This document shows positions 1-64,000 of a DNA stretch of 64,000 bases, piece by piece. Source of the DNA: Helicostylum pulchrum (taxonomy: Eukaryota; Mucoromycota; Mucoromycetes; Mucorales; Mucoraceae). The translations under genes were made by a program, and so were the position numbers. The notes below the pieces were generated by a model that saw only the letters and a list, made by a program, of their open reading frames with translations, searched no databases and had not been told where the DNA came from. The first letter of the stretch is position 1. Each line of letters starts with the position of its first letter. The DNA lies in contig JAIXMO010000005.1 in assembly GCA_025677825.1 (NCBI GenBank), positions 186,001 through 250,000 on the forward strand. The letters run 5' to 3'.

Positions 1-1288
1 TATATAGAGCATCAATCCATCACACGGCTTCAAAGAGCATCCATTTCGGATACATCTGCACGCCCAACAGTAGTGCCTGAGATATAAAAAAATGCTAGTA
101 GGTCGAAGTAAAACTAGTATACACGTACCGTTATTGAAAAAAAAAAGGATAAAGAAGTAAAGAAAGAGTGGGAAAAATCCTTTTTTTTTTCAAGTAAAAA
201 TTGAAAAAAAGACTAGACCACGAATATGGAACGCTAATATCTATTGGACTTGAAAAATAAACAAATCATGCAAAAAGAGAAAGTAGTACAAATTAGACCT
301 ACTTTCTTTTTACTTGTAAAAAAAAATACTTTCGCTTACTCTTGTATTCTCATATCTTGTGTTAATGTGGGTGAGAGATATGTATCAAGCAGGTATATAA
401 CGATGGAGAGAGTAACAAAAAAAAAAAGAAGCTGTAAAATCATTTTTAACAAAGTAAACAAAACGTGCAAAAAATAACTAGTACAAATTAAGGAACTTTC
501 CTTTTCTTTATTCACTTATAAACCATACTCTGGTACGAGATAAGGCAATACTAGAGTAAGATTTAAAAAAAGAGCAAGCGAAAGTATTTGCAATGATTTT
601 TTTTTTGTGATTTTTTTTTTCATGATTTTTTTTTCGTGATTTTTTTGACAAACTTGATGAAATCATACATATTCAAGGGAATAGTAATCCAGAGTAGATA
701 AAAAAAACGCCATGAAACACTTTTCTCGCTTCATGTGTAGCGCCTTTTTTTAATACTTATTTTGTCCAAAACTTGTTTTCGATATTTCCTATTTAAGTGA
801 AAAAAAATCGTTATACCCAGCAACTACTATGTCTACAATAAATTTATTTCATTCTTTTAAACTTAGTATAACAACTATCATAATCTATTGAAAAAAAAAT
901 GTATAACATCTTATGTAAGTATATAGAAACAGAAAGTGGGAGTGAAGTTTGATTACTTCGCGCGTCACAAATAAATTCCTGCATTATGCAAACGCGTATA
1001 TCTTAACAGTGTCCGTTAAAGTAGATGGAAGTAGTTTAATATGTCACCATAGTCAGCGCTGATAACGAGGTAAAGGTAAAGGTAAAAAAAAACCATTCAT
1101 ATGCTCCAAATTTTGAGGCGGTAAGAAAACAATAATATGATTTTTTTAAAAAAAATTGCTGCGGAAATTGGCGTGATGAGATCATCCCTCTTTTTTTTCT
1201 TTTTTTTTGGTATTTAAGAACTTTTTTCTTCTTTGTTTTTTTCTTTCTTTTCTTTTTCTTTACTATTCATAAATTATATTTACGCTCA

Positions 1289-1928
1289 ATGTTGCTTATA
1301 AACCTTGTCTACCTCTTCCTCTGCTCTTCCTTTTTCCCGCTGTTGAACAACAGTTCAACGGCTCTTTATTACGTTCGTTGTAAGTATTTTTTTTTCTTCT
1401 AGAAATAAATGATAACCATGAACATTTTATTATTTTGTAGCTTCCTGGTTCTCCTCCAGTTTAAAAGTATTCTTTACTTTTGTACCAAATTTCGCCTCCG
1501 CCCCTGTTTGGGAAGAAACCTTTCCCCAAAAGGTTTGTAAACCCTTCACCCCGAAGGGTTTGTTTCAAAATGTGTTCTCTCCTGGTGTCTGCTTTTTGGC
1601 TGAAGAGCCAAAAGGCCTAATGGTTGTCCTCCCTCCTGCCTCTCGTGGTGTCTGCTTTTTGGCTCTTCAGCCAAAAAGCTTAATGGTTGTTCCTCCTCCT
1701 GCCTCTCCTTTCCCCTCCTTCTGTCCATTTGACCCCCTCCCCTTCCTTTTTACGCTCATCTCCAGAGCAAAGGCTTTCGCTTCAACAGCGAAAGTTTTGT
1801 ACCAAAAGCTGCAAGTAGAAGGGCTTAACCCCAACTACTTGCGGTTTGTTCTCAACATGGTCTTCGGGTTCATCGCCGTCTATACATTCAACATGTATCA
1901 TAAGAAAATAATAAAATTATTTGTTTAA
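1289..1928 (+). CDS. R gene A, copy 1: hairpin-studded putative secreted/membrane protein
   Basis: Spliced model: exon 1 1289-1379, intron 1380-1440 (gtaagt..ttgtag), exon 2 1441-1928; 192 residues. The first ~28 residues (MLLINLVYLFLCSSFFPLL) look like a signal peptide or signal anchor. A hydrophobic stretch lies near the C-terminus (LRFVLNMVFGFIAVY). The middle has two 21-residue repeats beginning GVCFLA and rich in Pro/Val. Support for real coding: the diverged copy at 43504 keeps an exon 1 of exactly 91 nt, the same splice sites and an aligned peptide (FVPNFAS..VWE.TFP.KVCKP) with many third-position changes. Six inverted repeats lie inside the coding sequence (separate entry). No known family recognised; function unknown. 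Mobile-element accessory protein or secreted protein are both open. Confidence 0.6.
1516..1842 (+). repeat. Array of six short hairpins inside R gene A (copy 1)
   Basis: Inverted repeats read directly. A 1516-1536: aaaccttt/aaaggttt, 5-nt loop. B 1539-1561: aaacccttc/gaagggttt, loop acccc. C 1594-1613: ttttggct/agccaaaa, loop gaag. D 1654-1679: gctttttggct/agccaaaaagc, loop cttc. E 1774-1794: ctttcgct/agcgaaag, loop tcaac. F 1811-1842: gcaagtag/ctacttgc enclosing a possible inner ggg/ccc pair. All lie in the gene A reading frame. Equivalent hairpins occur in copy 2 at 23623-23949. Copy 3 has B, C, E and F between 63715 and 63946. Copy 4 has A, B, C, E and F between 43893 and 44212. Confidence 0.9.
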
Positions 1929-1994
1929 ACATATATTGTCTTTTTTTTTTTATAGTATACACTATATAAAAAGATATTCTAACAGTGAATATAA

Positions 1995-2174
1995 ATGGAA
2001 ATAGAAAGTGGGGGAAAGTCCTATTATCTCTCGTGCCCCAAAGATAACGGAAGTCATACGCCTGAAAAGCTGTTTTATAAGTATAAGAAAAAAGGGAGGT
2101 CAAGTCGCTCCGTATTTGTTTACTCTAATCGATCAATCAAATTTGATTTTAATCAGACTGTTACGGGTTTGTAA
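1995..2174 (+). CDS. Possible 59-aa open frame in the R spacer
   Basis: An ATG at 1995 opens 59 codons ending with taa at 2172-2174, starting MEIESGGKSYYLSCPKD and ending NQTVTGL. It is basic in the middle (KYKKKGRSSRS). In copy 2 a 2-nt shorter A-run shifts the frame, and in copy 3 an extra G shifts it near the start, so the frame is intact only here. The DNA is well conserved between copies, but indels are not in multiples of three. It may be a decayed small gene or simply the gene A 3' untranslated region. Confidence 0.2.
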   Translation: MEIESGGKSYYLSCPKDNGSHTPEKLFYKYKKKGRSSRSVFVYSNRSIKFDFNQTVTGL

Positions 2175-2740
2175 AACACCTTACCCACCTATCGGGTTCC
2201 TTTTTTTTTTTTTATATCTACAGCCCATCATGGTGGATATATATGGAAACTTTTGATATTCATGCGAATAGGAAAGTGTAGGGTGGCGTAGGCGCTAAAA
2301 GTAAAAAAAAAAAGAACATCGCGTTTTGACAGAAAGGTTTGTTGACAGGTTAGGGAGACTTGACACCTATTGACGATCCATTTGTGTACAAGTGTTGATT
2401 ATAACGAACCTCTCTCTCTCTCTCTCTTTATTAAAAAAACAAAGAAGAAGAACCATTACACGAAAGGATTTTTTTTAAAAATTGCTGCGAAACTTTAAAA
2501 TTTACTTGTAATGATTGTGTAAAAAATGAAAAAAAATCCTTTAGTGTGATAGAGACGTTAAAATGAGGAGTGGTTTTTTTTTTCACACTGTAACGGATTT
2601 GAGTTTTATAATAATCTCCATTTCTCTTATTCAAAAAAAAAAATTATGAAGGGCTATTTTTTTTTTATTTCCTCTTCTTCTCTGTCTCAAACACACACAC
2701 ACACTCACTCTCACTGCCTCCATTTTTTTCGGCTTAAAGT

Positions 2741-3878
2741 ATGACTGATTATCAAAACCGAGCTGAAAGACGCAGTGTACAACTCGTCGAGCTGCGCAAA
2801 ATTCGAACTGAATATAAACAAGAAATGAAGGCCTTCCGTAGCAAGTATTTTAACTACAACACAAAGAAGTTCAGAAAGACTTTATTTTACCAACACTTAA
2901 AGCCAGCAAGTCAAATGAACACTGCTGTCGATAGTCCGGCTACTGGTACATATCAAGAAGAAGGTCCCTCTCCTCTAACTGATACTACTATGGCTTTACA
3001 TAACTACGAATGTACTCCTATCACTGATGTATAGCAAGAAGAAGGCAACATTCGCGTAATTTACGATCGTACCAATCAAACTGTTGAAAATACCCACGCT
3101 ACTTATATCACTGAAGAGGCTTTCTCTATTCAAACCGATAAGAAAGAATGTGGTGTCGTAGAAGCTTCTAGTTCTGGAACTGATACTGTAACCGTTATGG
3201 CCGATGAAGAAGTTAAAGTCATTGCTAAGGACGTTAATAGTACCCAAGATGTCAACAGTTTCAAATTGAAGTGGAATATATTACCTTTTATTTCATTACA
3301 CATGTTTGATTGCTCCGATGCAGCGGTTAATGCAGCAGACCGAGAAAATACAAAGCTAGGTAAGAACAAGAAGGGTACAGAGGAACCTCTTGATGAAAAA
3401 GATGATGACGTTCGTAAAAATGATGAGGCCGTACAACAACAAGAAGAAGATAATGAAATGCTTCTATTATCAGAAAAGAAGATAGACTCGAGTTTCTGTG
3501 AAAAGTCTATGAAAGAAGTACCATGGATGGTAACACCATCAGCTAGTATCAAGGACGTTATTCGTGGAGAGACAGCTTCTTTGTCAATTACACCACCGCA
3601 AAGTATCACTGGCTTTGTTTTAACGGGACTTTATCTGTAAAGCCTAGTAGTATGGGTAAAGTGAAAAAGTCTTCTGCTATTACAGCTATTCGAGAAGTGG
3701 CCTTTTCCCCTGTTGAAGGGGTTAAAAAGAAAAGATTACGAAGTTTAAAGGTAAGCTTTTATTTGAAAAGAATGAACCGCGCGGTAAACTAATAAGCTTT
3801 TTTTAAAAAAATATATAGAAGAAGACAGGAACAGTTGTTCCAAAGATCAAAACAGTTTGGAAAAGAGTATTCAACTAA
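2741..3878 (+). pseudogene. R gene B, copy 1: unknown basic/acidic protein, interrupted
   Basis: An ATG at 2741 after a CT-rich leader opens a frame starting MTDYQNRAERRSVQLVELRK. The N-terminal ~60 residues are strongly basic (NRAERR, KKFRK) and the middle is acidic. Conserved blocks follow: NSFKLKWNILPFISLHMFDC near 3260, SFCEKSMKEVPWMVTPS near 3500, and TPPQSITGFV near 3590. An in-frame tag at 3032-3034 ends the first 97 codons, but the same frame continues to 3640. After GFV a 1-nt loss relative to copy 3 shifts the frame. The last part then uses a spliced end: exon to 3750, intron 3751-3818, exon 3819-3878 (ending VPKIKTVWKRVFN). No family recognised. The 97-residue truncated product could still be made. 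Confidence 0.55.
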
Positions 3879-4076
3879 TCTATACCTATATTGCTTTATT
3901 CCCTTTTTTCTTTTTTTTACTTAGTTATAATAAAATCAGCACTAGAAAAAAACTAGTTTCTTTTTTCTTATGCTTTCTACTCCCTTTGTTCTTCTTTTTA
4001 GTCCGTATTATGATACATGAATGTAGACCTACATATCCTGGAATTATTAAACTGAAGATCGATATAGATAGTCTCG

Positions 4077-4265
4077 GCTACAAAATAAACCAAATCACTT
4101 AGTGGTATTGTTACACATTCAACTCTACGTCATTTTAAACCTACGCTGAGTTACCATTATGCGCTTTCGCGTGACTCTTTATACAATATAGCATCATAAA
4201 GAGCAAAAAAAAAGCCAAGCTTTTTTTCTTTTTTCTTCCTCGTTTATTATTTCTTAGCATTACAA
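4077..4265. other. Spacer between R copy 1 and the WASP gene
   Basis: No open frame or repeat seen. It holds the presumed promoter and leader of the downstream gene: a pyrimidine-rich tract about 40 bp long immediately precedes the start codon, as at several genes in this window. Confidence 0.4.
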
Positions 4266-4726
4266 ATGAAGGGCATTACACTTTCTTCCCCAGAAGATAA
4301 AAACACTGTTCGAAGTGCAGTACAAACTTCGGTAAAAAGCTACATGAAAACAACAGTTGTCAAAAATTATTAACATCTTGGTATTAGAAAATATTTACGG
4401 CCGCTGTAGCTCGGTTACATGTTGCTAGTCCGGATCCTTCAAAATGGACTTATTCACAAGTTTGGGGCGCTGCTGTATTTTGTATTGATAAAGCAAAAAA
4501 TAATTCTTTTTTTATTCGAATTGTAGACCTTGAGGTAAGATTTTTTTTTAAAAAAAGGCTATTTGTTTTATATTAAGCAAGTATTAAATAGAATAACCGA
4601 GGCGTTATTTGGGAACAAGAACTTTATCAAGGGTTTGAGTATACAAAAGATGCTTCCTTTTTTCACACATTTGAATCCGATGTAAGTTTTTACTAATCTT
4701 TTCTTTAAAAAAAAAGTAAGTTAACC

Positions 4727-4761
<35 letters not shown>

Positions 4762-6056
4762 TTAGGATTGTTTAACGGCTTTAGAATTTGTTGACGAAAC
4801 AGAAGCGGAAACGTTTTATAAAAAAGTACAAGGACGTGAGTCTTTATCATCCAAATCAACAAATGGTACGTTTGGTCATAAGAACATTTTGTCTGGTATA
4901 AATCACAATAAGAAGAAGTCGAGTAAGATCGATAAAAATCATATCGGTATGCCAGCAGATTTTAGACATGTAGGACATATTGGGTATACACAAGGGAAAG
5001 GATTTAGTGTTCAAAACAATGACCCAGAAAAGACGGGTATTATTGAACAGTTACAGGCGTTGGGTATTTCTGAGGATGAGATTAGTGAAAATCAAGCATT
5101 TATCGACCAATTTTTGCAACAGAATACGGCTACCGAGCCTTCATCTACAAGTTCTCCTTCTGCTCCACCCTTATCTCAATTTAGCTCTCGTCCACCTCAA
5201 AAAAGCTCGAGTCCGCCACCTCCACCTCCACCTATATTTCAAAGTAAAAAGAAGACTCCACCTCCACCTCCTCCTCCAGGTAATTTTATTAATTTTTGTG
5301 TATTTTACGGAGAGAGCTAAAAAAACTTTTTTTTTGCAAAAATTGTAACTAGGTCGTCATCATACTACACCACCTCCCCCACCTCCACCTAGAAGACCCT
5401 TGAAACAACAAACACAAGCTCCACCTCCTCCACCTGTACGTAACAATCCAGTACAAGGTCCACCTGTACCTAGTCGTATTAGATCCGTACCACCACCACC
5501 TCCCGGAAGAAACAACATGGTATCACCTCCTATGCATAGTGTACCAATTTCGCCTCCGCATCCACCTATGGGTATGGGAAATGCGCCACCAGCTCCACCA
5601 CCACCTCCTCCACCTGCTATGCACGGTAGTATGGCACCCCCATTAGCACCTCCACCTCCGCCTATGGGAGGTGCACCACCACCTCCTCCTCCCCCACCAC
5701 CACCACCTATGGGAGGCGCAACTTCAGCACCTCCAATGAATGGAGTACCACCTCCACCACCACCACCTTCAGGTATACCACCTACAGTAACTCAACCGGG
5801 AAGAACGAATTTAATGGAATCTATTCGAGCAGCTGGAGGATTTGGTACGTTAAAACAAACGGGTAAATTACGTGAATCAGATACTACAGATCATAGTTCA
5901 CCAGCAATAGGATCTGCGGCAACCGGTGTAGCAGTAGGTGCAGCAGCAGGTGTTGCAGGCGGTAGTTTAGCGTCTAGTTTAGCAGATGTATTAAAGCAAC
6001 GTCAACAAGCTATGCAAAGTGATGATGAAGAGGACGACGATGATGAATGGGAGTAA
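4266..6056 (+). CDS. WASP/Las17-family actin nucleation-promoting factor
   Basis: Activates the Arp2/3 complex to nucleate branched actin at endocytic patches and the cell cortex. Exons: 4266-4331, 4388-4534, 4592-4681, 4766-5279, 5353-6056 (506 residues). Domains in order: an N-terminal WH1/EVH1 domain (residues ~1-125, with TAAVARLHVASPD and GVIWEQELYQGF..FFHTFE), a CRIB/GBD-like segment (IGMPADFRHVGHIGY), a long polyproline region split by an intron, a WH2-like verprolin motif (RTNLMESIRAAGGF), and an acidic end DDEEDDDDEWE whose penultimate Trp is typical of the Arp2/3-binding A motif. Having a CRIB makes it closer to metazoan WASP than to yeast Las17, which lacks a clear GBD. Intron 3 carries a (tg)n tract. 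Splice borders keep frame throughout. Confidence 0.93.
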
Positions 6057-6397
6057 AATTACACACATAAAAAAAAAGCTGGTACTTGTAAATTGTAATA
6101 ATAAAAATATAAGGGTTTCTTTTTTTTACATATAATTTTTTGGTTAATATATACTTTTTGAGGGTAGTATGGTGGACCTGTATTTCTTATTGATATATCG
6201 TATTGCGTTAATAGAGTATACAATATTCCCACTTTAATAAATCGGCTCTCTTTCCCCCTTTATATTTACGGTAGGGTTTTGGTTGTTGAGCAAGAACCCG
6301 TCCCAATATCGGTAATGCGGAGCGGTAAAAAAGAGATTGAAAAAGCCCGATTCGATTACTTTTTTCTTTTCTTTTTTTCATCTTTTTTTCCATAAAA
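6057..6397. other. Intergenic region WASP-LOG
   Basis: No gene seen. It contains the WASP 3' end with several A/T runs and, at 6355-6395, a T/C-rich tract directly upstream of the next start codon. Confidence 0.4.
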
Positions 6398-7298
6398 ATG
6401 TCTGTACTTCCCAAATTAACATCTTCTGCGCCTGTTACTGCCGAAATCAAAAGTGTCTGTGTGTTTTGTGGATCTGGAAATGGTGCAGATCCTGCTTATG
6501 CATTTGAAGCATATGGTAATGCAATAAATGATTGCTATATGGCACAAATGTTATTAACCTTTTTTTTTTTATGTATATTAGAACTCGGTAAACTATTAGC
6601 CGCTAATAATATTCGTCTTGTGTATGGTAAGTTTATGCAGTATATTATTTAATTTAATACATAATAATAACAATATGAAAAAAAGGTGGTGGGTCTGTTG
6701 GGTTGATGGGAGCGGTTGCTAGAGGTACACTTGAAAATGGTGGAAATGCAATCGGTATTGTTCCCGAACCACTTTTTGAGCATGGCAGTGCACAATTATG
6801 TGAAACTGTCATCGTTCCTGATATGCATACTCGTAAAAAACGTATGTCTGATGAGGTACGTTACAAATATATACAACAGTTTCGGCACAAATAAGAGTTA
6901 CTAAATAATACCTTATATAGAGTGATGCATTCGTTGTACTTCCTGGTGGTTTTGGTACCATGGAAGAGATGTTGGAAATAATTACTTGGTCACAATTAAA
7001 TGTTCACTCTAAGCCTATTCTTTTACTAAACACCAAAGATTATTATAAGCCCTTTGTTGATTGGATTCAACTCTCTGTTAGAGGTAAGAAAAAAGAGAAA
7101 GAAAAAAAAAAAGACTTATTTCATGGGTGTCACCTAATTTATATAAAATATTTAGAGCAATTCATTCAACCTAAAAACGCTGATATCTTTGTCATGTGTG
7201 ACACTACAAAAGAAGTATTAAATTTACTTCAAACATACCAAGCTCCCCCTTCTAGATACGGTTTGGACTGGACCAAAAGAAGACAGTCTTTAGTTTAA
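6398..7298 (+). CDS. LOG-family protein (lysine decarboxylase-like fold)
   Basis: LOG enzymes hydrolyse cytokinin riboside 5'-monophosphates to the free base and ribose 5-phosphate; many fungal members are annotated only as TIGR00730 proteins. Exons: 6398-6515, 6582-6626, 6686-6855, 6921-7083, 7156-7298 (212 residues, the usual family length). Visible motifs: N-terminal VCVFCGSGNG, a nucleotide-binding GGGSVGLMGAVARG made across a splice junction, the MHTRKKRM segment, and the signature PGGFGTMEE that carries the catalytic Glu. The C-terminus is shorter than in plant enzymes. Whether it acts on cytokinins or on other nucleotide monophosphates cannot be told from sequence. The start ATG is the only one in frame before the conserved fold. 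Confidence 0.9.
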
Positions 7299-7379
7299 AA
7301 TAAATTAATAGATTTTTTTTATGAAAAAAAAACCCTGTCTCTTTTTTTTTCTTCTTCTTTTTATAATTGTATATACCCA

Positions 7380-8694
7380 ATGGGTGTTTTAGGTTTAACA
7401 GGCATTCTAACTCGTTATGCTCCTAATTCAGTTCGACAAGTGTCAGCCAACACATTAGCCGGCAAGACAATTGCATTCGACGCAAGTTGTCATTTAAACA
7501 AATTCATGTATGGCGAAGAACAAGTAGCTCACAAACATATTTACGGATTCTATCAATTAGCTCGATTCTGCCAATTGAATCAAATCACGCCCATCTTTGT
7601 ATTTGACGGAGCTCATCGTTTAGAAGCAAAACACCTAGAGTACAAAAAACGAGCACGAGCACGAAATAAGACAAACCACTCTTTACGTTTAGAAAAAGAT
7701 CAAGCTTTACGGTTAGACGTTTGGTCAGGTGTAACCGATATGACAAGTGAGGAATTGGCCGACAAGATAAAGGAATTACAGGCTGCTTTAGCCGATACTG
7801 AAAATACTGATAGGTACACTAAAACTGTAAGGAGTTTAGTAATGCGTGAAGACCTGTTGGTATCTGACTTGTTTAATTCAAAACTTACAAAACCTTTGTT
7901 AAAAGAGTTAAAAAGAGATACACGTCAAATGGTACATTCTTTAGGTAAATTTGAAGTGCTAGTTTGTGTGTGTGTGTGTTTGTGTTAATTTAAATATACA
8001 TGTATTAGAAAAGAGATCTTTAAGGATTACACAAAAAATGAGAACTGAATGTCAAGACTTTTTAAAAGCATTGGGGTTTGTTTGCTTTACTTGTGAAAAC
8101 CATGAAGCAGAAGCGATGTGTGCCAATTTATCAAAAGTAGGTAGAACCTCAGCGACTGTATCTGAAGACTTGGATACACTTGTATTTGGAGATGCACCTA
8201 TTCTTCGTTATTTCTTTTCAAAGGGACGTCCTATTCTTTCTATTGATCCAACCATTGCTAGACGTGATTTGGGTTTATCTAGAGAATCCTTTATTGATCT
8301 CTGTATCTTGTGTGGTACTGATTTCTCGGGTACCATTCGAGGCATTGGTCCTCATCGAGCATTACAATGGATACAGAAATACGGTACAATCGAAAACGTA
8401 TTACAGAATCTAGCTTCATCACCTTACTTGCCGCAACCTACATTTGATTACGAACTTGCGAGGCATGTGTTTAATAATTTACCGCCTATACCCATTGAAG
8501 AAAGCGAATATATTGGCATAAAACAACCTCAGTCTTATATCGATGATTTACTCGCATTTTATGAAATTGATCCTATAGACAGTGAAGTCAAATTAAAGAC
8601 ATCCCTATTAATTCAAAATATTAATACCAATCAACAACAATGGCAACTGGATCCGTTTAAGAATAACGATTTTATTAACAATAAATTATTATAA
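7380..8694 (+). CDS. FEN1/XPG-family 5' nuclease with PIP-like C-terminus
   Basis: Structure-specific 5' flap endonuclease family acting in DNA replication or repair. Exons 7380-7944 and 8009-8694; 416 residues. The N-terminus MGVLGLTGILTRYAP replaces the canonical MGI.GL. All acidic metal ligands are visible: FDAS (D34-like), FVFDGA (D86-like), NHEAEAMC (E158/E160-like), SEDLDTLVFG (D179/D181-like) and CGTDF (D233-like). Between the N and I regions sits a long charged helical insert (~residues 100-190, ending KELKRDTRQMVHSL). Near the C-terminus QWQLDPFK resembles a degenerate PCNA-interacting box. Sequence around the active site departs from canonical Rad27/FEN1, so a divergent paralogue is likely. 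It ends 6 bp inside the convergent dioxygenase gene. Confidence 0.85.
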
Positions 8695-9817
8695 TTCATC
8701 TCTATCTCTTATTTGAGAACCATCGTACTTGGGAAGCACAGTATCCTCTGGCAAACCAAACGCATAAGATCCCCAACTAAGCGTAGAGAAATAATCTTGT
8801 AACAATTTCTTGCCCTTATCTTCACCCGCAGCACCAAGCGCAACATGGAAAGGTACGAGATGTTCAGCAGTAGGATGACAATCTCTAAAATGTTTATGTT
8901 GGCTTAATTCACTTGATTTAGCGTTACGTTCTTCCCCAACAGATGTACAAGCAATGTTTTCCATCTCCTTGTCAAAATCTTGAACGAATTTAGGCGAAGG
9001 CTTGTTGGCGTGTTTCCATAATTGTTGCAAGTTATGGACTGCACTACCACTACCAATAATGACAATATCTTCGTCTCTACAAATAAAGAAAAATGTGAGT
9101 GTTTTTTTATTCATTTATCACGATTAAAAGAAAGCAAGGTACCTTAATGGCGCTAAGGCTTCACCCATCTTGACATGCATAGGCATATCTTCGTGAGAAA
9201 ATGTAGAGACTTCAACAATAGGAATATCAGGGTTGTTTGTCATGGCACGCTTTAAAGGTACCCAAACACCATGATCATTACCATACTGTTTTCCAGAGGC
9301 TTTAATACCAGACTAAATATATAATAAATGTGTAAGTTATACGCAAACAAATAAATAAAAAAAGCTTGCTACGAACCTGGTTTAATAAATCAATCACTCT
9401 AGTAGCTACAGCAGGAGAACCTTTATGATCCCATTTTACTTCATAGTAATTCTTGGGAAATCCATAGAAATCGTAAATTAATTTAGGTTTTTCTGAAACG
9501 TCAACTATTATAGATGTTTGTTAGAAGAGAAAGATTTAAACTAAATATTATAAGGTACTGTACCAAATACGTTTTCTTTGCCTTCGCCTTGCCAATGTGC
9601 GCTGATAATAACAATAGCTTTGGGTTTCAATTCAGTTTTCAAGTAGTTTCCTAACCAACTGTAAAAATCACCTGGTTTTTCCAAGTTGTCTAATAAGTTG
9701 GGACCTGCAATTTATATGTAAAAAGGTTAGCAAACAAACAAACACGAAGATAGTAAAAAAGATAATACCTCCGTGAGAGATAAAGAATACAGGTGTTTTA
9801 GTAGCAATAGAAACCAT
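8689..9817 (-). CDS. LigB-type class III extradiol dioxygenase (DODA-like)
   Basis: Non-haem Fe(II) ring-cleaving dioxygenase family that includes plant 4,5-DOPA dioxygenase and E. coli YgiD. Exons (minus): 9817-9769, 9704-9564, 9504-9377, 9312-9143, 9076-8689; 291 residues, the usual length. Candidate metal and catalytic histidines: FISHGG near the N-terminus, SAHWQ, NDHGVWVPL, and CHPTAEHLVPFHVALGAA. The start at 9817 was chosen because the family begins a few residues before the TPxFFISHG strand; an upstream in-frame ATG at 9859 would add 14 hydrophobic residues. The 3' end overlaps the FEN1-like gene by 6 bp (tail to tail). The substrate is unknown in fungi; an aromatic catechol such as DOPA or caffeate is likely. 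Confidence 0.9.
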
Positions 9818-10023
9818 TGTAAAGAGCAAAAATAAAAAAGAAGCGATAAGATAATGCATAAATTAGAAAAGAAAAAAAAAAGAAAAACAACCTTGCTTTA
9901 TATAGTATTTTTATTGCCCAATTGCTTATAAATATTACAAATTTTGATTTATACACACATAAAAAAGCGGGGAGGAACAGTCCGAAAAAACGCATCCGGT
10001 AATATTTTCATCCTTTTCTATTT

Positions 10024-10635
10024 TTATTTCTGATCAAGTTTTTTACGAAGTTTGTACGCTTCAGCCATAATGCGGTTATCTTCTTGTTCAGTTGTGACAG
10101 GTCCTTTATAATTGACATCTTTCAAAAAGCGCTACAAAATAAAAAGGTTAAAAAGGGGATAATAATGCAACTTCTTGAAAAAATAAAAGAGTACCTTTTG
10201 TGTATTATAACATTTCCAAAATGTTTGCTTTTGTTCTTCACACATTTTAGCTTTATCCCACCAACTACCGTCTTTAAAACAAGTAAACAATGATTCATGA
10301 AGGTCTGCACAAACTGTCAAAGCAGTTTCATGGATTTCGTTTCTTTGCTCTTTAAAGTCTCGGGCTGAATATTGAATTTGAGGTTGAGGTTCAGTAGTAG
10401 TAGAGGTTTCATCGCTGGTAATGTTGTTGGTGGAGGGTATGGGGTTTTGTGTAGGAAGATGTACTTTGTAATGTTCTGAAGCTTGAACGGATTCTGCCTC
10501 AGGTTCCTGTTCTAGTGGTGTGGTCTTGGGTTGAGAAACTGGTTTAGTAGGATCGTAACGAGGCTGTTCTTGTACTAAATAATCGTCTTCTTTTACATAC
10601 GATTCAACGTAATCGCGAGCTGAATTATTTGACAT
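10024..10635 (-). CDS. Twin CX9C (CHCH-like) small protein, likely mitochondrial
   Basis: Exons 10635-10195 and 10131-10024 (minus); 182 residues. The N-terminal ~95 residues are polar and probably disordered (Pro, Gln, Glu, Thr rich). The C-terminal half holds two CX9C motifs, CADLHESLFTC and CEEQKQTFWKC, separated by 12 residues, i.e. the helix-turn-helix disulfide fold imported into the mitochondrial intermembrane space by Mia40. The family includes respiratory-complex assembly factors and subunits. The spacing and the WW pair between motifs do not match one named factor that I recognise. A mitochondrial presequence is not obvious, as expected for Mia40 substrates. An upstream in-frame ATG at 10680 would add 15 hydrophobic residues and is less likely. 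Confidence 0.75.
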
Positions 10636-10823
10636 GTTATTTAAAAAAAAGAGTAAAAAGGAGAGTTGAAGAAATAACAATTAAAAAAAATAGTCGGAAA
10701 CTTAACACCCCCTTCAACTCTCAACCCTGTATTAAGCCACACACAGTGAAAAAAAAAAGCCCTTATCATATTCTTTTTTTTTTTATTATACTAATTCTTT
10801 TTTCTATACACATACAAACACAT

Positions 10824-11385
10824 TTATTTTGTTGTTGTTGTTTCGGTGACGAAACGGTTGTTTTTTAACTCTAATTGACCATGTTCTAAAAAGCTAGGCC
10901 ATTCCTTTTCGCCCTTTAATTCCATAAAGTGAGGTTGTTCCCAAAGTGCCAATAACTTTTCTTTGCTTCCAACAGTCTCGAGTGCCTCGCGCAGTGACAC
11001 AATAGATGTCTCGACCAAGTTTAATTCGTCAACAACTCTCAAACGTTTAGGTCTGGCTAAATGGCTATCGCTGGTTTGTAAATCAACTTGACGTGCCTTT
11101 GAACGTTGTAAAAGTGCATCAGTTACTGCTTGCGCTGATTGAGGTGTTTCGAAGCCAGTTAAAGCTACAAGAGGGCGCCATAAATCTTTTCTTAATCTGA
11201 CAGGTGCATTCTTTGTACCAAGTTGGTTCAAGACCTTGTTCTAAATTTTTTTTTGTTGTTTAATACGTGGGGTGGTTTTTTTTACATGTATTCACTTTTT
11301 TTTTTACCTTCATGTTTTGTCTTAAACTAACCAAGATTTGCTTGGTTTGAACATGACGATAAATATAAACACTGTTTGCTACCAT
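10824..11385 (-). CDS. Mitochondrial large-subunit ribosomal protein mL67-like (MHR1-like)
   Basis: Exons 11385-11308 and 11240-10824 (minus); 164 residues. The N-terminus reads MVANSVYIYRHVQTKQILVS, resembling the conserved VYVYR/H..T.QVLYSL opening of fungal mL67/Mhr1, a mitoribosome subunit also linked to mtDNA recombination in yeast. Next comes LRKDLWRPLVALTGF, then basic helical segments (RSKARQVDLQ, RPKRLRVVDELNL) and a C-terminal acidic helix. The start at 11385 was chosen over the one at 11451, whose extra residues are unlike the family. The match is by remembered motif only, so the subunit assignment is moderate. The intron after NMK is bordered by gtaaaa and ttag and keeps frame. 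Confidence 0.6.
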
Positions 11386-11658
11386 TCTTTCTTTTTTTAT
11401 ATGTGTGTAATATGAAAAAGGTCCGGGGTACAAATAGAAATAGTGAACCAAAAAAAAAAAAAAAAAAGGAAAAATATTTATTTTTTAATACCGCCCAACC
11501 TTTGGAACCTTATTTCGCCACAGAATAAGAAAAAAAAAATGATGTCAGCATTAAATTTAAATATGATTGGACCAGGTTTTTACCTTTGGTTTTGGGCTAT
11601 CAGTAAGAAAGTTAGTTGAGTGAATGAACGGATAATAAGGTAGTTTTGTGTAATATTT
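11386..11658. other. Intergenic region
   Basis: Contains the presumed promoter of the mL67-like gene and long A-runs. No open frame of note. Confidence 0.4.
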
Positions 11659-12748
11659 TCATTTAATTGCCGCAAAAGCCCGATACCTTTCGTTGACAGT
11701 AACAACATTAGCTAACATTACTACTCTTGCTTGAATAAGTTGAGCTCGTTCATTATTGTTAGTGGCTCCGGCAATACTTCGATTTAGTCTTTGTATCATA
11801 TTGTTAACGATATTAATATCAGTTTGACGATTAATTACTTCATTTATAACTAGTCTTGCGTTATCAGGAAGTTGATTGAATATGTCTTGTAAAAGTTGAT
11901 TTAATACTTGTCGATATAATGGTCCGATATTAGATATTTGTAGTAGTATATCCCTTAATGTAGTGATGTGTGTCAAACATCTTTTTACGATTATTTTAAC
12001 TCTCAAAGTTATATTTAGAATGTCGCCGTTAATTTCAGTTATTAAGAAGTTATTGCCGATTTCGCCTACTTGGATAAGAACGTTTGTAATATCTTCTGTA
12101 ATACATTGAGCGTCTTGTCTTTTTATTATTTAAGTGTATAATAAGCGCGTTAATTGTATTTGACATAACTTGTGCAACGGGATTAACTGTAGCCGCTATA
12201 ACAGCTTGCATTCCGTTTAACTGGGCTTGGGCTAAAGTTAGCTGCTCCGAGAATTTAATCATAGATGCTTGCACGTCCCTAAATGTAGTCATATCTCTGG
12301 CATAATTATTCTGTGAATTGAGCTGCTCATTTCCTAAATATCGTATTACTGTTAAGAGACCAAAGTTTATGGTATCATGTCGAGCGTTACTATAATTTTC
12401 TGCTATTTCTCTGAATAAATCCTAATGGATACAAATTTATTAGTAAACTTAAGTATCGCGTTATATTATATAATTAATCTTTACTTTATAATTTTTGAAC
12501 GGCTCTTTTAAAAGAGGAGAGAGTTTGCATTTTCTATTAAAGTATCTGCTTTTTGGATTATTAACTGTAGGGTCTGGTTGAGGATTATCTGGAGGACCAC
12601 CGGATGTAGAACCAACAGAAGGAGGATTTACTTTCAGCCTTTTAACACTCTCACCTCGTGGCCTTCTTTCCTCTTTAACCAAAATTTGTTTTATCCAAGT
12701 TAGATTCTGATTACGAATTTTAAAATATTATAAGTAATACATACTCAT
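11659..12748 (-). CDS. Unknown multi-exon protein next to a transposase relic
   Basis: Not recognised. Proposed model (minus): exon 1 12748-12745 (ATG plus one base) before a gtatgt donor, a ~40-bp intron, exon 2 beginning NLTWIKQILVKEERRPRGES and containing a Pro/Gly/Ser linker (PPSVGSTSGGPPDNPQPDP), a phase-0 intron ~12486-12423, then DLFREIAENYSNARHDTINF and a helical Gln-rich stretch to ~12170. The last part (from ~12110, VLIQVGEIGNNFLITEIN) is in another frame: it needs either a 46-bp intron (donor gtcaaa at ~12165) or a 1-nt frameshift in an A-run near 12125. It ends ARVVMLANVVTVNERYRAFAAIK. Helical and Asn/Gln rich, no enzymatic motif. It could be a small host gene or the second gene of the adjacent decayed element. 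Confidence 0.4.
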
Positions 12749-13188
12749 TGTTTAAAAAGTTAAATGAAGCTTTAGAGTATTTATTATATATGTATAACAG
12801 AAATAATGTGGTTGAATTAATATATAGTAGTTAGAAAAAATATAATAGAAATATCATATGATGTATAGGTGAGAAAGAATGAATAATAGAGAAAGAAGCA
12901 ATATTTCTATTTATTTATATTTATATTTTTATTGTTATTGATATATTTGATATATTCATTATTGTTGATGTTTATCTTTTAAGTATATAAAAAAAAAAAA
13001 CTCCTTTTCAATCGTTATTACCTCTCACGTATTTTTAGGTGTGAATCATACAAGAAAAAAAGTAGTATTAATCAACATTTATTTCTCTGCCTTTTTTTGA
13101 GGACCTTCAATGCTATAGCAATGCATGGGAAAATACCAAATACCTCTCCAAATCCACGAAAGTTGAACGAATTGATTAAAAAAAGTTT
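12749..13188. other. AT-rich intergenic region
   Basis: Very AT-rich, with repeated tatt/atat words and no open frame that looks coding. It separates the unknown gene from the MULE/SWIM relic, both on the minus strand. Confidence 0.4.
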
Positions 13189-14105
13189 TTATATACGTTG
13201 ACGTTCTAAATTTTGGTTTGAAGGTTGTTGGTTTTGATTATTTAAAGCTCTAATTATATGTTCGATATCACTAATAATAGTTTGTTAGCTGTGTTTCTGT
13301 TAGCGTAAATGGATTTTTAACATAGTTATTTAAATGTGTCTAAAGAGAGGTAACAATATCCAGGCCATTACAACTAATACGTGTTTTGGCATCGACTAGA
13401 TCAACATATTCTTCTTCTGATGGTACGGTGCTTGCGTCTAATATTACGAGAGCGCTCATGTTACAAGTGACAGTGAGCAGCAAAATATTTCTTCCGAATA
13501 TTTTTAACAGAAACATATGCTTAAAGACAATATCGTACCAAAAAAAGTCGGGGCAACTACAACTTTTCATTTCTTCTACCACTATGTTGATACCGTAAGT
13601 AACATCATCTATAGTGAAAGTCTCCATCTCGTAAGTTGTTACACCATTTTCGTCTTCATCTATCTCCTTTATCATTAAACCGGCCATTTCTTCATTAATG
13701 GCTTCGACATCTAGTTCTCTTCTTCGTCTTCTTTCTTCTAGGCCCATTCGACCAATGTTCAACTGTATTCTCAATGTATTGGAAATAAAATCAGGCTCGA
13801 TATCATTTACAAGAATAAACACAAGGCGATCTGCTCTTCTGTTTTTCTTTCTTTCCAAGTAGGTGGTCTTCAACTGGTTATACCAGCTTTCGACAAAGTT
13901 GTTTGTTTCCATATTTGTGTAAATCCAAGGTTGAAAAGCTGCCCCCACTGTATAGACCTGCTATCGTCAAGATAATATGTTTTAAAATATGGGAGAAACT
14001 CTGGATAAATCGCATAATTAACAAAAATTTCAGCTAGCTTCCTGTTAAATTCACCAACGTCAGTCAGGGAAGTTAATTGTGGTGTAACAGTATACTTGAT
14101 ATGGA
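13189..14105 (-). pseudogene. MULE-type transposase relic with SWIM zinc-finger remnant
   Basis: C-terminal part of a Mutator-like transposase family. Reading from ~14100: FNRKLAEIFVNYAIYPEF..DDSRSIQW, then after a frame change at the ggggg run near 13945 the hallmark TNMETNNFVESWYNQLKTTYL (the family reads TNN..ESWHNQLK), then RADRLVFILVNDIEPDF. A SWIM finger follows as CSCPDFFWYDIVFKHMFLL, where the CxCx(n)CxH pattern has lost its third Cys (F before KH). An in-frame tag follows SL at 13340; the frame resumes with THLNNYVKNPFTLTETQL and then shifts again to SDIEHIIRALNNQ..NLERQRI before taa at 13189. The DDE catalytic core is absent, so the copy cannot transpose on its own. Confidence 0.7.
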
Positions 14106-14561
14106 ATAATTATGCAAGATAGGATATACTCTTGACATTATATGATTAAAGATATTAAATAAATAAACAAATGATTTAAATAAAATATATATATTCTTTT
14201 GCTCAATAACTGTAACATAAATCTTGGTGAGTAATGCGGGTTGACTAAGCTAATTATATACAAGTAATTAGATCAAGATATATACATATATAGATAAAGG
14301 TATACTCAATTGGTATATTGTAAGGATATAAGTTACTAGTCAAAGACCCTCAACAGGCAGTAATATTTATATTTATTTTGACTTGTTCGTTTAAACATAC
14401 GATATCTCATGCGACTTAATATTTTTATCTCAGCTAACAGGGTGCGTGTAGTGTTTGTTGTCACGTCACCATTAGGCTACTCAAGTACACCAAAAGGAAT
14501 TTTTTTTTTTGTTTTAAAATACTACATTATTTTTTTTTTTAATCCTTTTAATTACATAAAA
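14106..14561. other. Intergenic region upstream of NOT2
   Basis: AT-rich with no coding-like frame. T-rich tracts at 14500-14545 immediately precede the NOT2 start. Confidence 0.4.
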
Positions 14562-16004
14562 ATGTTTCGCCCAAATACAACAGCTGACCTGAACGAGTTT
14601 CCAGCCTTGGGAACACCACCAACAATGAATCGAAGTGGGGGTGGGTCTAATAATCGACTTGCAAGTTACGCTTCAACAGCTGGTAATGGGTTTCAACAGC
14701 AGCAGGAAAGTCTGATGGATAGTATGAACGAATTTTCACATAAAGGTAACACTTTAGGTTCGTTTCCAGCTATACCTACGCAAGGTCGATTTAATAACAT
14801 GACCGCAGAATTACCGCCATCCAACAATAGAAACTTGGCACCGAGATCTTTTTCGATGGATGAGTTTCCAGCACTACGTAGTTCTGCATCGCCTTTTGAG
14901 AACGCGATAAGTAGAGAATCGGGTGGAAAACCTGAACAATGGTTAGATTATGCCAACTTACGAGAAGGTCAACAAGGTATATATACACATAGTCTTTTAA
15001 TGGGGTTGTTTTGTTGTCGTTGTTCTTTTTTCTCATCTTGTATATTTCTTTTTTAAAAAACGTAGGAAAACCATTTTCAGAAAAGAATGACTTGTCAGAT
15101 TCATGGGTAACTATTTTTTTTGTTTTTTTTTTGTTTATTATTTATGCTAGTAAAAAAATCTAAACACTTTTCTTTTTCCAAAAAAGACACAGCCAAGGAA
15201 ACAAGATGAATTAACATCGACAGATGGTAAACCAACGGATCCATATGGTTTATTAGGGCTTTTAGGGGTTATTAGAATGACTGATCCCGATCGTAGCATG
15301 TTGGCACTTGGAAGTGATCTTACCACACTTGGGTTAGACTTGAATACAGCAGAGTAAGAATATATACAAAAAAAAAGTAGACGCGTCATTTTTTTTTATA
15401 TATATTAATTGTACTCCCCCCCTAGTTCTATATACTCAACATTTATATCACCTTGGTCAGATACACAAACTTTACCAGGACTTAATGTTGAACCCGGATA
15501 CTATTTACCTGCCTGTTATCGTAACGTGCAAGCAACACCACCTGCTCATCAACGTATGAGAACTTTTTCTGACGAAATTTTGTTTTATGTCTTTTATTGT
15601 ATGCCAAAAGATATTGCCCAGGAGGCAGCAGCGCAAGAGTTGTAAGTATATATATACATTTTTTATTGTGTTATTTTTGCAAGTGGGAATTAATTTTTTT
15701 TTTAAAAAAAAGATATGCTCGTAATTGGCGTTATCATAAGGAATTAGGGTTATGGTTAACAAAAGAAAGTGATGAAAATGGTAGACCTGTACAAGCTTTC
15801 CGAAGGACGTCACCTAATGCTTTGGATCGTGGTGTATATGTATTCTTTGATCCTACAACATGGCAAAAGATAAAGAAGGAATGGACTTTATCTTGGGATG
15901 CAATTGAAGAAAGACCTCAACCATCACAACAAGCTTTACCTGTCAGTACCCAACAACAACAATCTTCTAGTATTAATAGTGCTTCGAATAGAGTTATGAT
16001 GTAG
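14562..16004 (+). CDS. NOT2: NOT2/CNOT2 subunit of the CCR4-NOT complex
   Basis: Scaffold subunit of the CCR4-NOT deadenylase, acting in mRNA decay and transcription control. Exons: 14562-14976, 15066-15106, 15187-15353, 15426-15641, 15713-16004; 376 residues. The N-terminal half carries two similar DEFPAL motifs (LNEFPALGT, MDEFPALRS). It then has DPYGLLGLLGVIRMTDPDRSMLALGSDL as in CNOT2, and the C-terminal NOT box (YSTFISPWSD, EPGYYLPACYRN, FSDEILFYVFYCMPKDIAQEAAAQEL, YHKELGLWLTK, YVFFDPTTWQK) that binds NOT3/5. It ends with a Gln-rich tail. The start at 14562 is preferred because an upstream in-frame ATG at 14409 would add 51 residues unlike the family. All introns are 70-90 bp. Confidence 0.95.
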
Positions 16005-16248
16005 ACTGAAAAAAAGTTCTTTTTTTTTTCTTGAGGTGCTTTAGTAGACTTTTTTCTTTTTCTTTTTCTTTTCCCTCTCTCTTTTCTTCTTCTTCTCCTC
16101 CCATTTTATCAATTATTAAAAACAAACCCAAAAAAACCCTACAATATTCTTTTTTTATAAAAGAAAAAAGTACATGTAAAAAAAAAAAAAAGTATTTTTG
16201 ATATTTTATTGATGTAAATAAATAGGTGTATATGTATGTGCATATATA
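16005..16248. other. Convergent 3' intergenic region
   Basis: Lies between convergent NOT2 and the Uds1 gene; contains C/T-rich and A-runs only. Confidence 0.4.
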
Positions 16249-18754
16249 TTAAGGCGTAAATAGTGTTTGAACACCTTTATTAGTACGTTCATATCTCGAC
16301 ATTTCTCTTTCATGCTTCAAATCTTTCAATTGCTTTTCAAGTTTCTTTTTTTCTTCGCCTTCTCTCTCCAAAGTACGTTGATGATCCGCCTTCATATCAT
16401 TAATCATTCTTCTAAACTCTTTACGTAAAGAAGCAGTAGTAGGAGTATCGGCTTCGTAGCCTAAATTCTTTGTCTTTTCTTCTGCAAGATTGGATTCAAG
16501 CACTTTAACTTCTTTAGTCAATTTCTCTATACGTTTTTCATAATTTCTTCTATCGCTTTCGAATTCCATTGCTGTACCAGTCAGACGATCAAATTCTTTC
16601 AAGATTCCCTCGAAATCAGCTTCCATGGTATTACTTTGTTCAATCCAAGCAGCTTCCTTTTCAGAGAATTGAGCTTGTAATTGTTGTAAGGCACCATGTT
16701 GACCAGATTGGTTTGGCGCAGACCGATGTTGTCTTAATTCAGACTCAAGTTTAGTTAATTGAATATCGCGAGCATCCAGTGCCCTTGTTTTATCACGAAT
16801 AAGTAACTCTAAATCTTGACATGTAGCTGATAGCTTTTCATGTTCTTCCTTTAACTTTTCACATTGACGTGAGGTTTTATCTAAAAAGGCAGCTTGTTCT
16901 TTTAATTTTGCTTGGTACTCCTGTTCTTGTTCTTCCAATTGTTGTTCGTACTGTTCTTTATGGGAGCTAGAGGACGCAGTGTTATCCATTTGTTGTATCA
17001 CTGTTTGTCGCTTAGTTGTTCGCTCCCATTTTTCTTTTTGAGAACGTAATTGAAAGACTTGATCTCTATACTGCTCCATTTCCTTTTTTAATTCGGCCTC
17101 GCGAGATTGAAAGACAGCAGATTGTGATTGTATTTTACTAGAGGCAAGTTCCATCTCGGATACAGTGGCTTTTAGCTTTGTGATTTCAGCATAGCCTATC
17201 TCCAACTCACGTTCAACGCGTTGTTTATTTTGGTCTGCTGTGGGTAAATCAGTGTCCAGTTGTTGATGATGTTCTACCTTTATATTGGTATCATCTGAAA
17301 AATCAAAATCATCTTCAGGAAGCCAGTCCACAGCAGGTTTATTTACTTTGGATAGTAATTGATTCATTTCTTTTTGAAGCGCAGAGTATTTAGTTTCTGC
17401 TACTTGGTTCTTGGATTGAGCTGCTCGTAACTGAATTTCAAGTTTCTTTTCAGACATGGATTCAAGTCGATATCTCTCTTCTGCACTGGATAATTTAGTC
17501 TCGAATTGTTTGGATTGAGATTTATAGGATTCTAATTGACGTTCCAAGTGTGTTAATAGTTCAGTAGATGATGAGGTAGTATTGTTGAAATTTAAATCGT
17601 ATCGTTTCAAGATCTTGTTTAGCGTGTTTGTAATACTTTGTAGTTCATTACGGATCTTGGTTTTATCTTGGTCAAACCGAGTTGGTGTCTCGGTCTCTAA
17701 CTTTTGTAAACCAAGACACAGTACACCTGCAGTATGTTGCAAGATTTGGTATTGTGAATCAATTTCGTCTGCTTTTAATTCATGTAATCGTTGAGATAAT
17801 ATCTTGACTTTACGGTCTGCTTCAATAGCTTCATCTAAAAGTATTGCAACTGATTCTCGGTTTTTGTTGGATGATAGGTTGGATAAGGAATGTGAAGTCT
17901 CTTGAATTTTTTTATCTAGTTCAAGTTTAGAGGTGGAATTTTTAACTCTGTTTTTTAACCGTGCGTGATGCTACACAAACAACAAAATTAAATTGGCATT
18001 TTGATTTCATTTTTTTTATTATTATATAACTTACTTGTTTTAAACTTTCAAATTCTTCAAACGTCAATACTTTGTATTCGCGCGCATCAATCATGGCATG
18101 AGAAATAAGTAACTGCATAAGCATTTCTTCAGAATTAATATCTTGTTTCATAGGCTCTTTTTTAGCATGTACGTTCGTCTTTAGTTTCCACATGGATTCT
18201 AATTCTTGTGCTAAATCGTCATCAGTTGTAGCAGAAGAGGTAGTAGATGATGATGATGAAACTGAGGAATAAATGGAAGGTGGTTCATCTGATAAACTCG
18301 ATGACGATTTTACATCTGATATTATATTTATTAATTTATAGTCTCCCTTCCCCCACCCAAAAAAAAAAAAAAAGATTATTATGTATTACCATGTGATCCC
18401 ATCGTCTTATTAGCCATTGCTAGCTGCGAATCTCGAATACGAAATGGTGACCTGGCTGGTAATGTAGGTGACAGAGCTTGATAGGATGATGTAGATGACA
18501 TATCGCTATCCCTGCTTGGATTATGGTATGGTTCCTCCTTTCGTGTCATCAGCGGTGGTGTTACTCTTTGTGGTGGGCTAGAAGGTGTTTTGTTTGAAAG
18601 GCTTTCGTTGTCTCGTTTTGGAAAATTGAAAAAATTGGTTCGAGTGAACTTTAAGCCCATGGGTCTGTCATCATCACTAGTTTGCATTGGCATAATCGGA
18701 ACCTAGACATTGCTATTTAGTAATGTTGTGTAAAACTTCTTTCTTTCTTACCAT
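16249..18754 (-). CDS. Uds1-domain coiled-coil protein (up-regulated during septation family)
   Basis: Exons (minus): 18754-18752 (only the ATG), 18702-18390, 18315-18035, 17970-16249; 772 residues. After a Ser/Pro-rich low-complexity N-terminus comes EEMLMQLLISHAMIDAREYKVLTFEEFESLKQ (~residues 165-200), matching the Uds1 domain (PF15456), followed by HHARLKNRVKNSTSKLELDKKIQETSHSL. The remaining ~550 residues are heptad-rich coiled coil ending RYERTNKGVQTLFTP. Family members in fission yeast are linked to septation and cell polarity, but the biochemical role is unknown. The micro-exon start is inferred from atg directly followed by gtaaga and a clean ctag acceptor; translation from the ATG at 18693 would lose only three residues beyond the initiator. 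Confidence 0.8.
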
Positions 18755-20070
18755 TACTGAAATAAAAAATAGCCAAGAAAAGTAAAAAGAAAAGAAAAAA
18801 GAAAAATATAAAAAAATAATTTATACCCTTTTAGCTATTTTTATTTATTTATTATACGTACTGTAAGTACGAAAAAAAAAAAGGAAAAAATATAATAGAT
18901 AACTACTCTCTTTTTATTACGCTAATATCATTTCTATTATTCTTTTTTTTTTTAAAAAAAAAAATATACATCTAGTTACATATACTTTTTCTTTTAAACA
19001 AGCATTTGGTGAAACGTACGATATTTTAACATTTAGCCACATTTCATTTTTTAATTAGTAGGGCTCGTAAAACCTTTGTCATCATTAAAAGGGAGAACCT
19101 ACTTTAACACCCTTTTCATATATGCACTTATTTCCAATAAAATCCCAACCCTATTACTCTCCAAAAATGACTTTTTTTTTTTTTTTTTTTTTTTGCAAAA
19201 GGGGAAAAGGCTATCATCTTTTTTACTAGTAACATTAAAGTTTTCGAGGTTGTTCAAGGTTACACTGAAATCAAAAGTACTAATTCGCACATCAAGAAAA
19301 TTCTTGCGCAATAAGCACATCTTTCAACATACTTTTTTTTCGTCAGTCAAATTGGCTACAATAGTACGTTTCAGTTACGAATCAACTGATTTGATTCTGT
19401 TTGATTCTGCTTCGCGAATTTTTTTTTCTAGGCAATAATCAAAGTCAACTCAACAGATTTGTTGATTTTACGACAGAATCAAATCAAATTTTTTTGTATG
19501 AAAGGTGCTAATGATCATCAGAGAAACTATGTAGCACATATCTGAATAAGGATTTTTGATAGAAGAAAAACAAAAAGGGTTTATTTGTTTACATCAAATG
19601 TTTGTACAAGTATAATGCAATTTAGTCAATACTTTATACTAAAAAAAAAAAGTAGATACTTAACTAGGAAAAGTAATTAAGTACATATGGTTACTATGTG
19701 ATGAAAGATTGGAAAGGGATGCAGTATAAACCAAATAAAGTGAGCGCAAGGATACTTTTTCGTCTTAACTATATATCATAGCTAGTTGTTTTTAGATACA
19801 TTGTTACGTGGTATTCCAATAAATAGGCCCGCAAATTTTATGTCAACGATTTTTCAAGCTCGATGAGCTTTTTTTTTTTTCCTAGCAGTGATATTCAGGC
19901 TGATCTTTTTTTTTTTAGCACAATTGTCTTAGGAATGGTTTTATTGTAATCATTACAGCTCATATAATACTTGTGCAGTATCTTTATTGCAGGATATAAA
20001 CTATCTCGCCCACTGTTAGATATAAGGGTATGTTCGATTTAAAGTGTGATTTTCTTCGAAATTTCGGCCA
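18755..20070. other. Gene-poor AT-rich region
   Basis: About 1.3 kb with only short, low-complexity open frames. Contains a ~20-nt T-run at 19170-19192 and a purine-rich segment. Near 19375-19470 gattctgtttgattctg is partly mirrored by cagaatcaaatcaaa, a weak inverted repeat. No gene supported. Confidence 0.4.
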
Positions 20071-20474
20071 CCCTTAAATAGAGCCGCTACTGTAAATAGA
20101 TCGCATGAGTAAAGTACCCTCCCATTTTATCAGCCCAAGATGTATTTATCTCCGTCATTTTTTTTAGAATAGATAAATCACTTTTCTTCCTCATTTCCTT
20201 TACAACGCATACCACCAGTACGTATTTTATATATATACATATACATATACTTTTTATATCTTCTATCGTATGCATTTTTTTAGCATTTTTTTCTTTATGT
20301 CTGCACAAAGGGATACGTTTCTTCCTAAAGCTAGGCATAAGCTAGCGCAAGCCCATGAGATCCGCTAAATTATTACGAGCCACTTTCTTTCAGCTCTTAT
20401 CATAAAGGTACGTGTACTCCCAAAAAATTGTCGCAGATTTTCTTTTTGTTTTATTCTAATCCAGACGCACCTTA
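20071..20474 (+). repeat. Short dispersed repeat X, copy 1
   Basis: Bounded on the left by cccttaaatagagccgctac (20071-20090) and on the right by attctaatccagacgcacct (20453-20472). The interior (agaatagataaatcact.., then taagctagcgcaa.., gatccgctaaattattacg) matches 42950-43254 closely. The two border motifs recur in the same relative order, on the minus strand, at 35822-35541. No coding frame. Confidence 0.65.
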
Positions 20475-20739
20475 CCATATTCTTACGGGTAAAAGATAAA
20501 ATACGGATTCTTATAAGCATTACCGCCAAATGTTTTATACAGTTATTAACAGTGTTTTATATTTATCAGTAAGAAGGTGTTATATTATTTTATTTAAAAC
20601 ATTGTAAAAAAAAAAAATGTAGCTTTTATTTACTAGGTTAAATTGTGTTTCTCTTGGTTCTCAGAGCAGATCCTTTTTTATACATGTATAAAAAAAGAAC
20701 ACTTTGATACTAACAAGATCAGCCACGTGAAGGCGGAAA

Positions 20740-22326
20740 CACATCTAGTCCCGTCCGATCAGTTTCCATCACGAATCCTAGCTACTGCACGGTAAATGCC
20801 CAGACTACCTTACTTTGAGCTGAGAACAGCCTCTAAATATCGCAGAAAACGACTGAGAAGATTGAAGCTTACGGCGAAAAACTATGTTCACGCAAGCACA
20901 CAGAGTATCTCATAGTGATTGCACCTCGCCAGGATTACACACCTACCACCACCCCAAGCTCGCGAGACACACGACCCAGATAAAGTCCTATACTAGATCT
21001 GACGACCTAGCCTTATTATGCAAGTTTATGCTTCCGTACCGATGACTCCTTTGTACAGAAGGGGAAATCAACCCACCATGGCTTCACGAAAAGACACCTA
21101 GATGCAGACAATCTTTTTTCATCTTGATTTCACCTTCAGATCTGGAACCACCTGTTTCCACTTACGATTTCTTGACATAGTTTTAGAAAAATATAATTAC
21201 CAATCCTCACCAAGGATCAGGGAACACTGTCACCGAGATTTACGACCAACCCAAGTTCTTTCTTACTGATCCAGTGTCGGCTATAAGAGGAAGGGCAAGA
21301 ATACCAGCTTTTTTTTTTCTTTTTCTTTCTTTTTTTTTCTCCATCAAAATCTATCTGTCAAAATTATGTATCAAAATATTCTCTATCGGTCTAAGTGACC
21401 AGCACTGTATGTTTCTATTCTATAGTTCAAAAAAATTGTTTGAAGAGGCAAAAAAGATATAAGAGATGGCAGAGATACAAGAGATAGAATACATACAAAA
21501 GATGACATATATACACTATATACAGGAAGTACAAGAGATGGTAGAGATACAACATATGCAAGAGATACCAGAGATAGAATATATACAAAAGATAAAATAT
21601 ATACAACTATATACAAGAGATACCAGAGATGTCAGAGATATAAGAGATGACAAAGATACAATATATACAGCAGATACATCATATATAAGAGATGTCTGAG
21701 ATACAAGAGATACAAGAGATACAAGAGATACAAGAGATACAAGAGATACAAGAGATACAAGAGATATATAAGGAGAAACCGATAGAGAATAAGAAGTAGA
21801 CAGAAGAGATAAGGGAGAGCTTTTTTTTTTGGGCCGGTATTCTTTAGAATCCTCAAATAGAAGACACTTTCACAGCAATAGGAACTTGAGAAGGAAGTAA
21901 TTCAAGGATCAAGCAAACCCATCACCAAGGATCAGATCAAGTAATTATAGTTAAAAAATCAGAGGTCAAGAAATCAGGGAAGCAAGCGGAACCATCACAT
22001 CCAGTGAAACCAAGATTAGAGAGAAATCCCACACCTAGGAGCTTTCCGATTCACCACAGCAGGAAGATCACTATATTAGTACGCCAGAGCCACCAGTACA
22101 TCCACATAAACAAGTATTAAAAGGCGTCAGTTATCAGGAGTCGTACAAGACCTATCTGAATAGCATGCCTCTTATTTACTTGAGGAGGTGTGTACATAAC
22201 ACCAAAAAGACCTTTGGTGCCATACCTGGAAGACCTCGAAGGTGTAACCAGTTAAAAATGCTGCAATGGACTTCGTGCATACTTATGACGATGCACCCCC
22301 TACCAACCAGCCTAGAAGACATACGG
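20740..22326. other. Richer-GC relic with decayed open frames
   Basis: Base composition is visibly richer in G+C than the flanks. Degenerate open frames are present. The best starts near 22060 (DSPQQEDHYISTPEPPVHPH) and runs through RRCVHNTKKTFGAIPGRPRR to about 22260. After a one-base frame change it continues as MDFVHTYDDAPPTNQPRRH into the left part of R copy 2. No conserved domain was recognised. It is likely an old mobile element or dead gene; the same sequence is entered by R copy 1 exactly at the window's left edge, so it may extend there too. Confidence 0.4.
21463..21775 (+). repeat. Imperfect 9-bp minisatellite (gatacaaga)
   Basis: Degenerate copies of gatacaaga/gata..aga fill ~21463-21700, then a nearly perfect run of about eight units lies at ~21700-21765. 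It has open frames in several phases simply because 9 is a multiple of 3; these are not genes. Confidence 0.85.
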
Positions 22327-23395
22327 TATATAGAGCATCAATCCATCACACGGCTTCAAAGAGCACCCGTTTCGGATACATCTGCACCCCCAACAAGAGT
22401 ACCTGGGATAAAAATATGTTAGTAGGTCGAAGTAAAACTAGTATACACGTACCGTTATTGAAAAGAAAAGGATAAAGAAGCACAGAAAGAGTGGGATTTT
22501 TTTTTTTTTTTTTTTAATAAAATACGGTATTGTTTGTAAACAAATCGTGCAAAAAGAAAAAAAGAAAAGGAAAATAACTAGTACAAATTAAGGAAATTTC
22601 CTTTTCCTTATTCACTCTTAATTCTTTGTCTGACTCTGCGTAGCATCAGTGTAATCCATACTCTGGTACAAGATAAGGCAATACTAGAGTAAGATTAAAA
22701 AAAAGAGCAAGCGAAAGTATTTGCAGTTCTTTTTTCGTGATTTTTTTTTGACAAACTTGATGAAATCGTAGATATTCAAGAGATTAGTAATCCAGAGTAG
22801 TAAAAAAAAAACACCATGAAACACTTTTCTCGCTTCATGTGTAGCGCCTTTTTTTTAATACTTATTTTGTCCAAAACTTGTTTTCGGTATTTCCTATTTA
22901 AGTAAAAAAAAATCGTTATACCCAGCAACTACTATGTCTACAATAAATTTATTTCATTCTTTTAAACTTAGTATAACAACTATCATAATCTATTGAAAAA
23001 AAAATGTATAACATCTTATGTAAGTATATAGAAACAGAAAGTGGGAGTGAAGTTTGATTACTTCGCACGTCACAAATAAATTCCTGCATTATGCAAACGC
23101 GTATATCTTAACAGTGTCCGTTAAAGTAAATGGAAGTAGTTTAATATGTCACCATAGTCAGCGCTGATAACGAGGTAAAGGTAAAGGTAAAAAAAAAACC
23201 ATTCATATGCTCCAAATTTTGAGGCGGTAAGAAAACAATAATATGATTTTTTTAAAAAAAATTGCTGCGGAAATTGGCGTAATGAGATCATCTCTCTTTT
23301 TTTTCTTTTTTTTTTGGTATTTAAGAACTTTTTTCTTCTTTGTTTTTTTCTTTCTTTTCTTTTTCTTTATTATTCATAAATTATATTTACGCTCA

Positions 23396-24035
23396 ATGTT
23401 GCTTATAAACCTTGTCTACCTCTTCCTCTGCTCTTCCTTTTTCCCGCTGTTGAGCAACAGTTCAACGGCTCTTTATTACGTTCGTTGTAAGTATTTTTTT
23501 TTCTTCTAGAAATAAATGATAACCATGAACATTTTATTATTTTGTAGCTTCCTGGTTCTCCTCCAGTTTAAAAGTATTCTTTACTTTTGTACCAAATTTC
23601 GCCTCCGCCCCTGTTTGGGAAGAAACCTTTCCCCAAAAGGTTTGTAAACCCTTCACCCCGAAGGGTTTGTTTCAAAATGTGTTCTCTCCTGGTGTCTGCT
23701 TTTTGGCTGAAGAGCCAAAAGGCCTAATGGTTGTCCTCCCTCCTGCCTCTCGTGGTGTCTGCTTTTTGGCTCTTCAGCCAAAAAGCTTAATGGTTGTTCC
23801 TCCTCCTGCCTCTCCTTTCCCCTCCTTCTGTCCATTTGACCCCCTCCCCTTCCTTTTTACGCTCATCTCCAGAGCAAAGGCTTTCGCTTCAACAGCGAAA
23901 GTTTTGTACCAAAAGCTGCAAGTAGAAGGGCTTAACCCCAACTACTTGCGGTTTGTTCTCAACATGGCCTTCGGGTTCGTCGCCGTCTATACATTCAACA
24001 TGTACCATAAGAAAATAATAAAATTAGTTGTTTAA
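23396..24035 (+). CDS. R gene A, copy 2: hairpin-studded putative secreted/membrane protein
   Basis: Same structure as copy 1: exon 1 23396-23486 (91 nt), intron 23487-23547, exon 2 23548-24035; 192 residues, no stop or frameshift. In the C-terminal 122 residues it differs from copy 1 at only three positions (V to A, I to V and F to V near the C-terminus); one further change lies in exon 1. All six hairpins are present at 23623-23949, including the loop-inverted pair C/D. No conserved family domain seen. Confidence 0.6.
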
Positions 24036-24504
24036 ACATATATTGTCTTTTTTTTTTTATAATATACACTATATAAAAAGATATTCTAACAGTGAATATA
24101 AATGGAAATAGAAAGTGGGGGAAAGTCCTATTATCTCTCGTGCCCCAAAGATAACGGAAGTCATACGCCTGAAAAGCTGTTTTATAAGTATAAAAAAAGG
24201 GAGGTCAAGTCGCTCCGTATTTGTTTACTTTAATCGATCAATCAAATTTGATTTTAATCAGACTGTTACGGGTTTGTAACACCTTACCCACCTATCGGGT
24301 TCCATTTTTTTTTTATATCTACAGCCTATCATTACTTTAAATGGTGAGAATTTTTGATATTCATGCAAATAGGTAAGTGTAGGGCGCTAAAAGCAAAAAA
24401 AAAAAAAAAAGAACATCGCATTTTGACAGAAAGGTTTGTTGACAAGTTAGGGGGACTTGACACCTATTGACGATCCATTTGTGTACAAGTATTGATTATA
24501 ACGA

Positions 24505-24536
<32 letters not shown>

Positions 24537-24819
24537 TTATTAAAAAAAACAAAAAAGAAGAACCATCACACCAAAGGATTTTTTTTTAAAAATATTGCTG
24601 CGAAATTTTAAAAAAAAACCCTTTAGTGTGATAGAGACGTTAAAATGAGGAGTGGTTTTTTTTTCACACTGTAACGGATTTGAGTTTTATAATAATCTCC
24701 ATTTCTCTTATTCAAAAAAAAATTATGAAGGGCTATTTTTTTTTTATTTCCTCTTCTTCTCTGTCTCAAACACACACACACACTCACTCTCACTGCCTCC
24801 ATTTTTTTCGGCTTAAAGT

Positions 24820-26086
24820 ATGACTGATTATCAAAACCGAGCTGAAAGACGCAGTGTACAACTCGTCGAGCTGCGCAAAACCCGAACTAAATATAAACAA
24901 GAAATGAAGGCCTTCCGTAGCAAGTATTTTAACTACAACACAAAGAAGTTCAGAAAGACTTTATTTTACCAACACTTAAAGCCAGCAAGTCAAATGAACA
25001 CTGCTGTCGATAGTCCGGCTACTGGTACATATCAAGAAGAAGGTCCCTCTCCTCTAACTGATACTACTATGGCTTTACATAACTACGAATGTACTCCTAT
25101 CACTGATGTATAGCAAGAAGAAGGCAACATTCGCGTAATTTACGATCGTACCAATCAAACTGTTGAAAATACCCACGCTACTGATATCACTGAAGAGGCT
25201 TTCTCTATTCAAACCGATAAGAAAGAATGTGATGTCGTAGAAGCTTCTAGTTCTGGAACTGATACTGTAACCGTTATGGCTGATGAAGAAGTTAAAGTCA
25301 TTGCTAAGGACGTTAATAGTACCCAAGATGTCAACAGTTTCAAATTGAAGTGGAATATATTACCTTTTATTTCATTACACATGTTTGATTGCTTCGATGC
25401 AGCGGTTAATGCAGCAGACCGAGAAAATACAAAGCTAGGTACGCTTTGGGTACACCTTGGGTACACCTTGGGTACACTCTTTTCTAATTGGTACACCTTG
25501 GGTAAACTCTTTTCTAATTGGGTACACCTTGGGTACGCTTTGGGTACGCTTTGGGTACACCTTGGGTAAGAACAAGAAGGGTACAGAGGAACCTCTTGAT
25601 GAAAAAGGTGATGACGTTCGTAAAGATGATGAGGCCGTACAACAACAAGAAGATGATGATGAAATGTTTCTATTATCAGAAAAGAAGATAGACTCGAGTT
25701 TCTGTGAAAAGTCTATGAAAGAAGTACCATGGATGGTAACACCATCAGCTAGTATCAAGGACGTTATTCGTGAAGAGACAGCTTCTTTGTCAATTACACC
25801 ACCGCAAAGTATCACTGGCTTTGTTTTAACGGGACTTTATCTGTAAAGCCTAGTAGTATGGGTAAAGTGGAAAAGTCTACTGCTATTACAGCTATTCGAG
25901 AAGTGACCTTTTCCCCTGTTGAAGGGATTAAAAAGAAAATATTACGAAGTTTAAAGGTAGGCTTTCATTTGAAAAGAATGAACTGCGCGGTAAACTAATA
26001 ATCTTTTTTTTAAAAAAAATATATAGAAGAAGACAGGAACAGTTGTTCCAAAGATCAAAACAGTTTGGAAAAGAGTATTCAACTAA
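24820..26086 (+). pseudogene. R gene B, copy 2: interrupted, with minisatellite insertion
   Basis: Starts MTDYQNRAERRSVQ as in copy 1, with two changes in the first 97 codons (I to T, E to K in RKTRTKYKQE). The same in-frame tag is present at 25111-25113. The frame continues to ~25440, where 127 bp of tandem gggtacacctt-like sequence is inserted; 127 is not a multiple of three, so the frame shifts. Downstream blocks (SFCEKSMKEVPWMVTPS; TPPQSITGFV) then lie in another frame. The shared 1-nt loss after GFV is also present. The spliced end (donor gtaggc near 25957, acceptor near 26026) leads to KTVWKRVFN and a stop at 26084-26086. Confidence 0.55.
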
Positions 26087-26326
26087 TCTATTTCCCAAAC
26101 TAAAACTTTAAAGATTATTCAACTAATTTATACCTATATTGCTTTATTCCCTTTTTTCTTTTTTTTTTACTTAGTTATAATAAAATCAGCACTAGAAAAA
26201 AACTAGTTTCTTTTTTCTTATGCTTTCTACTCCCTTTGTTCTTCTTTTTAGTCCGTATTATGATACATGAATGTAGACCTACATATCCTGGAATTATTAA
26301 ACTGAAGATCGATATAGATAGTCTCG

Positions 26327-26880
26327 ACAATAATTAATACCATTTATGCCCGTGCTTAGTGAGGTGAAAGGGTCATCTTTGCAACTATCACCATCGACAC
26401 ACTTATATTTACAATGTGAGATATTTTATCTGGTAAATGCGGCAAAGGCAATAAACTTATTTATGATTTGACCAACCAGAATGGTAAAGAAAAAAAAGAC
26501 GTGCAACAAATAAAATGATTACAAACAGCTAAAAGCGTATCGTCTAGATAAACCTGTGGTGACCAAAGGAAATGTATAAGAGAAATTTATCAATGTGATT
26601 TTGATATTGCAGGTTGACACGATTAAAAAAAACAAAGAAAATATGCATGAAAAGAGAGGGTTTTATTTATTGTACAAATATTTTTTTGCGTAACGTGACA
26701 TAGTATAAAGATATAGGTAAGAAAAAAGACAGAAAAAATAATTAGCAAGATAAATATAGTTTTTTTTTGTTTTTTTTTTGTTGGTTGTTGTTGTACAATA
26801 AAAGGAAAAAAAAGGGGGGGGGGTATTATTAGATAGTAAAAAAGTAGTGGTGTATAATAAAAAAAAAAGAGGAAAACGAT
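26327..26880. other. Intergenic region with homopolymers
   Basis: No gene seen. Contains a run of about nine G at 26815-26823 flanked by A- and T-runs, and the presumed 3' end of Pik1. Confidence 0.4.
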
Positions 26881-29800
26881 TTACAAAATTCCCTATATAA
26901 AAATTTATACTATTAGAACAAAAAAAACAATATACTTGATATATATTTTTACCTGAGAATAATATTGAAAAGTATCATACAGTCTTGTAAACACATTACA
27001 ACAACTACTCATAATCAATTTATCCACAAATTCTTCTGCTTGAGGTTCAGTCAAATGTAACTGGAACCGATCTCTTAACTGAGGTACAGTCAAGTCACCA
27101 TTTTGGAAACAAGGTAACTTTGAATCTTTACTCATCATTTCCGTCAGCAGCAAGATATTTTCACTGTGTTTACGTACTGCCAAAAATGCTGCTTTCATTA
27201 ACGCCTTGTATTCAGCAAACTTTTCACCGTGAACACCGCCCAAGATATCAATGTATTCTTGAGGCAATTTAAAGGGTGCCATTTCAAAGCCCACAGAACC
27301 AGGTGAGTTAGATAACATAAATCCAAAATCAATATCTAATAATTAAGTAATGAGTATAGGTATTTTACTTTCTTTTTCACAGTAAAAAGACTTACGAATT
27401 AAATGACCGGATTCATCAATTAATAAATTACCGTTATGTCTATCTTTGATTTGTAATACATAACAGGCAACAGAGTACCCCGCTAAACTTCTCATAAAAG
27501 CGTCCTGCGCTTTAATAAATTCATCTGATTCTGGTGGTCCAAAAAGCTAAGTCATAAACGCAATGTTAAAACAAGAAGAAACTTTACACAGGTATATAAA
27601 TATTTACCTTTTCAAAATAATCATATAATGTGAACACAGCACCTTTTTCATTCCAACCTCTTGTATAAGCATCCTTTTTAATAGAATGAATAGAAATTGT
27701 ATTTCGAAGTGTTTCAATTAAACCCGATCCATCTGAAGTAACCAACACACGGAAACTAGCAAAAAAAAAAATTAATTTTTTTTTGCATATAACCACAAGA
27801 AAAAAAAACTTACTATTTAACCCAAACATCAACACCTGTATCCTCCCAAATACGTTGAAATTCTCGAATTAATTGAATGGCAAATTGTTCTTGACGAAGA
27901 TCTGCTCCATTTTTAACAATCACTGATATTAATCTCCAATTAGGTAAGTGGCCATAAGGTGATGCAGCACGTAATCTTGCTTTTTTAGTCTCCCAATCCT
28001 CTGATAAAACCGCAGCTACAATAAAAAAACATTAGTTTATACAGGTACCAAAAACAAAAACAAAAACAAAATCTTACCACTGGGATCTTCTTTATTTACA
28101 ACCCAGGCGATACGTTGCTCATCTTCCAACATATCCCCACCGGCACCTTCACCTCCACCTCCACCAACCCCACTTCCAACACCTTCTGTCTTCATCTTTG
28201 TCATTCTTTGTTCTTCCAACGCAATCATTTCTTTGATAATCCTCTGACGAATTTGTTCTGTACCTTGTTTTGATTTTGGTGTAACAGCAGTTGTGGTATT
28301 GGTTGCCGGTAACTGTAATTGAGCCAACATGACTGCTGCAGTTCGCATACGTTCCGCATAATTATCCGCCGATCTTGAATTACGTCTACTGTGGGTTAGG
28401 TTTTCCAAAACTGGTAATTCTTTTACCACAACAGCTGTGGTGTCTGATTTACCAAGACCGATATCGGAAACTTCCGTTTGGGTATCTGCAGCCTTGGTGG
28501 TGGCGGTGGTGGTGGCGGTGGCGACAAGTGAATCGCGTTTGGTTTTTTTACGTTTTAAGGATTGACGCATACGGTAGAGAGCTGAAGTATATGCGTCATC
28601 TTCGAAACTCATTTCATCGTCGAGTACTTCAATCATTAATAAATAGGGTGCCTATAATATATACAAAATTTAATATAATAATATATATAAATATATAGTA
28701 TGATTTTACCCTTTCTGCAGAATTTAATACAACAGCATCAGAAGGACTAATGCGAACAATGCGATGATGATAGGGTTTTTCACAAGTAGCAGGACACCAT
28801 AAGGGTAAACACACTTCAGCAGGTAAATTATGATTTAATAAAGTTAATTCGGCATGTAACGCACTCATTCTAGCCTCCTTTGGTACAATCACCAATCTTG
28901 TAGCGATATCCACCAAAGCCAATAAAAACTGCATTTCAGATCTAAAATAATTAGATCTTAATAATAACTTTCTATTATCTATACTCATTTTCGAAAGTGA
29001 GTTTCTAATATTTTCGTCGTCGTCTTCGTCATCGTCATCATCATCTTCGTCGAGGGATAAAGAGTTGTCAGAATCATAAGATTCAAATGAAGTAGATAGT
29101 TTGGTAGATAACCTCAAGTGTTTCTTTGTCGTCAAAAACTCTTCAGAAGAAGAACATTGCGATAAAGCAGGTGAAAGTGGTGCAGTATTGGTTGGTACAG
29201 AGGATTGACCCAATGCTGTAAGTTTTGGATCAAATACGGATATAGTCTCATTAAAATGTTTCTTCTTTTCACTTGTACTATTAGCTTCTTTTTTTAACGA
29301 GATGGGGTCTTCACCTAATTGAATCATTTTTTTGTTTATTTTTTGATGTGCTGTTTTTATATAGCGCGAAACTGAAAATGCTTTTCCTTTATGAAGGTCT
29401 TCTAATGAAGGCGAACTAGTAAATGGGTTAAAATGGGAAGATCTTTTTTTAGATATAAGTTGTAATTCAGGTTGTGATGCAGATATAAATTGTAAACTAT
29501 TAGACGTAGCCGTATAATCTGATGTAGGACTATTAGAGAGAGTGGGTGACGATGATGTAGAATGATCTGTTGTCATCCTTCTAGTTAAAGTTTCCTCTTG
29601 TTGTTGTTGTTGCTGCTGCGAAGTAATACTGAGTGCTCTATTTCTGCGCCCCTGAGCAATTGCAATTCTACCTGCTGGCTTTGTCATTAAGGGTTGTCCA
29701 AACCCAAGTAACATGGCTCCCATCCCAACTAAAGCTGGTAACGCATTTTCACGTACTTTTTGTGTGGATACGGTTGATTCGTCGATACTGGTTGGACTAC

Positions 29801-30316
29801 TATCCTCTTCATCTTCCGAGAACACAATTGCTTGAGATTTGTTCAATAATCGCTTACATAGTTCGAAAGAGGGACTAGATGGATTAGACGATAGATCGGC
29901 TAAATAAGCTTGCAAGTACCACAATGACTACACACGTATATATATATAAATTAGGGGGGTTTTTTTTGTGCATAATATATATAATATATATGTACCATAA
30001 GAGCAATATGAGTTGACTTTTCACACATTTCTACTAGAAAGCATTCAAGCGCCACAGAATCTGATGGTCTTGTAATTAACAAATGACTATATATAAAAAG
30101 GAGATTAACAAACAGAAAAAGAAAAAGTACATGTTAAAGAGTTTACATTAATTGAGGTAAAAAAAACTCGATTTCAGAAATGGGAAACTTTTTGAGCTCG
30201 TTACAAAGGTAATGTTGAATACCAACATTATCGGAATATCGAAATAAATAAGAAACTGCAATCCAAGAGTTAAAGAACTCGGAAGTAAAAAGTCTTAATA
30301 AAAGTGCATTGGACAT
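26881..30316 (-). CDS. PIK1: Phosphatidylinositol 4-kinase, Pik1/PI4K-beta type
   Basis: Makes PI4P at the Golgi and nucleus. Exons (minus): 30316-30147, 30086-29996, 29927-28710, 28651-28078, 28015-27814, 27755-27608, 27546-27396, 27335-26953, 26892-26881; 982 residues, close to yeast Pik1. N-terminus: the LKU/helical region (FNSWIAVSYLFRY, MSLWYLQAYLADLSSNP). Middle: long Ser/Asp-rich disordered segment with an acidic run. C-terminus: PI3/4-kinase catalytic domain with YFRVLVTSDGSGLIET, the catalytic loop KDRHNGNLLID, the metal-binding HIDFGFMLSNSPG assembled across an intron, and FKLPQEYIDILGG. The last exon is only 12 nt and encodes the terminal GIL that ends many PI4K-beta proteins. Divergent from the ProRS gene across 566 bp. 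Confidence 0.95.
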
Positions 30317-30882
30317 GATTGTAAACTAAAAAAGATGATGAGAAAACCAGTATTTTTTTTTTCCAAAAATAAATAAAAATAAAATAGATGATGACCACAA
30401 AAAATACCTCTTTTTTTATTTCCTGTAAAGAAGAGAATTATACACAAGTTCTTTCTACTATATATTTTTATACGTATAAAAAGAGAGAGAGAAAAAAAGA
30501 TACAAAAAAAAAGATACAAAAAAAAAAAAGAATATTTTTGAGCCACATCATTTAAGTTTTTGTGCGTACAAATAAAAAACTGCTTACTTTTAAACTCGTT
30601 GGTTATCCTCATTCAGCTGCAGAGAAAAAAAACAGGAAGGTTTGATTTAGTTTGGTTTGGTTTGGTTCGGCTTAGTTTGGCTTAACATGTATGAATACCC
30701 TTTTTCGATTTACTTTTTTTTTGGGATCAGTTCTACGCGGATGATGGTGATCCCGAAACTCTTTTTGTTTAAGTTCAGCAATTGTAGCTAACTGGAGAAG
30801 CTGTCAAATTACAGTCAACGTGTCACCCCCAGCTTATTTACTTTTCTTTTTCTTTTTTCGTATTTTCTTTTTTTTTACTGAA
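30317..30882. promoter_or_regulatory. Shared divergent promoter region, Pik1 and mitochondrial ProRS
   Basis: 566 bp between two divergent start codons. Contains purine-rich and T-rich tracts, a short gtttg tandem (about 30645-30680), and a T/C-rich run just before the ProRS start. No specific factor site was identified. Confidence 0.4.
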
Positions 30883-32702
30883 ATGTTGGCATTAAGAAAT
30901 AAACCTACACTTCAATTAAAACGATACTTTTCACTTGATGTAAACACTTAAAAAAAACTCTTTTTCTTTTTCTAAAAAAAAAAAGTATCTAAAAATATAA
31001 ATTATATATTCAGGGACGAAATAAGTTATCGAACCAGTTTGTACCTTTAACCAAGGACAAAAACCCTGACAACTCTGCAAGTCATGGTCTCTTACTGAAA
31101 GCAGGTTTCGTTCGACAAAGTGGCCCTGGTATCTATTCACTTTTACCACTTGGTCTTAGAACCGTTGAAAAGATTGAACGTATTATTGATCAAGAGATGC
31201 AAGCCATTGGTAGTCAAAAGTTATCGTTACCCATGTTATTAAACCCAGAAGGTTGGAAAAAGACGGGTCGTTGGGAAGGTTCCAAAGGAGAGTTCTTTCG
31301 TTTAAAAGATAGAAAGGAAGCTGATTTATTGTTGGCTCCTACTCACGAAGAAGAGATTACTCAATTAGTTGCTACTGAATTAAGATCTTCAAAGCAATTG
31401 CCTATTCGCTTATATCAAATCGGTAGAAAGTATCGTGACGAGTTACGTCCTAGAGCTGGCTTGTTAAGAGGACGTGAGTTTATTATGAAGGATTTGTATT
31501 CTTTTGATAGTACTGTAGAGGACGCTTATAAGGCGTATGATGATGTTGCTGTGGCCTATAAGAATATCTTTACTAGAATTGGTGTACCTTTCGTAGTAGC
31601 TGAAGCAGATAGTGGTAACATTGGTGGTACCAAATCTCATGAGTATCATCTTATTTCAACTGTAGGAGAAGACACTTTATTGACTTGTTCTGATTGTGGT
31701 TATACTGCCAACGAAGAACTTGCTATTGGTAAATTACCTTCAACATATCAACCTATAACAACCGATTCTGTACCTGATCAAATTACCAAATCATTCATGA
31801 ACCAACTTGACATAAATATGCCTATTGAATCCACAGTAGTATCATGGTCTGGTTTAAACAATTCAGAAGATGGATCAATTGAAGGTTTAGCAGCAGTATT
31901 TACACCCAAAGGAAGAAACGCAAATTTATTAAAGGTTGAAACACAATTAAGTAAATATTTGAAATCCCAACAACTGATGAGCGAAAAAGCAACTATCGAT
32001 ATGACCACTATTCCTCAACAAAAATTAGATGCGATAAATCCTTATGATATTTCACACTTACATTTATTTTTGGATAATGCGCTCGATTTAAACATTACTC
32101 AACATGAAAAAGTAACTGTACACAAACCTGATCATTTTAGGTTAGCTCAAGAAGGTGATCATTGTGCTACCTGTAAAGATCATGATAGTGTATTATCTAG
32201 TGTAAAAGCTATTGAATGCGGTCATACGTTTTATTTAGGAACCAAATATTCCTCTGCTTTAAATTGTACTTTCCGTGAAGGTAACAAACCAGAACAAATC
32301 CCTGCTGAAATGGGATGTTATGGTATCGGTGTTACCAGAGTTTTAGCAGCAGTTGCAGAGGCAAAATATGACGATAAAGGTATTGTTTGGCCTAAATCTT
32401 TAGCACCTTACAGTATCTGTATTGTACCTACAGATGATAGAAAGCAAGAATTTAAAGATATCGTTCATCAAGTCTATGATGATTTAAGTACCTCATTTAA
32501 AGACGATATCGTCATTGATGATCGTAGATCTGGATTTGGAACTAAAATGAAGGACACTGAATTAATAGGTTATCCGTTTACAATTATTGTTGGACAAAAG
32601 GCATTAGAAGATGGTCAAGTTGAATTAAATGAACGTATTCAAGGTCAACAAAGTAAAAAGACAATTGTATCTATTCAAGATTTAAAAAAGTATATTATTT
32701 GA
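30883..32702 (+). CDS. Mitochondrial prolyl-tRNA synthetase
   Basis: Charges mitochondrial tRNA-Pro with proline. Exons 30883-30939 and 31014-32702; 581 residues. The N-terminus MLALRNKPTLQLKRYFSLD is a basic, acid-free presequence split from the enzyme by a phase-0 intron. Class II motifs are visible: motif 1 GFVRQSGPGIYSLLPLGLR, motif 2 RDELRPRAGLLRGREFIMKD, and motif 3 GCYGIGVTRVLAAVAE. The C-terminal anticodon-binding domain follows (YSICIVPTDD..., ending FTIIVGQKALEDGQVELNER). Between motifs 2 and 3 is a reduced INS-like insert with CSDCGY and CATCKDHD cysteine pairs. It is of the bacterial/organellar type (yeast AIM10 group), not the cytosolic type. Confidence 0.93.
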
Positions 32703-32727
32703 AAAAAATAAAAAATTAAATGATGTT

Positions 32728-33774
32728 TTAATATGCTTCACGGCTTTCTGCTTTGGTAATTGTGTCGTACAGTACTTTAGCTTCAACAGGTGGTTCAATT
32801 TCACCCTTTAAAATAGCTTCGGCACGAATGGGTTTACCATAAAAGGTAGAATTTGCTTTCTGTAATTCTAATAAGCCTGTACCTTCAATTGACATACCGG
32901 CAAATAAACCCTTTGATTTGGTGTAAGAAAAGATGGATGCAACCTTTTTATCACGAATGTCACCTGTTATACTAGCCTCACCACCGGCTCCAATAGGTCC
33001 CACACTGACTGAAAGGTTTCCTCCCAGTGTAAGATTACCTCCTTGTGAAAACGCTCTGACCGCTTCTTCACTGTTTAAAATTAATACAAAGTCTGTAATA
33101 TCCGCTCCGATTTGTGCACCAAATCCAACACCACCTGTTGCAATACAACTGGGTGCACTCCATCTACCATCAGGCAACCTTTTTATAAAAAAAAATAGTG
33201 TTAGTAACCTCTCTCTCTCTCTCTTTATATATATATATACTTACTTTGACACAACAACACCGCTACCAGCACGTCCACTCCAAAGGAAACCTGCCTTTAC
33301 TACAGTAAAGATAGCAAGACCTTTTGCTTGTTTAATAACTGAAACAGGAATAATTGTATCGAATCCATTTTCAACTTCGTCTTTAACTTTTATGAAACAA
33401 ATTAGTTTTTTTACGCCCCCAGGAAAATAACAATAAATAAATAAATAAAAACTTACTAATAAATTGTTCGAGGATACGAGAAGCCTTGGCACATTCCTCT
33501 TTCAAGTTACCTGGAATGGGACTATTAAAGGCGGGTCCACCTTTAGCTAATTAAACAACATTAGTATACACGTATATAGTTTTTATTATTTTAGAAGAAA
33601 AAAACTTACTGGCATTGTTTGCCATATCGCCTACTTGACGAGTAGCGTTTTGACCGAAGGTACTAGCATCTATTTATTTTTGTTAGGTTGGACGTTTGTA
33701 TAATAATTAAAATAAAATACTTTACTAGTAGCAGCACGGGTAGCTTGTTCTTTAATTTTATCAAACATGGACAT
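32728..33774 (-). CDS. SYLF-domain lipid-binding protein (Ysc84/SH3YL1-like, no SH3)
   Basis: SYLF domains bind phosphoinositides; the yeast relatives Ysc84/Lsb3 act at endocytic actin patches. Exons (minus): 33774-33726, 33669-33610, 33546-33457, 33386-33245, 33178-32728; 263 residues. Hallmarks: KECAKASRIL-like (NLKEECAKASRILEQFI), VIKQAKGLAIFTVVKAGFLWSGRAGSGVVVSK, GVGFGAQIGADITDFVLILNSEEAVRAFSQGGNLTLGGNLSVSVGPIG, and SYTKSKGLFAGMSIEG. It ends shortly after the SYLF domain (KAESREAY) with no SH3 domain, unlike yeast Ysc84. An SH3 exon downstream is not possible because the next gene's 3' end is only 25 bp away. Confidence 0.92.
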
Positions 33775-34613
33775 CTTTTGTATGTGTATATATTTTTGTA
33801 TAAAGAAAAAAAAAAGAAAAAAAAAAGAAAAGAGACAAGTTTATTTTATTTTATACCAAAATAAAAGTATGTGCATCATTCACACGTGAATCTATGCCAA
33901 TATTCTGGGTTTTAGCTAAACCCTTTTAAGCGATACTTTTTTTTCATGCGTCACTTGTGACAAAAAAAGTTGTCTATTTTTACATTATTTTAAGTATTCA
34001 TGGCGTGAGTACGATTTTTCTTTTGGGGAAAACCTCCGTCTTCTTTAAAAAGGCATCCGGGACGACTTGCTAGTTTCTAGTTATCGTTCTGATATTTAAC
34101 TCGTCTTGCCAAATTTCTGTTCCAGACTTTAAAACCGTTTTTCATAGACTCTAAATATCTGTTGATTGTTACATCTAATAATATTAATTTAGAGTTCGAT
34201 TGTATTGTGAAAAATTCATTTGCTCCAAAAACTTTACCTTAAGAGCCTGTGACACATAACTATGACCTCTAATTCGAACATCGTTACGTTGAAAAAAATT
34301 ACTCGCTGCTGAGCAGGTGGCGATCGAAAAGAGGAACAGAACAGACGAAGAACCATTTGATACGGGTCGAAAGAGAAGAGCAGCTGTCTAACGACATAAA
34401 TTGATAATAAAAATAATTCATAGTTTTTTATTTACTATAAAATCGGACGGAGTAAAAACCCAAACAGTAATAGAAATAGTATAAAAGGTTTATGACCAAA
34501 GTGCTAAACTTACCACGATAATGCGATACTTAAGTAGCAAGAAGGAAATAAAAAGTACATATACCTTTTATTTTGTGTAATGCTTTTAAATTAAGGTGAA
34601 AGATGATGTACAT
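33775..34613. other. Intergenic region
   Basis: About 840 bp with no supported gene. Starts with A-rich leader sequence of the SYLF gene; the rest is unique AT-rich DNA. Confidence 0.4.
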
Positions 34614-34739
34614 CTAATTCGTATCGTAGGAACGTACACGAACAAAGTGTCCGTCATCTTTAATGGAAACTTGTGCTTTTAGAGTTTCATTGACACTTTG
34701 ATTAGTCTTTTTTAAATGAGTAAATTCTTGATAAAGGCA
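34614..34739 (-). pseudogene. Short coding-like fragment, possible terminal exon
   Basis: The minus strand reads CLYQEFTHLKKTNQSVNETL, then KAQVSIKDDGHFVRVRSYDTN and a tag stop at 34614-34616. The composition (charged, amphipathic) looks coding, and an acceptor-like aaaaaag lies inside. No start codon and no clear partner exon were found; the neighbouring 172-aa gene has its own stop before it. It could be a gene remnant or a missed exon. Confidence 0.25.
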
Positions 34740-34803
34740 AATTTACACAGATGGTAATTTATTTTTATTAGCAAAAAAAGAAACATTAATAAGCAACACT
34801 TAA

Positions 34804-35322
34804 TTATTTGGGTCTATGTAATCCCATCCTGTGGGGTGGGTTAATCATATTCTTCCTTGCTGCATCCATCATCTCTCCATTCCGCAGGTAGGGAAATTCT
34901 AGTGGATATGCTAACGGTATTAATGAATCCAACATTGGCGGAGGTCCAGGTCGAATGCGATCCAATGAAGCGATTTTAGCTGGAGGTGCCTTGATAACGG
35001 AATTAATAGTAAATTCTGTTACTTGTATAGTGGTACGCGAAGGGATTGAAGACTTGAAAGTTTGACTGGTAAGGTAATGGCCCGTAGCGGTTACTACCAG
35101 GCAAGAATTGATTTTCGGATTAGCAACATCAACTTGGAGACACCTGTTAGCATCGGCTACTGCGATATTATAGAGGTATCGGGGGATATGCAAAATAACT
35201 GAGGAAGAAAGCGATTGGGAATGAGCCATAACCACATAGTAATCAAACACGGTAGCTAATCGTCTGCTGAAGATGATAGCGTTCTGGGTAGTAATTAAAA
35301 TAGATTGATTGAGGCCGTCCAT
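34804..35322 (-). CDS. Unknown 172-aa single-exon protein
   Basis: Not recognised. An uninterrupted frame of 172 codons starts MDGLNQSILITTQNAIIFSRR and ends NPPHRMGLHRPK. It is of mixed composition with beta-like stretches (LATVFDYYVVMAHS, SSSVILHIPRYLYNIAVAD) and one Pro-rich loop (RPGPPPML). No signal peptide, transmembrane segment or known motif. GC content is slightly higher than the flanks and codon use looks natural, so it is probably a real or recently lost gene. Confidence 0.45.
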   Translation of the reverse strand: MDGLNQSILITTQNAIIFSRRLATVFDYYVVMAHSQSLSSSVILHIPRYLYNIAVADANRCLQVDVANPKINSCLVVTATGHYLTSQTFKSSIPSRTTIQVTEFTINSVIKAPPAKIASLDRIRPGPPPMLDSLIPLAYPLEFPYLRNGEMMDAARKNMINPPHRMGLHRPK

Positions 35323-35540
35323 AGTAAATAAAACAAATTAGAAATAAAATAAAAAAGATTTATTTATATAAAGAAAAGGCAGATACATGATAAAATGTGG
35401 TCTATTTACTCATATTATACGCTACTCACCATGTTGTTTTATACTTGTATTTATATGTTGTTTAATCATTTTTATCTGTACTATAGCTCCAACTTGATCC
35501 ATACAAGATTCCTTTTTATACGGACAAACAAAGTTGAGTA

Positions 35541-35822
35541 ATAAGGTGCGTCTGGATTAGAATGAGACAAACTTTTAAATTTAAGCAGGAGAGATTTTTT
35601 GTTCATTTTTCAAAAGTTTTCAAACCTTTTACTTGTCAATTTTTTCGCTTCAAATATTATTATCAATAATGTTCTTGATAAAAATATCAAGTTTGAAGAA
35701 GATTGAATCATCCGAAAAAAAAAAGATGGATAACTTTTAAAAAAATAAAAGTAAAGCAGGCGGTTGGCAAAAATGTCGCAGCATTTTTTTTTTTTTTTGA
35801 ACAAGTGTAGCGGCTCTATTTA
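35541..35822 (-). repeat. Short dispersed repeat X, copy 2 (inverted)
   Basis: On the minus strand it begins with gttaaatagagccgctac (35822-35805) and ends with attctaatccagacgcacct (35562-35543), the same two borders and order as at 20071-20474. The interior differs and is shorter, about 280 bp versus 400 bp. The left border also forms the outer arm of the large palindrome at 35807-35983. Confidence 0.5.
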
Positions 35823-35983
35823 ACGGTGGATTTCTCCAGAATTTCTTCGGTCCCCCGCTTTACAACCACTATTACCACCATTCTGTTTAAGGGTGGTAAT
35901 AGTGGTTGTAAAGCGGGGACCGAAGGAATTCTGGAGAAATCCTCCCTACCTTAAATCAGGTCACCCCTAAATAGAGCTGCTAC
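35807..35983. repeat. Large palindrome / foldback element
   Basis: The left arm 35828-35879 (ggatttctccagaattt...) and the right arm 35891-35942 (...aattctggagaaatcc) are inverted copies of about 52 nt. They differ by one G indel and one A/G change, and are separated by ~12 nt (attctgtttaag plus edges). Outside them is a second, shorter inverted pair: gtagcggctctattta (35807-35822) and taaatagagctgctac (35968-35983). The outer motif is the border of repeat X. Could form a very stable cruciform or hairpin. Confidence 0.9.
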
Positions 35984-37102
35984 TGCATATCTTTCTTGTA
36001 TCCAGTCATCTTTTTTTTTTTTTATTTGACGTAAAACACCGCTCAAATATAAATAAATTTTTCAATCTTCCCAGAATTCATAGCTTATCTAAACTTCCCG
36101 TAATCTAAAATTACAGTGACATGAGTAACATTGCATTTTTTTATAAAAAAAAAGATAAATATTACATAGTACATGATATGACAGGACGGATCGCTTTAAA
36201 GATTTACGTCGGAAAAGCAAAGCCCTCTTACAACTGTTTCATCGTAAGTATGCTATCAATTATTTATATGCAAAGCACTGCTCTATAAATTATTACTGAG
36301 CCGACATACTGTTGCATTAGAAATTCTGAATTCATAGACGAGACATTCGTGCCGCACGCTGATCCAACAAAGTAAGATGTAGCTTACAAAGTAAAATGTA
36401 GATTACAGATAAAGAGTCCTTATATTTAAAAATTAGCTAATTATAATAGGGATCGCGTTGGATAGAGGAGCTGAAAATTTATATTACAATACGTTATTCA
36501 CTTTTCTTTTTAGAAAGAAATGATAGTAATATATGCAGGGGCTGCGAAATAAGCAATCAATTGTTATTTGCGAGCTGGTCAAGTTAGACATTAACCGACT
36601 GTCTTTAGTAAATGGTGTAGATTAATGTTTTGAAGAAGGAAAAGTAAGTAAACATCTTACAGAGAACTGCTTTTAATAGCGACTCTTAAATAGTTTTACC
36701 TTTTTACTCCCAATAAGGCACAATTTAATATTGATTTATTTTATTCGTTATTCCTGAGACAACGCATATACCATTTTTTTTTTTTTTCTCTTTTAAACAC
36801 ACTTTTTAGAAAAACCCATAACTTATACTCGTTTACTTCAAATACATGTGTACAATAAGAAAGATATGTAGATGCTTCTCGAAATTGAATTTGTTTAACA
36901 AATTAAGCTAACTGCTGTCATTTATTAACGCTAATCTAATTCTAGCTAAATGTTTATAGTGCGCCATTAAACTTGTGGTGATTCGCCAGCGCGGAAGGAC
37001 TAATACAATACTCGGTAAAAAGAAATACTTTTTAATAAGACAAATGGGCGAAGAAGGGGGGTAAATATGTAGTAAATTTTGGAGAGTGTGAAAAGTATAT
37101 AT

Positions 37103-37147
<45 letters not shown>

Positions 37148-37174
37148 AGCAGAAAAACATAAATAAAAGCTATA
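35984..37174. other. Gene-poor region with (gt)n tract
   Basis: No supported gene. Contains a ~40-bp (gt)n microsatellite at about 37105-37144, close to the 3' end of the GT49-like gene. Confidence 0.5.
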
Positions 37175-38552
37175 TTATAATTCGTTATGTTCAAGTGCTA
37201 CTTTTTCGATAACATCATTAAAACCACGAATTCTACCACATTCTTTTTTAAGATTGGTGGATTTACTGGTATTCCATTCATCTGCAGCGATCATCATACG
37301 AGCGTAACGGAGACAAGTTTCTTCTCTATAATAGTCATATAACTTCTTATTATACGTACGCTAATAATAATAAAGAATGCCGTTAGTAATAATGATAATA
37401 ATAAAACGGTTATATTGAATCTACCTCTTTTGCTCTAGTATCTTCAGGGTAATAATGAGTTTGATGAATTAAGAAGTCACCAGGTAATACCCAATAGTCA
37501 ATACCAGCTAAAAAGATTTCAAACAAACAAGCAGCCTTATTAGCACCATATCCAACAAATCTTTCATCACACCAAGGAGTCCCTTCCTTTTTAAAGATAA
37601 CATAGGGTTCGTATGAATAGTTGTAATCAGTGACCTTATAAGGCTTTGATTGTTCATACCACTTTCCATAATTTGTAGAGCCATGACCACGCTTCCAACC
37701 TCTATGAAACATATCAAGCTTTTCAGTTTCTACATCAGCCAATAAATCTTTCTTGTTCTTGGGGAATTCATCCCAGTTAACACCGTCATGTTCATCAACA
37801 TATTCAAAAGCAGGTACAACAATAGCACCCTTTCCAGATCTTAATAATTCCATTAATTCAGGTTGCTTTTTCAATGATTTTCTAAAGTCTGTACAAAGAT
37901 AAAAATCGACATCCAGCATCATAATATAATCCGTACGAGCAAAGAATTTAGCAACATTACGCCACATATTGAATTGACGATCAAATTTGTCGACAACTAG
38001 ATGGAGATCAACATAACGTCTTAAATCTTCATTTTCAGCATAGAGTGCATGAAGATCAGTTAATATTTTTTGCTTTTGTTCATCGTCATTGACATGAAGA
38101 GCGACAGAAACGGGACCTTTATAATGAGAAGCAAGTCTACTAAGTACAGCAAATCGATTATAAGTAACCAGGGTTGCAATAGTCACTTCTTCGTTATCAA
38201 AAGTTTCGGATGCTTTAAAGTAATATGGAATCATTTTAGAAGGTCCCATAGTTTCTGAAAAGGCTTTACTTAATACAAGATCCTCTGGTGTGGATTCAAC
38301 AACCTCATCTAAAAATATTATTTCAATTAGCTTCAAGATGATAATAAAATACTAATATTTACCAAGTTCATTTTTCCAATCTACAATTTGCTTTCCGAGA
38401 TATTGTTCTTGTAAACTAGAAACACTAAATCCTAAAGAGTCTTTACTCTTGGAAGAAGTTCTTCCGAACCCTAAAAGGTACGTCGAAGTATACAAGATTG
38501 AACATACAAGATAAATTACAATAAAGTAATTAACTGCTTTTGGTAGTGCCAT
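37175..38552 (-). CDS. LARGE-like glycosyltransferase (GT49 family)
   Basis: Type II Golgi membrane glycosyltransferase. Exons (minus): 38552-38363, 38308-37425, 37360-37175; 419 residues. The N-terminus MALPKAVNYFIVIYLVCSIL contains a single signal-anchor segment (~residues 8-28), followed by a Ser-rich stem. The catalytic region has TIATLVTYNRFAVLSRLASHYKGPVSVALHV, the nucleotide-sugar DxD motif YIMMLDVDFYLC, AIVVPAFEYVDEHD, and the GT49 signature YNYSYEPYVIFKKEGTPWCDERFVGYGANKAACLFEI ending FLIHQTHYYPE. Animal LARGE enzymes make matriglycan and B4GAT1 primes it; the fungal acceptor is unknown, probably cell-wall or secretory glycans. Confidence 0.9.
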
Positions 38553-39505
38553 ATTTAGTCTATAGTCTATATTTCCTTGGTTTTTTTTTTTGCTTCTCTC
38601 TTTATATTTTTATTACAAAAATATCGAGTTTAGTAAAAACAGGAAAAAAAAAAGAGGTATACAAGAGAAAAAAAAGGGCAAAAAAAAAAAGAAACCGTGT
38701 CGATCTCAAGCTGTTGTAAATTTTTTATAGGCGCCTTAAATAATAGTAGTTTTTTAAATTTTATTTAACACTCAGTGAAAAATGAATGTTTTCTCCTGTT
38801 TCTGTTACAATGTACAGTCCTTTCCATAAACATACATCCCCCCTTTTAAAAAAAAGAGTATGAATATCTAATCTGACCTATCTTTAGCAGTAACAGTAGC
38901 ATAAACTGTCAGCTATTTTTAGGTTCAAGCTGACTTAATTTTTACTCAATTGGTGTCTTTTTATAAAATACACAGTTTGACACAGCTATGATATATATAT
39001 CAATAGCCTTTCACTTCGCTAGAATATCGACATGTAATTTCGGCCTGCTAGGGCTAGTGGGTAAAAAAAAGGTATTCTAGGTTAATTATATATCCGTTTT
39101 TGCATCAGTAACTATTAGTATTACTTTGTAAAAAAATAAACGTGTTATAAAAAAAAGAGAGGGGGATATTTATAGGATAAAGTGCCTTTTAAAACAATGA
39201 AAAGTCATTGTGAGAGTTTCACCTACACGAAAAAAAAGAAAGTAAACCGTTTTAAAAAATTGAAACACATAGGCTTATAAATGAGGGGTCAACTTAACTA
39301 TGATTAAAGCTTAAAATAAAGATATTACCATTAAAAGTTTATACATAAATTTCACGGCTTTTAATAAAATCCTGAAATACGAAAAGTCAGAAAAGTAAAA
39401 AGGAAAACACTGTAATGGTTTTTAATGTATGTGTATAAAAGATTCTTTTTTTAAAAAAAAAAAAGAAAAACAGGGTGAAAAGGGAGGGGTTTTAAACAAG
39501 GATAA
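38553..39505. other. Intergenic region
   Basis: About 950 bp without a supported gene, AT-rich. It holds the GT49 promoter and the malate synthase 3' region. Confidence 0.4.
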
Positions 39506-41311
39506 TTATAATCTAGGCTTTGAACCGATGGAGAGGATATCGTCGTAAAGCATAGTAGTCACGAAATCATCATATCGTTTACCAGTAATGTTTGTTGCGA
39601 ATGCCTTCTTTGCTGCTTCATACTTTGTATTCTCATATTTACTTCCGAGTTCTTGTTTAATCTTTTCAACTTCTTCATCAAGCACCTTTAAGCAATAATC
39701 TCCTGTAACTTGAATACCTTCTGCTGTCATGGATTTATTATATGCCCATTGCCAAAGTTGCGAACGACTAATCTCATAAGTGGCTGCGTCTTCCATTAAA
39801 TGATGAATAGGAACACAGCCAACTCCTCTTAGCCATGATTCCATATATGCTAAACCAATTTGAATATTATCACGAATACCATGTTCTGTTATCTTTCCTT
39901 CAAATTTAATATTTAAGAGATCAGCTTGTTTGACAGATACATCTTCGCGACGAACAAAGAGCTGGTTAGGCTGAGGCATATGTTCATTAAAGACTTCAAG
40001 AGCAATCTTTACTAAATCGGGATGTGCGACCCAAGTACCATCATGACCTGCAGTGACTTCACGTAATTTATCAGCGCGAACTTTCTTCATTGCTACTTCA
40101 TTAGCTTCTGCATCGTTTTTAATAGGAATTTGAGCAGCCATACCACCCATTGCATGTACACCTCTCTTGTGACAAGTTTGAATCAACAAGTTAACATAGG
40201 CGCTCATAAAAGGAACGGTCATGGAGACATCAGAACGATCGGGTAAAACATATTGAGGGTATTGACGGAATTTTTTGATAAAACTAAAGATATAATCCCA
40301 TCTACCACAATTCAAACCAGAAGAATGATCACGAAGTTCATAAATAATTTCATCCATTTCAAATGCTGCTAAAATAGTTTCAATCAAGACAGTACCACGA
40401 ATTGTACCACGAGGAATATTAACCATATCTTGAGAAGCATTAAACGTATCATTCCATAATCTTTTTTTTAAAAAAAATAATTTAATATACAGTATATATA
40501 GCTTAATTGTACACCTTACCTTGCTTCCAAGTGTGATTCCAACTTTGGTAAATAAAAATAAGGTCCCAGCCCGTTCTTGATTTGGTTCTTTGCGTTATGG
40601 AAAAAGAATAAACCGAAATCGAAAATAGATGCTGACATGGGTTCTCCATCTACAAGAATATGCTTTTCAACCATGTGCCAACCTCTAGGTCTATAAAGAG
40701 AAGTTAGATAATCGAAACTAAAAAGTCATGTGTAAAATAATTACCTAACAATAAGTGTAGCTGTACGACTCTTTAATTCGTACTTTTTACCAGCTGGGTT
40801 AGTGAACGAAATTGTACCATTAATGGCGTCACGAAGGTTAACTTGTCCATTTAAAACATTATCCCAAGTAGGAGCGGTTGAATCTAATTTAAATAAATAA
40901 TCAATATATTTTAAGCTATAAATTATGAGTATAATTTTTACCTTCGAAATCAGCCATATAAGTAAGAGCATCAGAGTTTAAAGCATTAATGACCATCTTA
41001 CGATCAACAGGACCAGTGATTTCAACTCGACGGTCTTGAAGACCAGGAGCAGGCTTGGCAGCACGCCAGTTGGCGTCGTTACGGATATAAGCGGTCTCTG
41101 GTAAAAAATCGGGCAAGACACCTTTATCGATTTCTTGTTGACGAGAAACTCTCTTTTGAAGTAAATCTTTGCGAGTAGGGTTAAAACTACGTTGAAGAGT
41201 AGCAATAAATTTTAATGCTTCAGGAGTTAAAATCTTTGCCTGATCAGCATTATATGAAGCTAAAATAGATACACCAGGTACGGAAGATTGTTGGTTATTA
41301 GTAGTTGACAT
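39506..41311 (-). CDS. Malate synthase (glyoxylate cycle)
   Basis: Condenses glyoxylate and acetyl-CoA to malate, allowing growth on C2 compounds and lipids. Exons (minus): 41311-40942, 40883-40745, 40690-40520, 40460-39506; 544 residues, the normal length of the A isoform. Hallmarks: [109 protein letters not shown], the [14 protein letters not shown] strand, [10 protein letters not shown], and the catalytic-acid region [24 protein letters not shown]. The C-terminus is SKPRL: the last tripeptide PRL is not a canonical PTS1 (SKL type), so peroxisomal import is uncertain. Confidence 0.96.
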
Positions 41312-42019
41312 GTTTATAGAAATAAAGAAGAAAGAAACTGTTAGATCTTTTTTTAAAAAAAAGTTTTCAAGTCGTTTTTAAATACACTCGGCAAAATGCT
41401 TAAGCTTTTATTTGTTCCACCAGTGTCACTTTTTCTATTGTGGGGAAATAGCCTTTCCAATGGTGCGACAGGAAGACATTACATCACATTGGTGCATATG
41501 TGGAAAACTTTATCTCTCCGGCACCTAGTTTTTTCTCACGGTTTTTTCCTCTCTCTCTCTCTCTCTTTTTCTTTTGTCTATTTTGTATTGATATCGTTTT
41601 TTTATTTATTGCAGTGGTATAATTATAGACTTTTTTTAGTGTATATTTTTACAACTATATCTATCATATAATAAACTCCGAGGGTCTTTTTTTTATATTT
41701 TTTTGATTTCTCTGTTTTTGTTAAAAGCATAAAGAAAAAAAAAACTTTAATGATTTGTTACAATTATGGGTCATGTTATACTTTAGAAACTAACCACTGA
41801 GAAAAGGTCCCCCGAAATAAAAATTGTAATCGTGGGATATTTGAGGACTTCCTACTTATTTTAGTCTTCTTATCTTTTTTTAATAACCAAAAGGGTCTTT
41901 TCGACCAGTTTTGTTACACATAGCTGTTCATTACGCGTAAGGATTTAGGATAAAAGATTTATCTGTAGCGAATTACTATCATACAGCCTTTTTTTTTTCG
42001 ATAGATATATATGATATTT
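41312..42019. other. Intergenic region
   Basis: No supported gene. Leader of malate synthase plus T/C-rich low-complexity DNA; a short frame at 41396-41671 is dominated by CT-repeats and is not convincing. Confidence 0.4.
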
Positions 42020-42620
42020 TTGTTTGTTATAGACAAATTAACAAACCGGTTATCGATTAAAAACCTAAAAGGAAAACCGTTGGTATTAGGAGATGGCGGT
42101 GTAGAAGATAAGATCATTATCGATGTTATCTCTTCGAGTTTAATAGGTTATTATTCTCGTTACCGACATTCCGGTCATTTAATCGTCTGTTATTACCGGT
42201 AAGGCTGCATCTATCTGAAAAAAAAATATAGACTAACTACTGACTCACATAATTTTCGTCTAATAAAGACTCGTTCAAAATGATCAAATAGTCGATAACT
42301 AAAGAGGGTCGCTTTCTCGATTAATATTCGCCAATCAACGTTATTCCAATTATGTTTTTCACTCGTGCTTACACTGGAACCCTAAATTTTAAGCGCACTA
42401 GGATAAACGTAATAACAGGTTTGCCGGAATGCGCATTAAGCAATAAATTCATGTGAAGTCGCATGTAAAAGAGTTTGAGAAGTCTCAAAGCTAACCATTG
42501 GTGTAAAATACAGAAAAATTGAAGTTGAGATTGAAAGAGCTTTTAGATCGACTACTTTGAAGTTTAACAAACAATGTAGAATACCGGGATCTCGTTTCAT
42601 GCGCGTATTAACCTGTAAAT
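42020..42620 (+). pseudogene. Decayed fragment of an unknown gene family
   Basis: A coding-like frame from ~42020 reads DKLTNRLSIKNLKGKPLVLGDGG and ends GYYSRYRHSGHLIVCYYR at a stop. Further in-frame pieces follow in other phases (RLTTDSHNFRLIKTRSK near 42230; VEIERAFRSTTLKF and NKQCRIPGSRFMRVLTCK near 42530-42610). The pieces run in the same direction and look like one protein broken by stops and frameshifts. I do not recognise the family with confidence; it may be mobile-element derived. Confidence 0.3.
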
Positions 42621-42949
42621 TGATTTTTCAATACTTTTCATAAAATATATGAAGAAACCAGCTTCATAAAATATAAAGTAAATACTTATTGTTAGACTAA
42701 ACCATTGATGATAACAAGAGGCTCGAGGATTCGTTCGATGAGTACAGTATGAGGCAAGTCCCGTATTGTTTTTAAGGCCCTAATAAGCAGCTTTGGTTAT
42801 TTATGCAAAACACATTATATAATCTAGAAAGTATATATGTAGATCGTCTAAAAACATATATAGAATAAATAAAATTAGTAATACCTCTACCCATATTTCT
42901 TAAGATACTGTTTGACATATCGTGACCAGAGACTGCCTTTGTGTTTAAT

Positions 42950-43254
42950 TATCTTTTTTTTTAGAATAGATAAATCACTTTTCTTTCTCATTTCCTTTAC
43001 CAGTCCGTATTTTTTATATATTCATATACTTTTATATCTTATATCTTATGTATTTTTTTTATCATTTTTTTCTTTATATCCGCACAGAAGGATATGTTTC
43101 TTCCTAAAGCCAGGCATAAGCTAGCACAAGGCCATGCGATCCGCTAAATTATTACGAGCCACTTTCTTTCAGCTCTTATCATAAAGGTACGTGTAACCCC
43201 CAAAAAATGTCACAGATTTGCTTTTTGTTTCATTCTAATCCAAACGCACCTTAT
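42950..43254 (+). repeat. Short dispersed repeat X, copy 3 (left end degraded)
   Basis: Matches 20165-20472: agaatagataaatcact.., ..cttcctaaagc.aggcataagctag.., gatccgctaaattattacgagcc, ending attctaatccaaacgcacct at ~43252. It abuts R copy 4 only a few bases later. The left border motif is not present. Confidence 0.75.
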
Positions 43255-43261
43255 ATTAGTT

Positions 43262-44290
43262 AACTGTGTCCGTTAAAATAAATATAAAGAGGGAAGTAGT
43301 TTAATGTGTCGCCACAGTAAACGCGGATAACAAGGTTAAGAAAAATTATTCATGTGCTCCAAATTTTGAAACAGTAATATTTGCCAAAAAAAACCAGTAT
43401 GTGATGAGGTCATCTCTCCTTTTTTTGGTATTTAAGAACTGGTTTTTTTTCTGTTTTTTTTTTTCATCTTTTTCTTTATATTCATAATATATAATAGCTC
43501 TCAATGTTAGCTATGAACCTTGTATTTCTCTTCTTAGGCTCGTCCTTAATATCGCTGTTCGGTAACAGGGCAAGTTCTCTGTTTCCTGCATGTCGTAAGT
43601 AACTGTTTTTTTCTCTGTATTTTTTCTTTTCTTTTTCTTTATTATTCATAACACATAATAGCTCTCGATGCTAGTTATACACCTTTTCCCCCTCTTCTTA
43701 GGTTAGCCCTTTCTCTCGCCGTTCAGTAACAGGGCAATTTCTATGTTTCCTGCATGTCGTAAGTAACTCTTTTTTTCCTAAAGATATGGTAATCATGAAC
43801 ATTTTATTGTTTTGTAGCCGGCTGGTACTCCTCCGGTTTGAAAAGCTTTTTTCCGTTTGTACCAAATTTCGCGTCTCCTCACGTTTGGGAGAAAACTTTC
43901 CCTGAAAAGGTTTGTAAACCCTTGACCCCCAAGGGTTTGTTACAAGAAGTACTCGCTCCGGGTATTTGTCTTTTGGCTGACGAGCCAAAAGGCCTTATGG
44001 CTGTTCCCCCTCCTGTCTGTCCCATCTCTTCTCGCCCTCCAACTCCTTCGCCACCTCCACCGCTGCCGCCCGTAGTTTATTACGTATCACTTTTTTCCCG
44101 CCTTTGCCTATCCGGCTGTCTCCCTCTCTCCTTTTCACTGAAACTTTCGCTTCAACAGCGGAGGTTTCATCCAAAAAACTGCAAGTAGAAGGGTTTAACC
44201 CCAGCTACTTGCGGTTTGTAACAAGTATGGACTTCGAATTCCTAACAGCTCTCATATTCAACACATGTTACTTAATAAAATTTTAAATTT
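43262..44290 (+). repeat. Diverged partial copy of repeat R (copy 4)
   Basis: Begins at tgtccgttaaa.. (matching ~1010 in copy 1) and ends shortly after gene A. Clearly older than copies 1-3: many substitutions, yet splice sites, exon 1 length and hairpins A, B, C, E and F are retained (43893-44212). Gene B is absent. Confidence 0.8.
43504..44286 (+). pseudogene. R gene A, copy 4: diverged, frameshifted, exon 1 tandemly duplicated
   Basis: Exon 1 is 43504-43594 (91 nt; MLAMNLVFLFLGSSLISL, signal-like) with donor gtaagt. A second, decayed copy of exon 1 plus donor follows at ~43665-43765 and contains an in-frame tag. Exon 2 begins at 43818 after ttttgtag and reads PGWYSSGLKSFFPFVPNFAS.., KPLTPKGLLQE, CLLADEPKGLM, as in copy 1. 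A frame change lies near 44080-44130. The conserved end (TFASTAEVSSKKLQVEGFNP..) is then in another frame and stops at 44284-44286. The 63-bp duplicated unit (hairpin D) is absent, so one hairpin of this type appears ancestral. Confidence 0.55.
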
Positions 44291-44860
44291 TGAGCTCCGG
44301 CAGATAACTTGGAAGAGTTCAAAAACTATTTAAAGTGTTAATAAGGTTCGCATTTAAGATACAAAGCCAATATAGATCAACTGACTTAAATGATCGATAG
44401 ATATACCAATAATTTTGAAATACATGTATTTCTTGTTTAAGAAACGCGGTTTTTGAGTAACCACGTTCACTTTCTCGAATATTCTTAATGGTAAAGATCC
44501 AGTAATTGACATATTTAAAAAATAAACTCGTGATTTTGAGCGAGGAAGCCACATTTTATTACACAAGAAATATGTGCAAGGTAAGATGACTTTGGAAGGA
44601 AGTATTCGTTATGAACCTATTTTTTTGATCTTTAAACATTATTATGTATAGTCGGTTTGACTAAATATCTAACGAGAGTTATTTTAAAGTACTCGAAATA
44701 ATTTGTTTTAAACAATTGCTCGTTTGCTACACAACCGTAAGTGTCTGTACGAGTATTGGATTTAAAAAATGTGTATTTTTTCCATGGCTCTTTTAACTGA
44801 AAAGGAGTTTTCTTTTTTGGGATAACTACCCTTCTTTTTTTCTTTTATAATAAATTGCGT
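44291..44860. other. Intergenic region
   Basis: No convincing gene; two overlapping short minus-strand frames at 44319-44566 have no recognisable features. Confidence 0.35.
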
Positions 44861-44863
44861 TAT

Positions 44864-47093
44864 AATGAGCCATTTAGAACTTATTGGTGAAGAAAGAACT
44901 CTATGTTCCCACTCGACATCAACGAATCGATCTATTTCAGCATTCAACAATAGCAATATTGAAACTGAAACTGAAAAAGTGTTGTTATTGGACGTATCCA
45001 GTAACAAGGAATGAATGGCTAATATTACTCGCAGGGGTTACAACACATGCATTACACACTTAATCGTACATAAAACTATAGCCGTTAGCGCAGACGACAG
45101 GGAGAGAGTTCCGATAAAAGATGGAAAACAAGAATCTGCTACTGAAGATGTTCCGATTACTTATAATATCACTGCCCCTATAAAACAACATATGAACTCA
45201 AATCACAGTAAATTTCTGTCTATTTCTCGAGATGGAAAATATGTCGCTTTATCTTTTTATTACAGTCCTGGTACTATAAAAAATCGAAAACGTTGAATGC
45301 TATATTTTTGAAGTCGATGTAAATAATAAATTTACACGATGCACTTCTCCAAAATTAAATGGGCGGGCTGTGTTCTTGAATAACGAAAGGGGCTTTTTAT
45401 TGCTTGTTAATGCGGATTCTATAAGATACGATGTTTTTCTTAGAAACCCGTATAAAAACATTGTATTTGATTTAGATATTTTTCTACTGGGCGTCGAACC
45501 AGTTTTGCCAATGTTTCATGATTCATATTTTAAAAGTTCTCCTTGGCTTGATCTTCCGGAAGATCCGGATAATGATGTAAAAAAGATCATTACGTTTACA
45601 AGGTACATTCGTCAGAATATTTTAATCACACCTTTTGAAACTATTCGTATTTGGTCACTCTCAAAAAAGTGTATACTCTTGAGCTCGATTAAGGCCAAAG
45701 AACAACACATCATGGCGTTTTCAAAAAGCGGTAGTAAAGGCGGTGCAGCTGCTGAAAATGAAATCGAAAACAATAAACTTACCACCGCTTATAGCGAAGA
45801 AAATCGAGTAGTAAATATTTAAAACGTCAAAAATGGTTTACTTGTCTATAACTTGAAGATACAAAAGGAGAATCTCAATGGTGATTTTAGTATTACTCAC
45901 ATGTATTTTTGTTTTGACAATCGGTACCTGGCTGTATTTGGATGGGACGGCAAGTATGTGATTTTCGAAATCTGGTATTTTGGTTCGAGGAAATGCATCT
46001 ATGAAGCAAGTAGAAATATGGGTGACAGCTATAAGAACCTTTATAGATTTGAAGGCCTTCGAACCCTTTGTCATGGAAAAACACAATCGTAATGGGGAAA
46101 ACTACTTGACGGGATTTTATATGTCTAAAAAGAATGACAATCGATTTGAAACCAATTTTTTAGATTTACATATAGATACAAAGGCTGACTCGAGTATAGT
46201 TTGGAAAAATGATATTACTTATGTATTTGTCGATTATAACAAAATAGACGATAGTTTATCGGATTTCCGAAACGTCAAATATGGCAATATCAATATTGGA
46301 AACGAAGAGTATCTGATCCGCTTCGGAATATATACAATTCAACTTTGGAAATTAGGCCCTGATACTAAAAAAAAAGGGGGGGGGGGGGCCCTATACGCGA
46401 CGAAGATGGGCTTATTTATATAAGAGCTTACAAAGGGCCGGATTATCGGCTCGATTATTCGTTCCGCGAAACCTGGGTATTTCCTAAAGATAGCACGATC
46501 GACTTTACTGGAGGCAAAATATCGCATAGATTAAAAGTTAATACAGCGAAAAAAGTTGAATGTCGAGAGAATCCTAAACATTATCATACGGAGGAAATAT
46601 TTCTAATGTGATGTGCATTTTATATTCGTGCATCATTGTACTCATTGTTTTCAATCTTATTATGTAAGTTATAATTGACAAATTATGAGCTTATACTTAT
46701 ACAGTTTTATATAAAGTGCACTTATGGCAAGGGCAGTTGAGGAAGTACGAAAATGCGGGGGAAAAGCCTGGTAAGTTAACCAAAGTGACATTTGTCGTAC
46801 GTTACTGATACTCTTTTATTTGCAATTTATTTATTTAGGGTCGGTCACTTTGCTGGTAAATATAAGTAAACCATTGTTTAGATTAGTTGGAAAAGCCAAC
46901 ATATATTATTCGTCATAGCTGTTGTATCAGAAATTGAACTTTTGTGGTGCTCCAAGGCGGAACGAGATGATCGAAAAAATAATCCTTCGCATATTTATTA
47001 TGTAACAAAAGAAGAGACTATACATAAGCAAGAGGAAGAACTTTATAGAAAACTAAAAATCGAACCGAAAATTCCCCAAGCCATCCGCTACTA
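44864..47093 (+). pseudogene. Decayed member of a WD40-like/ion-transport multigene family
   Basis: Consecutive same-strand pieces in shifting frames: MSHLELIGEERTLCSHS (44864, stop at 45012), MANITRRG..FLSISRDGKYVALSFYYSPG (45015-45296), FLNNERGFLLLVNADSIRYDVFL..NPYKN and TPFETIRIWSLSKK (45370-45822), YLAVFGWDGKYVIFEIW, then GNINIGNEEYLIRFGIYTIQLWKLG. A ten-G run at ~46377-46387 shifts the frame into RDEDGLIYIRAYKGPDYRLD, YSFRETWVFPKDSTIDF and EYHHTEE-like YHTEEIFLM. After a short gap come VGHFAGKYK and a tail AVVSEIELLWCSKAERDDRK..RKLKIEPKIPQAIRY. Repeated DGKYVALSF/IRIWSL pieces suggest WD40-like blades. The tail after a missing membrane region suggests an ion-transport-type protein; this family guess rests on memory. 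Clearly non-functional. Confidence 0.5.
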
Positions 47094-47168
47094 GTAGAAA
47101 GTTCGTATCTCCTAAATAAATACTCCCAAATAAAACAAATATTAAAAAAAAGGAAACTCTTTATTTAT

Positions 47169-48741
47169 TCATTCAGTTGGAGTTACCAGCAAAGTTTGAC
47201 TTTGACCGGGGCGAAGTACAATATTATATTTATCTTGGTATAAGCCAAGATTTTCGCCAGTCCAGATATCTTTCAAGCGAGCGTTTTTAAGTCCGATATC
47301 GACGAAATTGATTGTTACCTCATGACTTAGGCCCAACATGAAAATATAAGTATGTGCATTGATGAGACAAACATAAATACGGCCATCTTTTAATTTTTTC
47401 CACCATACTTGTTTTCTATTTTGCCAGACATTACCAGAGCCAATAGGACGAGCCATGACACCACTTTGGTGAATTTCCTGCATTTCTTGATGGTTGTACC
47501 ACGCCAAATACTTATCGGGAATTGCTCGAGGATCGGAACCTAAACAGAAGACGGAAGATACCATTGCCCAGAAAGTGATACATGTTTGACGTACATCATC
47601 ATTATCCAGTCCATCTACGCATCTTCCGTTTACAGTCATACCTACAAGTACAGCATCTAAATCGATGTAGAAACCGTAATCGCTTCCTACTACGCATGTA
47701 TTCGCCCACTGTTCACAAGGAGTAATACGTTGCATAATACGATGTGAGGAAGTCATTGTTTTAGTAGAATAAGATTCGATATCTACATAGACTCGAGCGC
47801 CGTTACATATTTGAGCCCATTCGTCAGCATAAGTTGGATCTATATACCAAGATATTTCAACCCACATGTCATACCTCTTGAAAGCTTTATTCATCATGGC
47901 AGTACAAGCACGGTTATCAGGAGCAGTAAATGGATAATACTCACTTCCTCCACCGGGTCCTACGGCGTCTAATTTAATAAAGGAAACACCCCACTCGTGG
48001 AATGCATCAGCGATGGAATCATAATATTTTTGGACGAAGTCATTGTGTTCATCTGGCATATAAGTGGTGCCCTTGAATCCACACCCGTCTAATTTTGAAG
48101 GCACTAATTCATCCAATGTATGTGTGGTACCTTTAATATACTTTTTGAGGTTAGCGCCATCACATCGTATACCTGGCAAGATATAGATTCCCAATTTATG
48201 GCCATTCTTTTTTAAATAGTCAGATAGTGGTTTTAACCCGTTGGGGAATACATCCTTACGAACTGCCCATCTTCCATACTCGTCACATTCATTACACCTA
48301 AATTAAAATTTTAATATGCTTTATTATTTGCTTTGTGTGTTTAGTTTTTTACTTACCATCCTGAATCCAAGTTGATGTATTCGTAATTAGGTAATTTCTC
48401 CTTCATGGCGTCTGAAAGATCTTTAATAGCTTCTTCTGAAAACCTAAAATTAAAGTTGTGTGTAAACAAACAGTAAATTAGGGTTTCTACTATATAGAGT
48501 TATGGTACCATGGTTGAAGATGTTTTCCGCCGTAACCTGGTACGTCGTCCAGTAATTGAGTTGACCAAGTTGAGAAACCTAAAACTGGCTTTTTTGCATA
48601 CTCTGGCACACTTCTGTTTTTTTTTATCTTTTTTTTTTAGTCAAAGTCATTGAATAAAAAGACAATTAAAATGCTTTTTTTATACTTTTTTGAAGTTGCA
48701 CTACTAGAACTAGGTGTGATTTTGGAATTATTGTTTGACAT
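47169..48741 (-). CDS. GH27-like glycoside hydrolase (alpha-galactosidase family), no signal peptide
   Basis: Retaining (beta/alpha)8-barrel glycosidase. Exons (minus): 48741-48686, 48613-48509, 48443-48357, 48297-47169; 458 residues. Motifs: PVLGFSTWS at strand 1, NLDSGWCNECDEYGRW, KLGIYILPGIRCDG, and the nucleophile strand VSFIKLDAVGPGG, where GH27/GH31-type enzymes carry KYD/KLD. Then MWVEISWYIDPTYADEWAQICN and the acid/base region YVDIESYSTKTMTSSHRIMQR, followed by DLDAVLVG and the C-terminal beta domain (SHEVTINFVDIGL). The N-terminus MSNNNSKITPSSSSATSK is polar, so the enzyme appears cytosolic rather than secreted, unusual for the family. Substrate unknown; alpha-galactosides or related sugars are likely. 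Confidence 0.85.
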
Positions 48742-48814
48742 TAGATGGAGAAGAAGGAAGAAGAAGAAGGAAAAAAGGGTCTGCTGTTTAAAATGATTTA
48801 TTTATATTATTTAT

Positions 48815-50176
48815 TTATGATATTAATCTATTGTCAAGTTCTTTTCTGAAAGCAGTAATTCTTTGCATTGAGTAATAAAAGTAATCAAAATCGATTTCAC
48901 TTTGACTTGCCTGAATCAAACCCCAAAGAGCCCAAAATAAGTGACAAGCCATCTTCCAGTCGTTTACTTCTTTTAGTAATGAATCGACGTCATTACTGTA
49001 ATAGGAAGATATGAAGGAAGCTTGTTGTTCTCTTGTAGGGTATTGATCTAAATGTAACATGGCAGGATTTGAACTATGATAATCATACATCCACTCACAA
49101 AAATGATTTACAATATCAAATCCTCTAGGATTATAACCAGCGTATTCAAAATCAATGACAACTAATTCATTTGTGCCATTAATTTTAAGTATATTTCCAT
49201 ATTGCGTCTAAAAGAAATGATTGGTTTAAATAAAATAAAAAACTCCATTATTGCTTTTGTTCACTTACATCATTATGCGCAAATACAGTTGGGCTATTAT
49301 TTTTACCGAGAATGATCTTACATAGTTCAATATCATTACGTAGTTTTACTAAATTAAGATGGTTCTCTATTTGATCCTTCCAGTTATGATTTATAGCTAA
49401 TAATTTAGGTATTAATTCAGTAGATAATGCAAGATACCATTGATCTATATTCTTCCAAACTTCTAATTTGTCAGTGGTTGAAGGTGGATATAATTCAACA
49501 ATTGAATGTAATTGATATAATCTAGATGCAATTTGTTTAGATACAGATGCTTCTCGAATATCACTTCTGGTTAATGTAGTTGATGGTAAATATTCTTCAA
49601 ATCTACCATTACCAAAAATACCTAATAGCTTAGGTCCAATATTCAATTCAGACAGTCTTGATAACCAATCAAGTTCCTTCTTTCTATCCAAAATTTGATC
49701 ACATCCAGCACCATAAACACGTAACAACATACGCTTTCGTCCCACTGTAACAAAGAATACTGCATTAGTTAAAGCTCCACTCACTCTATCTACACTGAGA
49801 TCTTGATCTAATGATTTTGGTGATACCCAATCCAAAAATAAGGTCGATATTAATAACTGTACAGATCGTTTAAATTCATCGCCCTTTAATACTCTATTAT
49901 CATTATTATTATTATTAGTTTCGTGACAGCATATATGACAAATTGAAACACTTACGATAAATCAATCACTTGTTGACAGTGTGGTATTTTTACCTGCTTA
50001 TTATGTTGTTTAGGTTTCTTATTTACAATAGTTACAAGTGACTCCTGTATATTGGAATCAATCTTGAGTAAGGCAGGGCTACTCTTGCTACGCGTAGAGG
50101 CCCTTAATTTACCAATTTTGTTCTTTAATAAGGTAGATAAGCCGGGTCTTGATGAGGATTCAGTTTTAGTTGTCAT
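48815..50176 (-). CDS. Choline/ethanolamine kinase
   Basis: First step of the Kennedy (CDP-choline/CDP-ethanolamine) pathway. Exons (minus): 50176-49956, 49893-49269, 49207-48815; 412 residues. After a basic Ser/Thr-rich N-terminus (~70 residues) comes the kinase-like fold: RVSGALTNAVFFVT (P-loop-like), RKRMLLRVYGAGCDQILDR, IGPKLLGIFGNGRFEEYLPS, the Brenner motif FAHNDTQYGNIL assembled across a phase-0 intron, and the choline-kinase motif VVIDFEYAGYNPRGFDIVNHFCEWMYDY. The C-terminus has the helical end typical of CKI1/EKI1. Whether choline or ethanolamine is preferred cannot be decided here. Only 73 bp separate its 3' end from the start of the downstream GH27-like gene on the same strand. Confidence 0.94.
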
Positions 50177-51675
50177 TTTTTTTTTTATTTAGTTAAAAAA
50201 GAAAAATAAAAAAAATAAAAAAAAAGAGATTTCAGCCCTCTTTTTATCTTTTTTCTTCTTTTAAAACCCAGTAAAAGAGATCTCTGTACTGGGGAAGCAC
50301 GTGAATATTTTTTACTTTATGTTTTTGTCGTTACTTTTGTACATATAAGAAAATAGAGCTTTTTTTTTCTTTGCAGTCATAAGATTATGCACTCTAATTT
50401 TCAAGAACCAGTTATTTATCACAAGTAAAAAAAATAGAAATGTGTAAGAGACCTCACGTTTTTTATACTCTACCCAATCATACATCGTGTGAAAAAGTCT
50501 TGATAGAGGAGAGACCACACACATCTCTCTTTTTTTTTTTGCATAAAGAAGTGATCGTTACCTATCAAAAACGTGTGTCACTTTTATATGTCTTACTGCG
50601 ACTTCTTTTTTTTAAAGAAATGAAATGGTGTTTTATGACTACTGAGTACAGCTTAAAAATTCCCGGTTTTATATATGAACGGGGCCTGAGTTACTTTCCC
50701 ATCTAAAATAAAAAAGAAGCTTTTCCAATAAAATAAAAAAAGATAAGGATATATTGTATATTCCATGCGTTACACAGTAATGTTAAGCTTTACATTGCCA
50801 TTGTATCAGCGACATAAAACCAATACTTTTAAGATGATGTCTACTTTATTGCCTATTATAGCTAAACAGCGGCGCATGCATTTGTTTGACTGGTTTTGTT
50901 GTAGTATAATGCTTAAAATAAAAACGCCTTTCTTACCAATTGTATACTTTACGCCGAAAAAACAAGATACTGTAACTGTTTGTTTTGATGTAGAAAACTC
51001 TCGCCCAGATGACCTTGATAGAATAGGGAAATGTTTGTCAATAGATACCTTCCTCTCCTATGGATTGTGATATAAATAAAATGACCTCAAGTCACCCAGT
51101 AATGTAAATAATATAGTATAGTACCTGAGAGAAAGAGAAAACGTTCCTTCGCTATATATTATTCCTACATACAAAGGCAAGTTCTGTATACTGCTGTTCA
51201 TAGCGTGCAACACAGTATTTTTAGAGCAAAATATGTACAGACGAAGAGAAAAAGAAAAAAGCACTAACTTGATTTGGATATATTTCTATTACTAACTACT
51301 GTACCTGTGAATCATCATAGTTCTGAAACAAAGTTACTATTATATTACCAACCGCACTGCACTTTTCGGAAGACGATTCGTCAGTGACATCCCTTATATT
51401 TTTTTAAGAAAAACAGGGATTCTGTAAAATATTGTAAGTCTGTAAAGCCGCGGGGCGACGCCTACAAAGAACAAAATACCCTGAAACGTATGAAAAATAA
51501 GTTACAGGAATATAAAAATAGTATCGCTTCACTTATAAGTAAGCACAAAAAGGCGTTTGCCCACACCAAAGGGTAGCAAACGCAATCCAGGTATCCAGGT
51601 CATTGGCAACTTGATCAGGATTTGATAGGATATTTGACGGAGCTAAAACATAAATCGGTAATAACTAAAACAGAC
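50177..51675. other. Intergenic region with unsupported short frames
   Basis: About 1.5 kb. Frames at 50440-50706 and 50765-51070 begin with ATG, but no motif is visible. A short GC-rich pocket (aagccgcggggcgacgcct) lies near 51445. No gene supported. Confidence 0.35.
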
Positions 51676-51693
51676 AAGAAGAAACACGTATAC

Positions 51694-52990
51694 TAACATG
51701 CCACTATAGTTCGCTGATGAAGAGCTAGCGAATATGATCGAAGAAATAAATAAGGGAGACAAGGAAAATATTTCGATCGTTGATTCCACGATATCAAACT
51801 CTAATACAATTGTTGGAAGTGGTAGTGGGTCCGTAAACATTACCCAAACAAAAGTATTCTTGTTTCTGTTATGTTTTTATTGTAAATGTTCAATATTTCT
51901 TACATACACTCAAAAATAGGAAAAGAGGAAACAAAGCGAAAATCAAGAGAGGCACGGTGAAAAGAAAAAAGGGCTCGTTTGCGTTACTTAAACCAAAGAA
52001 GAAATGAAAGCAAGAGTGAATTCAATTGCATTCATAAAGTTGAACGATAAAGATATTTGCGAAAACGAAACTATTTCCAATGAATATGCTAGTAATATGA
52101 ACGAGTCATATAACAACAAATACATCAACAATTATCCTGTCACCAAATCATTTTTAAATGACGCGCTTAATCAAGGAATCGAAAATCTTTTGCCCTGGAT
52201 AGGTTAGCACGGATTTGATAATACCAATTCTGAAGATACGAAAAAAGCAATACTCTTGATTAGGTTAATCTTGACCGGTTTTTATGCCAATTGCTGGAAG
52301 CCATTACCTACCAACTCTTTGAATGAACATACGCCATTTGTAGAATATGTTGTGCCCATATTCAAGTATTACAGCGCCGTTTACAATGATTTAGCGTTTC
52401 AGTGATAAAAAAGACAAACTTTATTGTGTATACACTATCCAATCTAACTTTAATTGTATGATTTAAATGTAGGTGTGAGAAGGGTCTTAAAACGAACAAA
52501 TGTATTGTATACTATAACACAGATGACAAAGCTAAAAAGGCGTTTAACAGATGGTGCTGGTTTTTTTGTCGTAGGTAACACATGAGAATTTATTGTTCGA
52601 ATCATCGGGGTAACAATACTTTAACAGAGTACAATGTACTTATTTATATGTAGATATAGGGAAGAAAATGACGACCATACGCAAGACGTTATTATGAAGC
52701 TACTCGAATGTAGTATCAGAGCGTTAAAGATGGAGATGGAAAACGTCAAGGATGCGTCATTCGAGTCTTACAAGAAGAGAAAGTTCTTCACATATCTGTA
52801 CGCTGGTGACAAATTAACAATGCTTAGTACTTCCGTTGTAAACCAAGAAAAGTGGGGCTATACACTCTGTTAGAGAATCCTTTGCTCCCAAAACATGGAA
52901 TGCGCGTCTTAGATGGCTGAAGGTGATGGATCTCATCTTTTATACCAAGGTAGAGTTTGTGTTGATAGTAAAAAAAGAAAAAACGAATTA
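51694..52990 (+). pseudogene. Decayed unknown protein of a probable multi-copy fungal family
   Basis: Successive pieces on one strand: an ATG with an amber two codons later (MPL*FADEELANMIEEINKGD, 51698), then MKARVNSIAFIKLND (52004) to SFLNDALNQGIENLLPWIG and, past a stop, NTNSEDTKKAILLIRLIL and PFVEYVVPIFKYYSAVYNDL. Next are CEKGLKTNKCIVYY, then REENDDHTQDVIMKLLECSI and SYKKRKFFTYLYAGDKLTMLS (52660-52860). After a frame change at ~52870 come SFAPKTWNARLRWLKVMDLI. The order and direction fit one protein of roughly 400 residues, broken several times. I do not know a function for it. Confidence 0.35.
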
Positions 52991-53563
52991 CTAATGATTA
53001 ATTTAAAAAAGACAATGCTTGAAGAACAGAAAGAAGTCGCAGCAATTCTTGAAAGTGAACACAGTGGCTGGACACAAGTGTCATAGGGTACAAGCATTGA
53101 GTACTTGCCTAAACTATGATAGCTTTTAAAAGAACTCTCTCTTATATACTATATACCACCTATCAAATACGCAATGGAAATAATAATATTAACGCTCAGT
53201 GGAGTCGTCGCCCTGCGGGTTTAGAGACAATATTTTACAAATATGATATTCATTTTTTTATAAATAAAAATCGTATTTTCAGCATTGACTTCTTTATCTC
53301 TAACTTTCTTATAAGATACCCTCTTCGAGGGGATATAACAGTCAACATAGGCCTCAGTCAAGTGTTAAACCTGTAGTTGACAGTAATTACCTGCCCCTCC
53401 TAAACTCATAAAGTAAAATCACAAACTGGTATATAAATCTCTTAAAAAGAAGTTCGTTATTATTATTAGATTACATTAAATGTGTAAGTGTGTGTGGGGG
53501 GTTAGACATAAATTAATATTTACAAAATAGAAAGTGTGTGTGTGTGTGATTTTAGAGAGAAAA
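52991..53563. other. Intergenic region
   Basis: No supported gene; includes a (gt)n-rich stretch at 53485-53550 next to the kinesin stop codon. Confidence 0.4.
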
Positions 53564-56500
53564 TTAGAAGCACATGAATTTACTCTTCTTATTCATGATT
53601 TCATCCATACGATTTTCTAATATTCTTCTAGCTTTTTCAGCCTTTTCCTTCAACGCCTTTTGCTCTTCCAACTGATCTTCCAGGGCTTTACGTTCATGCA
53701 CCGATTCCTCACTGGTATTCTGGTGCTGCGACTGAATTTGAGTTACTTGTGAGCGCAAATTTTGAATTTCCAAATTATACGCTTGTTTTTCTCTGCTTAG
53801 TAAATCCAATTGCTTCCTGATATCTCGTACTGAACATTCGGATTTGGTTAATTGAGATTCAAGCTTGGTAATGACTTCTTGGTGTGCGCGAACATCGTTT
53901 TCAGCAAACTGTGCTTTACGCTGCAAGGATCGAATTAATTTATCATATTGGTCTGATGTAAAGTTACTAGCGGACGTAGCGTTCATAATATCGCTAAAGC
54001 TGGTAGACGCGGTTGAGTCACATCGGTGAAGTGAAGATTGACTGGATGCGTTCTTTGTAGTAGTAGGAGGTATAGTAGGTGACCCTGGCTCACTATCAAT
54101 GGAAGAGCCGTGGATAGAAGGTGGTGAAGGCGAGTTGGGTAAAGGAGGTAAAGGAGTGGGAATAGGTGGAAGAGGATTTGATGGTGGTGCTGTAGGTGGA
54201 GGAAGACTACTCGAGTTCATCACTGTACGACTCGTTCTAAATGAAGAAGAGGGACGGCCGCCCAATACATCGGATTTCATTGAGATAGATGATAATCTCT
54301 TCATGTTATCATCATCTATATTAGATAAATGATTATCTTGCAAGATGGTAGATACAGATCTATAAGAGCCTGATTTTGATAGCTTTGCAATACTTGAAGT
54401 TGAGATATCACGCTGTAACTTGTAATGAATAATACTTCCAGTACTACTGCTAGCAGTAGGGTGAGGTGGGGGTGGCGAAGCAACTCTTGGTGTTTGCGGA
54501 GGAGAAGTAAATTGCATTGAATCTCGATTGCGAGAGATAAAATTACTGCCGTTGTTTCTAGGTATCACTTGTTCCATCTCCTTTTCAAGTCTGTCATTAG
54601 CGGCAGTTAATTTCATTAATTCCAACTCTAGATTTTTAGTTTCAAGTGTTAATTGACCACGCTGTAAGACTAATTGAGATTCTAAGTTATCGTTATGCTT
54701 TAAAAGTTGGGTATTATCTTCTTGTAACTGTAATATCTTTTCAATTAATCCTTGTTGAGAGCTAGTAGATGAAGAATCGTCTTGTTCGTCTAATTCAATC
54801 ACTTCATTTTCATATGTGGTGGGCACATCTTGATAATCATCCAAACCTAATTTTTGACCTGACACTTGATTTTGAATAGCGCTAATTGACTCTTCCAATG
54901 ATTCAATCTTTAATTTAAATGCTTGGTTTTCTTTACGAGACATGAACAATTCTTCTTCGGCGGATTCCATTTGAGCCGTCCAAAGATCATCTTCACGCTT
55001 TTTGGACTCTTGTAATAAAACTAACTTGTTTTCAAGTTCTGTAATCATACCTATGGAATCTTTTGCAGATGCCAAAGACTGTTCTTGTTTGATTCCATTT
55101 TCCAATTCCTCAATTGTCTTTACAAGCCTTTCATTTTGCAAAAGTTGGATTTGGACTAATTCTTCGATTTGAGTTAGTTCTTTTTGTTTCTCAATACCGG
55201 TCAATTGGTGGTCTTGAACTTCCTTGTCGAGTTGCTGCACACGGGTTTCAAGTAGTTGTACCTTTTCCAACTCGATATTAGATACTCTTTGTTCTTCTTT
55301 TAATTGATTGACAAGGTCATATTGCTCTGAAAGTGAAAGACGGGCTTGACTTAATTCACTAACCAAGTTCTTCATCATCACATCCCCTTGCGAAGCACGT
55401 TGTGAGATTTGTTCCAAAGATTGAGAGAGTTGTTCCTTCTCGGCTGATAATAAATTCACTGTACGTCTCTTTTCTTCAATCTCTTCTTCTCTGACTTTAT
55501 AATGATGTTTAATATCCTCCAAGGTCTCCATGCTTTTATCTGATTTGGCGTCTTGGAGCCTTAATGTGCCTTCCATAAACGACATGACTTTTTCTAAATT
55601 CTTTCTTTCGACGCCCATACCACATACATCTTTAAGCACACCGTCCAGTTGCTTTTTCATGTCGGCGGCTAGTTCTGATTTCATGGTATTATCAGCTTCC
55701 AAATGTTCAATCATTTGGTTACGGTCGTCTAACTGTGTACGGAGCGAAGAAACAAGATGATCCATTTCTTCCAACTTTAATTCAAGTCCTTCAATAATAG
55801 CGTCTTGCTTTTCTTCTACAAGTCGTAACGCATTTAAATCCAGTTCGAATTTTTGTAATTGATCCATACTTTGCTGTAAACTATTCTGTGTACTTTCCTC
55901 TTGTTGACTCATACACTGTTTCAATTGATTATAATCGAATTGGACCTTTTCAAGTTCTTGTTGATTTGATTCTGAAGAATCGACAAGTAAATCCATCTTT
56001 TCTTGTAACAAATCGCATTGACCTTGTTGGTCTTGTAATCGGGTTTGGTATGTTGTACATTGCAGTTTAAACTCATCCAGGTTGCTCTGCAGCTCATTCA
56101 CTTGTTGCTCGTGTGAATCACGTAACTGAGAGTGTTCCAATTTCATATTTTCAATTTGTTGTAATTGCGAATCAAGCACGGAGACTTGAGTTTCTTTTTC
56201 AGCAACTAATTGGGCTATTTGAGTAGCGGTTTGGATATCAATGGATTGATTTGATTGTGCTCGTTTTTCAAGTTTCTCCTTGAGAGTTTGCAGCTCCTTG
56301 TCAAGCTCCTCACATTTAGTTTGACATTGCAACAGCTCCTTCTTCAACAACGACTCCTTTTCTTGATCCACCACGTCTGGTACACTTTTTATTGTATGTA
56401 GTTCACGTGTTTCTTCGTTTGATCTTTCAGCCAATTGTGTGATACGTTCAGTTAACAAGACACGTTCGTTTTCAGCCTTGGATAGTCTAGTTTCCAAATC

Positions 56501-59074
56501 ACTAATGTACTGTTCTGTATGGTCATCCATATCTTTAAACTTTATAATCTTTTCACGTAATTCGGATAAAACTTGTTGGTCTCGTTGTCCATCATGTACT
56601 GATTTTTCCAACTGAGATTCTAATTCCAGACAATAGACTTCGGAATTCTTTTCACGTTCCAAGGCAATATGTAAATGATCTTTCAGTTCTTGTAAGGATT
56701 TGATTTCGGTCGTTTGTATTTGTTGGTATACGTCAATCTTTTCTTGCTGTTCGGTTAAGGCTTGGTCTGAATGAGAAAGCGCAGCACGAGCCATAGCTAA
56801 TTGGGACTCAAGACCCGAGATGGATTTCTCGTATTCTTCAATCACAGGTTCCACCAAGTGTTGAAAAGCAGGTCCACCAATATCTGTCTTTTGGACAAGT
56901 TCTCGCTCGACCAATTGGTTACGTTCTCTGGTAACAGTGACCTCGTTTTGTAATTCTTCAATTTGTCTGTGAAGATCAGATACCATGACTGCAATATCAT
57001 TTGAATGTAAAGGTGTCTGTGCCTCAAACATTTCTAAGGATGTAGCACTTTCTGGTATAGTGATGGTAGTAGTAGCAGACATGGAAGGACATGTAGAAGG
57101 ATGTGGGTGATCATTATCAGATAATGAAGACGACGGAGAAACGATGCCATTAGCAAACATCATGGATTTTGTCGTTGAAGAAGAAAGTGGAGAAGGTGTA
57201 TTACGTTGAATACTCTTTAAAGATTTAACTTCTGCTTTTAGTTTTGAGATGATGGTACGCAAATGATCCAGGTTGTCGCTGGTCATCCATTCTTCAGTTT
57301 CGTTACGTTCTGTTTTATTGCGAATGTTACGAGCTCGATAAGCGTATTTGATTGTATTGATGGTTTCGGTTAAATTGATTTCGGCGGGACTTATACAAGC
57401 GATCATAAGTGTGGTGGAGTTACCGCCTAAGGAATCTTGTAGTAATCGCGTCAGTTTAGAGTCTCGATAAGGTACATGCGTAGACTTTTTGGAAGGATCA
57501 GAGAGAGCAGAAATGACATTGCCAAGAGCTAATAGGCCCGCGTTGATGTTAATGCCTTCTTTACGTCGATCGCCTTCAGCGGCAGTTCTTTTTAATCTTT
57601 CAGAACCAGCAAGATCAACAAAATGAAATTTAGAGTTTACAACCATCCAATCACCTTGTTCGTCATCGGCTGGAGGAGTAACAGATCCTGCTTGTTTTTC
57701 CATTTGACCAATAAGTGCTTTTACGTTTAAAGTACTGTGTCGTGTTGTGATTGATTTTGTAGGTACAGGTTTATTACTGGCAGAAGGAGAAGAAACCCAT
57801 TTTTCTTGTTTTAACGTAACTGAAAAGATGGCATGAGATCTAGATGATTTGGCGTTCATATCTGTAGAACCTGTAGCGCGATTTTCTGTGCCTAATTGAA
57901 GGTATCTTTTTAAGGGGAAATAATGTTAGGTTAGTATCCTATTATAAATTATTAGGTTGTTTCTTATACAATTTAAAAAAAAAATGCAATGCATTGCATC
58001 ATTACCTAAGAACATCTTCAGTGTTTGAAACAGGTACCTCCTTTAGGCCAGTCCAAATAATATGACCTTTTGTATCTTCTCTGATGGTGACAGGTGTACG
58101 TTCATGAGGAGGAGCAGGGTTTAATAAATCGATTAATTCTTCATTATAGATTTCGATGAATGAAACATGTACACTGTAACGAGTTGTTTTATCGTTACCG
58201 GATGGTATAGTGGTGGTGATTGGTATAGTGGCATTTGATCCACGTCGAGGGGGCGTTATCATGGATACAGGTCTTAATTTTACATTGGATGCTGATTTTT
58301 TGGGCGCTCTTAATCCTGAGGTAGGGGGGAAAGTAGCTAATACAGATGCTCGTTTAGTGTTGGTTGGTGTTATCGGTGGCGAAGATTCTTTTTGAATATC
58401 TTGTAATCGATGAAATAATGCGGACATTGCACGAGGGATAATACCTAGTAATTTTTTTTTTTTGGTTTGTATTTCAATTCTAATATGGTTTTTCTTTTTT
58501 ATTATTATTACCTTCTTGCTCTGGATTAGAACCAGACTGTTCATCCATAGCAGTACCCATTGTATACGTCTTACCAGAAGAAGTTTGTCCCTATAATTAA
58601 AGTCAGTATGCTGATTAATTTAAATAATGTGTGTATATGTGTGTGTTTACTAACGTAAGCTAAAATAGTAACATTATAACCTGAAAAATAAAAATTTAAA
58701 TTTAATGTAAAAAAACAAAGAAAAAAGTATTTAGTATTTACCATCAATAAATCTGTCAACAAAATTTGAGGCAACAGATTTAAATACTTGATCTTGAGTA
58801 CTATTAGCATCGAATACATGATCAAATTGAAAAGTTTTTTGGTGAGGAACAATAGCTACTGATTTATCATAGGCTTTTATAACGTCTGAATTGGTAGAGT
58901 GAGAGAATCGTGGTTGAGATCTATCTGATGAAGTTAAAGGTCTCACTCGAAGTGCTAAAGAAAAATGTTAGAGAAAAAAAAACCTTTTTCTTGTGTATAT
59001 GTGTTGTGCATCTTACCAACTTGTACAGCTGTAGAATTACTACTATTTGCTGTGATTGGTTGAGTTTGTATCAT
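53564..59074 (-). CDS. Kinesin-4-like motor protein (KIF4/KIF21 type)
   Basis: Plus-end-directed microtubule motor. Exons (minus): 59074-59017, 58954-58742, 58680-58655, 58590-58512, 58444-58006, 57905-53564; 1718 residues. Motor motifs: VALRVRPL, the P-loop [14 protein letters not shown] (joined across a gttagt-donor intron), switch [15 protein letters not shown], switch [15 protein letters not shown], and [21 protein letters not shown]. An N-terminal motor with neck IRNKTERNE, followed by ~900 residues of coiled coil, fits kinesin-4. Two large low-complexity inserts sit inside the motor: after DIQKESS (~65 residues, Ser/Pro/Thr and basic) and between switch I and switch II (~50 residues). 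Near the C-terminus is a Pro-rich disordered segment ([18 protein letters not shown]) before a last coiled coil ending KSKFMCF. Confidence 0.9.
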
Positions 59075-59508
59075 ATTTTTTTTTTAAATCATAAATAAAA
59101 AAAAAGAGAATAAAGAATGTATAAAATAAAATATATAAAAGTGATGAAAAAAGGAAGAAAAAGGTCTTTTACTAGGAGAGAAAATCTATTTGTTGTGTTA
59201 TATAAAAAAAAAATGAGAGGAGTTTTTTTTTTTTTTTTTTTTTTCTTCCAAGGGGATGGGTGTGTTAGGGTTTAAAGGAGGTCGGTATTATGTATATTAT
59301 TTTCTGCAGATGTAATCGACTGTCAAATAAAAATCCAGTTTTTTTTCTGCCTTTTTGTTTATATTATATCAAGTGAGTTTTTAATGAAAGTAGAATGAAA
59401 GTAAGAATGTGTTAATTATACATTCAAATAAGAAAAAGGAAGGAAAAAGAGAGTGAGAGATACTCAATATAAATAAAAAAGTTATATATATTATTGTAAC
59501 TGGTTACA
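59075..59508. other. Intergenic region upstream of kinesin
   Basis: 434 bp with A/T homopolymers (a ~20-nt T-run at 59224-59244); no gene seen. Confidence 0.4.
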
Positions 59509-60750
59509 CTACTTTGCTTGGTTCAGAATACGTACAGCATCCTTGGAATAAATATAACTTGCTCCCGACCAAATAGTTGTACCACCGACTGCCCATCTAT
59601 GGGTACAAATAATTTAGTCTATTATAATTCCCGATTATTTTTTTATATATGACTACTTACTGTAAAGCACTCAAGACTTCAAGACTTGGTTGACCCAATG
59701 TAACTGCAGTCAAGGTACCAGTCATCAATACTAACTGTAATAAAGTATTTACTTTACTTATATTAGTAGGTCTCACTTCTGCAGAGGGTATCGAAAAATC
59801 AAAGTATCGAACTAATGTTTTCTTGTGTAATATTTAATTTAGAATTTACAACATTGACAATAAAAAATATCACGTTTATATTAATAACTTACTGGTTTAG
59901 GCAAAGAGATATATCTATAATAAAATGCGGCAATGACAAGTCCTGCATCGCGTCCTAGAATAACATATGCCAAAGGCACTAGAATAGAATAGATGTTGGT
60001 TATTATTTTACACATGATTCTTTTTTTTTTCTTTTTCTTTCTTGCTTACTTGGAAGTAAATTCTGCATGGCTAATGTTACTGTTAAAACAGTCATTAAAG
60101 TCTTATCGGCCATAGGGTCAATAATACTGCCTACAATCGTCTTTAAGTTATATCGTCGGGCAATAAATCCATCCAACTTTTTTCTTTTTGCGTTAGTTGT
60201 ACACCCACACAAAAACAAAAAAAAGATATAAATAAAAAACGTGTCTCTTGTTACATACCATGTCTGTCAAACCTGCTAAAACAAAAACTCCAAGTGCTAA
60301 TTGATAATCATGATTGACAATTAAATATCCAACATAAGGTGCTGCAATCAATCTTCCCATTGTCAACATATTAGGAATCGTATAAATATTCTCATGTAGA
60401 ATCTAAGTATATCATTTAATTACGTGTATCCATTTTTTCTTTCTTTTTTTTTTGCTGTACCTGTTTCTTTTCTTTTTTTTCTGGGATTTGCGGTGTAGCA
60501 ACAAAAGGTCTTGCAAACACTTTAACTCTAAACTTTAAAGTCTCTTGACATTTCAATAAACTTTCTGATTTTAAACTAAAAAAAAGATCGTTTGTACCCT
60601 AAACGCGGTATATTTTCTTTTTTTCTTTTTTCAGTACCTATTCTTATTTAAAGGTACAAAATGAATAAATCGTTTATTGCAAGGAACTCGTTTCAACTCT
60701 GTAAATAAAGTCTTTGGTACTCTTGTTGTTAATAATCGTAACTGAATCAT
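59509..60750 (-). CDS. Cardiolipin synthase (CDP-alcohol phosphotransferase)
   Basis: Joins CDP-diacylglycerol and phosphatidylglycerol to make cardiolipin in the mitochondrial inner membrane. Exons (minus): 60750-60638, 60575-60461, 60402-60259, 60176-60050, 59978-59893, 59821-59661, 59596-59509; 277 residues. The N-terminus MIQLRLLTTRVPKTLFTELKR is a typical basic presequence. The catalytic signature D-G-x2-A-R-x8-G-x3-D-x3-D is complete: LDGFIARRYNLKTIVGSIID then PMADK. It follows TIPNMLTMGRLIAAPYVGYL, and then LAYVILGRDAGLVIAAFYYR, the Crd1/CLS1 pattern. Several membrane helices surround the site. PG-phosphate synthase of yeast is a different (PLD-type) family, so Crd1 is the best call. 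Confidence 0.9.
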
Positions 60751-61134
60751 AGTCCTTGTTATTTTTCTCAAAGGGAAAAAAAAAATTTGTATGTGTGTCA
60801 AGAAAAAAAAGACAGGGATAAAAAAATTGGTTGGAGCGCCGGTTCAAAGAAAAAGATGATCCCCTCACGAAAACACTGGCATAAATGGGATTAATTTGTT
60901 GTCGAGACTATTTGCATCGATCTTCAGCTTACTAACTCCAGGATATGTGGGCGTCTACATACATGTATCATAATACGGACTAAAAAAAAGAAAAAGGGAG
61001 TAGAAAGCATAAGAAAAATAAAACTAGTTTTTTTTTTCTGGTGCTGATTTTATTAACTATAAGAAAAAAGGGCATAAAGCAATATAATTTTAGATTAGTT
61101 GAATAATCTTTATAAGTTTTGTTTGGGAAATAGA

Positions 61135-62896
61135 TTAGTTGAATAATCTTTTCCAAACTGTTTTAAACTTGGGAACAACTGTTCCTGTCTTCTTCTACAT
61201 ATTTTTTTTAAAAAAAAAAGCTTATTAGTTTACCGCGCGGTTCATTCTTTTCAAATGAAAGCTTACCTTTAAATTTCGTAATCTTTTCCTTTTAACCCCT
61301 TCAACGGGGGAAAAGGTCACTTCTCTAAAGGCTGTAACAGCCGCAGACTCTTTCACTCTACTCGTAATACTAGGCTGTACCGACAAAGTCCTGTTGAATA
61401 CAAAGCCAGTGATACTTTGCGGTGGGGTAACCAACAAAGAAGTTTATCTTCACAAATTACACCCATGATACTACATGGTGAAGTTACCATCCATGCTAAT
61501 TCCTTTATAGATTTTTCACAGAAGCTGTGGTTTATCTTCTTTTCTAATACGAGCGACCTTTCATCTTTTTCTTGTTGCTGTCCGGCTTCATCGTATTTTT
61601 GGACGTCACCTTCATTTTCGCCAAGAAGCTCTTCTGTGTCCTTCTTGTCCTCACCTACCTCTGTATTCTCTCCGCCTGCCGCATTACCCAACACATTGAC
61701 AAATGCTTGAATTTCACAAGGTGTATTCAAGGAGCAATCAAACATATGCAATGAAATAACAGGTAAGAGATTCCATCTCAATTTGAAACTATTGACAGCT
61801 TGTGTAATACCAGCTTCCTTAACAACGATTCCAGCTTCTTCTTGGTCAGTCATAATGGTAAAAGTACCGGTTTTAAAACTAGGAGCTTCTTTAGCATCAC
61901 ATTCTTCCTTATCAGTAGAGATATTAACATCTTTGGAACCAAGTGTGTCCTCAGTTACACTTTCTTCAGAGACATCACTTACTTGTACGGATGTGAAAGG
62001 TGCACAATCCTTATCTTCAACGGATGTATCATCAGAATAATCTACTACTTCTTGAGAGCAGTCGATATTACGAGCGGTGGCAATCTCAATAACAGCAGTA
62101 AGAGGTCTAGTACTGCTTGATCGGTACGATCATAAACTCCGCGAATGTGGTCATCTTCAGGAGCGCATTCATAGTTATAAAAAGCCACAGCGGTATCGGC
62201 TGGAGAGGAGGGACCTTCTCCTTGACGTGTACAAGTAACAGTAGTGTCCGTCTGACCACTAGTAAAAATATCAGAGGAGGATTCTCCAGAGATATAAGTT
62301 TCAGTAGTGGTATCCTGAGAGTTACAGTCAAAAGAGGCATCTTCTGCTACTTTGACACTTGCTTGCTTCCAGTTGCAGTAAAATACAGTCTTTCCAAACT
62401 TCTTTGCATTGTAGTCAAGACAACGGAAAGCTTTCATTTTTCGCTTGTACTCCATTCAGGTTTTGCGCAGTTCGGCGCGCTGTATACCGCGTCTTGCAGC
62501 TCGATTCTGATATTCAGTCACGATAGTACCAGTTTCAGAACTAGGAGCTTCTGTAGCGTCATATTCTTCTTTACCAGCGGCATCTTCGGAGCCAAGTGTG
62601 TCCGCAGCAATACTTTATTCTCTTGTTTCTTCAGAGACGTCACTTACTTGCATGGGCGTATTGGTTTGAGAGGAGGGACCTTCTTCTTAATTTGTCCCAG
62701 TAACTGGGCTATCAATAACAGCGTTTATTTGACTTACTTGTTCCAAGCTGCGGTAAAATACGGTCTTGTTAAACTTCTTTGCGTTATAGTCAAGACAACT
62801 AAAGGCCTCCATTTGTTGTTTGTACTCGGTTCGGATTTTTCGCAGCTCGACGCATTGGAAACAGCGTCTTTCAGCTCGGTTTTTATATTCGGTCAT
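61135..62896 (-). pseudogene. R gene B, copy 3: internally duplicated and frameshifted
   Basis: Starts MTDYKNRAERRCFQCVELRK (62896). After a stop at 62687-62689 and a second broken stretch, a second, similar start of the domain appears at ~62524 (TEYQNRAARRGIQRAELRKT, a stop, then MEYKRKMKAFRC). The N-terminal unit is therefore tandemly duplicated, period about 375 bp. It lacks the tag shared by copies 1 and 2: the corresponding region reads NYECAPEDDHIRGVYDRTDQ. The conserved blocks follow (NSFKLRWNLLPVISLHMFDC; SFCEKSIKELAWMV), then a frame change near 61437 before TPPQSITGFVFNRTLSV. The spliced end gives FKTVWKRLFN with stop at 61137-61135. Confidence 0.55.
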
Positions 62897-63628
62897 AATT
62901 TAAGTCAATAGTGAGAGAGTGAGTGTGTGTGTTTGTGTGTGTATGTGAAAAAAATCGAAAGTGAAGAAGAGGAAAGAAAAACAAAACAAAATAGCTCTTT
63001 ATAAAAAAAATTTTGACGAATAAGAAAAATAGAAATTATTGTAAAACTCAAATCTGTCACTGTGGAAAAAAATGACTCCTCATTTTAAAAAACACTAACG
63101 TCTCTACGGTTCTTCTTTTTAATAAAAAGAGAGATTCGTTATAATTAACACCTGTATAAAAATGGATCGCCAATAGGTGTCAAGTCTCCCTACCCTGTCA
63201 ACAAACCATTCTGTCAAAACGCGATGTCCTTTTTTTTTTACTTTTAGCGCCTGCGTCACCCTACACTTACCTATTCGCATGAATATCAAAAGTTTCCATA
63301 TATGTCCACCATATATATCCACCATTAAAAGTAATGATAGGCTGTAGATATAAAAAAAAATGGAACCCGATAGGTGGGTAAGGTGTTACAAACCCGTAAC
63401 AGTTTGATCAAAATCAAATTTGATTGATCGATTAGAGTAAATAAATACGGAGCGACTTGATCTCCCTTTTTTTTTGTGTATAAAACAGCTTTTCAGGCGT
63501 ATGACTTCCGTTATCTTTGGGACACGAGAGATAATAGGACTTTCCCCCCACTTTCTATTTCCATTTATATTCACTGTTAAAATGACTTTTTATATAGTGT
63601 AATATATAAAAAAAAAGACAATATATGT

Positions 63629-64000
63629 TTAAACAAATAATTTTATTATTTTCTTATGATACATGTTGAATGTATGGACGGCGATGAACCCGAAGGCTAT
63701 GTTAAGAACAAACCGCAAGTAGTTGGGGTTAAGCCCTTCTACTTGCAGCTTTTGGTACAAAACTTTCGCTGTTGAAGCGAAAGCCTTTGCTCTGGAGATG
63801 AGCGTAAAAAGGGGTGGGAGGGGGTCAAACGGACAGAAAAGAGAGGCAGCAGGAGGAGGAACCATAAGGCCTTTTGGCTCGTCAGCCAAAAGACAAACAC
63901 TCGGAGCGAATGCTTCTTGGAACAAACCCTTGGGAGTCAAGGGTTTACAGACAAAGGAGGGAAAAAGAGAGACGGGAGGAGAAACGACCATTAAGCCTTT
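63629..64000 (-). CDS. R gene A, copy 3 (3' part only)
   Basis: The C-terminal ~120 residues of gene A, ending HKKIIKLFV with stop at 63629. Open to at least 63991. Includes PLTPKGLFQEAFAPS, CLLADEPKGLM, SRAKAFASTAKVLYQKLQ and the hydrophobic FVLNIAFGFIAVHT. Hairpins F (63715-63746), E (63763-63783), C (63872-63891) and B (63924-63946) are intact. The N-terminal exon is outside the window. Confidence 0.5.
   Translation of the reverse strand, partial: KGLMVVSPPVSLFPSFVCKPLTPKGLFQEAFAPSVCLLADEPKGLMVPPPAASLFCPFDPLPPLFTLISRAKAFASTAKVLYQKLQVEGLNPNYLRFVLNIAFGFIAVHTFNMYHKKIIKLFV

Follow-up and report, generated by a model that had tools for sequence, protein, structure and literature searches.

Matched hairpin arms in exon 2 of a nuclear gene family of Helicostylum pulchrum, possibly maintained by template switching in DNA

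The 64 kb of DNA analyzed here (hereafter the window) sit on a contig of 984,125 bases (C114) in the 32.2 Mb genome of Helicostylum pulchrum, a mould of the order Mucorales, and this contig also bears genes such as one for a tRNA synthetase. At positions 1289-1928 of the window, on the forward strand, lies a gene (R01) whose protein is identical to H. pulchrum EDC94DRAFT_596663 (P0003); the gene model, which yields that same protein, comprises exon 1 (1289-1379; MLLINLVYLFLCSSFF..., with a hydrophobic start), an intron of 61 nt (1380-1440; GTAAGT...TTTTGTAG), the position of which is common to the 12 other copies modelled there (lengths of 59-83 nt), and exon 2 (1441-1928), the bearer of a row of hairpins. 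As located by a hairpin scan and stem alignment, all on the forward strand, these are hairpin A (1516-1536; 8 bp, loop CCCCA, peptide ETFPQKV), B (1539-1561; 9 bp, loop ACCCC, peptide KPFTPKGL), C1 (1591-1616; 11 bp including one G.U, loop GAAG, peptide CFLAEEPKG), C2 (1654-1679; a perfect 11 bp, loop CTTC, peptide CFLALQPKS), which is C1 with its centre inverted, E (1770-1798; 12 bp including two G.U, spacer TCAAC, peptide KAFASTAKVL) and F (1811-1842; an outer stem of 8 bp plus an inner GGG/CCC, LQVEGLNPNYLR). The hairpin array within a coding sequence that had been claimed from the letters of this DNA (hereafter the sequence-only reading) is, with all six of these present, real, and so is its observation that the stems encode conserved peptides, such as KPFTPKGL in B of R01.

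The window holds further copies of the gene, namely, R02 (23396-24035, forward strand), which is 97-99% like R01 and has six hairpins as in R01; R12 (43504-44212, forward strand), with hairpins A, B, C, E and F and a frame shifted ahead of E; and the 3' part of R04 (63586-64000, reverse strand), which continues beyond the window end and shows hairpins F, E, C and B. Pairing in R12 is as described in the sequence-only reading, with hairpin A holding through one G.U and hairpin E (44139-44169, forward strand, outside the family reading frame) forming 12 bp, or 13 with one more pair, two of them G.U; E of R01 likewise reaches 12 bp, its two G.U being at different places from those of R12. A tandem 164-bp repeat (43433-43777) doubles exon 1 of R12, the second exon 1 having an early stop. 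The family copies are embedded in larger repeated units (1-4091, 22327-26367 and 60860-63879, the third of which is inverted) that also hold a neighbour gene (about 2740-3780, start MTDYQNRAERRS), and the neighbour gene that accompanies copy 2 contains an inserted GGGTACACCTTGGGTACAC minisatellite (25438-25568), which is missing from the matching site (about 3362) of copy 1.

DNA and protein searches of the H. pulchrum genome returned 14 hairpin-bearing loci: R01, R02 and R12 within the window, R04 spanning its end, R05 and R06 (identical, inverted) and R08-R11 also on C114, and R03 (C87), R07 (C79), the partial R13 (C83) and the divergent R15 (C101) on other contigs; a family remnant was found on C110 and a 3' match on C80. 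The remnant (L071, about 1900-2000) has exon 1 fused to the gene's 3' end and was apparently made by a deletion between GGCTCGT/GGTTCGT repeats. Disruptions affect R03, R09, R10, R11 and R13, a frameshift puts the last third of R12 out of frame, and hairpins are broken or missing in the decayed copies R03, R11 and R13 (R11 is without B, and E was found in neither R11 nor R13). Pairwise dN/dS among nine copies, with the values of R12 and R10 disturbed by the out-of-frame tail of the former and the partial state of the latter, is 0.27-0.54, the exception being R01/R02 (1.20, the two being five changes apart), which places the protein under moderate purifying selection, and R15 shows dS above 1 versus each of the eight other copies compared. 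Of 5.8 billion proteins searched with a profile, 11 matched, seven of them from Helicostylum (including the window's own) and four from Thamnidium elegans (P0008-P0011); protein searches requiring shared five-residue words found no relatives outside these two genera, and the family proteins have no Pfam match above the cut-off (P0006 has one chance-level match). The family is, in short, small and fast-changing.

With hairpins defined by perfect arms of at least 8 bp, a loop of 3-16 and at least two G or C per arm, exon 2 of R01 contains six perfect ones, whereas 200 dinucleotide shuffles averaged 0.09 and never exceeded 1. The whole window has 35 hairpins that fit this definition, 19 of which fall inside the four copies of the family (the totals for three shuffled windows were 9, 18 and 15). 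Over 13 loci, which are not independent (R05 and R06 are identical, and R01 and R02 nearly so), exon 2 bears 54 hairpins in 7,280 nt (7.42 per kb) and the remainder 11 in 41,094 nt (0.27 per kb). Shuffling synonymous codons with the peptide and codon counts kept (1000 times each for R01, R04, R05, R07, R08 and R15) gave means of 0.18-0.30 hairpins and maxima of 2 or 3, versus 3-6 observed in these six copies, R15 being the lowest (3 observed versus a maximum of 2); the fold energy z versus such shuffles is -3.7 to -7.9. As synonymous shuffles give far fewer of them, the hairpins are a property of the nucleic acid and not merely of the peptide, and something acting on DNA or RNA itself, not on the protein alone, seems to keep their arms matched. 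At the F place of R15, a hairpin with a different stem is predicted (GTCAGGG/CCCTGAC within AACATCG/CGATGTT), as is another long one at the end of that copy. The window also contains a perfect inverted repeat outside the family (35853-35918; 27-bp arms, 12-nt loop), an imperfect 9-bp AGATACAAG repeat in about 35 copies (21455-21766) and a 320-bp repeat pair (20155-20474/42952-43253, 87% identity).

Stem B reads AAACCCTTC/GAAGGGTTT in the copies at 1539 and 23646 and AAACCCTTG/CAAGGGTTT in those at 43916 and 63924, and the paired change of its innermost pair, C:G to G:C, on which the sequence-only reading had dwelt, is indeed seen across the four window copies. It is, however, a weak example: R01/R02 and R07/R08 probably share it through gene conversion, a third state exists (an unpaired G.A in R04a, R09, R10a and R13), and the C-G state of R01, R02, R07 and R08 may be the older one because R15 has it too. 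The B change is probably a single event within the cluster, and gene conversion may have spread it. In the wider family, two-sided change was found at three pairs of B, two of E, one of A and none of C, and covariation was tested on 6-10 distinct rows per stem. For stem B (8 distinct rows, R11 being excluded for want of B; 95.8% of cells paired), the observed covariation score was reached by 1/500 shuffles, the number of two-sided pairs by 6/500 and the pair types by 234/500, and two of the three two-sided pairs (C-G to T-A and T-A to C-G) come from R15 alone; for stem E (6 rows, R11 and R13 excluded; 92.3% paired, with the pair at columns 7 and 29 taking the forms G-C, G-U, A-U and U-A), the corresponding figures were 5/500, 76/500 and 14/500, and no slide reached the covariation score of either stem. 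A and C (10 rows each) showed no excess covariation, their scores being reached by 310/500 and 251/500 shuffles, respectively, and the 91.8% pairing of C overstates that of the family as a whole, the broken or truncated C units of R03 (both) and R13 (its single one) being absent from the alignment. Paired change of the kind described in the sequence-only reading is real in the wider family too, with A and C remaining at the shuffled level.

Compared with the other copies, R15 shows three two-sided changes in B and one in E, several of which alter amino acids. Measured by random substitution, a rough yardstick because R05 substitutes for an ancestor that it is not and because the two E tests have a history in common, the six stem differences between B of R05 and of R15, amounting to three two-sided changes with 9/9 Watson-Crick pairs, were matched in 220/400,000 trials, the nine differences between E of R05 and of R12, with 13/13 pairs despite the shifted frame, in 197/400,000, and the four between E of R05 and of R15, again with 13/13 pairs, in 2,103/400,000. 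Some of the paired changes replace amino acids in both arms (KPLTPKGL to KSLSPRDL); C.A and G.A are among the states found at changing pairs; and the three two-sided changes of R15 sit on a long branch. R01b has a perfect 11-bp stem, with T.G at the same pair in R01a and R08. As regards Thamnidium, for which peptides and not DNA were compared, the B peptides could code 8-9 of 9 pairs in 4/4 proteins and the E peptides 13, 13 and 11 of 13 pairs in the three proteins retaining E, values that other windows of these proteins, which were searched with a smaller number of restarts, matched in 0-5 of 138-177 cases; K/D in R15 versus N/E in P0008 and P0009 is, at the peptide level, a co-change that leaves one E pair possible.

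The spacers changed in a different manner. The centre of hairpin C is GGC-CGAAGA-GCC in R07 and GGC-TCTTCG-GCC in its sister R08, i.e., an exact reverse complement between unchanged arms; the C spacer is TCTTCA in R01b/R02b versus TGAAGA in R01a/R02a, and the E spacer is GTTGA in R09 versus TCAAC in the 11 other copies with E. The C inversions turn AEE into ALR or ALQ, and the E inversion turns STA into VEA. As R01b resembles R08 downstream, the C inversion may be a single, shared event, and there were, consequently, at least two inversions overall (two or three). Spacer inversion is a DNA event, the signature of template switching between the arms of an inverted repeat, and these inversions, together with the divergent R15, are the strongest evidence of all; neither had been noticed in the sequence-only reading.

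The reading favoured here, to which we would give roughly an even chance, is that of a nuclear protein-coding family whose exon 2 inherits a row of short palindromes, the match between their arms being maintained chiefly in the DNA. As DNA is replicated or repaired, the nascent strand would switch to the opposite arm, thereby copying one arm onto the other, by which single mutations would become paired, and would sometimes flip the spacer; the variants would then spread through the clustered copies by gene conversion and unequal exchange. We infer that the paired changes arose by template switching, with no need for selection on structure. Such switching is favoured by the exactness with which spacers are inverted between arms that stayed where they were, by the perfect stem of R01b and the non-wobble intermediates, and by B of R15 and E of R12 staying fully paired after many differences. 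Speaking against it are the small number of inversions, the concentration of hairpins in exon 2, which would not be expected if a process blind to coding acted on shared flanks, the low synonymous divergence in the stems (see below), which template switching alone does not predict, and the results for A and C, which lack excess covariation, and for E, whose two-sided count is found in 76/500 shuffles. A DNA mechanism and selection on structure may also both act.

Possible, with prospects somewhat below even, is that the hairpins are functional structures of the mRNA or of single-strand DNA, selection on the predicted fold leaving compensatory change and the flips being a side effect. The restriction of hairpins chiefly to exon 2, the fold energies of the six copies, the predicted R15 hairpin at the F place with its different stem sequence and the Thamnidium elegans peptides still able to code B and E pairs are all in line with this, as is the synonymous divergence, which is 0.128 in stem codons versus 0.311 outside (10 pairs of the five copies R01, R04, R05, R07 and R08, leaving out near-duplicates, decayed copies, R12 and R15), a shifted stem mask having given a value as low in 7/220 cases. 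Non-synonymous divergence is, however, lower in the stems too (0.063 vs. 0.120), owing to which the stem region may simply be conserved or converted; moreover, G.U and A.C pair states are nearly equal in number (11 vs. 8 in hairpins A, B, C and E), the covariation of A and C is not above that of shuffles, and intermediates are frequently non-wobble mismatches. The sequence-only reading had named the right two options, selection on RNA structure or self-correction of palindromes, and built on a paired change that is real, but the wobble pairs to which it appealed do not tell the two apart, as G.U is not clearly above A.C. A related reading, in which the family would, in two mould genera, have been selected for its coding hairpins so strongly that they persist in place with changed sequence at an amino-acid cost, the mRNA or DNA fold having a function of its own and the flips (ADE/AEE to ALQ/ALR and STA to VEA) providing switchable protein variants, strikes us as less likely than not.

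Improbable is an origin of all the similarity and paired changes in gene conversion alone, i.e., in copying between clustered copies: R01 and R02 do hold an R07-like block from B to C1, with exon 1 and the intron grouping with R03/R05/R06, but such copying is unable to originate paired changes or inverted spacers, and R15 lies on another contig, with the dS values given above. Even less credible are mobile palindromic elements inserted in frame. Rickettsia palindromic elements are transposable, dispersed palindromes lying in frame in coding sequence, and the mitochondrial double-hairpin elements of fungi are short hairpins dispersed in mtDNA; the Helicostylum hairpins share with the former their in-frame position in coding sequence, but were found in one family only, and with the latter their shortness and fungal host, but are nuclear and coding. 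A and B are alike, with a tandem period of 23 nt, and the form AAA...TTTGT is common to A, B and E; the genome-wide pattern search, which covered B, E and C with up to 2, 2 and 3 mismatches (strongly diverged elements would escape it), nevertheless placed 17/17 matches to B, 12/12 to E and 19/19 to C in this one family of a 32 Mb genome. The mobile-element reading was rejected on this lack of dispersal, and the likeness to Rickettsia and mitochondrial elements drawn in the sequence-only reading fails on the same point. The absence of B in R11, furthermore, resembles a deletion between GGTTTGT repeats, and no clean empty site in an intact copy was seen among the Helicostylum loci read; the Thamnidium protein P0010 has five residues missing at A. 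That the hairpins are a by-product of peptide, codon bias or chance has next to no probability: the stems do encode conserved, hairpin-capable peptides, but synonymous shuffles average 0.18-0.30 hairpins where 3-6 are observed, and dinucleotide shuffles 0.09 where six are.

A standing problem is that paired changes in stems are commonly taken as a sign of selection on RNA, although template switching in DNA produces an identical pattern; the two causes should be separable here because paired arms and inverted spacers co-occur in a family of many copies. Palindromes in coding DNA are, in addition, able to change several amino acids together. For the coding genes of yeast, one study describes template switching between the arms of short inverted repeats, with arm homogenisation and spacer inversion (PMC8604942), and the Helicostylum family resembles what is reported there in having short palindromes in nuclear coding DNA with arms that appear to have been made identical and spacer flips that alter amino acids (the yeast spacers being of 2-5 bp and the flips recurrent). 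The yeast palindromes are spread across many genes of one species, whereas the Helicostylum family has four to six palindromes per gene, with two-sided arm changes, kept between paralogues of dS above 1. Nematomorpha mitochondrial genes contain coding palindromes that are kept matched, for which arm conversion was proposed (PMC6649704), and there, as here, matched inverted repeats lie in coding sequence with the protein under selection; the same study names Rickettsia palindromic elements. The Nematomorpha repeats described in it are mitochondrial and up to 284 bp long, nearly all long ones being perfect, unlike the Helicostylum stems, which are nuclear, measure 8-13 bp and include mismatches and G.U. 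Long, perfect mitochondrial repeats of the Nematomorpha type were accordingly discarded as a description of this family, given stems of 8-13 bp on a 984-kb contig bearing a tRNA synthetase gene. Among the titles listed in literature searches, with subscription journals mostly outside them, none concerned hairpins in this gene or conserved coding hairpins lined up in a nuclear family, although the mechanism itself is described for yeast coding genes (PMC8604942). What appears to be new is the row of conserved coding hairpins in one nuclear family, and what it shares with known systems is the inversion of spacers and, perhaps, the homogenisation of arms.
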